The notes beneath the pieces are model-generated. The model searched no databases, had not been told where the DNA came from, and was given only the letters and a program-made list of their open reading frames with translations. A DNA stretch of 55,792 bases from NCBI GenBank assembly GCA_902541175.1, contig CACBPP010000006.1:1-55792 (forward strand). The letters run 5' to 3'. The DNA is from an uncultured SAR86 cluster bacterium (GTDB taxonomy: Bacteria; Pseudomonadota; Gammaproteobacteria; Magnimaribacterales; D2472). Positions 1-55,792 of this stretch are shown here, piece by piece. The position numbers and the translations under genes are program-made. Positions within the stretch are counted from its first letter, which is position 1. Each line of letters begins with the position of its first letter.

Positions 1-1
1 A

Positions 2-316
<315 letters not shown>

Positions 317-318
317 TG

Positions 319-347
319 TTGACCATTAACCATATGCTCTATAAAAT
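319..347 (+). promoter_or_regulatory. Candidate sigma-70 promoter of the str operon
   Basis: The gap between rpoC and rpsL holds TTGACC (319-324), a 17-base spacer and TAAAAT (342-347). Five of six bases match the consensus in each box and the spacing is ideal. Transcription would start near 354, giving a leader of under 20 bases before rpsL. The start site itself is inferred. Confidence 0.6.
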
Positions 348-370
348 CGCCGCCTATACAAGAAATTAAT

Positions 371-1215
<845 letters not shown>

Positions 1216-1227
1216 TTAAAAGTAATT

Positions 1228-3330
1228 ATGGCCAGAGATACTGTTTTAAACAAATATAGAAACGTTGGTATATGCGCTCACGTTGACGCTGGTAAGACTA
1301 CTACCACTGAAAGAGTTTTATTTTATACAGGTCTTTCTCATAAAATAGGAGAAGTTCACGATGGTGCTGCTGTAATGGATTGGATGGAACAGGAGCAGGA
1401 AAGGGGAATAACAATTACATCTGCGGCTACTACTTGTTTTTGGAGTGGAATGGAGCAGCAATATCCCCAACATAGAATAAATATTATTGATACACCAGGT
1501 CACGTAGATTTTACTATTGAGGTAGAAAGATCTTTAAGAGTATTGGATGGAGCTGTAGTCGTTTTTTGTGGAACTTCTGGAGTTGAACCTCAATCGGAAA
1601 CGGTTTGGAGACAGGCCAATAGATATGAGGTGCCTAGGATTGTTTTTGTTAACAAAATGGATAGAGCAGGCGCTAACTTTGAAAGGGTAGTTGATCAAAT
1701 TAAAGACAGATTACAAGCAAATGTAATACCAATTCAATATAACATCGGAGCTGAAGATGATTTTAAGGGCGTTGTTGATCTGATAAATATGAGAGCTATT
1801 TATTGGAATGAAGATGATCAAGGTCTTACATTTGATTCAAAAGAGATACCAGATGATTTAATGGATAAATGCTCAAAATTAAGAGAAGAAATGTTAGAAG
1901 CTGCAGCTGAGGCAAGTGAAGATCTTATGGATGCATATTTAGAGTCAGGAGAATTAACATCAGATCAAATTAAAGAAGGATTAAGAATTAGATCTCTTGC
2001 AAACGAAGTAATATTAGCGCTATGTGGTTCTGCATTTAAAAATAAAGGTGTTCAAGCTGTTTTGGATGCGGTTATTGACTTTCTACCAGCTCCTGATGAG
2101 GTTAAAGCTATAGAGGGGGTTATACCAAACAATTCAGATGAAGATGATGAAATTGATTCAAGATCATCATCTGACGATGAGCCTTTTTCTGCACTAGCAT
2201 TTAAGATCGCCACTGATCCATTTGTAGGAACCCTTACCTTCATTCGAGTTTATTCTGGGGTTTTAAATGTTGGTGACGGCGTATTAAATACAACTAAGTC
2301 GAAGAAAGAGCGTGTGGGAAGAATGGTCCAGATGCACTCAAATAACAGAGAAGAAATTAAAGAGGTAAGGGCTGGAGATATTGCTGCTTGTATAGGACTA
2401 AAAGATATTACAACTGGAGATACTTTATCTGATGCAAACAAACCGATTATCCTTGAAAAAATGGATTTCCCAGAACCGGTTATCTCTGTTGCTGTAGAAC
2501 CAAAGTCAAAGCAAGATCAAGAAAAAATGTCCTTGGCTCTAGGTAAGCTTGCACAAGAGGATCCTTCATTCAGAGTTGCAAGTGATGAAGAGTCTGGGCA
2601 AACAATTATTTCAGGCATGGGTGAGCTTCATTTGGATGTACTTGTCGATAGAATGAAAAGAGAATTTTCAGTTGAAGCTAATATAGGGAAACCTCAGGTA
2701 GCTTATAGAGAAACTATAAAAGAAACAGTAGAAATTGAAGGTAAATTTGTTAGACAAAGTGGTGGTAAAGGTCAATATGGTCACGTTTGGCTGAAGTTAG
2801 AGCCTTTAGGCTTAGATGACGAATATGAATTCGTTGATAAGATCGTAGGCGGAGTTATTCCTAAGGAATATATACCCGCTGTTAATAAAGGAATTCAGGA
2901 GCAAATGCAAAATGGAGTAATCGCTGGATATCCTCTATTAGCATTGAGAGCAACTTTATATGATGGCTCCTTCCACGATGTTGACTCAAACGAAATGGCA
3001 TTCAAGATTGCAGGCTCAATGGCGTTAAAAGATGGAGCCTCAAAAGCCAAACCAGCTTTGCTTGAACCAATAATGAAAGTTGTTGTTGTGACACCAGAGG
3101 AACATATGGGTGATGTTGTTGGTGATTTAAACAGAAGAAGGGGAATCATTCTTGGTATGGATGACATCACTTCGGGTAAAGAAGTTTCTTCTGAAGTGCC
3201 TCTAGCTGAAATGTTTGGATATGCTACTGATTTAAGATCACAGACCCAAGGTAGAGCAACTTTTACTATGGAATTTACAAAATATGGCGAAGTTCCAAAT
3301 AATATTGCTGAACAGCTAAAAACATCCTAA
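1228..3330 (+). CDS. fusA: Translation elongation factor G
   Basis: EF-G is the GTPase that moves tRNAs and mRNA through the ribosome after peptide transfer and works with RRF in ribosome recycling. At 700 residues it is full length (704 in E. coli). The G1 motif [11 protein letters not shown] is at residues 17-27, followed by the RGITI switch and the G3 motif DTPGH, then NKMD (G4). Domains II-V follow, with the conserved [12 protein letters not shown] segment in domain IV. An acidic serine-rich linker lies near residues 300-320, where E. coli also has a variable stretch. In most relatives tuf follows fusA, but here the next gene is rpsJ. Confidence 0.98.
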
Positions 3331-3360
3331 AAACAATATAAATAAAACTGTTCAATAAAG

Positions 3361-3390
3361 TTGACAGTACTGCTCCTAGGGGCTTAGAAT
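3361..3390 (+). promoter_or_regulatory. Candidate sigma-70 promoter of the S10 operon
   Basis: The fusA-rpsJ gap (3331-3454) contains a perfect TTGACA (3361-3366), an 18-base spacer and TAGAAT (3385-3390). The start would be near 3397, giving a leader of about 58 bases ahead of rpsJ. This is one of the best promoter matches in the window. It suggests that the S10 operon has its own promoter and does not rely only on read-through from fusA. Confidence 0.7.
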
Positions 3391-3454
3391 ACGCCACATT
3401 TTGCGATTTGTAGGATGTAATAGTTTTTTTAAAAAAGGTATAAAAATAGGGTAA

Positions 3455-3769
3455 ATGGAGAATCAATCAATAAGAATTAGGCTGAAGGCTTTTGATTACA
3501 GATTAATTGATGCATCTGCAAAACTAATTGTTGAAACTGTAAAAAAAACAGGAGCAGTAATTAACGGACCTATCCCACTACCAGTTAAAAAAGAAAGAAC
3601 AACAGTACTGATCTCACCGCATAAAGATAAAGATGCCAGAGATCAGTATGAAATTGTTACATATAAAAGATTGATGGACATTGTCAAACCAACTGATAAA
3701 ACAGTTGATGCTTTAATGAAACTTGATCTATCTTCCGGGGTAGATGTTCAAATAAGCTTAGGACAATAA
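3455..3769 (+). CDS. rpsJ: 30S ribosomal protein S10 (NusE)
   Basis: S10 is a 30S head protein and, as NusE, also joins transcription antitermination complexes with NusB and NusG. The 104-residue product is full length and includes [14 protein letters not shown] at the start, [10 protein letters not shown], then [17 protein letters not shown] and the terminal DVQISLG. It heads the S10 operon and follows the strong promoter at 3361-3390. The gap to rplC (55 bases) is unusually long for this operon. Confidence 0.98.
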
Positions 3770-3824
3770 ATTTTAACGCGAATGCGGCCATAGAGGGTTT
3801 GTAGCCCCGTAAAAGGAGAAGAAA
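3770..3824 (+). promoter_or_regulatory. rpsJ-rplC spacer with the ribosome binding site that fixes the TTG start of rplC
   Basis: Most neighbours in this operon overlap or are a few bases apart, but this spacer is 55 bases. It ends in a strong Shine-Dalgarno AAGGAG (3813-3818) placed 6 bases before a TTG codon at 3825. No ATG is available at the correct point, so the ribosome binding site decides the start. A short GGGT/GCCC hairpin could form just upstream of the site. A regulatory role is only a possibility. Confidence 0.5.
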
Positions 3825-4454
3825 TTGAGCATAGGCTTGATAGGAAAAAAATCTGGTATGTCACGTCTTTTTCTTGAAGACGGTGAATCAGTTCCTGTAA
3901 CTGCAGTTTCTGTGTGTGGCAATTTTGTTGCCGGCAAAAAAACTACCGACAAAAATGGTTATAACGCACTTCTAGTATCTAAAACAACAAAATCTAATAA
4001 TTTACAAAAATCACAATCTGAATTTTTTAAGAAAATTAATATTAATCCAGGCAGCCTTGCAGAGTTTAAGTCTGATGATATTGAAAATTATGAAATAGGA
4101 GCTCATCTCACAGCTGATATGTTTGAGGTTGGTCAGTATGTTGATGTTACTGGAACATCTAAAGGTAAAGGTTATGCCGGCGTCATTAAACGACATAATT
4201 TTTCTATGCAAGATGCTACTCATGGAAACTCACTAGCTCACAGAGCTCATGGTTCTATTGGGCAATGCCAAACTCCCGGGAGAGTTTGGAAGGGAAAGAA
4301 AATGTCAGGTCATATGGGTAATGTGCAAAAAACTGTGCAAAGTTTAAAGATAGTTGATATGGACGTTGCAAATAACGTTATTTATATCAAGGGAGCTGTT
4401 CCTGGGTTCAATGGCTCAGAACTAAAAATTAAACCATCTAATAAGAAATCATGA
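3825..4454 (+). CDS. rplC: 50S ribosomal protein L3
   Basis: L3 binds near the peptidyl transferase centre and is an early assembly protein of the 50S subunit. The product, 209 residues as in E. coli, begins MSIGLIGKKSGMSR when read from a TTG codon with an AAGGAG six bases upstream. It has the conserved central loop with HGSIGQCQTPGRVWKGKKM, including the Gln that is methylated by PrmB in E. coli. The last four bases overlap the start of rplD (ATGA), so the two genes are probably translationally coupled. Confidence 0.97.
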   Translation: MSIGLIGKKSGMSRLFLEDGESVPVTAVSVCGNFVAGKKTTDKNGYNALLVSKTTKSNNLQKSQSEFFKKININPGSLAEFKSDDIENYEIGAHLTADMFEVGQYVDVTGTSKGKGYAGVIKRHNFSMQDATHGNSLAHRAHGSIGQCQTPGRVWKGKKMSGHMGNVQKTVQSLKIVDMDVANNVIYIKGAVPGFNGSELKIKPSNKKS

Positions 4455-5065
4455 AAATAGAACTTCTATCAAATACAAAAAATAAAGATATTTCTATATC
4501 TAATGATGTCTTTAGTAAGGAGTTTAATGAATCCTTAATACATCAAGCCGTTGTGAGTTTCATGGCATCATCGCGACAAGGCAGTGCTAAACAAAAAAAT
4601 AGGTCTGAAGTTAGAGGTGGGGGTAAAAAACCTTACAGGCAAAAGGGTACTGGCAGAGCAAGAGCGGGTACCATTAGAAGTCCATTGTGGAGAGGTGGAG
4701 GTGTAACATTTGCCTCAAGACCTAGAGATTTCAGTAAAAAAATTAATAAAAAAATGTATCGCGCTGCTATCAAATCAATTTTTTCTGAATTAGTAAGACA
4801 AAATAGACTGGTCGCCATTGAAAAACCAACTTTAAATAAACCTAAAACCAAGGAAGTTGCTAATTTTTTAAATGAATTCTCTCTTAGTAAAGTTTTAATT
4901 ATTACAGATGAACTTGATGTGAATTTATATCTTTCAGCTAGAAACATACCTAATGTCGATGTAATAACTGTGAGAGAAATTAATCCAATTAATCTTTTAA
5001 AACCTCAAAAAGTTGCTGTAACTGGAGAAGCTTTAAAACAAATAGAGGAGTGGATTAATGGGTAA
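4451..5065 (+). CDS. rplD: 50S ribosomal protein L4
   Basis: L4 lines the peptide exit tunnel and in E. coli represses its own S10 operon by acting on the leader. The 204-residue product carries the tunnel-loop segment with VRGGGKKPYRQKGTGRARAG, then SPLWRGGG and FASRPRDFS. The gene overlaps rplC by 4 bases and rplW by 8. The rpsJ leader here is much shorter than in E. coli, so L4-dependent attenuation cannot be assumed. Confidence 0.97.
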   Translation: MKIELLSNTKNKDISISNDVFSKEFNESLIHQAVVSFMASSRQGSAKQKNRSEVRGGGKKPYRQKGTGRARAGTIRSPLWRGGGVTFASRPRDFSKKINKKMYRAAIKSIFSELVRQNRLVAIEKPTLNKPKTKEVANFLNEFSLSKVLIITDELDVNLYLSARNIPNVDVITVREINPINLLKPQKVAVTGEALKQIEEWING

Positions 5066-5354
5066 AGAAAAACTATATACATTAATTAAATCACCAATTA
5101 TTACTGAGCAAACAGCACAGCTTGGAGAAAAAATGAAGCAAGTTGTTTTTAAAGTTGATCTTTCAGCAAATAAAAGAGAGATAAAACAAGCAGTTGAAGA
5201 ATTATTCAAAGTAGAAGTCTTAAATGTTACTACTTCTATTATGAAAGGAAAAACAAAAAGAAATAGATTTGGTGCTTATAAAAGATCAGATTACAAAAAA
5301 GCTTTTGTTTCTATAAGCGAAGATTCTGACATTCAATTTGAGGGTATTAACTAA
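5058..5354 (+). CDS. rplW: 50S ribosomal protein L23
   Basis: L23 lies at the tunnel exit and is a docking site for trigger factor and the signal recognition particle. The 98-residue product has the family pattern: a start with [14 protein letters not shown], then [21 protein letters not shown], and a C-terminal beta strand after the [10 protein letters not shown] loop. It overlaps rplD by 8 bases and shares one base with rplB. Confidence 0.97.
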
Positions 5355-6178
5355 TGGCAATTGTTAAGTCAAAACCAACTAGTCCAGGTAGAAGGGGTCT
5401 TATCTCAGTTAAGTCTGATTTGTATAAAGGCAAACCTCACAAATCTCTTATTGAACCAAAATCTAAAAATGGTGGAAGAAATAATAATGGAAGAATTACA
5501 GTGCGACATCAAGGCGGAGGCCACAAGCAACACTATAGAGTTATAGATTTTAAACGTAATAAGTTTGATATACCTGCAATTGTTGAGAGGATTGAATATG
5601 ACCCAAACAGATCAGCTCATATTGCACTATTGAAATACCTTGATGGCGAAAGAAGATATATTATAGCTCCATCAAAATTGAAAATTGGCGATGAAATAAT
5701 ATCCTCAGATAATTGTGAGATCAAAGTTGGTAATTCAATGAAGTTAAAGGATATTCCATTAGGTACAAATGTCCATTGTGTTGAGTTGAAGCCAATGAAG
5801 GGAGCTCAAATTGCAAGAAGCGCCGGAACATCTGCAAGACTTGTTGCTAAAGAGGGTATATACGCAACTCTAAGATTGCAGTCTGGTGAAACAAGAAAAG
5901 TGTTATGGGAATGTAGAGCCACACTTGGAACAGTTTCCAATCAAGAAAATAATCTTAAGTCTCTTGGAAAAGCTGGTGCTAAAAGATGGAGGGGTGTCAG
6001 ACCAACTGTTAGAGGTGTTGCTATGAATCCAGTGGATCACCCACATGGTGGAGGTGAAGGAAGAACTTCTGGTGGAAGACATCCATCAACACCATGGGGA
6101 GTTCCTACAAAAGGCTATAAGACAAGAAAAAATCAAAGAACTAATGACCTTATTATAAGAAGAAGAGGTAAGAAGTAA
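5354..6178 (+). CDS. rplB: 50S ribosomal protein L2
   Basis: L2 is needed for subunit association and for the peptidyl transferase centre. The 274-residue product (273 in E. coli) includes [17 protein letters not shown] near residues 45-62, [14 protein letters not shown] in the middle, and the near-invariant [13 protein letters not shown] with the key His near residue 230. The ATG shares one base with the rplW stop, and rpsS begins one base after this gene. Confidence 0.98.
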
Positions 6179-6179
6179 G

Positions 6180-6449
6180 ATGCCAAGATCACTAAAAAAA
6201 GGACCTTTTGTAGATTTATCTCTTTCAAAGAAAGTTGATGATGCTAATGCAAATAACGATAAAAAACCAATTAAAACTTGGTCAAGACGGTCAATGATAA
6301 TTCCTTCTATGGTTGGATTAACAATATCTGTTCATAACGGTAGACAACATGTACCCGTATTTATTAACGAAGATATGGTTGGACATAAGTTAGGCGAGTT
6401 TGCAATGACAAGAACTTTTAAAATGCATTCTGGAGATAGGAAGGCTTAA
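6180..6449 (+). CDS. rpsS: 30S ribosomal protein S19
   Basis: S19 sits in the 30S head next to S13 and contacts the A-site tRNA. The 89-residue product starts [15 protein letters not shown] and has the typical [19 protein letters not shown], the [10 protein letters not shown] strand and a [13 protein letters not shown] ending. It is close to the E. coli length of 92. rplV begins 2 bases downstream. Confidence 0.98.
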
Positions 6450-6451
6450 TC

Positions 6452-6790
6452 ATGGAAACTAGAGCTTATTTAAAAGGAACAAGACTATCCCCACAAAAGG
6501 CAGCGCTTGTTGCGGATCAAATTAGAGGAAAGAGTGTAGATGAGGCTATGGATTTTCTAGTTTTTAATAAACAAAAAGGCTCTGCAGTAATGAAGAAATT
6601 ATTAGAGTCAGCAATTGCCAATGCTGAAAATAATAATAATTCAGATATTGATAAGTTGTCGGTCAAATCTGTAATTGTTAATCAAGGAATGAGATTAAAA
6701 AGAATGAAAGCAAGGGCAAGAGGAAGAGCAGACAGAATTATAAAACCAACATGTCATATAGAAATCATATTGGTGGAGGAAACTAACTAA
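6452..6790 (+). CDS. rplV: 50S ribosomal protein L22
   Basis: L22 reaches into the exit tunnel, where its beta hairpin helps form the constriction with L4. The 112-residue product has [17 protein letters not shown] near the start and the hairpin segment with [12 protein letters not shown] near residue 90. No deletion typical of macrolide-resistant hairpins is evident. The gene shares one base with rpsC. Confidence 0.97.
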
Positions 6791-7449
6791 TGGGACAAAA
6801 AGTAAACCCTAATGGATTTAGATTAGGTATTTCTAAGAAACAAAATGCTAATTGGTATGCCAAAGGTAAAGATTTTTCTAGTAATTTAATACAAGATCTT
6901 AAAGTAAGAGACCATTTAAATACAAAGTTAAAAAATTCTTCAATTAGTAAAATTGAATTAGAAAGAACTGCAGATACTTTCATTGTAAATATACACACTG
7001 CAAGACCAGGAATAATTATAGGTAAACGTGGTGAAGAAATAGAAAATCTAAAAAAAGCTGTTGAAAAAATAGTTAAAGGCCCGTCACAAATAAATATTAA
7101 AGAAGTAAAAAAACCAGACTTAGATGCACAAATTTTAGCAGAAGGTGTGGCACAGCAACTTGAAAAAAGAGTTATGTTCAGAAGAGCAATGAAAAGAACT
7201 GTTCAAAGTGCATTACGGCAAAGTGCAAAAGGTGTTCGGATTGAGGTATCTGGAAGACTCAATGGTGCTGAAATTGCTAGAACAGAGTGGTATAGAGAAG
7301 GAAGAGTTCCTCTCCATACTCTTAGGGCTGACATAGATTACGGAACAGCTGAAGCTCTAACAACTTATGGAATTATTGGTGTAAAAGTTTGGGTTTACAG
7401 AGGAGAAATTACTGAAGATCCATACAAGAATGACCAGGGAGCTAGTTAA
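6790..7449 (+). CDS. rpsC: 30S ribosomal protein S3
   Basis: S3 forms part of the mRNA entry channel and its helicase activity with S4 and S5. It begins [14 protein letters not shown] and has the KH-domain GxxG loop inside [12 protein letters not shown] near residue 80, then a C-terminal domain with [33 protein letters not shown]. At 219 residues it is 14 shorter than in E. coli because the C-terminal tail is trimmed. Confidence 0.98.
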
Positions 7450-7454
7450 GTAAA

Positions 7455-7865
7455 ATGCTACAACCAAAACAAACAAAATTTCGAAAGATGCATAAAGGTC
7501 GCAACCGTGGTCTTGCACAAAATGGAAATACTATTGCATTTGGTAGATTTGGATTGGTTGCTTCTGGCAGAGGGAGAATTACTGCTAGACAAATCGAAGC
7601 TGCTAGAAGAGCAATGACTAGATACATTAAAAGAGGCGGAAATATATGGATAAGAATTTTTCCAGATAAGCCAATTACAAAAAAACCTTTAGAAGTAAGA
7701 ATGGGAAAAGGTAAGGGTAACGTTGAATATTGGGTAGCGCTTGTTCAGCCTGGAAAAATAATGTTTGAAATGGCAGGAGTTGAAGAAGAACTTGCCAGAG
7801 AAGCATTTAGACTTGCATCAGCAAAATTACCAATTAAGACTCATTTTATAAAGAAGGATCTATAA
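7455..7865 (+). CDS. rplP: 50S ribosomal protein L16
   Basis: L16 organises the A-site tRNA pocket of the 50S subunit. The 136-residue product matches E. coli in length and shows [19 protein letters not shown], the [12 protein letters not shown] helix and [23 protein letters not shown]. The Arg in the MGKGKG context that is hydroxylated by RoxA in E. coli would be near residue 81. rpmC starts directly after its stop. Confidence 0.98.
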
Positions 7866-8072
7866 ATGAATAAAGAATTAGCAGATTTAAGAAAAAAAAG
7901 TGTTGAACAGCTGAGTGCTGAGCTTATGTCTGCAAGAGAAACACAATTTGGTTTAAGGATAAAACATAAAACGGGCCAACTTAATGAAGTCAGTGATTTA
8001 GTAAAAGTAAGAAAAAAAATTGCTGTTATTAAGACACTTATTAATGAAATGAAATTAAAGGATGAAAAATAA
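7866..8072 (+). CDS. rpmC: 50S ribosomal protein L29
   Basis: L29 is a small two-helix protein next to L23 at the tunnel exit. The 68-residue product has the expected ELxxKS start ([17 protein letters not shown]), then [16 protein letters not shown] and [14 protein letters not shown]. It lies between rplP and rpsQ, and its stop shares one base with the rpsQ start. Confidence 0.95.
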
Positions 8073-8338
8073 TGAAATCAACTAATCCAAGAATTTTAAC
8101 TGGAGTAGTTACCAGCAATAAAGCTGATAAGACTATTACAGTCAAAATTGAAAGAAAAGTAAAACATCCTTTATATGGAAAAGTCGTTAAGAGAGCCAGC
8201 AAGGTTCATGCTCATGATGAAAACAATTCAGCTTCAATAGGAGACATTGTTTCAGTAAAAGAATGCAGACCTATTTCAAAAACAAAAACTTGGGTATTAG
8301 TATCTGATGAAATGCCCCAAACCGTGGAGGATAAATAA
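8072..8338 (+). CDS. rpsQ: 30S ribosomal protein S17
   Basis: S17 is a primary 16S rRNA-binding protein with an OB fold. The product has 88 residues and contains [20 protein letters not shown], then [19 protein letters not shown] and a terminal [14 protein letters not shown]. The start and stop each share one base with the neighbouring genes, so translation is probably coupled. Confidence 0.97.
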
Positions 8339-8706
8339 TGATTCAAATGCAATCACTATTAAAAATCGCGGATAATAGCGGTGCACGAAGTGTTATGTGT
8401 ATAAAGGTATTAGGCGGATCAAAAAGAAGATATGCAAATATTGGCGATGTTATAAAAGTTGCAGTTCGTGAGGCAATCCCTACTGGAAAGGTTAAGAAGG
8501 GGCAAGTCGTTGATGCACTTATTGTTAGATCAAAAAAGGGTGTGAGAAGGCGTGATGGCTCTCTTATAAAGTTTGATGAAAATGCAGCAGTTCTTATTAA
8601 TGCTCAGAAAGCCCCAATTGGGACAAGAGTATTTGGACCTGTAACAAGAGAATTAAGAGATGGTAAGCATATGAAAATATTATCGCTTGCACCTGAGGTT
8701 TTGTAA
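8338..8706 (+). CDS. rplN: 50S ribosomal protein L14
   Basis: L14 lies at the subunit interface, forms bridges to 16S rRNA and is the docking site of the silencing factor RsfS. The 122-residue product has the family signature [17 protein letters not shown] near the start, [21 protein letters not shown] in the middle, and the ending FGPVTRELR...[10 protein letters not shown]. It is full length. Confidence 0.98.
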
Positions 8707-8707
8707 G

Positions 8708-9043
8708 ATGAGCAAGAATTTAATACCAACAAAATTAAGATCAGGAGATGAAGTAATTGTAATTGCTGGTAAAGATATTGGTAAGAAAGGAACTCTTAGA
8801 GAAATTGTTAGAAGCAAGAATAAAGCAATAGTGACTGGTATCAATATGGTTAAGAAACATACTAAACCAAATCCAGAAATGGGCGTCACTGGTGGCGTAG
8901 TTGAACAAGAGGCTGCAATATCTCTATCAAATTTAGCAATATGGAATCCAAAGAGTAAATCAAAAGATAAAATTTCTTACTCTACTAATAAAGATGGCAA
9001 AAAAATAAGACTTTATAAGTCAGATGGAGTTGAAATCAAATAA
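8708..9043 (+). CDS. rplX: 50S ribosomal protein L24
   Basis: L24 is an assembly-initiating protein of the 50S subunit. A longer frame is open upstream, but it overlaps rplN; the ATG at 8708 has a GAGG nine bases before it and gives the family start [23 protein letters not shown]-like in 111 residues. The KOW motif is near residues 11-30 and the [12 protein letters not shown] loop follows. The last base is shared with rplE. Confidence 0.95.
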
Positions 9044-9582
9044 TGGCTAATTTAAAAGAAAAATATAACAATGAGCTAAGACCAGCTTTAAAAGAAGAGC
9101 TTGGAATAGATAATATTATGGCAGTTCCTAAACTCACGAAAGTTGTTATCAATATGGGAGTTGGAGAAGCTGCAAATGATAAAAAACATCTTGAATCTGC
9201 TTTAGAAAACCTCACTGTTATTGCTGGACAAAAACCGGTTGTAACCAAAGCTAGACAGTCTGTTGCAAGTTTTAAGATTAGAGAAGGCTGGCCACTTGGA
9301 TGCAAAGTTACTTTAAGAGGCAATAAAATGTATGACTTCATTGAAAGGCTTATCAATATTGCGATTCCAAGAGAAAGAGACTTTAGAGGACTTAATCCAA
9401 AGTCCTTTGATCAACAAGGGAATTATAGTTTTGGCATAAAAGAGCAGATTATTTTTCCTGAAATTAATTATGACAATATAGACAACATTAGAGGTATGGA
9501 TGTTTGTATTAATACTTCGGCTAAATCAACTGAGCATGCTAAGGCATTACTTAAAGCTCTTGATTTTCCTTTTAAACAATAG
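9043..9582 (+). CDS. rplE: 50S ribosomal protein L5
   Basis: L5 binds 5S rRNA and forms the central protuberance with L18 and L25. The 179-residue product has exactly the E. coli length and includes [16 protein letters not shown], then [21 protein letters not shown] and [18 protein letters not shown]. rpsN begins 9 bases downstream. Confidence 0.98.
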
Positions 9583-9591
9583 GAACAAAAT

Positions 9592-9897
9592 ATGGCAAAA
9601 AAATCAATGATAGCAAGAGAAGTCAAAAGAATTAAAACAGTTGAAAGATTTGCTGAAAAGAGAGCTGAGCTAAAGAAAATGATGAATGATCAATCTTTAA
9701 CTAGTGAGGAAAGATATGAAGCTAGGATTAAATTTCAAAAGCTTCCTAGGAATGCTAGCCCATCAAGAGTTGTAAGAAGATGTCAAGTTACAGGGAGGCC
9801 ACATGCTGTATACAGAAAGTTTGGCCTAAGTCGAATTAAATTAAGAGAAGCTGCTATGAGAGGTGACATACCTGGATTAGTAAAATCAAGTTGGTAA
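9592..9897 (+). CDS. rpsN: 30S ribosomal protein S14 (zinc-free type)
   Basis: S14 is a late-assembling 30S head protein. The 101-residue form is the long, zinc-independent version typical of gammaproteobacteria: it has [20 protein letters not shown] near residues 62-82 but lacks the CxxC pairs of the short zinc form. The C-terminus [11 protein letters not shown] is the family ending. It lies between rplE and rpsH as in the E. coli spc operon. Confidence 0.98.
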
Positions 9898-9901
9898 TAT
9901 T

Positions 9902-10297
9902 ATGAGTTTTCAAGATCCAATATCAGATTGTTTAACAAGGATTAGAAATGGTCTTATGCGAGGTAAAGATCAGGTGAATATTCCATATTCAAAACTAAAA
10001 TTTGAATTAGTAAATGTTTTGGTTGATGAGGGCTATCTAAAATCTTGTGATAAGTCTGAAGAAAATAACAAACCAATAATAGAGGTTGGACTCAAATACT
10101 TCAATGAATCGCCAGTTATCAAAGAACTCAAAAGGGTGAGTAAGCCAAGTTTAAGAAAATATTCTAGCGCTTCAGACTTAGATTCGGTCAAAGGTGGATT
10201 AGGTTCATTTATAGTATCAACAAATCAAGGCTTAATGACTGACAGAGATGCCAAGGCTAAAAATGTTGGTGGTGAAATTTTGTGTGAGGTTTTTTAA
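9902..10297 (+). CDS. rpsH: 30S ribosomal protein S8
   Basis: S8 binds the central domain of 16S rRNA early in assembly and in E. coli represses the spc operon at the rplX-rplE junction. The 131-residue product starts with QDPISDCLTRIRNG and ends with a GGLGSFIVSTNQGLMTDRDAKAKNVGGEILC segment containing the RNA-binding signature. No S8 operator hairpin was resolved around 9043. One base is shared with rplF. Confidence 0.97.
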   Translation: MSFQDPISDCLTRIRNGLMRGKDQVNIPYSKLKFELVNVLVDEGYLKSCDKSEENNKPIIEVGLKYFNESPVIKELKRVSKPSLRKYSSASDLDSVKGGLGSFIVSTNQGLMTDRDAKAKNVGGEILCEVF

Positions 10298-10848
10298 TGT
10301 CAAGAGTAGCAAAAAGTCCAATTAATATTCCTGATAATGTTGAATTTAGCATGAATGAAAATATTGTTAAGGTGAAAGGAAGCAAAGGAGAACTTGAATT
10401 TTCTTTACCTGAATCCGTATCTATTGAGGTGCAGGAAAATGTTATCAATGTTAAATATGATGAAGCTAAACAACAATCTGTAGCTTTAGCTGGAACAACT
10501 AGATCCCTTGTAAATAATATGATTATTGGTGTCTCAGAAGGATTTGAAAAGAAGTTAGAACTTAAAGGTGTTGGTTACAGAGCAAAGGCCTCAGGTAAAT
10601 TATTAGAATTAACTCTAGGTTTTTCTCATCCTATAAAATATCAACTGCCAGAAGAAGTAGATGTTGAGACTCCGTCTCAAACAGAGGTTGTATTAAAAAG
10701 CCACAATAAACAAATTTTGGGCCAAGCTGCCGCAGAAATAAGAGCATTTAGACCCCCAGAGCCATATAAGGGGAAGGGCGTTAGATATGCTGATGAACAA
10801 GTTAAGAGAAAAGAAGCTAAGAAAGCTGCTGGTGCAGGAGCTGCGTAA
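10297..10848 (+). CDS. rplF: 50S ribosomal protein L6
   Basis: L6 lies near the base of the L7/L12 stalk and the factor-binding site. It starts [12 protein letters not shown] and has two similar domains; the second carries [11 protein letters not shown] and the closing [18 protein letters not shown] signature near residues 150-170. At 183 residues it is slightly longer than in E. coli because of an alanine- and lysine-rich tail. Confidence 0.98.
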
Positions 10849-11195
10849 TGAATATTAAAAATACATCAAGATTGAGAAGAGCAAAGAAAACTAGAGCTAA
10901 CATAAAAGTTCAAGAGTCTCCTAGATTAACTGTGTTCAGGTCTTCAAGACATTTTTATGCACAAGTGTTTGATAATCTTGGATCTAAAGTAATTGTTTCA
11001 GCTTCCACTGCGGAGAAAGATATAGATGCCAAATCTAATAATCTTGATGCAGCAGTTGCAGTTGGTAAAAAAGTAGCTGAAAGAGCGCTAGAAAGTGGAA
11101 TTAAAAAAGTTGTTTTTGATAGATCAGGTTATAAATATCATGGTCGCATCAAAGCATTAGCGGACTCTGCAAGAGAAGCAGGATTGGAGTTTTAA
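10848..11195 (+). CDS. rplR: 50S ribosomal protein L18
   Basis: L18 binds 5S rRNA together with L5. The 115-residue product has a basic N-terminus with [10 protein letters not shown], the strand [14 protein letters not shown], and the C-terminal signature [28 protein letters not shown]. It shares one base with the rplF stop, and rpsE starts 3 bases after it. Confidence 0.97.
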
Positions 11196-11198
11196 TAT

Positions 11199-11708
11199 AT
11201 GAATCAAGAAAATGCAATGAACACTCAGCAAGTGGACGCTCTTGAAGAAAAGTTAGTTCAAGTTAATAGAGTTGCTAAAGTTGTTAAAGGTGGAAGAATT
11301 TTTGGATTTACAGCGCTAACCGTAGTTGGAGATGGTAACGGAAGAGTTGGTTTTGGAAGAGGTAAAGCTAAAGAAGTTCCAATTGCAATTCAAAAAGCAA
11401 TGGAAAATGCCAGAAGAAGCATGGTTGAGGTTGAATTAAATAACACAACATTATGGTATCCAATAAAAGCAAAACATGGATCAGCTAACGTATACATGCA
11501 ACCTGCTTCTGAAGGTACTGGAATTATTGCTGGAGGAGCTATGAGAGCTGTTCTTGAGTTAGCAGGCGTTCAAAATGTTTTGGCTAAATGTTACGGATCT
11601 ACAAATCCTGTGAATGTTGTCAGAGCGACTATTAACGCTTTAAGTGCAATGGAATCCCCCGAGACTGTAGCAGCTCGAAGGGGTAAAAAAGTTGAAGAAA
11701 TATCATGA
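11199..11708 (+). CDS. rpsE: 30S ribosomal protein S5
   Basis: S5 contributes to decoding accuracy and, with S3 and S4, to unwinding mRNA at the entry channel. The 169-residue product has [32 protein letters not shown] near residues 22-53 and the second-domain segment with [21 protein letters not shown] second in-frame ATG at 11217 is also possible; neither has a strong ribosome binding site. The end overlaps rpmD by 4 bases. Confidence 0.97.
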
Positions 11709-11893
11709 GTAAAGATAAGACAATAAGCATTAAATTAGTTAAAAGTGGTATTGGAAGAATGGAGAACCATAAGCTTTGCATTAAAGGTTTAGGATTTAAA
11801 AAACTTAATCAAACTGTAACAGTTTTAGATACCCCAAGTAATAGAGGGATGATTAACAAAATTTCAGATATGTTAGAAATAACGGAAAATTAA
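11705..11893 (+). CDS. rpmD: 50S ribosomal protein L30
   Basis: L30 is a small protein near the 5S rRNA region. The 62-residue product contains [22 protein letters not shown], the L30 core, and ends with the [15 protein letters not shown] helix. It overlaps the rpsE stop in an ATGA arrangement and precedes rplO by one base. Confidence 0.95.
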
Positions 11894-11894
11894 A

Positions 11895-12401
11895 ATGACT
11901 AAAGAAACAAAAACAACAATGACCTTGAATTCGCTTTCAAGCATTGGTACTTCTAAAAATAGAAAAAGAGTTGGAAGAGGGATTGGTTCTGGCACTGGAA
12001 AAACTGCCGGAAGAGGTCATAAAGGTCAAAAATCAAGATCAGGCGGCAATATTAGACAAGGGTTTGAGGGTGGACAAATGCCACTTCAGATGAGGCTCCC
12101 AAAGTTTGGATTCTCTTCTAGAGTTAATAACAATTTTAAAGAAGTTAATATTAAAAATATAAACGGAATGAAAGTTGTGAACTTGGAGACTCTAAAGGAA
12201 AAAAAATTAATAACTAAGTCTGTTAAAAAAGTAAAAATATTTGGTAACACAGAAGTTGATTCGAAAATTACTGTTGAAGGAATTTCTCTTACTAAGGGCG
12301 CCAAACAAGCTATTGAAAATGCAGGTGGAAAAGTAGTTGATTTGGAAAAGAAAAATAATAAAGACACAAAAGATAAATCAAATAGTGAGGATAATGATTA
12401 A
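11895..12401 (+). CDS. rplO: 50S ribosomal protein L15 with a charged C-terminal tail
   Basis: L15 is a late-assembly protein of the 50S subunit. The core is clear: LNSLSSIGTSKNRKRVGRG near the start, then GTGKTAGRGHKGQKSRSGG and the GFEGGQMPLQMRLPKFGF segment. At 168 residues it exceeds the E. coli protein (144) through a tail of about 20 Lys, Asp and Asn residues and about 8 extra residues at the N-terminus. The first ATG is favoured because GGA lies just upstream; the alternative at 11919 has no purine-rich site. Confidence 0.96.
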   Translation: MTKETKTTMTLNSLSSIGTSKNRKRVGRGIGSGTGKTAGRGHKGQKSRSGGNIRQGFEGGQMPLQMRLPKFGFSSRVNNNFKEVNIKNINGMKVVNLETLKEKKLITKSVKKVKIFGNTEVDSKITVEGISLTKGAKQAIENAGGKVVDLEKKNNKDTKDKSNSEDND

Positions 12402-12403
12402 AA

Positions 12404-13702
12404 ATGACTGATCAAGGTAACATGAGCGATCTTTGGAAAAGATTACGATTTGTTTTCTTTGCTATTCTTGTATATAGAATTGGATCGCATATACCTATAC
12501 CAGGAATTGATCCAGACAGATTGGCTTCACTTTTTCAGCAAAATCAAGGAACAATAATTGAAATGTTTAATTTGTTCTCAGGTGGTGCCTTAGAGAGAAT
12601 GAGTATATTTGCACTAAACGTAGTCCCCTACATTTCTTCTGCAATTATTATGCAACTTTTTTCAAATTCAATTCCATATTTGATTGAGCTTAAAAAAGAT
12701 GGACAGGCCGGTAGAAATAAAATTACCCAATATACAAGATATGGTACAGCCGTCTTAGCTTTAATTCAGGCATCTGCACTAGCAGTCACTCTTTCAGCAA
12801 GTGGTCTTGCATATGTTCCAGGAACAGCATTTTTTGTTTCTGCAGTTTTCTCAGTTGTTGCAGGAACTATGTTTTTAATGTGGTTAGGTGAGCAAGTCTC
12901 TGAGAGAGGTATAGGAAATGGAATTTCCATAATTATTGCTACTAGCATTTTAACTGGAATACCTGGCGCTATTGGACAAGCTCTAGAACAATCAAGACAG
13001 GGTGACTTGAGCATACTCCTTTTAATTGGCATAGGCTTGTTGTCAATGGCAGTTATTGCAGTAGTTGTATTTATTGAGAGGGGTCAAAGAAGAATAACTG
13101 TTAACTATGCACAAAGACAACAAGGAAGAAGATTGATGCAAGCTCAGGCAAGTCATTTACCATTTAAAGTCAACATGGCTGGTGTTATACCTGCAATTTT
13201 CGCAAGTACTTTTTTACTTTTCCCTGCGTCTTTATCTACATGGTTTGGAGAATACGAATCCTTAAGTTTTTTGCAAAGTTTTTCATTAGCTCTTAATCCA
13301 GGTCAACCACTTTATATATTAGTGTTCGCAGGCTTAATAATTAGCTTTTGTTTCATTTGGTTAGCTCTTACGTTTAATACAAAAGACGTGTCAGACAACT
13401 TAAAGCGTTCAGGTGCTTACATAGCTGGGATTAGACCAGGTGAACAAACAGCAAGCTATATTGATTCAGTTTTAGCAAGGTTGACTGTTTTTGGAGCTAT
13501 CTATTTAACATTAATATGCTTACTTCCGCTTGCTCTAATTAATTTTGCTGGAATATCACCAACAATTTCTATTGGTGGCACTTCGGTGTTGATTATTGTT
13601 GTAGTGCTTATGGATTTCATGTCACAAGTTCAGTCTCACATGATGTCCTCCCAGTATGCTTCGTTAATGAAAAAAGCAAATTTAAAAAATTATAGAAGGT
13701 AA
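12404..13702 (+). CDS. secY: Preprotein translocase subunit SecY
   Basis: SecY is the channel of the general secretion system in the inner membrane and works with SecE, SecG and SecA. The 432-residue product begins in the cytoplasm with [27 protein letters not shown] and shows the ten-helix hydrophobic pattern. The plug-region context [26 protein letters not shown] and the GERGIGNG-type loop (here [13 protein letters not shown]) are present. It lies after rplO and before rpmJ, as in E. coli. Confidence 0.98.
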
Positions 13703-13703
13703 T

Positions 13704-13820
13704 ATGAAAGTAAAAGCATCAGTAAAGAAAATTTGTCGAAATTGTAAAATTGTAAGGAGAAATGGTGTTCTATATGTAATTTGCAAGACAGATCAAAAAC
13801 ATAAACAGAGGCAAGGATAA
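13704..13820 (+). CDS. rpmJ: 50S ribosomal protein L36 (zinc-binding form)
   Basis: This 38-residue gene occupies the 120-base gap between secY and rpsM. The product begins [14 protein letters not shown] and has Cys11, Cys14, Cys27 and His33, the ligands of the zinc ribbon in the C-plus form of L36. Length and position match the E. coli gene. The start lies one base after the secY stop and the stop is 2 bases before rpsM. Confidence 0.97.
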
Positions 13821-13822
13821 TT

Positions 13823-14179
13823 ATGGCTAGGATCGCAGGAGTTAATGTACCAGAGAATAAACATATTGAAATTTCTCTTACTCATATCTTTGGAATAGGC
13901 AGAAAAACAGCTCAAAACATCTGTGTTGATCTTAAGATAGATTACACAAGAAAAATTTCAGACCTAAGTGAAGAAGAAATTGAAAACATAAGAAATGCAA
14001 TTGGTAATTATGTTGTTGAGGGAGATCTTAGAAGAAATATAAGTACTAACATTAAGAGATTACAAGATTTAGCAAGTTACAGAGGTATTAGACATAGAAG
14101 AAAGCTTCCTACTAGAGGACAGAATACAAAAAATAATGCAAGAACTAGAAAAGGTCCTAAAAAACCAATGAGAGGATAA
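13823..14179 (+). CDS. rpsM: 30S ribosomal protein S13
   Basis: S13 lies in the 30S head, contacts P-site tRNA and forms intersubunit bridges. The 118-residue product shows [21 protein letters not shown] at the start, FGIGRKTA near residues 24-31, and the C-terminal [25 protein letters not shown] signature. It opens the alpha operon with no space for a separate promoter. Confidence 0.98.
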
Positions 14180-14181
14180 TT

Positions 14182-14559
14182 ATGGCAGCAAAAGGAAAAA
14201 AGAATAAAAAGGTTGTGACTGACGGAGTGGCTCACATTCATTCCTCCTTTAACAATACTATTGTTACTATTACTGATAAACAAGGTAACACAATTTGTTG
14301 GGCAACTTCGGGAGGATCAGGTTTTAAGGGTTCAAGAAAGAGTACTCCGTTTGCGGCTCAGATTGCTGCTGATAAAGCTGGCAATGCGGCTAAAGAGTTT
14401 GGAATGATAAATCTTGATGTAAAAGTAAAAGGACCAGGCGGTGGAAGGGAGTCTGCTATTAGATCACTTAATGCATGTGGTTTAAAAATAAAAAGCATAA
14501 CTGATGTAACTCCGCTTCCTCATAATGGATGCAGACCATCTAAAAAAAGAAGAGTATAA
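14182..14559 (+). CDS. rpsK: 30S ribosomal protein S11
   Basis: S11 forms the 30S platform near the E site. The 125-residue product has [20 protein letters not shown], then [18 protein letters not shown] and the ending [18 protein letters not shown], the invariant C-terminus. rpsD follows after 11 bases. Confidence 0.98.
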
Positions 14560-14570
14560 CGGAGAAATAA

Positions 14571-15191
14571 ATGGCTAGATATAGAGGACCATCACTAAGA
14601 CTTTCGCGAAGAGAGGGTACAGACCTGTTACTTAAAAGTGGAGTTAGAGCAATTGAATCTAAGTGCAACATGGATACACTTCCTGGCGTTCATGGAGCTA
14701 GAAGGGGAAGGTTGTCAGATTATGGACTCCAATTAAGAGAAAAGCAGAAAGTTAGAAGAATGTATGGAATTTTAGAAAAACAATTCAGAAATTATTATAA
14801 AAAGGCTGCTTCCTCAAAAGGAAATACTGGGGAAAATCTTTTATCTCTTTTAGAAAAAAGATTAGACAATGTTGTTTATAGAATGGGTTTTGGTTCAACA
14901 AGAGCTGAAGCTCGTCAAATGGTATCTCACAAAGCATTTATGGTTAATGGAAAGGTTGTGAACATACCTTCATATCAGGTTCAACCTGGAGATGAAATTG
15001 AAGTTAGAGAATCAAAAAGAGGTCACTTAAGAATTGCAGCAGCTCTGAAGATTGCTGCTACAAGGGAAGAATGTGACTGGTTAGAGGTAGATGAAAAAAA
15101 TTTTAAAGGGGTATTTAAATCAGTTCCTGATAGGACTGACCTAAGTACAGAAATTAACGAAAATCTTATTGTTGAGCTTTACTCAAAATAA
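14571..15191 (+). CDS. rpsD: 30S ribosomal protein S4
   Basis: S4 starts assembly of the 30S body and in E. coli represses the alpha operon. The 206-residue product has the E. coli length and carries [16 protein letters not shown], the [21 protein letters not shown]4-domain start and the [19 protein letters not shown] segment. The N-terminus has one Cys and not a four-Cys zinc site, so it is the zinc-free form. Confidence 0.98.
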
Positions 15192-15213
15192 AAGTATAAA
15201 GGCGGAGAAAATT

Positions 15214-16179
15214 ATGCAAACATCAGTAATAGATCTATTAGTACCAACCGAAATTCAGGTTGATGATGTCTCACCAACATTATCAAAGGTAACACTTGAG
15301 CCATTGGAAAGAGGTTTTGGACATACACTTGGAAATGCTTTAAGAAGAATATTACTTTCCTCAATGCCTGGTGCTGCTGTGACAGATGTCGCAATCGATG
15401 GAATATCTCATGAATATAGCACCATTGAAGGAGTAAGAGAGGATGTAATAGATATTTTATTAAATATTAAAGACATGCCAATAAATCTAATTGAAGGAGA
15501 CTCGGCTGAAGTAACATTGGATGTAAAAGGTCCTTGTGATGTATTAGCTTCATCCTTTGATGTGCCTGGAAATGTAGAGCTTGTTAATCAAGATTTTCAT
15601 ATCGCAACTATTGTTGATAAGGTTAATCTCAAAATGACTTTAACTGTTAGAAATGGAAGAGGTTATGAGCCAGCTGACTTGAGAGAAGACGAAGATAGGG
15701 TAGTTGGAGCTCTTAAAGTAGACGCATCATATAGTCCTGTTAGAAGAGTTTCTTACACAGTTGATAACGCAAGATCTGGAAAAAGAACTGACTTAGATAA
15801 ATTAGTTTTAGAGCTTGAAACTGACGGCACATTAGATCCAAAGATGGCAATAGAACACTCTGCAACAATTCTGCAACAGCAGCTTGGTGCGTTTGTTGAT
15901 CTAGATGCAATAGCTGAACAAGAGGCTAAAAAAGATCAAAATGACTTTGATCCAATCTTATTAAGATCGATTGAAGAGCTTGAGCTAACAGTAAGATCTA
16001 CTAATTGTCTTAAAGCAGAGAGTATTTTTCTTATAGGCGACCTAATTCATAGATCTGAGTTTGATTTATTAAAAACTCCAAATCTAGGTAAGAAATCTTT
16101 AAATGAAATTAAAGATGTTTTAGCTTCTAAAGATTTATCGCTTGGTATGAATGTTGAAAACTGGCCTCCAGTAGGATAA
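15214..16179 (+). CDS. rpoA: RNA polymerase alpha subunit
   Basis: Alpha dimerises to assemble RNA polymerase, and its C-terminal domain contacts promoter UP elements and activators. The frame is open from 15169, but the ATG at 15214 has GGCGGAG six bases upstream and lies outside rpsD. The 321-residue product has the assembly domain ([20 protein letters not shown]) and the C-terminal domain with [12 protein letters not shown] and a [13 protein letters not shown] segment. In E. coli the Arg of the VRSTNCLK motif (Arg265) binds DNA. Confidence 0.98.
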
Positions 16180-16182
16180 AAA

Positions 16183-16599
16183 ATGAGACATAAAAAATCT
16201 GGAAGAAAATTAAATAGAAACTCAGCTCACAGAAAAGCCTTATTCAAGAATCTTGCTATTGCTTTGATTGAGAGGGATATCATTAAGACGACTCTTCCAA
16301 AAGCAAAAGAGCTTAGAAGATTTATAGAGCCACTAATAACCATTGGTAAAAATGATACAGTTGCAAATAGAAGACATGTATTTAATAAACTTAGATCTGA
16401 TTCTGCTGTTGCAAAGCTTTTTACTGAAGTTTCAGTAAACTCAAAAGATCGTAAAGGTGGTTACACTCGCATAATAAAAGCTGGATTCAGGCCAGGAGAT
16501 AAAGCTGATATGGCATACATCGAACTTGTGGACAGAAAACTTGAAGAGGAACTAGAGTCTACTGAGCCAGAGTTGAAGGAAGAGGAAACAGCAGCTTAA
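16183..16599 (+). CDS. rplQ: 50S ribosomal protein L17
   Basis: L17 lies at the tunnel exit region of the 50S subunit. The 138-residue product starts [20 protein letters not shown] and has the typical [20 protein letters not shown] helix. The end carries a glutamate-rich tail of about 20 residues that is longer than in E. coli (127 residues in total). Its last 4 bases overlap the end of uvrA, which is read the other way, so no terminator fits between them. Confidence 0.97.
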
Positions 16600-19415
16600 C
16601 TCAAAACATCTTTTAAAAACTTACCAGTAAAAGATTTTTTGACTTTAGCAACATCCTCAGGTGTTCCTTTTGCAACAATTTCACCCCCATCAGAACCTCC
16701 TTCTGGACCAAGATCAATAATCCAGTCTGCTGTTTTAACAACATCAAGATTATGCTCAATCACAACTACAGTATTACCTTGTTCTTTTAATCGACCAAGA
16801 ACCTTTAATAGAAGTTCTATGTCTGCAAAATGTAATCCAGTTGTAGGTTCATCCAACACGAAAAGTGTTTTACCAGTGCTTCTTTTTGACAATTCTTTTG
16901 CAAGTTTAATTCTTTGAGCCTCACCTCCTGATAGTGTCAAAGCAGATTGACCAAGTGTAATGTATCCAAGACCAACGTCATTGAGTGTCAGTAACTTTTT
17001 CTTTATTGCTGGATGCGCATCAAAAAAATTCAAAGCATCTTCAACTGTCATATCTAAAATATCACTAATATTTTTATCTTTGTATTTTATTTCTAGTGTT
17101 TGTTCGTTATATCTCTTTCCATCACAAACATCACATTTAACATAAACATCAGCAAGGAAATGCATTTCAACCTTAATCATGCCATCGCCTTGACATGCCT
17201 CACACCTTCCTCCTTTAACATTAAAACTAAACCTACCAGGCTTATATCCTCTTGAACGAGCTTCTACTGTTTGTGATAAAAGATCTCTGATGTGCGAAAA
17301 AAGCCCTGTATAAGTTGCAGGATTAGATCTTGGCGTTCTTCCTATAGGAGATTGGTCAATATTTATTACCTTATCAAGATATTCTAGCCCCTCAATTTTT
17401 TCACACTTTATTTCTTTTGAAAGCTTTGATTTATTAAGAATAAACGAACTTATTGGCAGAAGAGTCTGGTTTATAAGTGAAGATTTTCCAGATCCTGATA
17501 CTCCTGTAATACACGTAAATAGGCCTACTGGAATATCAACAGAAACCTTTTTTAAATTATTCTCGAAAGCCTCAATTATTTTTATTTTTTCGTTTTTTAT
17601 TTTTAATCTTTTTTTAGGTACTTTGATTTTCCTTTTACCTGATAAATATTTTGCAGTTATAGAATTTTTATTCTTTAAAATAGCATCGATATTTCCTTGG
17701 GCACATATTTCACCACCATGCTTACCAGCTCCAGGACCAATATCAATTATATGATCAGCAGATCTGATTGCCTCCTCATCATGCTCAACAACAATCACAG
17801 TATTTCCAAGTTCTTTAAGATTATTTAATGTCCTAATTAGTTTTGTGTTATCTCTTTGATGAAGACCTATTGATGGTTCATCTAGGACATATGTTACTCC
17901 CACAAGACCAGAGCCAATTTGACTTGCTAATCTAATTCGTTGAGCCTCACCGCCTGATAATGTTTCAGCACTTCTATCAAGTGTAAGATAGCTAAGTCCA
18001 ACATCTTTTAGAAAAGTTAATCTATCTGTGATTTCTTTTACTATCTTTTCTGCAATTTTTTCTTTTGAACCCTCTAACTTCATATTTTTGATGAAGTCTA
18101 AACAATCACTAATTTTCATCGAAGTAATATTGTGAATTTGAGTATTATTTATAAAAACATTACGGGCGTATGTATTCAATCTAGATCCATCGCATTCATC
18201 ACAAATGCTCTCTGAGGTTAACTTTGAGAGCTCCTCTCGTATGTACTCAGAATCTGTTTCTTTAAATCTTCGTTCTGTAGAGGGTAAAATGCCTTCAAAC
18301 CTATGCTTTCTTATAATTCTGCTCCCACTTCTAAACCTATGAGAGAAATCAATTTTTTCTTTAGTACCCCATAAAATAATATCTTTAATTTTTTGTGGAT
18401 AATCTTTCCATTTGGTAGTTAGTGAAAAATCAAAATGATTGCTCAAACATCTAAGCTGGTAATAATAAAATCTATTCCTCCTTGTCCAGCCTTTAATAGC
18501 ACCGTTTGCAATCGAGACTTCATCATCTTGAATTAACTTCTTCTCACTAAAAAATTGAATCACACCCAGGCCATCACATCGGGAACATGCTCCATGAGGA
18601 TTATTAAAAGAAAATATTCTTGGCTCAAGCTCAGGAATTGAGTATCCACATTGTGAACAAGAAAAATTAGATGAATATAAATGAACATAATTTGAATCGA
18701 TTTCTTCGACCTCAATCAATCCTTCAGATAATAGCAAAGATGTTTCTATAGATTCAGATATGCGTGATCTAATGTCATTCCCAGGCTTAATTACTAATCT
18801 ATCTATAACAGCCGAGATATTATGCTTTTTATTTTTTTCTAGGCTGGGAAACTCTTCGATAGGATATACTACATCATTGACCTTAACCCTGACGTAGCCG
18901 CTTTTACGAAGATCCTCATATATTGCTAAATGTTCACCTTTTTTATCTCTAATGATAGGCGACATTATCATTATTTTTGTGCCTTCTTTAAGCTTAAGAA
19001 TTTCATCACAGATTTCTGATACAGTTTTTGCACTTAGTTCCTCATCATGATCTGGACATTTTGGGGTACCAATTCTTGAGTACAAAAGTCTAAGGTAATC
19101 ATATATTTCTGTAACCGTACCTACTGTTGATCTTGGATTATGAGATGTGGCCTTTTGTTCTATTGATATAGCTGGTGAGAGGCCTTCAATCTGATCAACA
19201 TCAGGCTTTTCCATCATAGATAAAAATCTTCTTGCATAGGTTGATAATGATTCTACATAACGTCTTTGACCTTCGGCGTATAAGGTATCAAAAGCAAGAG
19301 AAGACTTACCTGAACCAGAAAGTCCTGTTATAACTATGATTTTATTTCTAGGTATTTCGAGATTAATATTCTTTAGATTATGTGTTCTCGCACCTTTTAT
19401 AAAAATACTATCCAT
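16596..19415 (-). CDS. uvrA: Excinuclease ABC subunit A
   Basis: UvrA is the damage-sensing ATPase of nucleotide excision repair and loads UvrB at lesions. The 939-residue product is full length (940 in E. coli). It has a Walker [10 protein letters not shown] at residues 31-39 and a second GVSGSGKSS near residue 640, two LSGGEAQRI signatures, and zinc-binding cysteines including CEACQGDG. It diverges from ssb across 67 bases, as in many gammaproteobacteria. I saw no LexA-like CTGT-N8-ACAG site in that gap, although uvrA belongs to the SOS regulon in E. coli. Confidence 0.98.
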
Positions 19416-19442
19416 TGAATTAAAAATTCCGTGATGAAAAAA

Positions 19443-19471
19443 TTAAATTAGGTTAAACTTTTACATATTAT
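19443..19471 (+). promoter_or_regulatory. Weak candidate promoter for ssb
   Basis: In the uvrA-ssb gap there is TATTAT (19466-19471), with TTAAAT (19443-19448) 17 bases upstream. The -10 box is good and the -35 box is poor. An AGAGG follows before the ssb ATG. In an AT-rich region such matches arise easily, so this is tentative. Confidence 0.3.
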
Positions 19472-19482
19472 AAGAGGTAATT

Positions 19483-19920
19483 ATGAGCAGAGGAGTAAAT
19501 AAAGTAATTTTAGTTGGTAATTTAGGACAAAAGCCTGAAATGAGATATACAGCTACACAAACAGCTGTAGCAAATCTTTCTATAGCAACCACTGAATCAT
19601 GGAAGGATAAAGAAAGTGGTGAAAATAGGGATAAGACTGAATGGCATAGAGTTGTATTTTTTGGTAATTTGGCTGAGATCGCTGAGAAGTATTTAGATAA
19701 AGGTTCTAGTGTCTATGTTGAAGGAAAAATTCAAACAAGAAAATGGCAAGATAAAGATGGTAATGATAGATACACAACTGAAGTTCTAGGCAATCAACTT
19801 ACAATGCTTGGCTCGAGAGGCTCATCTGATAACTCAAATCAAATGGAAAACTCTTCTGATACACCTTTCCCCGAGGATGATAGTGGAGAAGGCCTTACAG
19901 ATGACGATATTCCATTCTAG
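19483..19920 (+). CDS. ssb: Single-stranded DNA-binding protein
   Basis: SSB coats single-stranded DNA in replication and repair and recruits partners through its tail. The 145-residue product has an OB fold in roughly the first 110 residues ([18 protein letters not shown] at the start, [20 protein letters not shown] in the middle). A short Gly, Ser and Asn linker leads to the conserved acidic tip DDDIPF. The linker is shorter than in E. coli (178 residues in total). A good AGAGG lies upstream of the ATG. Confidence 0.98.
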
Positions 19921-19929
19921 TATTAAATT

Positions 19930-20802
19930 TTGTTGAAAGAATATAAAACCATCCTTCTTGACGAAGTTGATTCAGTTGCAATATTAAAACTTAATAGACC
20001 AGAAAAGTTAAATGCTTTTAATATGCAGATGTTTGATGACATGCTCGATGCAATCGATCTTGTTAATAATAATGACAATATCAAATCGCTTGTAATTACT
20101 GGTTCTGGCAGAGCTTTTTGTGCAGGAGCAGACTTATCCTTTGGAGAGAAAACTTTTGATAAAGAATTTGATACTAAAGGACAATTTGAATCAGATTATA
20201 GGAGAGATGCTGGAGGTATATTAAATCTAAAAATCTATAATTCTTTAAAGCCTGTGATTGCAGCATGTAACGGAGACGCTGTGGGTGTTGGAGCAACAAT
20301 GCAATTGCCAGCAGATGTAAGAATTGCTACAACTAATTCAAGATTTGGTTTTGTTTTTGCTAAAAGAGGTATTGTTCCTGATGGTTGTGCTAGCTGGTTT
20401 TTGCCTAAAATTGTGGGAATTCAAAATGCGCTTGAACTGTGTTATTCGGGCGAGATTATAGATGCTCAAAAAGCTTCAAAAATTGGATTAGTAAATTATT
20501 TAGTTGATGAAGATAGATTACTGAATAAAGCTATTGAAATATCTAATTTATTCTTTGATTCAAGTGCCCCTGTGTCAGTTGCAATGACGCGACACATGCT
20601 TTGGTCACTATCGGCAGATGATAGTCCTGAAAATGCACATATTATTGAAAGTAAGTTAATTGATTCAAGAGGAGCTTCGGATGATGCAAAAGAGGGAGTA
20701 ATGTCATTTTTAGAAAAAAGACAACCAGACTTTAAGAATAAGATTTCTTCTGATTTACCAAAAGATTTCCCATGGAGAAAATCAAAGTTTGATGAAGAGT
20801 AA
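19930..20802 (+). CDS. Enoyl-CoA hydratase/isomerase family protein (crotonase fold)
   Basis: The 290-residue product is a crotonase-superfamily enzyme, which acts on acyl-CoA thioesters. The signature GSGRAFCAGAD at residues 58-68 forms part of the CoA site and oxyanion hole, and a second glycine-rich segment (GDAVGVGAT) is near residues 115-123. Around residues 149-160 it reads VPDGCASWFLPK. The two catalytic glutamates of classical hydratases are not in their usual context, and Asp151 resembles the Asp of PaaG-type isomerases. The substrate is unknown. Start is TTG (19930 or 19933), since no ATG is nearby. The gene sits 9 bases after ssb and 2 bases before an old yellow enzyme. Confidence 0.85.
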   Translation: MLKEYKTILLDEVDSVAILKLNRPEKLNAFNMQMFDDMLDAIDLVNNNDNIKSLVITGSGRAFCAGADLSFGEKTFDKEFDTKGQFESDYRRDAGGILNLKIYNSLKPVIAACNGDAVGVGATMQLPADVRIATTNSRFGFVFAKRGIVPDGCASWFLPKIVGIQNALELCYSGEIIDAQKASKIGLVNYLVDEDRLLNKAIEISNLFFDSSAPVSVAMTRHMLWSLSADDSPENAHIIESKLIDSRGASDDAKEGVMSFLEKRQPDFKNKISSDLPKDFPWRKSKFDEE

Positions 20803-20804
20803 AT

Positions 20805-21884
20805 ATGATCTTTGAAAATTACAAACTTAAAAATATTACTCTTAGAAATAGAATTGTAATGGCGCCTATGACCAGAAATCAGTCACCTGGAGGTATTCCG
20901 ACGCAGGAGGTGGTTGCATATTATTCTAGGCGAGCAAAAGCAGAAGTTGGGTTGATTATTACAGAGGGAATTGAAGTAAGTCATGAAGCTTCAAGTGCAT
21001 ATCCAAATGTTCCTAGATTAGATAGCATTGAGGCTAAAGAAGCCTGGAAAAAAGTTGTAGAGGAGATTAAAAATAACAATGGGGCGGTTATTGCGCAACT
21101 ATGGCATTGTGGAGGTTTTAGAAAGCTAGGCATGCAACCAAATCCTGAAGTACCTGGTCATACAGCCTCTGGACTTGTAAAACCTGGTAAAAAAGTAGCC
21201 CATGAGATGACTTTAAATGATATCAAGGAAACAATTGATGCTTACGCATCAGATGCAAAGATATGTGAAGAGATTGGATTTGATGGAGTTGAGATACATG
21301 GAGCTCATGGTTACTTAATAGATAATTTTTTTTGGAGCGGTACAAATATTCGTGAAGATGAATATGGAGGCTCAATAGAAAATCGCTCACAATTTGTTTC
21401 AGATATTATTAAATCTGTTAGAGAGAATGTCAGTGAAAATTTTATTGTTGGTTTAAGATTTTCTCAATGGAAGCAACATGACTTTGAAGCTAAACTTGCA
21501 TCTAATCCTGAAGAACTTAAAACGATTCTTACTTCACCTGTAGAATCTGGTTTGGATTATTTACATTCAAGCATGAGAAGGTTCTGGGAAAGTGAATTTG
21601 AAGGCTCAAACGAAAACCTAGCCTATTGGACTAAGAAAATATCAAAGATCCCAACGATTAGTGTTGGCAGCGTGGGACTGGACTCAGATTTTATTGATAT
21701 GACTGCACCAGCAACACCAACAAGTATTGACAAAGCAGTAGATGATATTACGAATGACAAATATGATCTTATAGCAGTTGGCAGAGCATTGTTATCTGAT
21801 CATGAATGGGTTTTAAAGATGAAGGAAGGCAGAGTTAACGATGTTATTCCGTATACAAAAGACGCATTGCTAAATCTTTATTGA
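20805..21884 (+). CDS. NADH:flavin oxidoreductase of the old yellow enzyme family
   Basis: This 359-residue protein is an FMN-dependent TIM-barrel ene-reductase. The start [15 protein letters not shown] is the family N-terminus, the QLWH motif is at residues 98-101, and His165/His168 in [12 protein letters not shown] are the substrate-anion ligands. RFSQWKQHD and VGSVGL near the C-terminal half fit the FMN phosphate region, and AVGRALLSD near the end is typical. Such enzymes reduce alpha,beta-unsaturated carbonyls with NAD(P)H; the substrate here is not known. It is probably cotranscribed with the preceding crotonase, and its end overlaps fabB by 7 bases. Confidence 0.88.
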
Positions 21885-23089
21885 TACCTACTGATTACTA
21901 GACTTGCATTGGTACCACCAAAGCCAAACGAATTACTAAGAACATTATTAATTGATATATTCCTTGTTTCGGTAACTATATCAAGGCCTTCAGCATCATC
22001 ACATAATGACTCAATGTTTATAGATGGCGCAATAAAGTTTTCGTTAATCATCATAATTGAATATATCGCCTCATGAGCACCTGTAGCTCCAAGTGAGTGT
22101 CCTGTCATTGATTTAGTTGAGCTTATCATTGGTTGTTCAGAGATAAAAAGAGTCTTGATTGCATTTATTTCTGCTACATCTCCAACGGGAGTACTTGTAC
22201 CGTGAGTATTAATGTAATCGATTTTTATTTTTGAATTATCAATTGCTCCTTGCATACATCTAGATGCACCTTCACCAGAAGGAGCTACCATGTCATAGCC
22301 ATCAGAATTTGCAAAATATCCAGAAAGCTTTGCTAGAATATTTGCGCCTCTTTTCTTTGCATGCTCCTCATCTTCTAAAATTATCATTCCAGCTCCACCT
22401 GAAATAACAAATCCGTCTCTATTTGAATCGTATGGTCTTGATGCAATCGTTGGAGTTGAATTGAAGTTAGATGAAAGTGCTCCCATAGCATCAAATAAGC
22501 AAGATGAACTCCAATGCTCGTCATCACTTCCACCAGCTATGACGACATCTTGTTGGCCGCTTTTAATTAAATCTGCAGCATGACCAATGCAATGAGCACT
22601 GGTTGCACATGCTGAAGAAATTGAATAATTTATTCCCTTTAATTTGAGTGCTGTTGCTATGATTGCAGATATAGAACTAGACATGCTTTTTGTAACACCA
22701 TAAGGTCCAATTCTTTTAGGGCCTTTCTCTCTTGCAATATCACCACTCTCTAACATCACTCTTGTAGAAGCACCTCCAGATCCTGCAACAATACCAATTT
22801 TTGGCGAGTCTAGATGACTTTCATCAATTCCAGCCATTTTAAGGGCATCCTTAGTAGCCAAGTAAGCGTATCCGGCAGATTCACCCATGAATCTTAATAA
22901 TTTCCTATCAATATGTTCTGAAAGATCAATATTGACAGATCCAGAGACACAACTTCTAAATCCCATCTCTGAATATTTTTCATTAAATACAATTCCCGAT
23001 TTAGCATTCTGAAGATTAGCAAGAACTTCTGCATAGTCGTTACCTATACAAGATTTAATACCTACTCCTGTTATGACCACGTTTCTCAT
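21878..23089 (-). CDS. fabB: 3-oxoacyl-ACP synthase I
   Basis: FabB elongates acyl chains in fatty acid synthesis and is needed after the FabA isomerisation step to make unsaturated chains. The 403-residue product (406 in E. coli) has the triad Cys161 in SSACATSAH, His296 in [11 protein letters not shown] and His331 in TGHSLGATG. It forms an overlapping TGATG junction with fabA and lies last in the ispB-fabA-fabB set. FabB identity over FabF rests on length, sequence and the fabA neighbour. Confidence 0.96.
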
Positions 23090-23610
23090 CAGAAATTACT
23101 TGGATCCTTAAATAAACCAACCTTTAATTTTTCAGCGCTATAGATTTTTTTATTATCAACAAACATTTCACCATCTGCTAAACCAACTATTGCACCTCTA
23201 TTGATAACCCTTTTAATATCTAATTTATATACAACTTTTTTTGCTTTTGGAAGAACTTGTCCAAAGAACTTTACATTTTCAGCTCCAAGAGCTCTTCCAA
23301 TTCCTGGTAAGCCAGTCCACAACAAGTAAAATCCAAGAAGTTGCCACATAGCGTCAAGACCTAGACATCCTGGCATGACAGGATCTTCTTTAAAATGATA
23401 CTTAAAAAACCACAAATCAGGATTTACGTTTAGCACTGCTTCAATTGAGCCTTTATTATAATTTCCTGAAAAATCATCAATATTAACTATTTCATCGAAC
23501 ATTAACATTAGGTCTGATGGTAATCGACCATCACCTTCTTTTGTAAATAATTCTCCATTTGAACATGCAATTAGTTCTTCTTTGTTATAGGAACTTTTAG
23601 GATTAAACAT
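23089..23610 (-). CDS. fabA: 3-hydroxydecanoyl-ACP dehydratase/isomerase
   Basis: FabA dehydrates 3-hydroxydecanoyl-ACP and isomerises the trans-2 bond to cis-3, the branch point for unsaturated fatty acids. The product is 173 residues (172 in E. coli). The catalytic His72 lies in [15 protein letters not shown] and Asp86 in [14 protein letters not shown], both in the family positions. Its start overlaps the ispB stop (TAATG) and its stop overlaps the fabB start (TGATG). Confidence 0.97.
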
Positions 23611-24554
23611 TATTTATCTCTTTTAAGTGCTATATCGGCTAATTCTATCATTTCTTTTCTAATAAATAGGTCATTTATCTTATTAGCACAGCAAACTGTT
23701 TTGACATGATATTTTTCAGCAAGTTGCTGAGTTTTTCTAATTCCATTCAAATTTTGAATAAGAGTTTTTGCTTTTGATCGATTTAAATTATTTTTTCCAA
23801 GAAGCTCAAATAAATTCTTTTTATTTCTAGTGTTACCATTTTTGTATGCATAAAAAAACGGATATGTGACTTTGCCTTCCCTAAGATCTTGATATGATGG
23901 TTTTCCAATTTCTAGATCTGAAGAATAATCGAGCATATCATCACGGATTTGAAATAATATTCCTAGATTCTTAGCACACTCACTTACGTTGTTTATATAA
24001 TTCCTATTTGAAGAGGAAAGCATTGCTCCTGTCCTAGCTGCAGCTTCAAAAAGCCTGCCTGTTTTGAAGTAGCTAATTTTTTTTAGCTTATTTAAAGATA
24101 TTTTGATGTTCCTAATTGCATCTAGTTGAATTAATTCTCCTTGAGAAATGTCATTTGTTGCATTGGCAAGCTCTTCAAGAATATTCTTATTTCCGATTTC
24201 AACCATAAGAATAAATGCTTTTGAGTAAATATAGTCTCCTATTAAAACTCCATGCGAATTTGTCCAAACATTATTTACGGATTTGACTCCTCGTCTTACT
24301 GAAGAATTATCAACGACATCATCATGAACGAGTGTTGCTGTATGAAGAAGCTCTATTACAGATGCGAGTTTAAATCTGTCTTTGTGATTTTTAACAGATG
24401 AAGCAATAAGACTTAATCTTGCTCGCATTTTTTTACCACTTGATCTAAAAATATACTTGTATAAGCCTGAAATAGTTTTTTCCTTGCTTAGGTCTTTTTT
24501 TATATATTTTTCAACAACCTTTAATTCCTTTGTAATATTGATATTTTTCTTCAT
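23610..24554 (-). CDS. ispB: Long-chain polyprenyl diphosphate synthase (octaprenyl type)
   Basis: The enzyme adds isopentenyl units to make the long all-trans tail of ubiquinone. The 314-residue product has the two Asp-rich motifs, DDVVD at residues 78-82 and DDMLD at 205-209, with RRG after the first. Residues before the first motif are HTATLVH, without the bulky pair seen in short-chain enzymes, which fits a long product; exact chain length is not visible. It diverges from rplU as in E. coli, but unlike E. coli it is fused by overlap to fabA-fabB. Confidence 0.92.
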
Positions 24555-24590
24555 ATTGCCTTATTTATCATGCAAAATTCTGTTTAAGTA

Positions 24591-24619
24591 TTGATAATTT
24601 CTTCATTAAAGCGTATATT
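24591..24619 (+). promoter_or_regulatory. Candidate sigma-70 promoter of rplU-rpmA-obgE
   Basis: The ispB-rplU gap holds TTGATA (24591-24596), a 17-base spacer and TATATT (24614-24619). The inferred start near 24626 gives a short leader with AGGA before the rplU ATG. Both boxes match the consensus at five of six bases. Confidence 0.6.
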
Positions 24620-24643
24620 TTGCGAGCTTTTTAGGATTATATT

Positions 24644-24964
24644 ATGTATGCAGTTATAGAAACAGGCGGTAAACAGCATAAAGTTGAAAAGGGTATGATT
24701 TTATCAGTTGATCTTTTAAAAGATGAAGTTGGTAAAAAGATTACTTTTGATAATGTTTTATTGTTCGTAGACGGTGATAATGTTGAGGTTGGGCAACCAT
24801 ACCTTGATAATGTAAAGGTAACTGCTGAAATAAAAGATACTGTGAAAGCTGACAAAGTCTCTATTTTGCGCTTCAGAAGAAGAAAACACAGTATGAGAAA
24901 AATAGGGCATCGAGCAAAGCATTCTCAGGTTGAAATTAAGAATATTAAATTAGAGAGTAAATAA
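24644..24964 (+). CDS. rplU: 50S ribosomal protein L21
   Basis: L21 binds 23S rRNA next to L20. The 106-residue product starts [17 protein letters not shown], the family N-terminus, and has the C-terminal segment [22 protein letters not shown]-like with its RNA-binding arginines. It is first in a three-gene unit with rpmA (one shared base) and obgE, the arrangement common in bacteria. Confidence 0.97.
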
Positions 24965-25221
24965 TGGCACATAAGAAAGCAGGCGGATCAAGCAAGAACG
25001 GAAGAGATTCCAACTCAAAAAGGCTTGGTGTAAAAAGATTTGGTGGTCAGTTGGTTAAAGCTGGCGAAATTCTTATTCGTCAAAGAGGCACAAATACTCA
25101 TCCGGGCCTAAACGTTGGTATTGGTAAAGATGATACATTGTTCGCTAAATCTGCTGGCATTGTTCAATTTACTTACAAAGGTCCAAAAAAAAGAAAGACA
25201 GCAAACGTTATTCCTCAATAA
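24964..25221 (+). CDS. rpmA: 50S ribosomal protein L27
   Basis: L27 reaches toward the peptidyl transferase centre with its flexible N-terminus. The 85-residue product begins [20 protein letters not shown] and includes the signature [15 protein letters not shown]. There is no cleavable N-terminal extension of the Firmicutes type. obgE starts 9 bases after its stop. Confidence 0.97.
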
Positions 25222-26508
<1,287 letters not shown>

Positions 26509-26533
26509 AATTTAGATGCGTAGTTTAATTATC

Positions 26534-26552
26534 TATAGACGATATGTCTATA
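26534..26552. repeat. Perfect 7-base inverted repeat between tmRNA and rpsT
   Basis: TATAGAC (26534-26540), a 5-base loop GATAT and GTCTATA (26546-26552) form a perfect palindrome between the 3' end of tmRNA and the rpsT start. It lacks GC richness and a following T run, so it is a poor intrinsic terminator. On the minus strand TAGACA inside it and TAAACT 17 bases further could form a weak rpsT promoter. It could also be a processing site or protein site. Confidence 0.45.
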
Positions 26553-26574
26553 TTTATACGAATTATTATGAAAA

Positions 26575-26921
26575 TGGTGGAGGCGGCGGGAATTGAACCC
26601 GCGTCCGTCAATCCTTCAGCCTAACTTCTACATGCATAGCTCATTCTATTATTTTTAACTTTTATCACCCGAAGAGCAGGGCATAAAAGCTAGCTTGATT
26701 AAGTTTTACCAAACTATATCCAAGCAATATAGCTTGGCTAGACTGTGTGTTTAGCCGATGCTTCAAACCACAGTCAATTCTTGCATCGGTTAGCATTAAG
26801 CTGCTAAAGCGTAGTTGTCGTTATTTGCAACTATTTTTTTTGTAGTATGTTTTACAAGAATTACTACAATCTTGGCATGCGCTTCGGAGTCCAGTAGAAA
26901 CGTCGAACCCTATTCGCCCCC
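26575..26921 (-). ncRNA. ssrA: Transfer-messenger RNA (tmRNA)
   Basis: The minus strand reads as a standard one-piece tmRNA of about 347 bases. The 5' end GGGGGCG pairs with CGCCTCC just before the encoded 3' ACCA (one G-T pair), forming the acceptor stem. A GGTTCGAC segment follows the 5' end and the GGGTTCAATTCCC T-arm precedes the 3' end. The tag frame (26796-26828) begins with the resume codon GCA and encodes ANNDNYALAA then TAA. tmRNA with SmpB frees ribosomes stalled on broken mRNA and marks the product for ClpXP. smpB lies just upstream on the same strand. Confidence 0.96.
26796..26828 (-). CDS. Proteolysis tag frame inside tmRNA
   Basis: Ten codons, GCA to GCT, followed by TAA, encode the tag ANNDNYALAA. 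With the Ala carried by charged tmRNA the full tag is 11 residues, ending YALAA, the ClpX recognition tail. The E. coli tag is ANDENYALAA after that first Ala, so this one differs at two positions. Confidence 0.93.
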   Translation of the reverse strand, partial: ANNDNYALAA

Positions 26922-26933
26922 ATAAGGACAGGC

Positions 26934-26939
26934 ATTATA
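26934..26939 (-). promoter_or_regulatory. Candidate -10 box of the tmRNA gene
   Basis: A perfect TATAAT on the minus strand lies in the short gap between smpB and tmRNA. It is 12 bases before the mature 5' end, which leaves a few leader bases for RNase P to remove. No good -35 box is evident. Confidence 0.4.
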
Positions 26940-26962
26940 CATGAATATTTTTTTTGATTCGA

Positions 26963-27433
26963 TTAGGAGAATTTTTTTGAATTTTTAAGAATTCTTCCTT
27001 GGTCTCTTTCCCAATCTCTTTTTTTGATATCCTCTCTTTGATCTCTATGCTTTTTGCCTTTGCCCATGGCAATATCACATTTAATTAAATTATCTTTCCA
27101 GTAAATTTTTGTTAAAACACATGTAAGTCCTTTCTCACCCTTCAATCTTTCTATCTTTTCAATTTCTTTTCTATGAAGTAAAAGTTTTCTTGATTTAGTC
27201 AAATCTATATCTTCTTGTTTTAAAGATGCTGGACTGTCAATTTTTACTCCAATAAGCCAAGCCTCACCTTTTTTGATATTTACATATGAATTTTTTACAT
27301 CAACCTTTGACTGTCTTAGCGATTTTACTTCCCAGCCTTCTAAGACAATTCCGGCTTGAAAATTTTCATCTAATTTATAGTTTCTAGAAGCATTTTTATT
27401 CTTTACAATTAAAGAAGGTTTTTCTTTAGCCAT
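26963..27433 (-). CDS. smpB: SsrA-binding protein SmpB
   Basis: SmpB is the obligate partner of tmRNA and takes the place of the codon-anticodon helix in the decoding centre. The 156-residue product has NKNASRNYKLDENFQAGIVL near the start, GWEVKSLR, the YVNIKKGEAWL segment, and a basic tail with GKKHRDQREDIKKRDWERDQGR that enters the mRNA channel. It lies 41 bases upstream of tmRNA on the same strand. Confidence 0.98.
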   Translation of the reverse strand: MAKEKPSLIVKNKNASRNYKLDENFQAGIVLEGWEVKSLRQSKVDVKNSYVNIKKGEAWLIGVKIDSPASLKQEDIDLTKSRKLLLHRKEIEKIERLKGEKGLTCVLTKIYWKDNLIKCDIAMGKGKKHRDQREDIKKRDWERDQGRILKNSKKFS

Positions 27434-27438
27434 ACTTT

Positions 27439-27466
27439 ATTATGTATTCTAAAGATCTAAGTGCAA
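27439..27466 (-). promoter_or_regulatory. Candidate promoter of smpB
   Basis: On the minus strand TTGCAC (27466-27461), a 16-base spacer and CATAAT (27444-27439) lie directly upstream of smpB. The fit is fair, and the leader would be only a few bases. The same 51-base gap must also serve the divergent gene at 27485. Confidence 0.35.
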
Positions 27467-27484
27467 TAACTTTAAAGAAATAAA

Positions 27485-27946
27485 TTGAATATAACTAATA
27501 TCAAATCTACTTATGGCTATGTTGGCTTTCTTCCATTTGCTATATTTTCCCTAATACCATGGATTATTGGTGGAGAGGTCAGCAAGACCCTTATATATTT
27601 TCAATTAGGCTATGGCGCAATAATAATTACATTTTTAGGCGGCTTTGCTTGGGGATGGAGAGATGATCAAAAAAATCAAAAATTAAACTTATCTGTAGGA
27701 ATTGGTTTTAGTTTATTGGGTTGTTTGATTTTACTTCTTACTTATTTAAAGCTTATTTTAATTTCTCTATTTTTATCGATAATTAGTTTTTATTTATTTT
27801 TCGTATTTGAGAGATCTACTGAAGATTTCAATAAAAAGGATATTGATTATCAGAAATTCAGAAAAATTTTAACTTTACTAGTATGTATATCTTTTTTAAT
27901 ATCAATTGGATATTGGATTAATCCATACAGCAACCCTTATTTATAA
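27485..27946 (+). CDS. Small integral membrane protein, DUF3429-like
   Basis: The 153-residue product is hydrophobic, with about five likely membrane helices (roughly residues 13-30, 37-55, 66-84, 86-105 and 124-144). The start GYVGFLPFAIFSLIPWI and the FLGGFAWGW motif after the second helix resemble the DUF3429 family of bacterial inner-membrane proteins, which has no known biochemical role. The start is TTG at 27485, since there is no suitable ATG. The next gene begins 2 bases after the stop, so it is probably cotranscribed with the sodium symporter. The family assignment is from memory of the pattern. Confidence 0.6.
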   Translation: MNITNIKSTYGYVGFLPFAIFSLIPWIIGGEVSKTLIYFQLGYGAIIITFLGGFAWGWRDDQKNQKLNLSVGIGFSLLGCLILLLTYLKLILISLFLSIISFYLFFVFERSTEDFNKKDIDYQKFRKILTLLVCISFLISIGYWINPYSNPYL

Positions 27947-27948
27947 TT

Positions 27949-29292
27949 ATGGAAAAAAAACTAAAGTCTCATGGTGCCTGGATTGGAAAATGGACATTTA
28001 TACTTGCAGCCACAGGATCTGCTGTTGGCTTAGGAAACATCTGGGGATTTCCTTATAAAGCCGGAACGAATGGTGGTGGTGCCTTTGTTCTAATCTACTT
28101 ACTATGTATCGTCATGATAGGAATCCCAATCATGATTAGTGAAATCATTATTGGAAGGAGGGCTGGCAATAGTCCAATCAATGCAATGAAAAAAACTGCA
28201 ATACAATCAAACACTTCATCGCTATGGAAACTTGTTGGATGGAGTGGAATTTCAGCAGGAGTATTAATACTTTCTTTTTACAGCGTTATTGCTGGCATTT
28301 GTTTAAATTATATTTTTATTGCTGCATTACCCTCCGATGGTTTAAGTTCATCAGATCAGTTTGGTGTTGTCATAGCCTCCCCATATAATCTTTTATTTTG
28401 GCATACAGTTTTTATGCTTTTAACTTTTTTGATTGTTTCTGCAGGTGTAAAAAATGGTATTGGAAGAATGGTAAAAATCTTAATGCCAATGTTAGGATTT
28501 TTACTAATCTTTATGGTTATATACGCAATGTTTAATGGAGCATTTATTAGGACATTAGAATTTTTATTTGCTCCAGACTTCTCAAATGTGACGGCTGAGA
28601 CATTTTTAAGTGCAATGGGCCAAGCCTTTTTTAGCTTGAGTTTGGGAATGGGTTCAATTATGGCTTATGGCGCATATATGCCCAAAGATCAAAAAGTAGT
28701 ACCAACTTCTTTCACCGTAGCATCTTTAGATACCTTGGTAGCTATGTTAGCTGGTTTAGCAATATTCCCAATCATCTTTGCTTTCAATTTAGAACCAAAT
28801 AGCGGACCAGGGCTTGTTTTTGTATCAATGTTATCAGCATTTAATCAAATGCAATTTGGTCAGATAATTGGTGCTTTTTTCTTCATATTGTTGTCTATTG
28901 CAGCCTTAAGCTCCTCCATTTCTTTGCTTGAACCTGGTGTGGCTTATTTATCTGAGGAAGGCTTTTTATCAAGGAAATACTCTGCCTTGGCTATTTCTTT
29001 TTTCGCTTGGAGTTTAGGTATTGGAACTGCATTGAGTTTTAATGTTTTGTCTGAATTTAACCTCACTCCTGGCAGAAATTTTTTAGATTCAATGGATTTT
29101 ATTGCTAATCAAATTTTGCTTCCTCTAGGCGGAATGATGATTGCAATATTTGTTGGTTGGTTTATGAAAAAAGAACTTATTACTAATGAGGTAGGTAATG
29201 TATATCATGTTATTTATAAGCTTTGGAGATTTTTTATAAAATTTATAGCTCCAATAAGTGTTGCTTCAATATTTATTTCACAGATCCTTTAG
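27949..29292 (+). CDS. Sodium-dependent transporter of the neurotransmitter:sodium symporter family
   Basis: This 447-residue inner-membrane protein has the LeuT-fold pattern of about eleven helices. The N-terminal helix-1 signature (ILAATGSAVGLGNIWGFPYK) with its unwound GLGN and the GGGAFVLIYL segment are diagnostic for the family, and the sodium and substrate sites lie around them. Bacterial members commonly import amino acids or related compounds; the substrate cannot be read from the sequence. It follows the DUF3429-like gene closely and is followed by ratA with a one-base gap. Confidence 0.92.
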   Translation: MEKKLKSHGAWIGKWTFILAATGSAVGLGNIWGFPYKAGTNGGGAFVLIYLLCIVMIGIPIMISEIIIGRRAGNSPINAMKKTAIQSNTSSLWKLVGWSGISAGVLILSFYSVIAGICLNYIFIAALPSDGLSSSDQFGVVIASPYNLLFWHTVFMLLTFLIVSAGVKNGIGRMVKILMPMLGFLLIFMVIYAMFNGAFIRTLEFLFAPDFSNVTAETFLSAMGQAFFSLSLGMGSIMAYGAYMPKDQKVVPTSFTVASLDTLVAMLAGLAIFPIIFAFNLEPNSGPGLVFVSMLSAFNQMQFGQIIGAFFFILLSIAALSSSISLLEPGVAYLSEEGFLSRKYSALAISFFAWSLGIGTALSFNVLSEFNLTPGRNFLDSMDFIANQILLPLGGMMIAIFVGWFMKKELITNEVGNVYHVIYKLWRFFIKFIAPISVASIFISQIL

Positions 29293-29293
29293 A

Positions 29294-29719
29294 GTGCCCC
29301 GTAAGATTTATTTTTTGAAGTCAGTAACTGAAGACTTTTCAAAAGTCTACAATCAAATCGCAAACTTTGAAAACTATTCTTCATATATACCTGGCTGCTC
29401 AAAGTCAGAGCTCATAGAAAAAAATGATCAATTTGAGATTGGCAAATTGGAATTTAGTTTTTTGTTGAGAGATTACGAAATTAGATCAAAGAATATTTTG
29501 CTAGAAAATAAAATCAAAATTGAACAAATTGATGGCCCATTTAATTCCTTTAAAGGAGAGTGGAATATTTCTAAAAAAGACAACTATGAAACTCTAATTG
29601 AATTCAGTGCAGAATTTGAACTTCCTATATTGTTGAATAATTTGCTGCCTGAGAAGGCAATTGAAAGTTTTTGTGAAATTTTATTAGAAGCCTTTTTGGA
29701 TCGGCTCTCAAAGGTTTAA
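29294..29719 (+). CDS. ratA: RatA/Coq10-like START-domain protein
   Basis: RatA-like proteins have a helix-grip START fold. E. coli RatA was reported to hinder 70S assembly, while homologues of the Coq10 type bind ubiquinone, so the role in this organism is open. The open frame runs from 29258, but the start chosen is GTG at 29294, just after the transporter stop, giving 141 residues that begin VPRKIYFLKSV as in the family. The typical NFENYSSYIPGCSKS follows the first helix. In E. coli ratA and ratB lie near smpB and bamE; ratB is not seen here. Confidence 0.8.
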   Translation: MPRKIYFLKSVTEDFSKVYNQIANFENYSSYIPGCSKSELIEKNDQFEIGKLEFSFLLRDYEIRSKNILLENKIKIEQIDGPFNSFKGEWNISKKDNYETLIEFSAEFELPILLNNLLPEKAIESFCEILLEAFLDRLSKV

Positions 29720-30064
29720 TTATTCTGATAGATCTTCGATAGTCCAATTATCTACGAGACCATCACTGTTAAAGTTTATAGATAACTTCATTTCATCCAA
29801 AAGCTCATCACCCACTTGAATTGAGTAATAATAATCCCATCGATTTGAATGAAAAGGATCTTTAATTAGAGCTGTACCAAATATGAACTGAACTTGCTCT
29901 TTAGTTAAACCTTCACTCAATTTGGACATATCATCTTCATCAAAAATATTTCCTTGCAAAATAGGAACCTTGTAAGGCGTTAATGATGAACAAGATGCAA
30001 TTATTAATACTAAAAAGTAGGTAAAAAACTTATTTAAAAAATTTTTAATCAATATACTTTTCAT
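29720..30064 (-). CDS. bamE: Outer membrane assembly lipoprotein BamE
   Basis: BamE is a small lipoprotein of the BAM complex that inserts outer-membrane proteins. The 114-residue product has a signal peptide with lipobox IASC and lipidated Cys25, then SSLTPYKVPILQGN. The SmpA/OmlA core follows with LTKEQVQFIFGTALIKDPFHSNRWDYYYS, the family signature. It is convergent with ratA; the two stops are adjacent. BamA, its partner, is encoded further along the window at 41903. Confidence 0.93.
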   Translation of the reverse strand: MKSILIKNFLNKFFTYFLVLIIASCSSLTPYKVPILQGNIFDEDDMSKLSEGLTKEQVQFIFGTALIKDPFHSNRWDYYYSIQVGDELLDEMKLSINFNSDGLVDNWTIEDLSE

Positions 30065-30075
30065 AATAAAATTTG

Positions 30076-30105
30076 ATTATACTTCCTTTATATTATGTCT
30101 TGTAA
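30076..30105 (-). promoter_or_regulatory. Candidate promoter of bamE
   Basis: On the minus strand TTACAA (30105-30100), an 18-base spacer and a perfect TATAAT (30081-30076) precede bamE. The start site would be only about five bases before the ATG, so the transcript would be almost leaderless, in line with the lack of a Shine-Dalgarno sequence. Confidence 0.4.
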
Positions 30106-30118
30106 TTCAAGAGCATAA

Positions 30119-30124
30119 TATAAT
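30119..30124 (+). promoter_or_regulatory. Candidate -10 box of fur
   Basis: A perfect TATAAT lies 28 bases before the fur ATG, but no -35 box matches at a normal distance. I did not find a Fur-box-like palindrome (GATAATGATAATCATTATC type) in this gap, so autoregulation cannot be argued. Confidence 0.3.
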
Positions 30125-30152
30125 TTTGAAAACTGTACTATACTAAAGTTAA

Positions 30153-30563
30153 ATGAACCAAACAAAAGAACTGAAAAAGGCAGGTCTCAAGGCTACATTG
30201 CCTAGAATAAAAATTATGGAAGTCTTAGAATCTACTGCTATCCAAGAAGAAGCACATTTTAGTGCTGAAGATATATATAAAGAACTTCTAAACAAAGGTG
30301 AAAATATTGGTCTTGCTTCTGTATACAGAGTCCTTACCCAGTTCGAAACTGCTGGAATAGTTAAAAAACATCACTTTGAAGGCAGTCATGCTGTTTATGA
30401 AGTACTAGAAGAAAATCATGAGCATATGGTTGATGTAGAATCTGGAAAGGTCTTAGAGTTTCAGGATAAAGAATTAATTGAAAGGCTAAACTTTATTGCT
30501 AAAAATGCTGGATATCAATTAGTTGATCATAATCTTGTGCTTCACGTTAAAAAATTAGATTAG
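30153..30563 (+). CDS. fur: Ferric uptake regulator Fur, cysteine-free
   Basis: Fur represses iron-uptake genes when bound to Fe(II). The 136-residue product has the winged helix (GLKATLPRIKIMEVLE, and the recognition helix in GLASVYRVLTQFE) and metal-site residues His35, and His89/His91 in ENHEHMV. It contains no cysteine at all: the CxxC of E. coli Fur (after HLIC) is replaced, and the His- and Cys-rich tail is missing. Pseudomonas-type Fur also lacks the full zinc site, so the protein is likely still functional. Family distinction from Zur or Mur rests on sequence likeness only. Confidence 0.9.
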   Translation: MNQTKELKKAGLKATLPRIKIMEVLESTAIQEEAHFSAEDIYKELLNKGENIGLASVYRVLTQFETAGIVKKHHFEGSHAVYEVLEENHEHMVDVESGKVLEFQDKELIERLNFIAKNAGYQLVDHNLVLHVKKLD

Positions 30564-30572
30564 TTAAAACCC

Positions 30573-30600
30573 CTTGAACTGATAATTAATATCCCAATAT
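30573..30600 (+). promoter_or_regulatory. Sigma-32 heat-shock promoter of grpE-dnaK-dnaJ
   Basis: The fur-grpE gap holds CTTGAA (30573-30578) preceded by CC, a 14-base spacer and CCCAATAT (30593-30600). The sigma-32 consensus is CTTGAA and CCCCATNT with 13-15 bases between, so only one base differs. The expected start near 30607 is 15 bases before grpE. No good sigma-70 promoter overlaps it. Confidence 0.8.
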
Positions 30601-30621
30601 ATGGTGGTATAGGGATATTTT

Positions 30622-31191
30622 ATGAGTGAAAAAGATAAATCTGTGGAAGAAAATTCTCTTGATGAAGAGCTTACATTAAATGGATCTGGGGAAGATTCTG
30701 ATGTAAGTGATGATTCTCAGGATGAATTTGAAAACGTTGGTACACCAACATATGAGGAGCTTGTTGAAAAAAAAGAGGAGCTCGAAGGATTATTACTTCG
30801 TGCTAATGCTGACCTTGATAATGCTTTAAAAAGAACATTAACAGAGGTTGAAAAAGCTCATAAATATGGAACTGAGAGACTGCTCATGGAGCTTTTGCCC
30901 ATAATAGATAACTTAGAGAATGCATTAAATAATTTGTCTGAGAATTCCTCAAAAGAGGATAAAGAAGGTATTGAATTAACTTTAAAATCTTTTGAATCAA
31001 CTCTTGATAAATTCGGAATGGTACCTATCTATCCGGATAATGAGGAATTTAATCCAGAAAAACATGAGGCTGTTTCAATGGAGAAAGATAAAACCAAGAA
31101 AGACGGCTTTGTTGGAAATATTTTTCAAAGGGGCTGGGAACTGCACTCAAGAGTCTTAAGACCCGCAAGAGTGACTGTGATTAAAAATTAG
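30622..31191 (+). CDS. grpE: Nucleotide exchange factor GrpE
   Basis: GrpE releases ADP from DnaK and so completes the folding cycle. The 189-residue product has an acidic low-complexity N-terminus of about 50 residues, a long coiled-coil helix with [15 protein letters not shown], and the beta domain with [16 protein letters not shown] and [15 protein letters not shown] at the end. It lies 10 bases before dnaK behind the sigma-32 promoter. Confidence 0.96.
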
Positions 31192-31201
31192 AGGAAAAAG
31201 T

Positions 31202-33118
31202 ATGTCAAAAATTATAGGAATTGATTTAGGAACAACTAACAGCTGTGTTGCTGTTGTTGAAGGCCAACAACAAAAAGTTATTGAAAACGCTGAGGGTGCA
31301 AGGACAACACCATCTGTTATTGCATATACAGATAACGATGAAGTTCTTGTTGGGCTGCCAGCTAAAAGACAAGCTGTTACTAATCCTGAAAACACCTTGT
31401 ATGCAATTAAAAGATTAATAGGTAGAACATTCGATGATGAAGTTGTTAGTAAAGATGCTGACATGGTTCCCTATAAAATTGTTAAAGCAGATAATGGTGA
31501 TGCTTGGGTTGAGGCATCAAAAAAACAATTAGCCCCACCACAGGTTGCTGCAGAAGTTCTTAAAAAGATGAAGAAAACTGCTGAAGATTATCTTGGGCAT
31601 GAAGTAAAAGAAGCAGTAATTACAGTACCAGCTTATTTTAATGATTCACAAAGACAGGCAACGAAAGATGCAGGAAAAATTGCAGGCTTAGATGTTAAAA
31701 GAATTATCAATGAACCAACTGCAGCAGCGCTTGCGTATGGTCTTGATAAAGGCAAGGGAGATTCAACGGTAGCAGTATACGATCTTGGAGGAGGAACTTT
31801 TGATATATCTATTATTGAAATATCTGACGTTGATGGAGAGCATCAATTTGAAGTTTTATCTACAAATGGAGACACTTTCCTAGGTGGTGAAGATTTCGAT
31901 CTAAGATTGATTGATTATTTTGTTGATAAATTTAAAGAAGAATCTGGATTTGATTTGAAAAGCGATCCTCTTGCGCTTCAAAGATTAAAAGAAGCTGCTG
32001 AAAAGGCCAAAATCGAACTATCTTCATCTGAGCAAACAGAAGTTAATTTGCCTTATATAACTGCTGATAGTTCTGGACCAAAACATTTTGTACACAAGAT
32101 TACTAGAGCTAAATTAGAGTCCCTTGTAGAGGATTTGGTTGATAAAAGCCTTGAGCCTCTTAAACTTGCGCTTAAGGATGCAAAAATATCAAAGGGAGAC
32201 ATAAATGAGATTTTGCTAGTTGGTGGACAAACAAGGATGCCACTTGTTCAAAAGAAAGTTGCAGATTTTTTCGGTAAAGATCCTAGAAAAGACTTAAATC
32301 CTGATGAAGCAGTAGCTGTTGGCGCTGCTATTCAAGGTTCAGTTTTATCTGGAGATACAACTGATGTATTGCTTTTAGATGTTACTCCCTTAACACTTGG
32401 TATTGAAACTCTAGGTGGAGTAGCTACCCCACTTATTGAAAAAAATACTACTATTCCTACTCAAAAATCTCAGGTATTTTCGACAGCCGAAGATAACCAA
32501 ACTGCTGTTACAGTGCATGTCATTCAAGGAGAAAGAACTCAGGCTGCTCAGAATAAATCATTAGGCCAATTTAATCTAACTGACATACCTGCTGCAGCAA
32601 GAGGAGTTCCACAAATCGAAGTATCATTTGATCTTGATGCAAATGGGATTTTGAACGTTTCAGCAAAAGATAAGAATACTGGTAAAGAACAATCAATTGT
32701 TATTAAAGCATCTAGCGGATTATCAGACGAAGATATAGAAAAGATGGTAAAAGATGCCGAGGCGAATGCTGAAGATGATAAGAAATTTGAAGAACTAGTA
32801 AAAACTAAAAATAATGCCGATATGTTGGTTCATGCCACAAGAAAGACTATTGAGGAATCTCAGGATAAACTTGAAGATGAAGAAAAGAATCAAGTAGAAG
32901 AGGCGCTAAAAGGATTAGAAGAAGCAATATCATCTGAAGATATCGAAGCAATTGAGTCTGCAACAAAAAATCTAAATGATGTACTTACACCACTAACTCA
33001 AAAACTATATAAACAGGAAAGCTCAGAAGGACAGTCTGATACTAATGCAGATGAAGACGGTTCTACTGAAAATACTGTTGATGCTGAATTTGAGGAAGTT
33101 AAAGAAGAAGAAAAGTAA
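31202..33118 (+). CDS. dnaK: Hsp70 chaperone DnaK
   Basis: DnaK binds exposed hydrophobic stretches in an ATP-driven cycle with DnaJ and GrpE. The 638-residue product equals the E. coli length. The ATPase begins [19 protein letters not shown], carries the [13 protein letters not shown] phosphate loop and the [10 protein letters not shown] segment, then the linker [13 protein letters not shown] into the substrate domain. The C-terminus is an acidic tail ending EEVKEEEK. dnaJ starts 9 bases later. Confidence 0.99.
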
Positions 33119-33127
33119 AGATTTATC

Positions 33128-34234
33128 ATGTCTAAGAGAGACTACTATGAAACTCTTGAAGTCTCTCGTGATGCTTCATCAAATGAATTAAAAAAGGCCT
33201 TCAAAAAGAAGGCAATGAAATATCACCCAGATAGAAATCCAGATAATCCAGAAGCAGCAGAAAAATTTAAAGAAGCTGCTGAAGCTTATGATGTTCTTTC
33301 AGATCCTCAAAAAAAATCTGCGTATGACCAATTTGGCCATTCCGGTGTTGAAGGTATGGGAGGCGGAGGACCGAACTTTAATGATATAAATATCAATGAT
33401 ATTTTTGGTGATATTTTTGGAGATGTATTTGGGACCAGGTCTCAATCTAGAAGACAAAGGAGGGGTTCGGATCTTCAATATAATCTTGATTTAGATCTCA
33501 AAGATGCGGTCCTAGGTATACAAAAGAAAATTAAAATTCCCTCATATGCTCAATGTTCAGATTGTTCTGGATCAGGTGCTGAAAAAGGATCTAGTCCAAT
33601 TACGTGTTCAAATTGTGGCGGCTCTGGTCAAATTAGAATGCAACAAGGGTTTTTTTCAGTTCAGCAAACCTGTTCAGTTTGTTCTGGAAATGGTCAAGTA
33701 ATTAAAAACCTATGTAAAACGTGCAGGGGAGCAGGAGCAACTAAAGATAACAAAACTTTATCAGTAAACATTCCAGCTGGAGTTGATAATGGAGATAAAG
33801 TAAGACTTTCAGGCGAAGGAGAGTGGATGAAGGGTGGTCAATCAGGAGATCTTTATGTTGCCATTAGAGTTAACAACGATCCAATTTTTGAAAGAGATGG
33901 AAGGCATTTGTACATAGAAGCCCCAATACCTTTTGAAATTTCTGTAACTGGAGGCTCTATTAAGATACCAACATTAGAGAAATCAATCTCATTAAAAATT
34001 CCAGCAAACACTCAAACAGGAAAAGTTTTTAGAATTAAAGGAAAGGGAGCCTCAGTGGTTAGAGATAGAAGAAGAGGTGATATATTATGTAGAGTCGTTG
34101 TTGAGACGCCTTCTAACTTGAATAAAGATCAGATGAAGCTTTTAAATGAATTGAGCGTATCCTTAGATCAATCAAAGAACTATCCAGGTACAGATACCTT
34201 TTTAAAAGCGATTTCTAAGATCAAAAATGATTGA
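33128..34234 (+). CDS. dnaJ: Hsp40 co-chaperone DnaJ
   Basis: DnaJ delivers substrates to DnaK and stimulates its ATPase. The 368-residue product has an N-terminal J domain with HPD in YHPDRNPDNP, a glycine- and phenylalanine-bearing linker, and four zinc-binding repeats (CSDCSGSG, CSNCGGSG, CSVCSGNG, CKTCRGAG), so it is a class A Hsp40. The stop overlaps the dapB start by 8 bases. Confidence 0.99.
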   Translation: MSKRDYYETLEVSRDASSNELKKAFKKKAMKYHPDRNPDNPEAAEKFKEAAEAYDVLSDPQKKSAYDQFGHSGVEGMGGGGPNFNDININDIFGDIFGDVFGTRSQSRRQRRGSDLQYNLDLDLKDAVLGIQKKIKIPSYAQCSDCSGSGAEKGSSPITCSNCGGSGQIRMQQGFFSVQQTCSVCSGNGQVIKNLCKTCRGAGATKDNKTLSVNIPAGVDNGDKVRLSGEGEWMKGGQSGDLYVAIRVNNDPIFERDGRHLYIEAPIPFEISVTGGSIKIPTLEKSISLKIPANTQTGKVFRIKGKGASVVRDRRRGDILCRVVVETPSNLNKDQMKLLNELSVSLDQSKNYPGTDTFLKAISKIKND

Positions 34235-34877
34235 ATTATATATAAATGGCATTTCTGGAAGGATGGGCACAACTATATATGATTTAGTTAATGTAAATGA
34301 TGAATTTAAAGTTACTGAAAATTTAACCTCTGCAGATGTAGTTATAGACTTTTCTCACCCCTCATCCACTAAGAAAATTATTAATAGTTGTTTAAAACAT
34401 AATATTCCTATGGTCATTGGAACTACAGGGTTAAATAAAGATGTATTAGAAAATATTGATATTGCTTCAAAAAAATTGCCTATAGTTTTGGCAGCAAATA
34501 TGAGTATCGGTGTTTATCAATTAAAAGATTCTTTAAAAAGCTTTATAAAAAAAAATGAAAACAAAGTTAATTGTTCAATTGAAGAAACCCATCATTTAAA
34601 GAAGCTAGATAAACCATCAGGTACTGCAATTGAAATTGAAAATTTAATTAAAGATGTGGATACACTCAATCTAATTAATTTATCTAAAACTGTTTCATAC
34701 AGAAAAGATGATATAAGTGGAATACATAAGGTTATCTTTAAAGATAAAGATGTTACATATACTTTTACGCACAAAGCAATCTCTAGAGATATTTTTGGAA
34801 ATGGAGCACTATATTGTGCGAAGAAAGTAATTAAGTTTCAACCAAATTTATATACTTTTGAGAAGATTATTAATTAG
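34227..34877 (+). CDS. dapB: 4-hydroxy-tetrahydrodipicolinate reductase, short form
   Basis: DapB reduces the dipicolinate precursor in lysine and peptidoglycan diaminopimelate synthesis. The 216-residue product is clearly shorter than E. coli DapB (273). The cofactor loop GISGRMG is at residues 8-14, GTTGL near 65-69, and the substrate motif is THHLKKLDKPSGTA with His122 and Lys126 in the catalytic places. Most of the missing length lies between the cofactor loop and the VIDFSHP strand. The overlap with dnaJ suggests transcription from the heat-shock promoter, unless another promoter lies inside dnaJ. Confidence 0.93.
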   Translation: MIELYINGISGRMGTTIYDLVNVNDEFKVTENLTSADVVIDFSHPSSTKKIINSCLKHNIPMVIGTTGLNKDVLENIDIASKKLPIVLAANMSIGVYQLKDSLKSFIKKNENKVNCSIEETHHLKKLDKPSGTAIEIENLIKDVDTLNLINLSKTVSYRKDDISGIHKVIFKDKDVTYTFTHKAISRDIFGNGALYCAKKVIKFQPNLYTFEKIIN

Positions 34878-34886
34878 ATCAAAGCT

Positions 34887-34915
34887 TTAAATATTAATAA
34901 TTTTTCTATAGAATA
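34887..34915 (+). promoter_or_regulatory. Candidate promoter of the rpsB operon
   Basis: TTTAAA (34887-34892), a 17-base spacer and TAGAAT (34910-34915) lie just after dapB. The -10 box is good and the -35 box is weak. It gives a leader of about 90 bases before rpsB. Confidence 0.45.
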
Positions 34916-34952
34916 CAAAAACTTTAACCACGAAGATTCTGTTTTTGTAGAG

Positions 34953-35000
34953 TGGGGTGCTTTTAAAGTTTGCTTTACTAAGAATCGGAGAATAACCCCA
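34953..35000 (+). promoter_or_regulatory. Candidate leader hairpin in front of rpsB
   Basis: In the 136-base gap before rpsB, TGGGGT (34953-34958) can pair with ACCCCA (34995-35000). The second arm ends directly before the ribosome binding site AGGAGA. In E. coli the rpsB leader is a control site for S2 autoregulation, so a similar role is reasonable here, but the match is structural and not proved. Confidence 0.35.
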
Positions 35001-35013
35001 TAGGAGATAAAAA

Positions 35014-35916
35014 TTGAGTATAGTATCAATTAAAGACCTGCTTCAAGCAGGAGTTCATTTCGGTCATCAACAAAGATTCTGGAATCCAAAAATGGATGAG
35101 TATATTTTTGATACCAGAAAACAAATTAGTATTATTAACCTAGAGATTACTCAAGAACATTTAAGTGCAGCTGCATCGAAAGTTGAGGATATATGCTCAA
35201 AGGGTAATAAAATTTTATTTGTTGGTACAAAAAGGTCTGCAAGCAAGACAATTAAGGAAGAGGCATCTCAAATAGGATTGCCTTATGTTGATAAAAGATG
35301 GTTAGGTGGAACCCTCACAAATTGGAAGACAATTAGAGGCTCTATTAGAAGGCTTATAGATATTGAAGAAATGATTTCTTCAGGAAGAATTGAAAAGCTA
35401 ATTAAAAAGGAAGCGGTAGAAATTCAAAAAGAATATACAAAATTAAAGGCTAGCGTTGGCGGTATAAAAGATATGAAAGGTTTGCCTGATGCAATTTTTG
35501 TTGTTGATGTAAAGTATGAAAAGATTGCAGTACTTGAGGCAAAAAAAATGGGTATTCCAGTTATTGGAATAGTTGACACAAACTCTGACCCAGATGGTAT
35601 CGATACTATTATCCCTGCTAATGATGATGCAATAAGATCAATTAGGTTAATTACTAAAGTTATCGCAGATGCCTGCGCTAGAGGTATTGAGTCTGCAAAG
35701 GGTTTTGCTCCTAAATCTGACGCACCAGTCATTCAGAAAGTTAAAAAAGATGATTCTGAAGTAACAATTGAAGATAAACAAGAAGAAGTTAAAGATGCTT
35801 CAAGTGCTGATGATGAAGCTGAAAAAGAAGTTAAAGCTGATATAGAATCAACCAAGGTTGACCAAGAACTTTCGGATGATACTCCACCTGAAAATACTAA
35901 TGAAGAGGATAAATAA
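35014..35916 (+). CDS. rpsB: 30S ribosomal protein S2 with an acidic C-terminal extension
   Basis: S2 lies at the back of the 30S neck and helps bind S1. The product begins SIVSIKDLLQAGVHFGHQQRFWNP and has KRWLGGTLTNWKTI and GIPVIGIVDTNSDP, the family signatures. It starts with TTG at 35014 with an AGGAGA a few bases upstream. At 300 residues it is about 60 longer than in E. coli; after residue 240 it is rich in Asp, Glu, Lys and Ser. The gene heads the long operon, with tsf after 2 bases. Confidence 0.97.
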   Translation: MSIVSIKDLLQAGVHFGHQQRFWNPKMDEYIFDTRKQISIINLEITQEHLSAAASKVEDICSKGNKILFVGTKRSASKTIKEEASQIGLPYVDKRWLGGTLTNWKTIRGSIRRLIDIEEMISSGRIEKLIKKEAVEIQKEYTKLKASVGGIKDMKGLPDAIFVVDVKYEKIAVLEAKKMGIPVIGIVDTNSDPDGIDTIIPANDDAIRSIRLITKVIADACARGIESAKGFAPKSDAPVIQKVKKDDSEVTIEDKQEEVKDASSADDEAEKEVKADIESTKVDQELSDDTPPENTNEEDK

Positions 35917-35918
35917 AA

Positions 35919-36776
35919 GTGGAAATTAAAGCATCACAAGTAAAAGAGTTAAGAGATATGACTGGTGTAGCAATGATGGACTGCAAAAAAGCACTTGTTG
36001 AATGTGAGGGCAATATACAAAAAGCTCTTGATCTTTTACGATCAAATAGCGCGCTTAAAGCAGAAAAAAAATCCTCAAGAGTTGCAGCAGATGGAATCTT
36101 GGTCGTATCTGTAAATGAAGATTATGCAACCTTGGTAGAGTTAAATTCAGAAACAGATTTCGCTGCAAAAGATGCAAACTTTTTATCTTTTGGTGAAAAG
36201 GTAAAAGAATATATTTCAAAAAATAAAATTTTTGAGGCTTCTGTTCTTAAAGAGTCCTCACTAGAAGATGACAGAAAAGCATTAGTTCAAACCATTGGTG
36301 AAAATATTCAAATTAGAAGAGTTGTTACTCTTGAATTTGATTCAAGTATGAACATTGGCATCTATATTCATTCTGATTCAAAACTTGGTTCACTGGTTGT
36401 TACAAAGGGCGGCAGTGATGAAATAGCAAAAGATATTGCAATGCATGTGTCGGCTTTTAACCCTTTATGTTTATCTCAAGACGATATAGATAAAGACATA
36501 CTTGAAAGGGAAAAAGCAATATACCAAAATCAAGCCAAAGATTCTGGCAAACCACAGGATATTATGGATAAAATGGTTGATGGGAAGATTAAGAGATTCT
36601 TATCAGAAGTTTCATTAATTTCTCAAAATTTTGTTAAAGACCCTGACATTACAGTTCAAGAGTATTTAGAAATGGGTGGTGCAACCATTGTTGAGTTTGC
36701 TAGATTAAAAGTTGGTGAGGGAATCGAGGTTGAGACAAAAGATTTCGCTGAAGAGGTTGCAGAACAGTTAAAGTAA
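35919..36776 (+). CDS. tsf: Translation elongation factor Ts
   Basis: EF-Ts recycles EF-Tu by releasing GDP. The 285-residue product shows VKELRDMTGVAMMDCKKALVE at the start and the TDFAAKDANF motif that contacts EF-Tu near residue 80. It starts with GTG at 35919. EF-Tu itself is not encoded in this window, although its usual place after fusA is present. Confidence 0.98.
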   Translation: MEIKASQVKELRDMTGVAMMDCKKALVECEGNIQKALDLLRSNSALKAEKKSSRVAADGILVVSVNEDYATLVELNSETDFAAKDANFLSFGEKVKEYISKNKIFEASVLKESSLEDDRKALVQTIGENIQIRRVVTLEFDSSMNIGIYIHSDSKLGSLVVTKGGSDEIAKDIAMHVSAFNPLCLSQDDIDKDILEREKAIYQNQAKDSGKPQDIMDKMVDGKIKRFLSEVSLISQNFVKDPDITVQEYLEMGGATIVEFARLKVGEGIEVETKDFAEEVAEQLK

Positions 36777-36779
36777 AAT

Positions 36780-37493
36780 ATGTCCAAGTTAGAGCATAAA
36801 AGAATTCTTCTTAAATTTAGTGGAGAATCTGTTGCTGGAAATGAAAAACAAGGCATTGATCCAAAAATATTAGATGGAATGGCAAGCTCAGTTAAGTCTT
36901 GCAAAGAATTAGATGCAGAAATTGGCATTGTTATTGGCGGTGGAAATCTTTTTAGGGGAGAAAAATTAAATAAAGCTGGGATGGACAGGGTTGCTGGTGA
37001 TCATATGGGAATGTTAGCAACTGTTATGAATGGAATTGCTTTAAGAGATTCTCTCGAAAGAACTGGAATTAAAACAAGAGTTATGTCTGCGATATCTATG
37101 TCAGGTATTGTTGAACATTATGATAGAAGATTAGCAATTCAATTACTAAGTGACGGGTATGTTGTAATATTCACAGCTGGAACAGGAAACCCATTTTTTA
37201 CTACAGATACAGCTGGATGCTTAAGAGCAATAGAAACTCAAGCTGACCTCATGCTGAAAGCAACAAGAGTTGATGGAGTGTATGACTCAGATCCTGAAAT
37301 AAATAAAGATGCTAAATTTTTTGATTCATTATCATTTGATGACGCTATATCAAAAAATCTTAAAGTTATGGATGCTACAGCTCTAACACTCGCAAGAGAC
37401 CATGGATTGCCTATTAATGTTTTTAATGTTAATAATCATAGCGCATTAAAAGACATAATTTGTGGCAAAAAAATAGGTACACTTATATCTTAA
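36780..37493 (+). CDS. pyrH: UMP kinase
   Basis: PyrH phosphorylates UMP to UDP and belongs to the amino-acid kinase fold, not the adenylate-kinase fold. The 237-residue product has [13 protein letters not shown] at the start, [13 protein letters not shown] in the nucleotide region, and [15 protein letters not shown] near residue 140. It lies between tsf and frr as in most proteobacteria. Confidence 0.98.
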
Positions 37494-37494
37494 T

Positions 37495-38049
37495 ATGGAA
37501 AATTTATTAAATGATGTGACGCAAAGAATGGATAAATCATTATCTGCTCTTAGAAGCGCCTTTAACAAAATAAGAACTGGAAGAGCGAATCCAGCAATAC
37601 TTGATGATGTAAACGTAGACTACTATGGGAATATGACCCCTATTAATCAAACATCCAATATAAGCATTGAAGAGGGTAGATCAATCGTTATATCACCATG
37701 GGATAAGAATTTAATTCCTGAAATAGAAAAAGCAATTTTAAATTCTGACCTTGGCCTTAATCCAAGTACAAGCGGTGACTTAATTAGAGTTACCATGCCT
37801 GCTTTAACAGAAGAAACAAGACAGGATTACATAAAACAAGCGAGAGCAGAAGCTGAAAATTCAAGAGTTTCCATTAGAAATATTAGAAGAGATGCCAATC
37901 AGGCAGCAAAAGAAAAACAACAATCATCTGAAATTTCAGAAGACGAGTTAAGAAGAATAGAAGATCTAATTCAAAAAGAAACTGACAAATTCATATCAAT
38001 TGTTGATTCAGATTTAAAAAATAAAGAATCAGACTTACTCGAAATTTAG
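37495..38049 (+). CDS. frr: Ribosome recycling factor
   Basis: RRF acts with EF-G to split the ribosome after termination. The 184-residue product (185 in E. coli) has the tRNA-mimic helices with RTGRANPAILDDV near residue 27 and TEETRQDYIKQARAEAENSRVSIRN further on. It starts one base after pyrH. Confidence 0.98.
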   Translation: MENLLNDVTQRMDKSLSALRSAFNKIRTGRANPAILDDVNVDYYGNMTPINQTSNISIEEGRSIVISPWDKNLIPEIEKAILNSDLGLNPSTSGDLIRVTMPALTEETRQDYIKQARAEAENSRVSIRNIRRDANQAAKEKQQSSEISEDELRRIEDLIQKETDKFISIVDSDLKNKESDLLEI

Positions 38050-38058
38050 TCGCCTAAA

Positions 38059-38778
38059 ATGGCTAATTCTAGCAAAATCAATACACCAAAACACGTTGGT
38101 ATAATTATGGATGGCAATGGAAGATGGGCCATTAAAAACTCTTTAAAAATTAGCGAAGGTCATAAGAAAGGAGTTAGCATTGTAAGAGACATAGTAGAAG
38201 AATCAGTAAAACAAGACCTATCATCTTTAACAATCTACGCTTTTAGCACTGAGAACTGGAAAAGACCTAAAGCTGAGGTTACCGCTATTAAAAAATTAGT
38301 TATTGATGCAATCAATGATCAAGTTCCTGAACTAAAAGAGCAGAGAGTAAGGCTAAAGTTTTTTGGAAACACATGCGACTTTGGAAAAAAAGTTATTGAT
38401 AAGATAGTTTATGCGGAACAAGAAACGCGCATAAAAAACTCTAAGCTAGACTTGAATGTTGCCCTTGGATACGGTGGTAAGCAGGATATTGTGGACATAA
38501 CTAAAAAAATAGCATCAAGTGTTTCGGCTAAACAAATTAAAATAGAAGATATCAATGAAAAAGTTATACATAATGCATCATCCGTTCCAGTTGAAGATAT
38601 AGACCTTTTAATTAGAACTGGCGGTGATAAGAGAATAAGCAATTTTCTTCTTTATCAAATCGCATATGCTGAGATAATGTTTGTTGATAAATATTGGCCT
38701 GATTTTAATAGGAAAGACTTTTTAAAATGTATTGATAATTTTAAAAAAATAAATAGAAGATTTGGCAAAAGAAAATGA
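38059..38778 (+). CDS. uppS: Undecaprenyl diphosphate synthase (cis-prenyltransferase)
   Basis: UppS builds the C55 lipid carrier of cell-wall and surface sugars. The 239-residue product has the signature HVGIIMDGNGRWA with catalytic Asp18, then LTIYAFSTENWKRP and the C-terminal DLLIRTGGDKRISNFLLYQ. The last four bases overlap cdsA. Confidence 0.97.
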   Translation: MANSSKINTPKHVGIIMDGNGRWAIKNSLKISEGHKKGVSIVRDIVEESVKQDLSSLTIYAFSTENWKRPKAEVTAIKKLVIDAINDQVPELKEQRVRLKFFGNTCDFGKKVIDKIVYAEQETRIKNSKLDLNVALGYGGKQDIVDITKKIASSVSAKQIKIEDINEKVIHNASSVPVEDIDLLIRTGGDKRISNFLLYQIAYAEIMFVDKYWPDFNRKDFLKCIDNFKKINRRFGKRK

Positions 38779-39380
38779 ATACAATACTTACAAGAATATC
38801 TACATCCCTATTATTAGTTCTGATTATCTTTTTAATAATTTATTTAGAAAATATTTGGATATTTTCATTAGCAATATCCTTTGTTTGTATTTTAGGAATA
38901 TTTGAGTGGGTAACAAATAAATTTGAAAATCTTTTTTTAGGATTATTTCTTATTTTTGGCTTCGGTTCATGTTCAATCCTTTATGTGTTATTAAATAAAA
39001 ATTTTTATCTTTTGTATGGATTAATTATTATAAATACAGCAATTTTTGATACATTTGCTTACGTCATCGGAACAAAGTTTGGAGCTAATTTTATTGTAAA
39101 AAAGATTAGCCCTAATAAGACTCTTGAGGGTTTGATTGGAGGTATGATTGGATGCATAATTTTTGGATTAATATGCGGCCAAATATTTGAAATCAATTTT
39201 CTGCCACTTATTTTTATATTAGGAGGATTTTTGGCATTCATCGGAGATTTACTAATAAGTTATTTCAAAAGACAGTCAGGAGTAAAAGATACAGGTTCAA
39301 TTCTTCCAGGTCACGGAGGAATTTTAGATAGAATAGATTCCCATCTTATAGCAACTCCAATATTAATTTTATTATTATGA
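38775..39380 (+). CDS. cdsA: Phosphatidate cytidylyltransferase, short form
   Basis: CdsA makes CDP-diacylglycerol for phospholipid synthesis in the inner membrane. The 201-residue product is short (285 in E. coli), but the family signature is intact near the end: SYFKRQSGVKDTGSILPGHG followed by GILDRIDS. Hydrophobic helices fill the rest. The N-terminal start TRISTSLLLVLIIFL is normal, so the missing length is mostly in the middle. Overlaps on both sides suggest tight coupling with uppS and dxr. Confidence 0.92.
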   Translation: MNTILTRISTSLLLVLIIFLIIYLENIWIFSLAISFVCILGIFEWVTNKFENLFLGLFLIFGFGSCSILYVLLNKNFYLLYGLIIINTAIFDTFAYVIGTKFGANFIVKKISPNKTLEGLIGGMIGCIIFGLICGQIFEINFLPLIFILGGFLAFIGDLLISYFKRQSGVKDTGSILPGHGGILDRIDSHLIATPILILLL

Positions 39381-40525
39381 AGAATGTTCTTTTACTAGGA
39401 GCTACAGGTAGCATTGGAAAAAGTGTTCTCAGTGTCATTTCCCAAAACAAAGAATCATTAAATTTAATTGGCATATCGTTCAACAAAAATGTTTTAAGAT
39501 ATCAAGAAATATTAGAAAAACATTCACCTGACTACGTTTATATTGAAGATCATGATTCATTTAAAAGCCTTTGCACTAGAGACAAGGAAAGATATTTAAA
39601 TGGTGATGAGGAGCTTGAAAGACTCATTAATAGAGATGATGTCGATATTATTGTATGTGCTACATCTGGATTTGCGGGCTTAAAAACTGCATATATTGCA
39701 TCCAAGACAGGAAAAAAGATTTTATTAGCAAATAAAGAAAGTATTGTTGCAGGTGGAGATCTAATTTTATCCTTAGCAAAAGAGAATAATACTAAAATTA
39801 TCCCAATTGATAGCGAGCACAATGCAATTTTTCAATGTTTATCTGGTGAGAAGGGTACTGAAGACGTAAAGAGTATTACTATTACTGCATCTGGTGGACC
39901 TTTTATTAATGCCTCTATGCAAGAGTTACAGCATGTTACTGTAAAAGATGCTCTTAATCATCCTAATTGGAAAATGGGAAGCAAGGTTACTATCGATTCT
40001 GCTACTTTAGTTAATAAATGCTTAGAGCTAATTGAAGCGAGATATTTATTTGATTTAGACGAAAAATATTTTGATTTAGTCATTCATCCACAAAGCATAA
40101 TTCACTCAATAGTCACGTATATAGATGGCTCAAGTATGTGTCAGATGAGTTCCCCTGACATGAGGGTTCCGATTGCTCATGCTCTTTCTGAAGAGAACAG
40201 AATACCAATAGATTTTAAAGACTTAGACTTTAGTAACCTAAATTTATCTTTTCAAGAGTTTCCATCCGACAGATCGAAGATTCAAGATATTGCAAGAGAA
40301 GTATGTAATAAAGGTGGATTTCTAGGAACTGTATTCAATGCTGCTAATGAAATTGCTGTGGAAAGTTTTCTAAATAAAAAAATAAACTTTAATGAGATTT
40401 ATGAAGTTATATATCGAACTTTTGATAAAAATATTGTGTCTAATGAAGTATCGATAGAATCAATAAATGAGGTTGATGCTCAAACACGCATTCATGCTCA
40501 GAAGGTGGTAAAATCGTTTGCTTAA
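39377..40525 (+). CDS. dxr: 1-deoxy-D-xylulose 5-phosphate reductoisomerase
   Basis: Dxr commits carbon to the MEP pathway of isoprenoid synthesis, giving MEP from DXP with NADPH. The 382-residue product has the cofactor loop LLGATGSIGKS at residues 5-15, LLANKESIVAGG near 115, IPIDSEHNAIFQ with the metal-site Asp and Glu, and the GGPF and LNHPNWKMGSKVTIDSATL segments. Its products feed UppS next door and IspB at 23610. Confidence 0.98.
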   Translation: MKNVLLLGATGSIGKSVLSVISQNKESLNLIGISFNKNVLRYQEILEKHSPDYVYIEDHDSFKSLCTRDKERYLNGDEELERLINRDDVDIIVCATSGFAGLKTAYIASKTGKKILLANKESIVAGGDLILSLAKENNTKIIPIDSEHNAIFQCLSGEKGTEDVKSITITASGGPFINASMQELQHVTVKDALNHPNWKMGSKVTIDSATLVNKCLELIEARYLFDLDEKYFDLVIHPQSIIHSIVTYIDGSSMCQMSSPDMRVPIAHALSEENRIPIDFKDLDFSNLNLSFQEFPSDRSKIQDIAREVCNKGGFLGTVFNAANEIAVESFLNKKINFNEIYEVIYRTFDKNIVSNEVSIESINEVDAQTRIHAQKVVKSFA

Positions 40526-40537
40526 TATAAATCAAAT

Positions 40538-41893
40538 ATGACGTATTTAATATACATACTAGCTTTCGCGGTTCTTTTGGGTGTCCTTGTTACTATCCAC
40601 GAATTTGGACATTTTATTGTTGCTAGAATGTGCAAAGTTCATGTTCAAAGATTCTCCATTGGCATGGGCCCAGTTTTTTATAAAAAACTAGATAAACATG
40701 GAACTGAATTTGCCCTTTCAGCAATACCCCTTGGTGGATATGTTTCAATGATTACAAATAAATTAATTGAACTCGAGCCTGAGATATCGAACCAACTTAA
40801 TGAGGAACAATTAAAAAATACATTTGATTCAAAGCCAAAATGGCAAAGAGCTTCAATTATGTTTGCAGGACCATTAGCCAACTTTCTTTTATCAATTTTT
40901 ATATTTACGGCTATTTTCTTAAATACTGCAGATCCCCAAATTGTACCGGTAGTAAATTCAGCCAATCAGGAAATAACATACTCTTCTGATGAATCATTTC
41001 AAATTAATGATCAAATATTATCAATAAATAATACGTCTGTTAAAGAAGCAAAAGACGTGAATTTGGAATTACTAACCTATGCGGGATATACAGGTGATTT
41101 AAGTTTTGAAGTAGTTCGAGACGGACTTGAAAAGTCTACAAATGTTTTAGTTAAAGTAAGTAATTTTCTACCAACCTCTGAATCTCAAAGCAATCCTACT
41201 GAATATCTCGGAATTGATATTTTATATTTAATGCAACCAATAATAGGCAAAGTAATTCCAGGTGGATCCGCAGATAATGCAGGAATAAAATCCAACGATA
41301 GGATATTAAAAATAGGAGATGCCAATATTAACTTTGCCTCAGATATTCAAAAGCAGGTTTCAGAAAATCCAAATAATAATAATGTTGAGTTTAAGATTGA
41401 AAGAGATGGCAAAATTATTTATTTACCGGTAGATATTGGGTCTCAGCTTAGGGAGGATAAGATTGTTGGCATGCTCGGAGTATCTTTTGGAACATCAAGA
41501 GGTTTATATCAGTCACTATTAAAAGGTGTTTATGAGACATACAACTTAAGTGTGAAGACACTTCAGTTCATAGGAAAAATGATCAGTGGAAATATGGGTA
41601 CTGAAAATTTAAGTGGTCCAATTGGCATTGCTCAAATGGCTGGAGATACTGCTCAAGCAGGATTTTTACCATTCATGTATTTGATGGCACTCTTAAGTAT
41701 CAGCCTAGCAGTGCTTAATTTATTACCAATTCCAGTGTTGGACGGAGGACAGCTTACTTTACTTGGAATTGAGGCAATAAGAGGAAAACCATTACCCGAA
41801 AAGGCAGAAAACATAATTTACACAGGTGGCGCAGCAATTGTTGTCATGCTTATGGTTTTTGCAATTTTTAATGACATATCAAGATTTCTATAG
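40538..41893 (+). CDS. rseP: Intramembrane zinc protease RseP
   Basis: RseP is the site-2 protease that cuts anti-sigma factor RseA in the envelope stress response and also clears signal peptides. The 451-residue product (450 in E. coli) has the zinc motif HEFGH at residues 21-25 in the first helix, two PDZ-like regions in the middle, and the second metal-ligand helix with NLLPIPVLDGGQL near the end. It precedes bamA, the usual order. Confidence 0.96.
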   Translation: MTYLIYILAFAVLLGVLVTIHEFGHFIVARMCKVHVQRFSIGMGPVFYKKLDKHGTEFALSAIPLGGYVSMITNKLIELEPEISNQLNEEQLKNTFDSKPKWQRASIMFAGPLANFLLSIFIFTAIFLNTADPQIVPVVNSANQEITYSSDESFQINDQILSINNTSVKEAKDVNLELLTYAGYTGDLSFEVVRDGLEKSTNVLVKVSNFLPTSESQSNPTEYLGIDILYLMQPIIGKVIPGGSADNAGIKSNDRILKIGDANINFASDIQKQVSENPNNNNVEFKIERDGKIIYLPVDIGSQLREDKIVGMLGVSFGTSRGLYQSLLKGVYETYNLSVKTLQFIGKMISGNMGTENLSGPIGIAQMAGDTAQAGFLPFMYLMALLSISLAVLNLLPIPVLDGGQLTLLGIEAIRGKPLPEKAENIIYTGGAAIVVMLMVFAIFNDISRFL

Positions 41894-41902
41894 GTTTTAT
41901 AA

Positions 41903-44323
41903 ATGAAGAATTTAAAAATTATTTTTTTATCATTTTTACTTAGCCTAAATCTTAAAGCTTTTGATGAATTTTTAGTAAGCGATATTAGAATAATAGGACT
42001 ACAAAGAGTTTCTACAGGTAGTATTTTTAATGTTATCCCAATTAGTGTTGGAGACAGAATTGATGCAAGAAAATCGAATGATATTGTAAGATCATTATTC
42101 TCTACAGAGCAATTTGATGATATTCAAATAGGCAAGGATGGAAATACTTTAATTATTACCGTTGTTGAAAGACCATCAATTTCCGCAATAGAAATTTCCG
42201 GAAACAAAGCTCTAAAAACTGAGCAACTTCTAGAAAGCCTTGATGGAGTTGGAATTAAAGAAGGCGAGGTTTATAAAAGATCAACACTTGAAAAAGTTAA
42301 GTCAGAATTAGTTAGGTCGTATGCATCTAATGGAAGGTATGGAGCTGATGTTGGAATAGAGGAGATAAAAAAACCTAGGAACAGACTCGAAATAAATATA
42401 GAAGTTGATGAGGGAAAAAGTGCAAAAATTAAAAAGATAACTATCATTGGAAATGAAACGTATACAGATGAGGAATTACTAGAAGGTTTTGAATTATCGG
42501 AAGGGTCTTTTTTTTCATTTCTATCAAGCAATGATCAATATTCCAGAGAAAAACTTATTGGAGATATTGAAACACTTGAGTCTTATTACCGAGATAGAGG
42601 ATTTTTAAAGTTTTCCATAGAGTCTTCTCAGATTAGTTTGTCAAGAGATAAAAAATCAATCTTCATAACATACAATATTAACGAAGGCGAAAAGTACATT
42701 ATTGATGATGTTGATGTAATTGGTGATGTGCCATTTGAGGAGGAGATATATTTAGATATTATTAATAGCCTAAAAGAACAGACATATTCTCAAGCCCAAA
42801 TAACTTCTATTGAAGAGTTCTTTGTGAATGTGCTCGGCAATAGAGGATATGCGTTTGCTGAGGTAAGTGGAGATACCGAAATTATTGATGATTCAAATGA
42901 GATAAAACTAACTTTCACAGTTGTACCTGGGAAGAAAACTTATACTCGAAAGATACTCTTTACTGGAAACAATGTTACTCAAGATCATGTAATGAGGAGA
43001 GAAATGAGACAATTTGAAGGAGCATGGTCCTCTGATAATAGTATTGAAGCAGGAAAGGTAAGGTTAGAAAGACTAGGATATTTTAAAGAAGTTAATGTTG
43101 AAACTATTCCTGTTGTAGGCACTGATGATCAAATTGATATTGTTTATAGTGTAGAAGAGGAAACTACTGGAAGCGTTGGAGGAAATATTGGTTATAGTGA
43201 TTTTGGTCTAATGCTTGGATTTAATTTGCAGGAACAAAACTTTTTTGGTACCGGAAATACAGTTGGTATTGGGATTAATAAAAATATTTACAGTGAGATG
43301 TATAACTTATCATTCATGAATCCTTATGCAACAAAAGATGGAGTAAGTCTTGGTTACAATATTTATTTTAGAGAAACAGACTACGGAGAATTTAATGTTG
43401 CAAATTATTTAACTAATTCTAATGGTTTTGGCGCTCAATTTGGCTATCCAACATCAGATATTACAAGACTTGGTTTTAATTTAACATATGATAAGACAGA
43501 TATTGATGTTGGAACGCTTCCTGCAAGAGAAATATATGACTTTGTATCTGCAGAAGGAAATGTGTTTGAAACACTTTCAGCACAGTTCTCGTGGCAAAGA
43601 GTTACATTGAATAGAGGGTTATTTCCTACAGCAGGCGCCTCGACAGTCTTTAGTTTAAGTACAACAATACCTGGCAGTGATTTAAGTTATTATCGCGCAA
43701 GTGTAAGGCAAAGGTATTACAGACCACTTTCCTCAAATTTTGTATTTGGGTTTAATGGTGAATTGGGATATCTCGATGCCTACGGAGATACTAAAGAAAC
43801 TCCATTCTTTCAAAATTTTTACGCAGGTGGTCCTCGTTCATTGAGAGGTTTTGAATCAAATACCCTAGGACCAAGAAGCACAGATGCTCCTTGTTATGAA
43901 TTTAATTACGAAGAAGAAACATGTCCAAACCTGCTTGATACAGATGGAGACGGAGAGGCCGACACTCCATATATAAATCCTTATGCTAATTCAACATCCA
44001 GATATAGGGATAGACCAATTGGTGGAAATATAAAGGTTGAAGGTAGTTTACAGTTAATATTTAAACTTCCATTTGTTGAAGATCAAAGGTCTCTGAGATC
44101 TGCTTTTTTCTTCGATTTTGGTAACGTTTTCTCTGACAACTGTAAAGATTATCAAATTAATTGTGCTAAACCTGCTCTTGAAGATTTAAGATATTCATAT
44201 GGTGTTGGTGTTACTTGGATAACAGGATTTGGTCCTTTAAGCTTGGCAATTGCAAAACCAACTAATGCAGGACCTCAAGAGAGAACTGAAGAATTCCAAT
44301 TTACAGTAGGAAATGTTTTCTAG
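41903..44323 (+). CDS. bamA: Outer membrane protein assembly factor BamA
   Basis: BamA is the barrel core of the BAM complex and folds outer-membrane proteins. The 806-residue product (810 in E. coli) has an N-terminal signal sequence of about 19 residues, five POTRA domains (to about residue 420) and a C-terminal 16-strand barrel ending in Phe. The loop-6 motif is LRGFESNTLGPR near residue 650. In that loop a Cys pair is followed by the aspartate-rich DTDGDGEAD at residues 679-687, a calcium-loop-like sequence absent from E. coli BamA. skp follows after 36 bases. Confidence 0.97.
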   Translation: MKNLKIIFLSFLLSLNLKAFDEFLVSDIRIIGLQRVSTGSIFNVIPISVGDRIDARKSNDIVRSLFSTEQFDDIQIGKDGNTLIITVVERPSISAIEISGNKALKTEQLLESLDGVGIKEGEVYKRSTLEKVKSELVRSYASNGRYGADVGIEEIKKPRNRLEINIEVDEGKSAKIKKITIIGNETYTDEELLEGFELSEGSFFSFLSSNDQYSREKLIGDIETLESYYRDRGFLKFSIESSQISLSRDKKSIFITYNINEGEKYIIDDVDVIGDVPFEEEIYLDIINSLKEQTYSQAQITSIEEFFVNVLGNRGYAFAEVSGDTEIIDDSNEIKLTFTVVPGKKTYTRKILFTGNNVTQDHVMRREMRQFEGAWSSDNSIEAGKVRLERLGYFKEVNVETIPVVGTDDQIDIVYSVEEETTGSVGGNIGYSDFGLMLGFNLQEQNFFGTGNTVGIGINKNIYSEMYNLSFMNPYATKDGVSLGYNIYFRETDYGEFNVANYLTNSNGFGAQFGYPTSDITRLGFNLTYDKTDIDVGTLPAREIYDFVSAEGNVFETLSAQFSWQRVTLNRGLFPTAGASTVFSLSTTIPGSDLSYYRASVRQRYYRPLSSNFVFGFNGELGYLDAYGDTKETPFFQNFYAGGPRSLRGFESNTLGPRSTDAPCYEFNYEEETCPNLLDTDGDGEADTPYINPYANSTSRYRDRPIGGNIKVEGSLQLIFKLPFVEDQRSLRSAFFFDFGNVFSDNCKDYQINCAKPALEDLRYSYGVGVTWITGFGPLSLAIAKPTNAGPQERTEEFQFTVGNVF

Positions 44324-44359
44324 TTAATATAAAATGGTCAAATCCAATAAGGGGTACTT

Positions 44360-44893
44360 ATGAAAAATATAATAAAACTATACATATTATCGTTCATATT
44401 TTTAGCAACTCCAGCACTTACTATGGATGGTGTTGCTGTAATTGATATGAGGACAGCGGTTCTATCTACTCAAACAGCTGCTGATGCTTTTAAAGCATTG
44501 GAAGAAGATCCTGATTACTCTTCAAATCTTGAGGAAGCTAAGTCTTTACAAGCTGATAGGCAAGCAATTGCAGAAAAACTCCAAAAAGACCTTGAGACTC
44601 TTTCTCAACAAGAGATAGCGCAAATGCAAAAAGATATTCAGGAAAAAGGACAGGATCTTGAATTTCTTGCAGGCAAAATACAACAGGCTCAGGAAGAAAC
44701 AGCTGCACAAGTTTTCACTGATACTGGGCCTGCAATGCAAAAAATTATTGGCGAGTTAATTGCTGCTAAGCAAATAAAAGTTCTATTGGCTAAGAGTGAA
44801 ACTTTATTATTTAGTGATCCAGCTTTAGATTTAACTGATGATGTTACATCAATGCTAGATGTTGCTGCTTCTGAGGCTTCAAAGTCTGAGTAG
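44360..44893 (+). CDS. skp: Periplasmic chaperone Skp/OmpH
   Basis: Skp holds unfolded outer-membrane proteins on the way to BamA. The 177-residue product has a signal peptide of about 20 residues ending near TPALT, then VAVIDMRTAVLSTQTA, the family start, and a long charged helical arm with alternating Lys, Glu and Gln (residues 50-120). Helical proteins of this family diverge fast, so position between bamA and lpxD is part of the evidence. AAGGGG lies before the ATG. Confidence 0.9.
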   Translation: MKNIIKLYILSFIFLATPALTMDGVAVIDMRTAVLSTQTAADAFKALEEDPDYSSNLEEAKSLQADRQAIAEKLQKDLETLSQQEIAQMQKDIQEKGQDLEFLAGKIQQAQEETAAQVFTDTGPAMQKIIGELIAAKQIKVLLAKSETLLFSDPALDLTDDVTSMLDVAASEASKSE

Positions 44894-44895
44894 TA

Positions 44896-45831
44896 GTGTT
44901 AAAGCACAATAGCTTTACTCTTAAAGAATTAGCAAAAGTCACTGATTCATTTGTTGTTGGTGACGAAGATGCAGTTGTAGATAATTTAGCTACAATTGAA
45001 AATGCATCAGAAACTTCAATTACATTCTTATCGAAATTAAAATACTTATCAGCTTTAAAAACCTCAAAAGCTTGTGCCGTTATAGTAAGCAAAAATTTTG
45101 ATGTAGATGAACGCTTTAATTATCTCAAGACTGAAGATCCTTATTTAGCATATGCAAAAATATCATCATTATTTGAAGAAGAAAGCGATATCAAAATTCC
45201 TCATATCCATAAATCATCTTTTGTTTCTGAAAAATCGATAGTTCATAATGATGTATATATTGGGCCAAATGTATATATTGGACCAAATTGTGAAATAGGA
45301 CCAAATGTTATAATTCATTCAAATTGTTCATTGGTTAAAAATGTAAATATTATCTCTGATACAGTTATACAAAATGGTGCCGTTTTAGGATCAGAAGGAT
45401 TTGGATTTGCGCCTTCAAAAGATGGATACTTAAAAATTAAACAGTTAGGGAAGCTTAAAATAGGCAAAAATGTTGAAATTGGAGCAAATTGTACAATCGA
45501 TAGAGGCGCTATAGATAATACTGAAATCCACGATGGAGTAATCTTAGATAATTTAGTTCATATAGCTCATAATGTAATTCTTGGTGAAAATTCAGCAATA
45601 GCTGCCTCTTGTGCAATTGCTGGCTCAACAAAAATTGGTAAAAACTTCCAAATGGGTGGTCTCTCTGGAGTTCTTGGTCATATCGAGGTATGCGATAACG
45701 TTACTGTTGGAGCACATACATTAATCACAAAAAATATAACCAAACCGGGAAACTATGTCGGCATCATGCCAGTTCAAGAACATAAAGATTGGGCTAAATC
45801 ATCAGTTTTCATAAAAAAACTTAGTAAATAA
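44896..45831 (+). CDS. lpxD: UDP-3-O-(3-hydroxyacyl)glucosamine N-acyltransferase
   Basis: LpxD adds the second 3-hydroxyacyl chain in lipid A synthesis, using acyl-ACP. The 311-residue product starts with GTG at 44896. An N-terminal uridine-binding domain (about 100 residues) leads into left-handed beta-helix hexapeptide repeats such as YIGPNVYIGPNCEIGPN. The catalytic His225 sits in VHIAHNVILG. fabZ follows one base after its stop. Confidence 0.97.
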   Translation: MLKHNSFTLKELAKVTDSFVVGDEDAVVDNLATIENASETSITFLSKLKYLSALKTSKACAVIVSKNFDVDERFNYLKTEDPYLAYAKISSLFEEESDIKIPHIHKSSFVSEKSIVHNDVYIGPNVYIGPNCEIGPNVIIHSNCSLVKNVNIISDTVIQNGAVLGSEGFGFAPSKDGYLKIKQLGKLKIGKNVEIGANCTIDRGAIDNTEIHDGVILDNLVHIAHNVILGENSAIAASCAIAGSTKIGKNFQMGGLSGVLGHIEVCDNVTVGAHTLITKNITKPGNYVGIMPVQEHKDWAKSSVFIKKLSK

Positions 45832-45832
45832 A

Positions 45833-46276
45833 ATGAAAATATCAAAAGATGATATTCAAAAATATCTTCCACACAGAGAGCCATTTCTTTTTATCGATGA
45901 AGTTGTAAACATTGATAAAAATAAAGAGATACACGCAAGGAAGATGATTACTAGTAATGAGTATTTTCTTGAAGGTCATTTTCCAGGAAACCCTATTTTT
46001 CCTGGAGTAATAATTATTGAAGCTCTTGGTCAGGCATCAGGTATTCTTGGATTTGTTACTATGGATAAAACTCCTGAAGAGGGCTCAATATATGTGCTAG
46101 CTGGAGTTGACAAAGTAAGATTTAGAAAAAGAGTTAGACCAGGTGATACTATAGATATATTTAGTAAAGTTCTTGGAGAAAAAAAAGGAATTTGGAAATT
46201 TGATTGCAGGGCAGAATTAAATAATGAATTGGTATGTTCTGCGATAATTTTGTGTGCAGATAGGAAGGCGACATGA
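45833..46276 (+). CDS. fabZ: 3-hydroxyacyl-ACP dehydratase FabZ
   Basis: FabZ dehydrates 3-hydroxyacyl-ACP during fatty acid elongation, and so competes with LpxA and LpxD for the same substrate. The 147-residue product has the hot-dog fold start LPHREPFLFIDEV and the catalytic His49 in EGHFPGNPIFPG and Glu63 in IIEALGQ. The end overlaps lpxA by 4 bases, which fits balanced expression of the two pathways. Confidence 0.98.
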   Translation: MKISKDDIQKYLPHREPFLFIDEVVNIDKNKEIHARKMITSNEYFLEGHFPGNPIFPGVIIIEALGQASGILGFVTMDKTPEEGSIYVLAGVDKVRFRKRVRPGDTIDIFSKVLGEKKGIWKFDCRAELNNELVCSAIILCADRKAT

Positions 46277-47052
46277 AAATACATTCGACAGCAATTATTC
46301 ATGACAAATCAAAAATAGATGACTCAGTAGAAATTGGCCCTTTTTGCATCATTGATGAAGATGTTGAGATTAAAAAAGGAACAAAGTTATTAAGTCATGT
46401 AGTTCTTAGGGGCCCAACAATAATTGGTGAGGACAATATTTTTTATCAATTTTCTACAATAGGAGAGGATACCCCTGATAAAAAATTTAAAGGCGAAAAG
46501 ACTAAACTTGAAATAGGAGATAGAAATATCTTTAGAGAAGGTGTTACTGTTCATAGAGGCACTATCCAAGATAAAAGTATAACTTCTATTGGATCTAATA
46601 ATCTTTTGATGGCATATTCGCATGTTGCTCATGATTGTGTTGTTGGGGACGGAAATGTTTTTGCAAACAATGCTGGCATAGCAGGACATGTTAATGTTGG
46701 TAATAATATTACAATAGGAGCTCTTACGACTATTCATCAATTTTGCAACATAGGTGATTATTCATTTATTGGAATGAATACATCAATTAATATGGACATT
46801 CCCGCATTTGTTAAAGTTGCTGCCGACCCCGCTAGAATAATTGGGCTTAATTCAGTTGGCATGAGTAGAAATGATATTAGCTCTGAATCTATATCCCTAA
46901 TTAAAAAAGCATATAAGCTTGTTTACAGAAAGGGTTTAAAAATTGATGAAGCAATTAAAAAATCAAAGGAACTCAATAAAGATCAAAATGATTCTTTTTT
47001 AGATATATTTATAAAATCTTTAGAGATATCTGAAAGAGGAATTTTAAGATAA
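46273..47052 (+). CDS. lpxA: UDP-N-acetylglucosamine O-acyltransferase LpxA
   Basis: LpxA carries out the first step of lipid A synthesis, moving a 3-hydroxyacyl chain from ACP to UDP-GlcNAc. The 259-residue product (262 in E. coli) is a beta-helix with hexapeptide repeats; the catalytic His120 is in AYSHVAHDCVVGDGN, and the QFCNIGDYSFIGMN segment follows. The C-terminal helical part begins near residue 195. lpxB starts directly after. Confidence 0.98.
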   Translation: MKIHSTAIIHDKSKIDDSVEIGPFCIIDEDVEIKKGTKLLSHVVLRGPTIIGEDNIFYQFSTIGEDTPDKKFKGEKTKLEIGDRNIFREGVTVHRGTIQDKSITSIGSNNLLMAYSHVAHDCVVGDGNVFANNAGIAGHVNVGNNITIGALTTIHQFCNIGDYSFIGMNTSINMDIPAFVKVAADPARIIGLNSVGMSRNDISSESISLIKKAYKLVYRKGLKIDEAIKKSKELNKDQNDSFLDIFIKSLEISERGILR

Positions 47053-48174
47053 GTGTCTAAGAAAGATGCTCTAAACATTGGAATAGTTTGTGGTGAGCAT
47101 TCCGGTGACAGACTTGGAGCAGGCCTAATAGAAGAGCTAAAAAAACGTTACGATGTTAATTTATACGGAGTAGGTGGGCCAAAATTAGAAAAATTAGGCC
47201 TCAAATCTTCTTTTCATTATTCTGAGATAAATATTATGGGCCTTTTAGATCCATTATTGAGCATCTTTAAGCTTACAAGACTGAGAAAAAATTTAATTAA
47301 TCTTTTTATTAAAAATAATATTAATTTATTTATTGGCATTGATTCGCCAGATTTTAATATGGGAATCCACAAAGCATTGAAAAAGAAATGCTTAAATAAA
47401 AATATTCAAGTTGTAAGTCCTTCTGTTTGGGGTTGGCGGCAAGGACGAGTTAAATCAATCCAAGCATATATTGATTTGACATTGTGTTTATTTAATTTTG
47501 AGCATAATTATTACAAAAAAGTTGGACATAATAGCATTCATCTTGGACATCCTTTTTTTAATTTATATAAAGAAAATAAGGAAAACATATTAGAAAAGTA
47601 TAACTTGGATAGCACAAAAAAATTCTTATCTGTTCTTCCGGGTAGTAGAAAATCAGAAGTTATCAATATGATGCCTGTATATGCAGATTTTATTAAAAAA
47701 CATTATGAAAAGTTTAGAGATTATTTTTATTTAATACCTGTTGCTGATAAAGAATTGTTACCAATTATAAACAAACATTTTGATGGAGAGGACCTCCCAA
47801 TTAAGATAGCTGAGCAATCCATGAAAGATTTTTTATCCATCTCAAATCTCTCAATTGTTACATCAGGAACTGCAACACTTGAAGCCTCCATATTAGAGTC
47901 TCCTCCAATAATTTGTTATAAAACAAATACTTTCAATTATTCAATCATTTCAAGAATGCTAAGGATTGATAACGTTGGACTCCCAAATTTATTGCTTGGG
48001 AAGAGACATTATATAGAACTTATTCAAAATGAATGTAATGTTGAGAATTTAATTAATGCAGTAAAAGCAACTGAAGATTTAATTCCGTACAGCTCAGAAA
48101 ATGCTTCAATGATAAGAGAATTATTAAAAGGAAATGGATATTCAGAAGCAATAAAAGCCATTGAAGCTCTTTGA
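47053..48174 (+). CDS. lpxB: Lipid-A-disaccharide synthase LpxB
   Basis: LpxB joins lipid X to UDP-2,3-diacylglucosamine to form the lipid A disaccharide. The 373-residue product starts with GTG at 47053 and has the GT19 pattern: GIVCGEHSGDRLGAGL at the start, SPSVWGWRQGRVKSI near residue 120, VLPGSRKSE near 193 and VTSGTATLEASIL near 273. rnhB overlaps its stop (TTGA). Confidence 0.97.
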   Translation: MSKKDALNIGIVCGEHSGDRLGAGLIEELKKRYDVNLYGVGGPKLEKLGLKSSFHYSEINIMGLLDPLLSIFKLTRLRKNLINLFIKNNINLFIGIDSPDFNMGIHKALKKKCLNKNIQVVSPSVWGWRQGRVKSIQAYIDLTLCLFNFEHNYYKKVGHNSIHLGHPFFNLYKENKENILEKYNLDSTKKFLSVLPGSRKSEVINMMPVYADFIKKHYEKFRDYFYLIPVADKELLPIINKHFDGEDLPIKIAEQSMKDFLSISNLSIVTSGTATLEASILESPPIICYKTNTFNYSIISRMLRIDNVGLPNLLLGKRHYIELIQNECNVENLINAVKATEDLIPYSSENASMIRELLKGNGYSEAIKAIEAL

Positions 48175-48725
48175 AAAAAAATCTTATTGCAGGCACTGAT
48201 GAAGTTGGTAGAGGTTGTCTAGCAGGACCTGTTGTTGCTGCAGCAGTAATCTTGAAAAATAAAGTAGATAATCTAGATGATTCAAAAAAATTATCTACGA
48301 AAAAAAGAGATTTATTATCAAAAAAAGTTCTTGAAAATTCTTACTATGGGTTTGGGATAGTTTCTAATAATGAAATTGATAAAATTAATATTCTTAATGC
48401 TTCTTTATTAGCAATGAAAAGAGCTATACTAAACTTACCAATAAAACCTGCTTTGGTTTTAGTCGATGGCATATATAAACCTGATTTAAATATTCCAATG
48501 AAGACTATTATTGGAGGCGATTCTATTGAGGATGTAATTAGTGCAGCTTCAATAATTGCTAAAGTATACAGAGATAAACTAATGATTGAATACAATAAAA
48601 AATATCCTGATTATAATTTTAAAAAAAATAAAGGATATGGAACTAAGGAGCATTTTTCAGCAATTCAGCAAAAGGGGATTTGCACAATTCATAGAAAATC
48701 ATTCAAAGGTGTTTTAAATAAATGA
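48171..48725 (+). CDS. rnhB: Ribonuclease HII
   Basis: RNase HII removes ribonucleotides from RNA:DNA hybrids and starts ribonucleotide excision repair. The 184-residue product has the active-site motif GTDEVGRGCLAGPVVAAAV with Asp10 and Glu11, then DSKKLSTKKR and LVDGIYKPD with a catalytic Asp. The start is TTG at 48171, overlapping the lpxB stop. The stop overlaps the dnaE ATG. Confidence 0.97.
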   Translation: MKKNLIAGTDEVGRGCLAGPVVAAAVILKNKVDNLDDSKKLSTKKRDLLSKKVLENSYYGFGIVSNNEIDKINILNASLLAMKRAILNLPIKPALVLVDGIYKPDLNIPMKTIIGGDSIEDVISAASIIAKVYRDKLMIEYNKKYPDYNFKKNKGYGTKEHFSAIQQKGICTIHRKSFKGVLNK

Positions 48726-51700
48726 CTCAATTATTCTCACACCTTAGAGTGTCATCTGAGTACAGTATCTCTCAAGGACTCCTTACAGTTGATCAAATAG
48801 TAGATAATGCAATTCGTAATTCTGTGCCCTCTGTTGCGTTAACAGACAAATCAAATATGTTTGGACTCGTAAAGTTTTTTAATAAATGTGAGTCAGCTGG
48901 TATTAAACCGATATCTGGTTCTTCAATAAGACTTATTTTTGATGATGATGATACTTCATATGAATTACTGTGTTTAGCAAAAACTAATAATGGCCACAAA
49001 AATTTAATGAAGATAATTTCTAAAGCGCACAATAATAGTTTATTCAATTCCCCAATAATAAGATTTAATGACCTAATAGAATTAAAAGACGACATTGTTG
49101 TGATTTCAGGTGGCAAGGAAAGTCACATATTTGAATATCTCAAATCGAATAATATCTCAGATGCATCTAAAAGAATTGACGATTTTAGAAATAGTTTTGG
49201 TGATAATTTCGTTCTTGACGTTCAGCTCACAAACAGAATTGATGAAATAGAGTATTTAAAAAATGTTTTACCTATTGCAAAAGATAAAGGCATTCCATTA
49301 ATAGCAACTAACGATGTTTTATTTGCAGAACAAGATGATTATGAAATTCACGAAACAAAGGTATGCATAAATACTGGAAAAACCCTCAATGATCCAAATA
49401 GAGAGAGAGTATTTTCTGAACATCAGTACTTTAAATCACCACAGGAGATGATGGAGCTTTTTAAGGATTATGATTCACTTATTGATAACACAAATGAGAT
49501 ATCAAAAAAATGTAATGTTTCTCTTGAGACTAAAGGTTATTTTCTGCCTGAATATCCTGTTCCAAAAAAACATAATTTTGATTCATTTTTAAAAGAAATT
49601 TCAACTCAAAGGATTGAATCATATATTAAAGATTTTGATAGTGAAAAACATAGTGAATATTTAGATAGATTAAATTATGAATTAGAACAAATTAAAACTA
49701 TGGGATTCTCAAGTTACTTTCTCATTGTTTATGATTTTATAGAGTGGTCTAAAAATAATGATGTGCCTGTTGGTCCAGGTCGTGGTTCAGGAGCAGGTTC
49801 GTTAGTTGCTTTTGCTTTAGGAATTACTACTTTAGATCCAATTTTACATGGTCTTTTATTTGAAAGATTTCTTAATCCTGAGAGGCTTTCTATGCCTGAC
49901 TTTGATGTAGATTTTTGCATGGAAAAAAGAGACATGGTTATAGATTATGTTAGTAAAAAATATGGTTCAGAATCAGTATCACAAATTGCAACCTTTGGAA
50001 CGATGGCAGCTAGAGCAGTTGTAAGAGATGTTGCAAGAGCAATGGGAAAACCTTATGCGTTAGGAGACAGAATATCCAAAATGATTCCTTTTGCACCCGG
50101 GATGACTTTAGATAAAGCTAAAGAAGAACAACCAATTTTTGCTCAAAGTATCAAAAGTGATACAGAGGTTAGAGAAATAGTTGATTTATCCTATAAGCTT
50201 GAAGGTATTGCTAGAAATGTTGGAAAACATGCTGGTGGCGTAGTAATTGCTCCTGGGAGCATATCAGATTTTTGTCCAGTATATGTTGATCGTCAATCTG
50301 ATTCAGTTATGACTCAGTATGATAAAGATGATGTTGAAAAAATCGGTCTTGTTAAATTTGACTTCCTTGGATTAAGAACATTAACAGTTATTGACAGGGC
50401 AGTTAAATCTATTAACAAGAACTTAGATGAATCAAAAAAAGTTGATTTAAATAATATCTCGCTAAATGACGAAAATGTGTTTAATTTGCTTTCTTCTGGA
50501 AAAACAATGGCGGTTTTTCAGCTTGAATCATCTGGAATGAGAGATTTAATAAAAAGACTCAAACCAACGAAATTTGAAGAAATAACTGCTTTGCTAGCGC
50601 TGTATAGGCCTGGGCCATTAAACTCAGGAATGCATGACGAATTTGTTGACAGAAAGCATGGAAAGAGTCCAGTCACATATCCTCATCAGTTGCTTGAGAA
50701 GGTTTTGGAAGAAACATATGGCGTCATTGTCTATCAAGAGCAAGTTATGGAAGCTGCCCGAGTTTTAGCAGGTTTCTCACTTGGCCAAGCTGATATCTTG
50801 AGAAGGGCCATGGGTAAAAAGAAAAAAGAGGAAATGGAAGAGCAAAGAGAAATATTCGTTAAAGGATGTCTTAAAAATGATATAAAAGAAAAAAATGCAG
50901 AACAGATATTTGATTTAATTAATCAGTTTGCAGAATATGGATTCAATAAATCTCACTCAGCTGCATATGCATTAATTTCATACCAAACAGCATATTTAAA
51001 AACATATTTTCCCGACCATTTTATGGCAGCTGTTCTTTCTTCTGAGCTTGGAAATACTGACAAAATATACGCATTAACTCAGGAATGTTCAAGAATGGGT
51101 ATAAAAGTATTAAAACCAAATGTTCAAACAAGCAATAAAAAATTTGAAGTAAATATTGAATCTAAAATCGAATATGGATTGGGTGCTATCAAAGGAGTTG
51201 CTGATGCATTTATTGATCATCTTTGTTCGAAGAGAGAAAAAACTCATTTTAAAGACTTGTGGGATTTTTCCAAAAAAATTGACATAAGACTGGGTGGAAA
51301 AAAATCTTTAGAGGCCTTATCCCAATCAGGTGCTTTTGATTCTTTAGCACCAACTAGAAGTGTTGCAATTGAATGTACTAAAGATATGTTAAATGATGGG
51401 AGGCAACTAAATGGAAACTCCAACTTAAAAAGTGGTGATCTTTTTTCTGAAATGGAAGAAAGTTTTGATCCTTACGAGAAATATAAAAATATTAATGAGC
51501 TTACATTGAGTGAAAAACTTGAATTGGAAAAAAAATCTCTTGGATATTATCTCTCAGGACATCCGGTGTTAGCAATTGAGAATAAAATAAAGAAAATAAG
51601 ATCCAAGACAATAAATAAATTAAATAATGATACAAAAAAAGCTTCTTTAGTATGTCTAATTAATAGTGTTAGACAGATAAAAGATAGAAGCGGCAAACCT

Positions 51701-52162
51701 CTTACTTTTATTAATTTTGATGATGGAACTGGAACCATGGATGGAATAGTTGCAAGTGATGTGCTTGAAAATTGCCACAATTTCTTAAAAGAGGGTGAAA
51801 TATTAAATTTAAAAGGTACTGTTGAAGTTGATGATTACAGAACTAATGATCTAGGGTCTCTTATGTTCAGAATGCGTGTTAAAGAGATCAGTTTGCTAGA
51901 TACTGAATTAGACAAAAAAGTTAGCGAAGTATTAATTAACATAGTAGATTCACAAGCAATTTCACTACAAGAATTTTCAAGTCTTCTAGACACCATAGAT
52001 AAGAGTTTTTGGGAGAATGGAAATTGTAGATTGAATGTAAAAGTTAGTTCAGAACAATCTGAAGCAGTAGTAGACATTGGAGATAATTTTAAATTTAGTC
52101 CTACAATAGAAAATTTATTTTACCTTGAAGATATTTTTGGTAAAAATATTTTAGAGATATAA
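48722..52162 (+). CDS. dnaE: DNA polymerase III alpha subunit
   Basis: DnaE is the replicative polymerase. The 1146-residue product (1160 in E. coli) has an N-terminal PHP domain, the palm with SMPDFDVDFCMEKRD where Asp393 and Asp395 are the metal-binding pair, GRGSGAGSLVAFALGI just before, then GKHAGGVVIAPG and the helix-hairpin-helix with KSHSAAYALISYQTAYLK. The OB domain lies near residues 980-1060. In E. coli accA follows; here tilS follows after 3 bases. Confidence 0.98.
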   Translation: MTQLFSHLRVSSEYSISQGLLTVDQIVDNAIRNSVPSVALTDKSNMFGLVKFFNKCESAGIKPISGSSIRLIFDDDDTSYELLCLAKTNNGHKNLMKIISKAHNNSLFNSPIIRFNDLIELKDDIVVISGGKESHIFEYLKSNNISDASKRIDDFRNSFGDNFVLDVQLTNRIDEIEYLKNVLPIAKDKGIPLIATNDVLFAEQDDYEIHETKVCINTGKTLNDPNRERVFSEHQYFKSPQEMMELFKDYDSLIDNTNEISKKCNVSLETKGYFLPEYPVPKKHNFDSFLKEISTQRIESYIKDFDSEKHSEYLDRLNYELEQIKTMGFSSYFLIVYDFIEWSKNNDVPVGPGRGSGAGSLVAFALGITTLDPILHGLLFERFLNPERLSMPDFDVDFCMEKRDMVIDYVSKKYGSESVSQIATFGTMAARAVVRDVARAMGKPYALGDRISKMIPFAPGMTLDKAKEEQPIFAQSIKSDTEVREIVDLSYKLEGIARNVGKHAGGVVIAPGSISDFCPVYVDRQSDSVMTQYDKDDVEKIGLVKFDFLGLRTLTVIDRAVKSINKNLDESKKVDLNNISLNDENVFNLLSSGKTMAVFQLESSGMRDLIKRLKPTKFEEITALLALYRPGPLNSGMHDEFVDRKHGKSPVTYPHQLLEKVLEETYGVIVYQEQVMEAARVLAGFSLGQADILRRAMGKKKKEEMEEQREIFVKGCLKNDIKEKNAEQIFDLINQFAEYGFNKSHSAAYALISYQTAYLKTYFPDHFMAAVLSSELGNTDKIYALTQECSRMGIKVLKPNVQTSNKKFEVNIESKIEYGLGAIKGVADAFIDHLCSKREKTHFKDLWDFSKKIDIRLGGKKSLEALSQSGAFDSLAPTRSVAIECTKDMLNDGRQLNGNSNLKSGDLFSEMEESFDPYEKYKNINELTLSEKLELEKKSLGYYLSGHPVLAIENKIKKIRSKTINKLNNDTKKASLVCLINSVRQIKDRSGKPLTFINFDDGTGTMDGIVASDVLENCHNFLKEGEILNLKGTVEVDDYRTNDLGSLMFRMRVKEISLLDTELDKKVSEVLINIVDSQAISLQEFSSLLDTIDKSFWENGNCRLNVKVSSEQSEAVVDIGDNFKFSPTIENLFYLEDIFGKNILEI

Positions 52163-52165
52163 GAG

Positions 52166-53122
52166 TTGTTAACGTCAGACTTAATTAAAGAAAATTTGAA
52201 TCTACAAAATCATCTCTACGTTGCTTATAGCGGCGGGCCGGATTCATCTGTATTACTCGATCTATGTGTAAAATTAAGGGATACAAGCAACATTAACTTG
52301 TCTGCAATTCACGTAAACCATAACCTATCTAAAAAAAGTATTGATTGGGAGAATCATTGTGTTAATGAGTGCAAAAAATTAAATGTAAATTTAATTATTG
52401 AATCAGTCCAAATAAATTCTGGTGGCGGGGGGCTAGAGTCTGCAGCAAGACAAGCCAGATATAAGATTTTTGAAAATATTCTAAGGGAAAATGAACAAAT
52501 TGTTCTTGGGCATCACAGTGATGATGTTGCCGAAACCATTTTTATGAGAATTTTAAGGGGTACCGGCTTAGATGGAATTGAGGGACCTGCTCATAAAAGA
52601 GATATTGGACAAGGAAAACTCATAAGACCTTTGATAAGAGTTCCTAAGAAAGAGGTAATGAATTATTTAAGAGATAACAAATTAAATTTTATTGAAGATG
52701 ATACAAATGAGGATATAAGATTTGATAGAAATTTTCTTAGGCATAAAATATTTCCATTGCTCGAAGATAGATGGAAAGATTTTCCTAAAAGAATAAATTC
52801 CTTGTCTTCAATTTCAAAAGATAGAAACGAAAATTATAAAAATTTAGTTTATGAAAAATTTGAACAATTAATTGGGAGTAAAATTTTTCTTAAAGATCTA
52901 AAAAAAATTCCTAAATCTTTGGCTATCGATGTTATAAGATATTCTATAAAGGAATGTAATTTAGCTATTCCTAACAGTAAAATAATGGAAGAAATATATA
53001 AAACTTTTGTTGCCTCAAGGCCTGGACCAAAGTCATGCGTAACTTGGTCTAGAGCTGATAAAGAAGATTCCTCTGGCATGATCAAATATAAAGAAGGCAG
53101 CTTAATTATTTCTAAGAGATAA
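52166..53122 (+). CDS. tilS: tRNA(Ile)-lysidine synthase, short form
   Basis: TilS changes C34 of the CAU-anticodon isoleucine tRNA to lysidine so that it reads AUA codons. The 318-residue product has the N-type ATP pyrophosphatase loop YSGGPDSSVLL at residues 21-31 and LGHHSDDVAETIFMRILRG, the family signature. It is shorter than in E. coli (432) and appears to lack the separate C-terminal domain. The start is TTG at 52166. It lies directly after dnaE. Confidence 0.92.
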   Translation: MLTSDLIKENLNLQNHLYVAYSGGPDSSVLLDLCVKLRDTSNINLSAIHVNHNLSKKSIDWENHCVNECKKLNVNLIIESVQINSGGGGLESAARQARYKIFENILRENEQIVLGHHSDDVAETIFMRILRGTGLDGIEGPAHKRDIGQGKLIRPLIRVPKKEVMNYLRDNKLNFIEDDTNEDIRFDRNFLRHKIFPLLEDRWKDFPKRINSLSSISKDRNENYKNLVYEKFEQLIGSKIFLKDLKKIPKSLAIDVIRYSIKECNLAIPNSKIMEEIYKTFVASRPGPKSCVTWSRADKEDSSGMIKYKEGSLIISKR

Positions 53123-53134
53123 AAGGAGATTTAA

Positions 53135-53908
53135 ATGAATCTAGAAACAATAAATTTAGAAACAATTGAAAAAGTTGCAATTATTAAATTAAATAGGCCT
53201 GAACTATTAAATGCTGTCAATGAGCAACTTGTTTGGGATTTTCAAAAAGCTACAGAAAGTGTCAAAAATGATGAATCTATAAGAGTTGTAATTATTACTG
53301 GATCGGGGAGGGGATTTTGTGCAGGTGCTGATCTTAGCGAAAGAAAGGCAAGTTGGAAGGGTTCTAAAGATGCTCTTATGAGGGGATATAAACCCTTTTT
53401 TGAAAATATAACAAGTATGCCTAAACCTGTTATTGGAGCTATAGCAGGACCAGCAGCAGGCATTGGTGCTGCAATAGCTATGTCTTGCGATCTAAGAGTT
53501 ATGTCTGATGATAGCTATATTCTGTCAGTATTCAGTAATATTGCTTTGGTGCCAGATGGCGGGCTCTCATGGTATCTTCCAAAATTTATGGGTTTTGCAA
53601 AAGCATATGAGCATGCAATTGAGGCAAAAAAAATATCAGCTCAAGATTGTTTAAAGTATGGGATAGCAAATAAGGTAGTATCAAGAGACGAGCTTGAAAC
53701 AAGTACTTTAGAATGGGCGCATAAACTTTCCAAGAGATCATCACAATCTTTGAATCATACAAAAAGATTGATGAGAGAGTCTTTAGAAGTAGGTTATTGG
53801 AACACCTTCCAAAATGAAGCAGAAATTCAAAATGAATTAACAGTTAGTGACCAAAATAGAGAGGCCGTAAAAGCATTTCTTGAAAAGAGAGAACCTAATT
53901 TCGATTAG
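53135..53908 (+). CDS. Enoyl-CoA hydratase/isomerase family protein (second crotonase)
   Basis: This 257-residue protein resembles the crotonase at 19930. It has GSGRGFCAGADLSER at residues 56-70, the oxyanion segment GPAAGIGAAIAMSCDLR at 105-121, and VPDGGLSWYLPK at 139-150, close to the PaaG-type isomerase pattern with Asp141. An excellent AAGGAG precedes the ATG. The substrate is unknown. The end overlaps the end of leuA by 4 bases. Confidence 0.87.
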   Translation: MNLETINLETIEKVAIIKLNRPELLNAVNEQLVWDFQKATESVKNDESIRVVIITGSGRGFCAGADLSERKASWKGSKDALMRGYKPFFENITSMPKPVIGAIAGPAAGIGAAIAMSCDLRVMSDDSYILSVFSNIALVPDGGLSWYLPKFMGFAKAYEHAIEAKKISAQDCLKYGIANKVVSRDELETSTLEWAHKLSKRSSQSLNHTKRLMRESLEVGYWNTFQNEAEIQNELTVSDQNREAVKAFLEKREPNFD

Positions 53909-55563
53909 CTTTCTAATAACTTACTAAGTCCAACAATAATTGCATCAAATGATGCTCTAGTAGTATTTGGATTTATTCCAACTCCCCAAAATGTTTTTCC
54001 ATCCTTCTCAAGTTCTATATATGCTGCTGCTTTTGCATCAGACCCAGAGGAGATAGCTGTTTGATGATAATCAGCAACTTTTATTTCAACTCCAATTTTT
54101 TCTGAAAGACCGTTCACAAATGAGTCAATTGGACCATTTCCTGAGCCCTGTATTGTTGTTTCCTCATTATTCATATTCATTGTGAGTTCTAATTTATGAA
54201 GATCGTCTTTAGATGATGATGAGTGTTTAATGTAGGAGTAATTATTAACAGGCTGAAGGTATTTTTTTTCAAAAATATCCCATATTTGTGAGCTACTAAT
54301 CTCTTTACCAGTATCATCTGCTAATTTTTGAATTCTTTGACTGAGGCTAATCTGAAGTCTTCTTGGTAAAGAGACCCCGTGATCTTTTTCTAATAAAAAT
54401 GCAACTCCTCCTTTACCAGACTGAGAATTAATTCTTACTACTGCTTCATAATTTCTGCCAAGATCAGCTGGATCAATTGGAAGATAGGGCACTTCCCACT
54501 TTGGATCATTAGATTTTTTAATAGCTTGAAAACCTTTTTTAATTGCATCTTGGTGAGAGCCTGAAAAGGCTGTAAAAACAAGATCTCCTGCATAAGGATG
54601 TCTTGGATGAACTGGCAGTTGATTGCAGTACTCCACCTCTCTCATAACAGAATTAATATTAGAAAAATCTAAATTTGGTTCAACGCCTTGAGTGAGCATA
54701 TTTAAAGCAATTGTTACTATATCAACATTACCAGTTCTCTCTCCATTTCCAAATAATGTTCCTTCAACTCTATCAGCGCCAGCCATGATTCCAAACTCAG
54801 AAGCTGCAACAGCTGTGCCTCTATCATTGTGAGGATGCAGGCTCAGGCATATGTCATTTCTATTTTTTAAATTTTTGTTCATCCATTCAATTTGATCGCC
54901 ATAAATATTCGGAGTTGACATTTCTACAGTAGCAGGAAGATTTATAATAATTTTGTTTTTTGAGACAGGCTTTAGAATTTCTACAACGTTATCACAAACC
55001 TCTCTTGCATATTCTAGTTCTGTTCCTGTAAAACTTTCTGGAGAATATTCAAATGTCCATTCAGTGTCAGAATTTTCAAGAGCCAATTTTTTAATTAACT
55101 CAGCGGCATCAGTTGCTATTTTTTTAATACCATCCTTGTCTTGATTAAAAACAACTTTTCTTTGAAGTGTAGAAGTTGAATTGTAAAAATGAATAATTCC
55201 TTTAGATGCTCCTTTAAGTGATTGAAATGTTTTAATTATTAATTCTTCTCGAGCTTGAGTAAGGACCTGAATATTTACATCTGAAGGAATTTTTTTATTT
55301 TCAATAAGATCTCTTACAAAATCATAGTCAGTTTTTGAGGCTGATGGAAAACCTACCTCTATCTCTTTGAAGCCAAGCTTACATAATAAGCTAAACATTC
55401 TATTCTTTCTCTCAGAGCCCATTGGTTCAATGAGAGCTTGATTGCCATCTCTGAGATCTACAGAGCACCAAATAGGGGCTTTTTTTATTGTGTTGCTTGG
55501 CCATTCGCGATTCACCAAATCAACTGGCTTATAAGCTGAGTATTTATCTGTTGGGTTATCCAT
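53905..55563 (-). CDS. leuA: 2-isopropylmalate synthase (long form)
   Basis: LeuA condenses 2-oxoisovalerate with acetyl-CoA, the first step of leucine synthesis. The 552-residue product has the DRE-TIM motif SVDLRDGNQALIEPM at residues 34-48, a metal-ligand SLHPHNDRGTAVAA, and GERTGNVDI. The C-terminal regulatory domain (from about residue 435) includes GNGPIDSFVN and SGSDAKAAAYIEL. The N-terminus with YKPVDLVNREWPS is typical of the type-2 LeuA forms found in fungi, actinobacteria and many marine bacteria, and E. coli LeuA is of the other type. It is convergent with the second crotonase. Confidence 0.93.
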   Translation of the reverse strand: MDNPTDKYSAYKPVDLVNREWPSNTIKKAPIWCSVDLRDGNQALIEPMGSERKNRMFSLLCKLGFKEIEVGFPSASKTDYDFVRDLIENKKIPSDVNIQVLTQAREELIIKTFQSLKGASKGIIHFYNSTSTLQRKVVFNQDKDGIKKIATDAAELIKKLALENSDTEWTFEYSPESFTGTELEYAREVCDNVVEILKPVSKNKIIINLPATVEMSTPNIYGDQIEWMNKNLKNRNDICLSLHPHNDRGTAVAASEFGIMAGADRVEGTLFGNGERTGNVDIVTIALNMLTQGVEPNLDFSNINSVMREVEYCNQLPVHPRHPYAGDLVFTAFSGSHQDAIKKGFQAIKKSNDPKWEVPYLPIDPADLGRNYEAVVRINSQSGKGGVAFLLEKDHGVSLPRRLQISLSQRIQKLADDTGKEISSSQIWDIFEKKYLQPVNNYSYIKHSSSSKDDLHKLELTMNMNNEETTIQGSGNGPIDSFVNGLSEKIGVEIKVADYHQTAISSGSDAKAAAYIELEKDGKTFWGVGINPNTTRASFDAIIVGLSKLLES

Positions 55564-55585
55564 TGTTTATAAAGTTAATGTTATT

Positions 55586-55792
55586 ATGTTATTTATGCTC
55601 ACTCCAGAAATCAAAACTAATCTTATCTTAAAAGAGATCGGCATCAAAAGATATTCATTAAGATCAAGCAATGATCAATCTCATAAAAAAAGCTTATATT
55701 TCTTTAAAAAGGGGCACATTCTAGCATTACTTGATAAACCTTACGAAAATTTTGTTAAAGAACAACAAGACTTATTGATTGCAATATTCAGC
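55586..55792 (+). CDS. Partial gene, possibly DNA polymerase III psi subunit
   Basis: The frame is open from the ATG at 55586 (an in-frame ATG at 55595 is also possible) to the right edge, 69 codons. The N-terminus includes LKEIGIKRYSLRS, which recalls the LQQLGITQWSLRRP of E. coli HolD, the segment that binds chi, and ILALLDKPYENFVKEQQDLL could fit the following strand and helix of psi. HolD homologues are short and vary greatly, so this is a suggestion only. It diverges from leuA across 22 bases. The 3' end lies outside the window. Confidence 0.4.
   Translation, partial: MLFMLTPEIKTNLILKEIGIKRYSLRSSNDQSHKKSLYFFKKGHILALLDKPYENFVKEQQDLLIAIFS

What the first reader, a model, noticed from the sequence alone, without database searches (positions are those of the whole stretch)
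43855..44035. Aspartate-rich calcium-like motif in the BamA loop 6 region
After LRGFESNTLGPR and two cysteines the protein has DTDGDGEAD, which resembles DxDxDG calcium loops of EF-hand or thrombospondin type-3 repeats. E. coli BamA has the Cys pair in this loop but no such motif. Calcium is abundant in seawater and could steady the extracellular loop.
Basis: partly seen in the sequence, partly recalled or inferred. Interest (0 to 1): 0.5.

Follow-up and report, generated by a model that had tools for sequence, protein, structure and literature searches.

The report
Predicted calcium-binding loop in SAR86 BamA
The protein that builds the outer membrane of SAR86 ocean bacteria carries, in one outward-facing loop, a short aspartate-rich segment kept exactly as a calcium-binding site would be, so its outer cap is probably held together by a calcium ion that the corresponding protein of E. 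coli is not expected to hold.

Summary
Window 43937..43963 encodes D679-T-D-G-D-G-E-A-D687 of an 806-residue BamA, just after a Cys664/Cys674 pair in extracellular loop 6. It is neither chance nor one genome's oddity: anchored on the flanks and Cys pair only, D1, D/N3, D5 and D/E9 occur in 101 of 101 distinct readable loops from two SAR86 families. On a tree, the four ligand positions took 5 amino-acid changes (all D/N or D/E) against 60 at the five positions between them. The trait needs one change on the tree, at the common branch of families f1 and f4, together with the Cys pair. It was in 0 of 17 loops read from the other two SAR86 families and its profile matched 0 of 364 non-SAR86 gammaproteobacterial genomes. 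Both AlphaFold2 models make the nine residues the loop between two short strands. That is the published calcium-blade-like pattern xDx[DN]xDGxxD, not an EF-hand and not a thrombospondin repeat. Best reading: a structural Ca2+ site stiffening BamA's outer cap. Metal binding is not shown. Seawater calcium alone does not explain it, since other SAR86 lack it.

The parts
41903..44323 (+). bamA, 806 aa, five POTRA domains and a 16-strand barrel
43781..44029 (+). extracellular loop 6 (aa 627-709), between model strands 197-210 and 294-304
   Evidence: AlphaFold2 model, (model residue n = aa n+416)
43841..43852 (+). LRGF, the conserved [VL]RG[FY] element of loop 6 (aa 647-650)
43892..43894 (+). Cys664, first of the loop-6 Cys pair; C in 57 of 57 motif-bearing rows
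43922..43924 (+). Cys674, second of the pair, nine residues between the two
43937..43963 (+). predicted Ca2+ loop D679-T-D681-G-D683-G-E-A-D687 (side-chain ligands D679, D681, D683, D687; main-chain C=O of E685)
   Evidence: ligand assignment by analogy with PepX (PMC10536834)
43976..43978 (+). Asn692, invariant (0 aa changes, 10 codon changes); role unknown, the NPY it starts is also in f3 loops without the motif

Best explanation
Loop 6 of BamA in two SAR86 families carries an acquired mini-module: a Cys pair (probably a disulphide) followed five residues later by a nine-residue calcium-blade-like loop. D1, D/N3, D5 and D/E9 side chains and the main-chain carbonyl of residue 7 probably hold one Ca2+. 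The ion closes the hairpin and, together with the disulphide, stiffens the outer cap that loop 6 forms over the BamA pore, helping to hold the LRGF segment in place. At sea-water calcium (about 10 mM, recalled) the site would be always filled, so its role is structural rather than signalling. Shown: the sequence, its conservation pattern, one change on the tree, its clade limits in the genomes searched, and the predicted loop topology. Inferred: metal binding, the metal's identity, the disulphide, and the effect on BamA.
For: Anchored on GPR-x-T and the Cys pair, not on the aspartates: D at 1 101/101, D or N at 3 101/101, D at 5 101/101, D or E at 9 101/101; positions 2, 4, 7 and 8 take five or six residue types and G6 is replaced by S, E, L, D or N in 11 of 101. 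Parsimony on a 59-row tree: ligand positions 1, 3, 5, 9 took 0, 4, 0, 1 amino-acid changes with 8, 11, 8, 12 codon changes; positions 2, 4, 6, 7, 8 took 13, 8, 9, 18, 12 amino-acid changes. Of 103 f1 and f4 genomes in which a whole-BamA query found the gene (87 and 16, hand count), 101 match the insert profile; the other two have a fragment or a partial match. Allowed swaps match solved sites: N at 3 is part of the motif definition, E as last ligand occurs in a Pyrococcus endocellulase site, and the glycine is replaced in several PepX genera. Two models put a strand at 260-262, the loop at exactly 263-271 and a strand at 272-273. PepX has the same ten-residue pattern, LDTDHDGKSD. The contact of loop 6 with the barrel wall matters to E. 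coli BAM: disrupting it is reported to have drastic effects (PMC8655018, passages).
Against: No metal was seen or modelled and no coordinates were available, so ligand distances are unmeasured. Mean pLDDT of the block holding the motif is 88 for the window protein but 74 for family f4, and the two alignments share rows. No solved BamA appears among the PDB matches of the insert profile (best hit E 0.021, an adhesin). The Ca2+ site of PepX is a warning: EDTA did not change activity and D196A behaved like wild type, although D194A/D196A was inactive with native-like stability. The sequences are related; the tree count addresses this only in part. Twenty of the loci were fetched because they matched the insert profile, and one of the six scan peptides came from the insert, so those sets lean towards it.
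Confidence: 0.7

Rival explanations
1. The loop binds Mg2+ (or either ion) rather than Ca2+, with the same stiffening role.
For: Mg2+ is several times more abundant than Ca2+ in seawater (recalled); one crystal structure in the motif survey holds Mn2+ in such a loop, so other divalent ions can enter (PMC3123361).
Against: In that survey calcium is seen in all the newly described structures but that one; a loop with four carboxylates and one carbonyl suits Ca2+ better (established chemistry).
Confidence: 0.12
2. The acidic loop is conserved for a protein or lipid contact (an unknown BAM partner, LPS, or a substrate), not for a metal.
For: Asn692, Cys664, Cys674, Pro663 and nearly Tyr665 are as conserved as the aspartates, so more than a metal site is under constraint; in Flavobacterium the outer loops of BamA bind surface partners (PMC12611786).
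Against: Constraint alternates as in known ligand loops, and only ligand-compatible swaps (N at 3, E at 9) are seen; a contact surface would be expected to constrain positions 2, 4, 7 and 8 too.
Confidence: 0.12
3. The residues are lineage inheritance with no function (drift in young sequence).
For: The insert is limited to one clade and needs one change on the tree.
Against: The four ligand codons changed 39 times with only 5 amino-acid changes, while neighbours changed freely; f1 and f4 barrels are only about 50-55% identical.
Confidence: 0.02
4. A true EF-hand or thrombospondin type-3 repeat inserted into loop 6.
For: DxDxDG core; weak Pfam scores at a cut-off of 10: EF-hand_5 in 7 of 38, TSP3_bac in 2 of 38 members, best E 0.014.
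Against: No score is significant and the window's own insert matches no family; position 12 is Y, A, F or G, not acidic; flanks are strands, not helices; a single copy, not an array.
Confidence: 0.03

Closest known systems
Calcium-blade-like site xDx[DN]xDGxxD, e.g. PepX of Lactobacillus helveticus (PMC10536834, abstract start and passages seen)
   Same: Same ten-residue consensus (LDTDHDGKSD there, LDTDGDGEAD here), closed loop between two strands, glycine replaceable; last ligand D, or E in a Pyrococcus endocellulase it cites.
   Different: Soluble hydrolase with Ca2+ seen in its crystal structure. Here a membrane insertase loop and no structure.
Dx[DN]xDG motif in 16 structural contexts, incl. 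integrin and PilY1 calcium blades (PMC3123361: abstract, section 5 part 1, sections 7 and 8 read)
   Same: Motif plus a further acid two residues later; convergent origin, often in a loop longer than in motif-less homologues; mostly extracellular.
   Different: Omp85/BamA is not among the contexts named in the parts I read; its Table S1 was not seen.
Flavobacterium johnsoniae BAM complex (PMC12611786: section 5 part 1 and passages read)
   Same: Ions assigned as calcium on the outer face of a BAM machine; an extended BamA loop 6 filling the outer end of the pore.
   Different: The seven ions sit in an accessory lipoprotein, BamM, not in BamA; no Dx[DN]xDG loop in BamA is mentioned in the parts read.
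AnaToc75 (Alr2269), an Omp85 protein of Anabaena tied to calcium uptake (PMC12548389: abstract start and one find)
   Same: An Omp85 protein linked to calcium.
   Different: Reported as an uptake route; a find for calcium-binding terms gave only a reference title.
E. coli BamA loop 6
   Same: VRGF element and a Cys pair with nine residues between.
   Different: No aspartate loop after the pair.

Membership tests
BamA (TIGR03303) | profile score above curated cutoff, POTRA domains and Omp85 barrel | tested here: met
   775.6 bits vs 297; Pfam POTRA five stretches, Omp85; fold matches E. coli BamA, E 2.9e-33
Calcium-blade-like / Dx[DN]xDG site | Dx[DN]xD core with a further acid two residues after the six-residue motif | tested here: met
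   101 of 101 loops D, D/N, D, D/E; G6 in 90 of 101; window protein has the full consensus
Calcium-blade-like / Dx[DN]xDG site | closed loop between two secondary-structure elements | tested here: met
   DSSP of both models: strand 260-262, loop 263-271, strand 272-273; prediction only
Calcium-blade-like / Dx[DN]xDG site | bound Ca2+ with ligand distances near 2.3-2.5 A | not testable with these tools
   no ion modelling and no coordinates released
EF-hand | acid at loop position 12 | tested here: not met
   Y, A, F or G at 12
EF-hand | helix-loop-helix | tested here: not met
   strands flank the loop
Thrombospondin type-3 repeat | significant profile match, repeated units | tested here: not met
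   2 of 38 members match weakly, best E 0.014 (TSP3_bac); single unit

The most novel reading that the evidence does not exclude
In SAR86 families f1 and f4 the outer-membrane insertase is calcium-dependent: the ion in loop 6 is needed for BamA to fold or to hold the pore cap and lateral gate in a working state, so outer-membrane assembly fails when calcium is removed. It would be the first metal site within BamA itself that my literature searches show.
Probability: 0.15. Interest if true: 0.75.

Novelty: new variant of a known kind. Interest (0 to 1): 0.45.

Why it matters
BamA is essential and its loop 6 is central to how the machine works; a clade-wide metal site there, apparently evolved once, is a natural experiment on what that loop must do. 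It gives a one-residue test (D to N or A) of whether stiffness of the outer cap matters, in some of the most abundant bacteria of the ocean surface (abundance recalled). It also adds a beta-barrel insertase to the contexts in which the Dx[DN]xDG loop seems to have arisen.

Tried and rejected
Seawater adaptation as the cause: rejected as sufficient, because 0 of 17 loops read from SAR86 families f2 and f3 have the motif or the Cys pair and the insert profile matched 0 of 364 other gammaproteobacterial genomes (364 = 369 less the five SAR86 genomes at the head of its listing, 346 of the rest being unlisted). Habitat of individual genomes was not checked.

EF-hand and TSP3 membership: not met.

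The first conservation table was circular, since its search pattern contained the aspartates; it was replaced, which anchors on GPR-x-T and the Cys pair. Of 105 DNA-distinct loops there, 4 were dropped for ambiguous bases in the site. A loop that had lost the Cys pair would be missed by that anchor; none was seen when the f1 and f4 loops were read by eye. One search is a second non-circular count: of 89 distinct DNA loops with C-x9-C, 87 have the motif; the two without are E. coli and one other gammaproteobacterium (L214).

Non-SAR86 loops read one by one: 83 loci besides E. coli (25, 58); 82 gave a readable loop in one script or another, L211 did not. Dx[DN]xDGxxD: 0 of 82. These loci come from the best-scoring matches, not a random draw; searches are the broader test.

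f1 genomes without the insert (10 of 107): six had no BamA match, one has only aa 698-806, one a partial match, two were not searched. None is shown to have an intact BamA without it.

The tree used 56 rows chosen by hand, a quick search without bootstrap, and some long outgroup branches.

Fold search only confirmed BamA. Ligand geometry could not be measured. Literature: searches showed no report of a calcium site in BamA; the library is open-access only, and most listings were seen only as titles and abstract starts. In three BamA papers with the term Ca2+ it names counter-ions of LPS or lipid A in simulations.

In one search the first residue of rows L125 and L128 prints as M because a GTG there is read as a start; no effect on the counts.

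Full report
What is there. The window comes from a SAR86-type gammaproteobacterium: the nearest named contigs are SAR86, and the window is part of a 1.16 Mb, 13-contig genome. The ORF 41903..44323 (+) is BamA: TIGR03303 at 775.6 bits (cutoff 297), five POTRA stretches and an Omp85 barrel. It lies in an ordinary gene row, judged from the translations: frr, uppS, cdsA, dxr, rseP, bamA, skp-like, lpxD, fabZ, lpxA, lpxB, rnhB, dnaE (names by reading, only BamA was profiled). The BamA barrel predicted by AlphaFold2 (92-row alignment, mean pLDDT 85.9) matches solved E. coli BamA (E 2.9e-33). Loop 6 spans model residues 211-293 (aa 627-709). It holds LRGF (647-650), Cys664, Cys674 and D679-T-D-G-D-G-E-A-D687.

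Not chance. The 27-base pattern for Dx[DN]xDGxxD occurs once in the window against none in 100 shuffles. In the whole genome it occurs three times, with 0 for the reversed control. The other two lie in a lipoprotein-like protein with an HEFGH motif and in a large protein with a signal-like start; both look exported (by reading).

Conserved as a metal site. I collected BamA loops from relatives. Anchored on GPR-x-T and the Cys pair, not on the aspartates, 140 loci carry the insert, 105 distinct as DNA, 101 without ambiguous bases in the site. In those 101: position 1 D 101; position 3 D 81, N 20; position 5 D 101; position 9 D 100, E 1. Positions 2, 4, 7 and 8 take five or six residue types, and the glycine at 6 is replaced in 11. 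On a tree of 59 sequences built without loop 6, ligand positions 1, 3, 5, 9 needed 0, 4, 0 and 1 amino-acid changes with 8, 11, 8 and 12 codon changes; positions 2, 4, 6, 7, 8 needed 13, 8, 9, 18 and 12 amino-acid changes. Position 3 and position 6 have similar entropy (0.72 and 0.74), so it is the kind of change at 3 (only D to N) that speaks, not its amount. Mean entropy of the whole insert (1.03) is no lower than that of other outer loops such as L4 and L7 (1.03, 1.02): the insert as a whole is not unusually conserved, only its pattern is. Asn at position 14 (Asn692) is also invariant; since NPY also occurs in the motif-less f3 loops, it need not belong to the site. Twenty loci were chosen by a match to the insert profile, and one of six scan peptides came from the insert; the loci were found with whole BamA.

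Where it occurs. Within the order, the insert profile (A3, 34 positions) matched 116 of 203 genomes and 11 of 22 genera. By my count of the listed rows, these are 97 of 107 f1 genomes and 19 f4 genomes; no f2 or f3 genome is among the matches. Of the 103 f1 and f4 genomes in which the whole-BamA query found a match, 101 have the insert. Loops read in f2 and f3: 0 of 17 have the motif or the Cys pair (L103 and L116 look like the same contig and are counted once). In the class, 3 of 369 genomes matched, all SAR86, and two further SAR86 genomes, of f2, did not, hence 0 of 364 others. In the phylum draw, 1 of 397 matched, the window's own. Read directly, 0 of 82 non-SAR86 loops have Dx[DN]xDGxxD; one (L139) has a loose form, DKNGDWLRE. 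On a BamA tree without loop 6, f1 plus f4 form one group (SH-aLRT 98) and the trait needs one change; since the outgroups lack it, a gain is the simpler direction, but a gain at the base of SAR86 and a loss before f2 and f3 (also one group) is only one step longer. Cys pairs in loop 6 without the motif occur in E. coli and in L214, so the pair is not specific to the site.

How it probably works. Both models, one for the window protein and one for f4, give the same layout: strand 260-262, nine unstructured residues 263-271, strand 272-273. The nine residues are exactly the motif. Mean pLDDT of block 261-270 is 88 and 74. This is the topology described for the calcium-blade-like site, xDx[DN]xDGxxD, where D at 2, 4, 6 and 10 and the carbonyl of 8 bind the ion; PepX has LDTDHDGKSD with Ca2+ in the crystal (PMC10536834, passages). 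The same paper reports E as last ligand in a Pyrococcus endocellulase, and glycine replacements in PepX; both kinds are seen here. Rigden and co-workers (PMC3123361: abstract, section 5 part 1, sections 7 and 8) describe the motif as convergent, often in a loop longer than in motif-less homologues, and mostly extracellular; the SAR86 case fits each point. I infer one Ca2+ that closes the hairpin next to a probable Cys664-Cys674 disulphide and stiffens the cap over the pore. In E. coli BAM the contact of loop 6 with the barrel wall is reported to stabilise that part of the barrel, and disrupting it to have drastic effects (PMC8655018, passages). Whether SAR86 BamA needs the ion for folding or for gating is open; PepX warns that chelation may show little effect.

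What is new. Searches showed no report of a calcium site in BamA itself. The nearest are the Flavobacterium BAM complex, whose surface lipoprotein BamM holds seven ions assigned as calcium (PMC12611786), and an Anabaena Omp85 protein tied to calcium uptake (PMC12548389, abstract start and one find). The Bacteroides BAM paper has no mention of calcium (PMC12578637, find only). The kind of site is known and its place in a BamA loop appears new, hence 'new variant of a known kind'.

Limits. No metal binding, ligand distance or solvent exposure was measured. The sequences are related. The two AlphaFold2 runs share rows.

Noticed in passing
L116-L123 (family f3), L129-L130 (f2): Loop 6 of motif-less SAR86 relatives has its own repeated acidic turns (roughly D-x-x-G-N ... 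D-x-x-G-N-P ... NPY) and no cysteines; whether this is another stiffening device is unknown.
   Followed up: no
L139 (G219:C89): A BamA-like open frame of 1206 aa whose loop 6 runs on for more than 100 residues after RGF and holds a loose acidic pattern DKNGDWLRE, perhaps a separate metal loop.
   Followed up: partly
G102:C1:295409-297331, G097:C4:80129-82048: BamA matches with one in-frame stop each; assembly error or split gene not decided.
   Followed up: no
G000:C4:11827-11853 (L225:130-2430): Exported-looking 766-aa protein with an HEFGH metallopeptidase motif and an EF-hand-like loop (DVNDDGVIDDEE).
   Followed up: no
window 44141-44164 (aa 747-754): A second Cys pair (CKDYQINC) in loop 7 of the same BamA; solved chain 9pxj has a Cys pair at the aligned place. 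Possibly a further disulphide.
   Followed up: no
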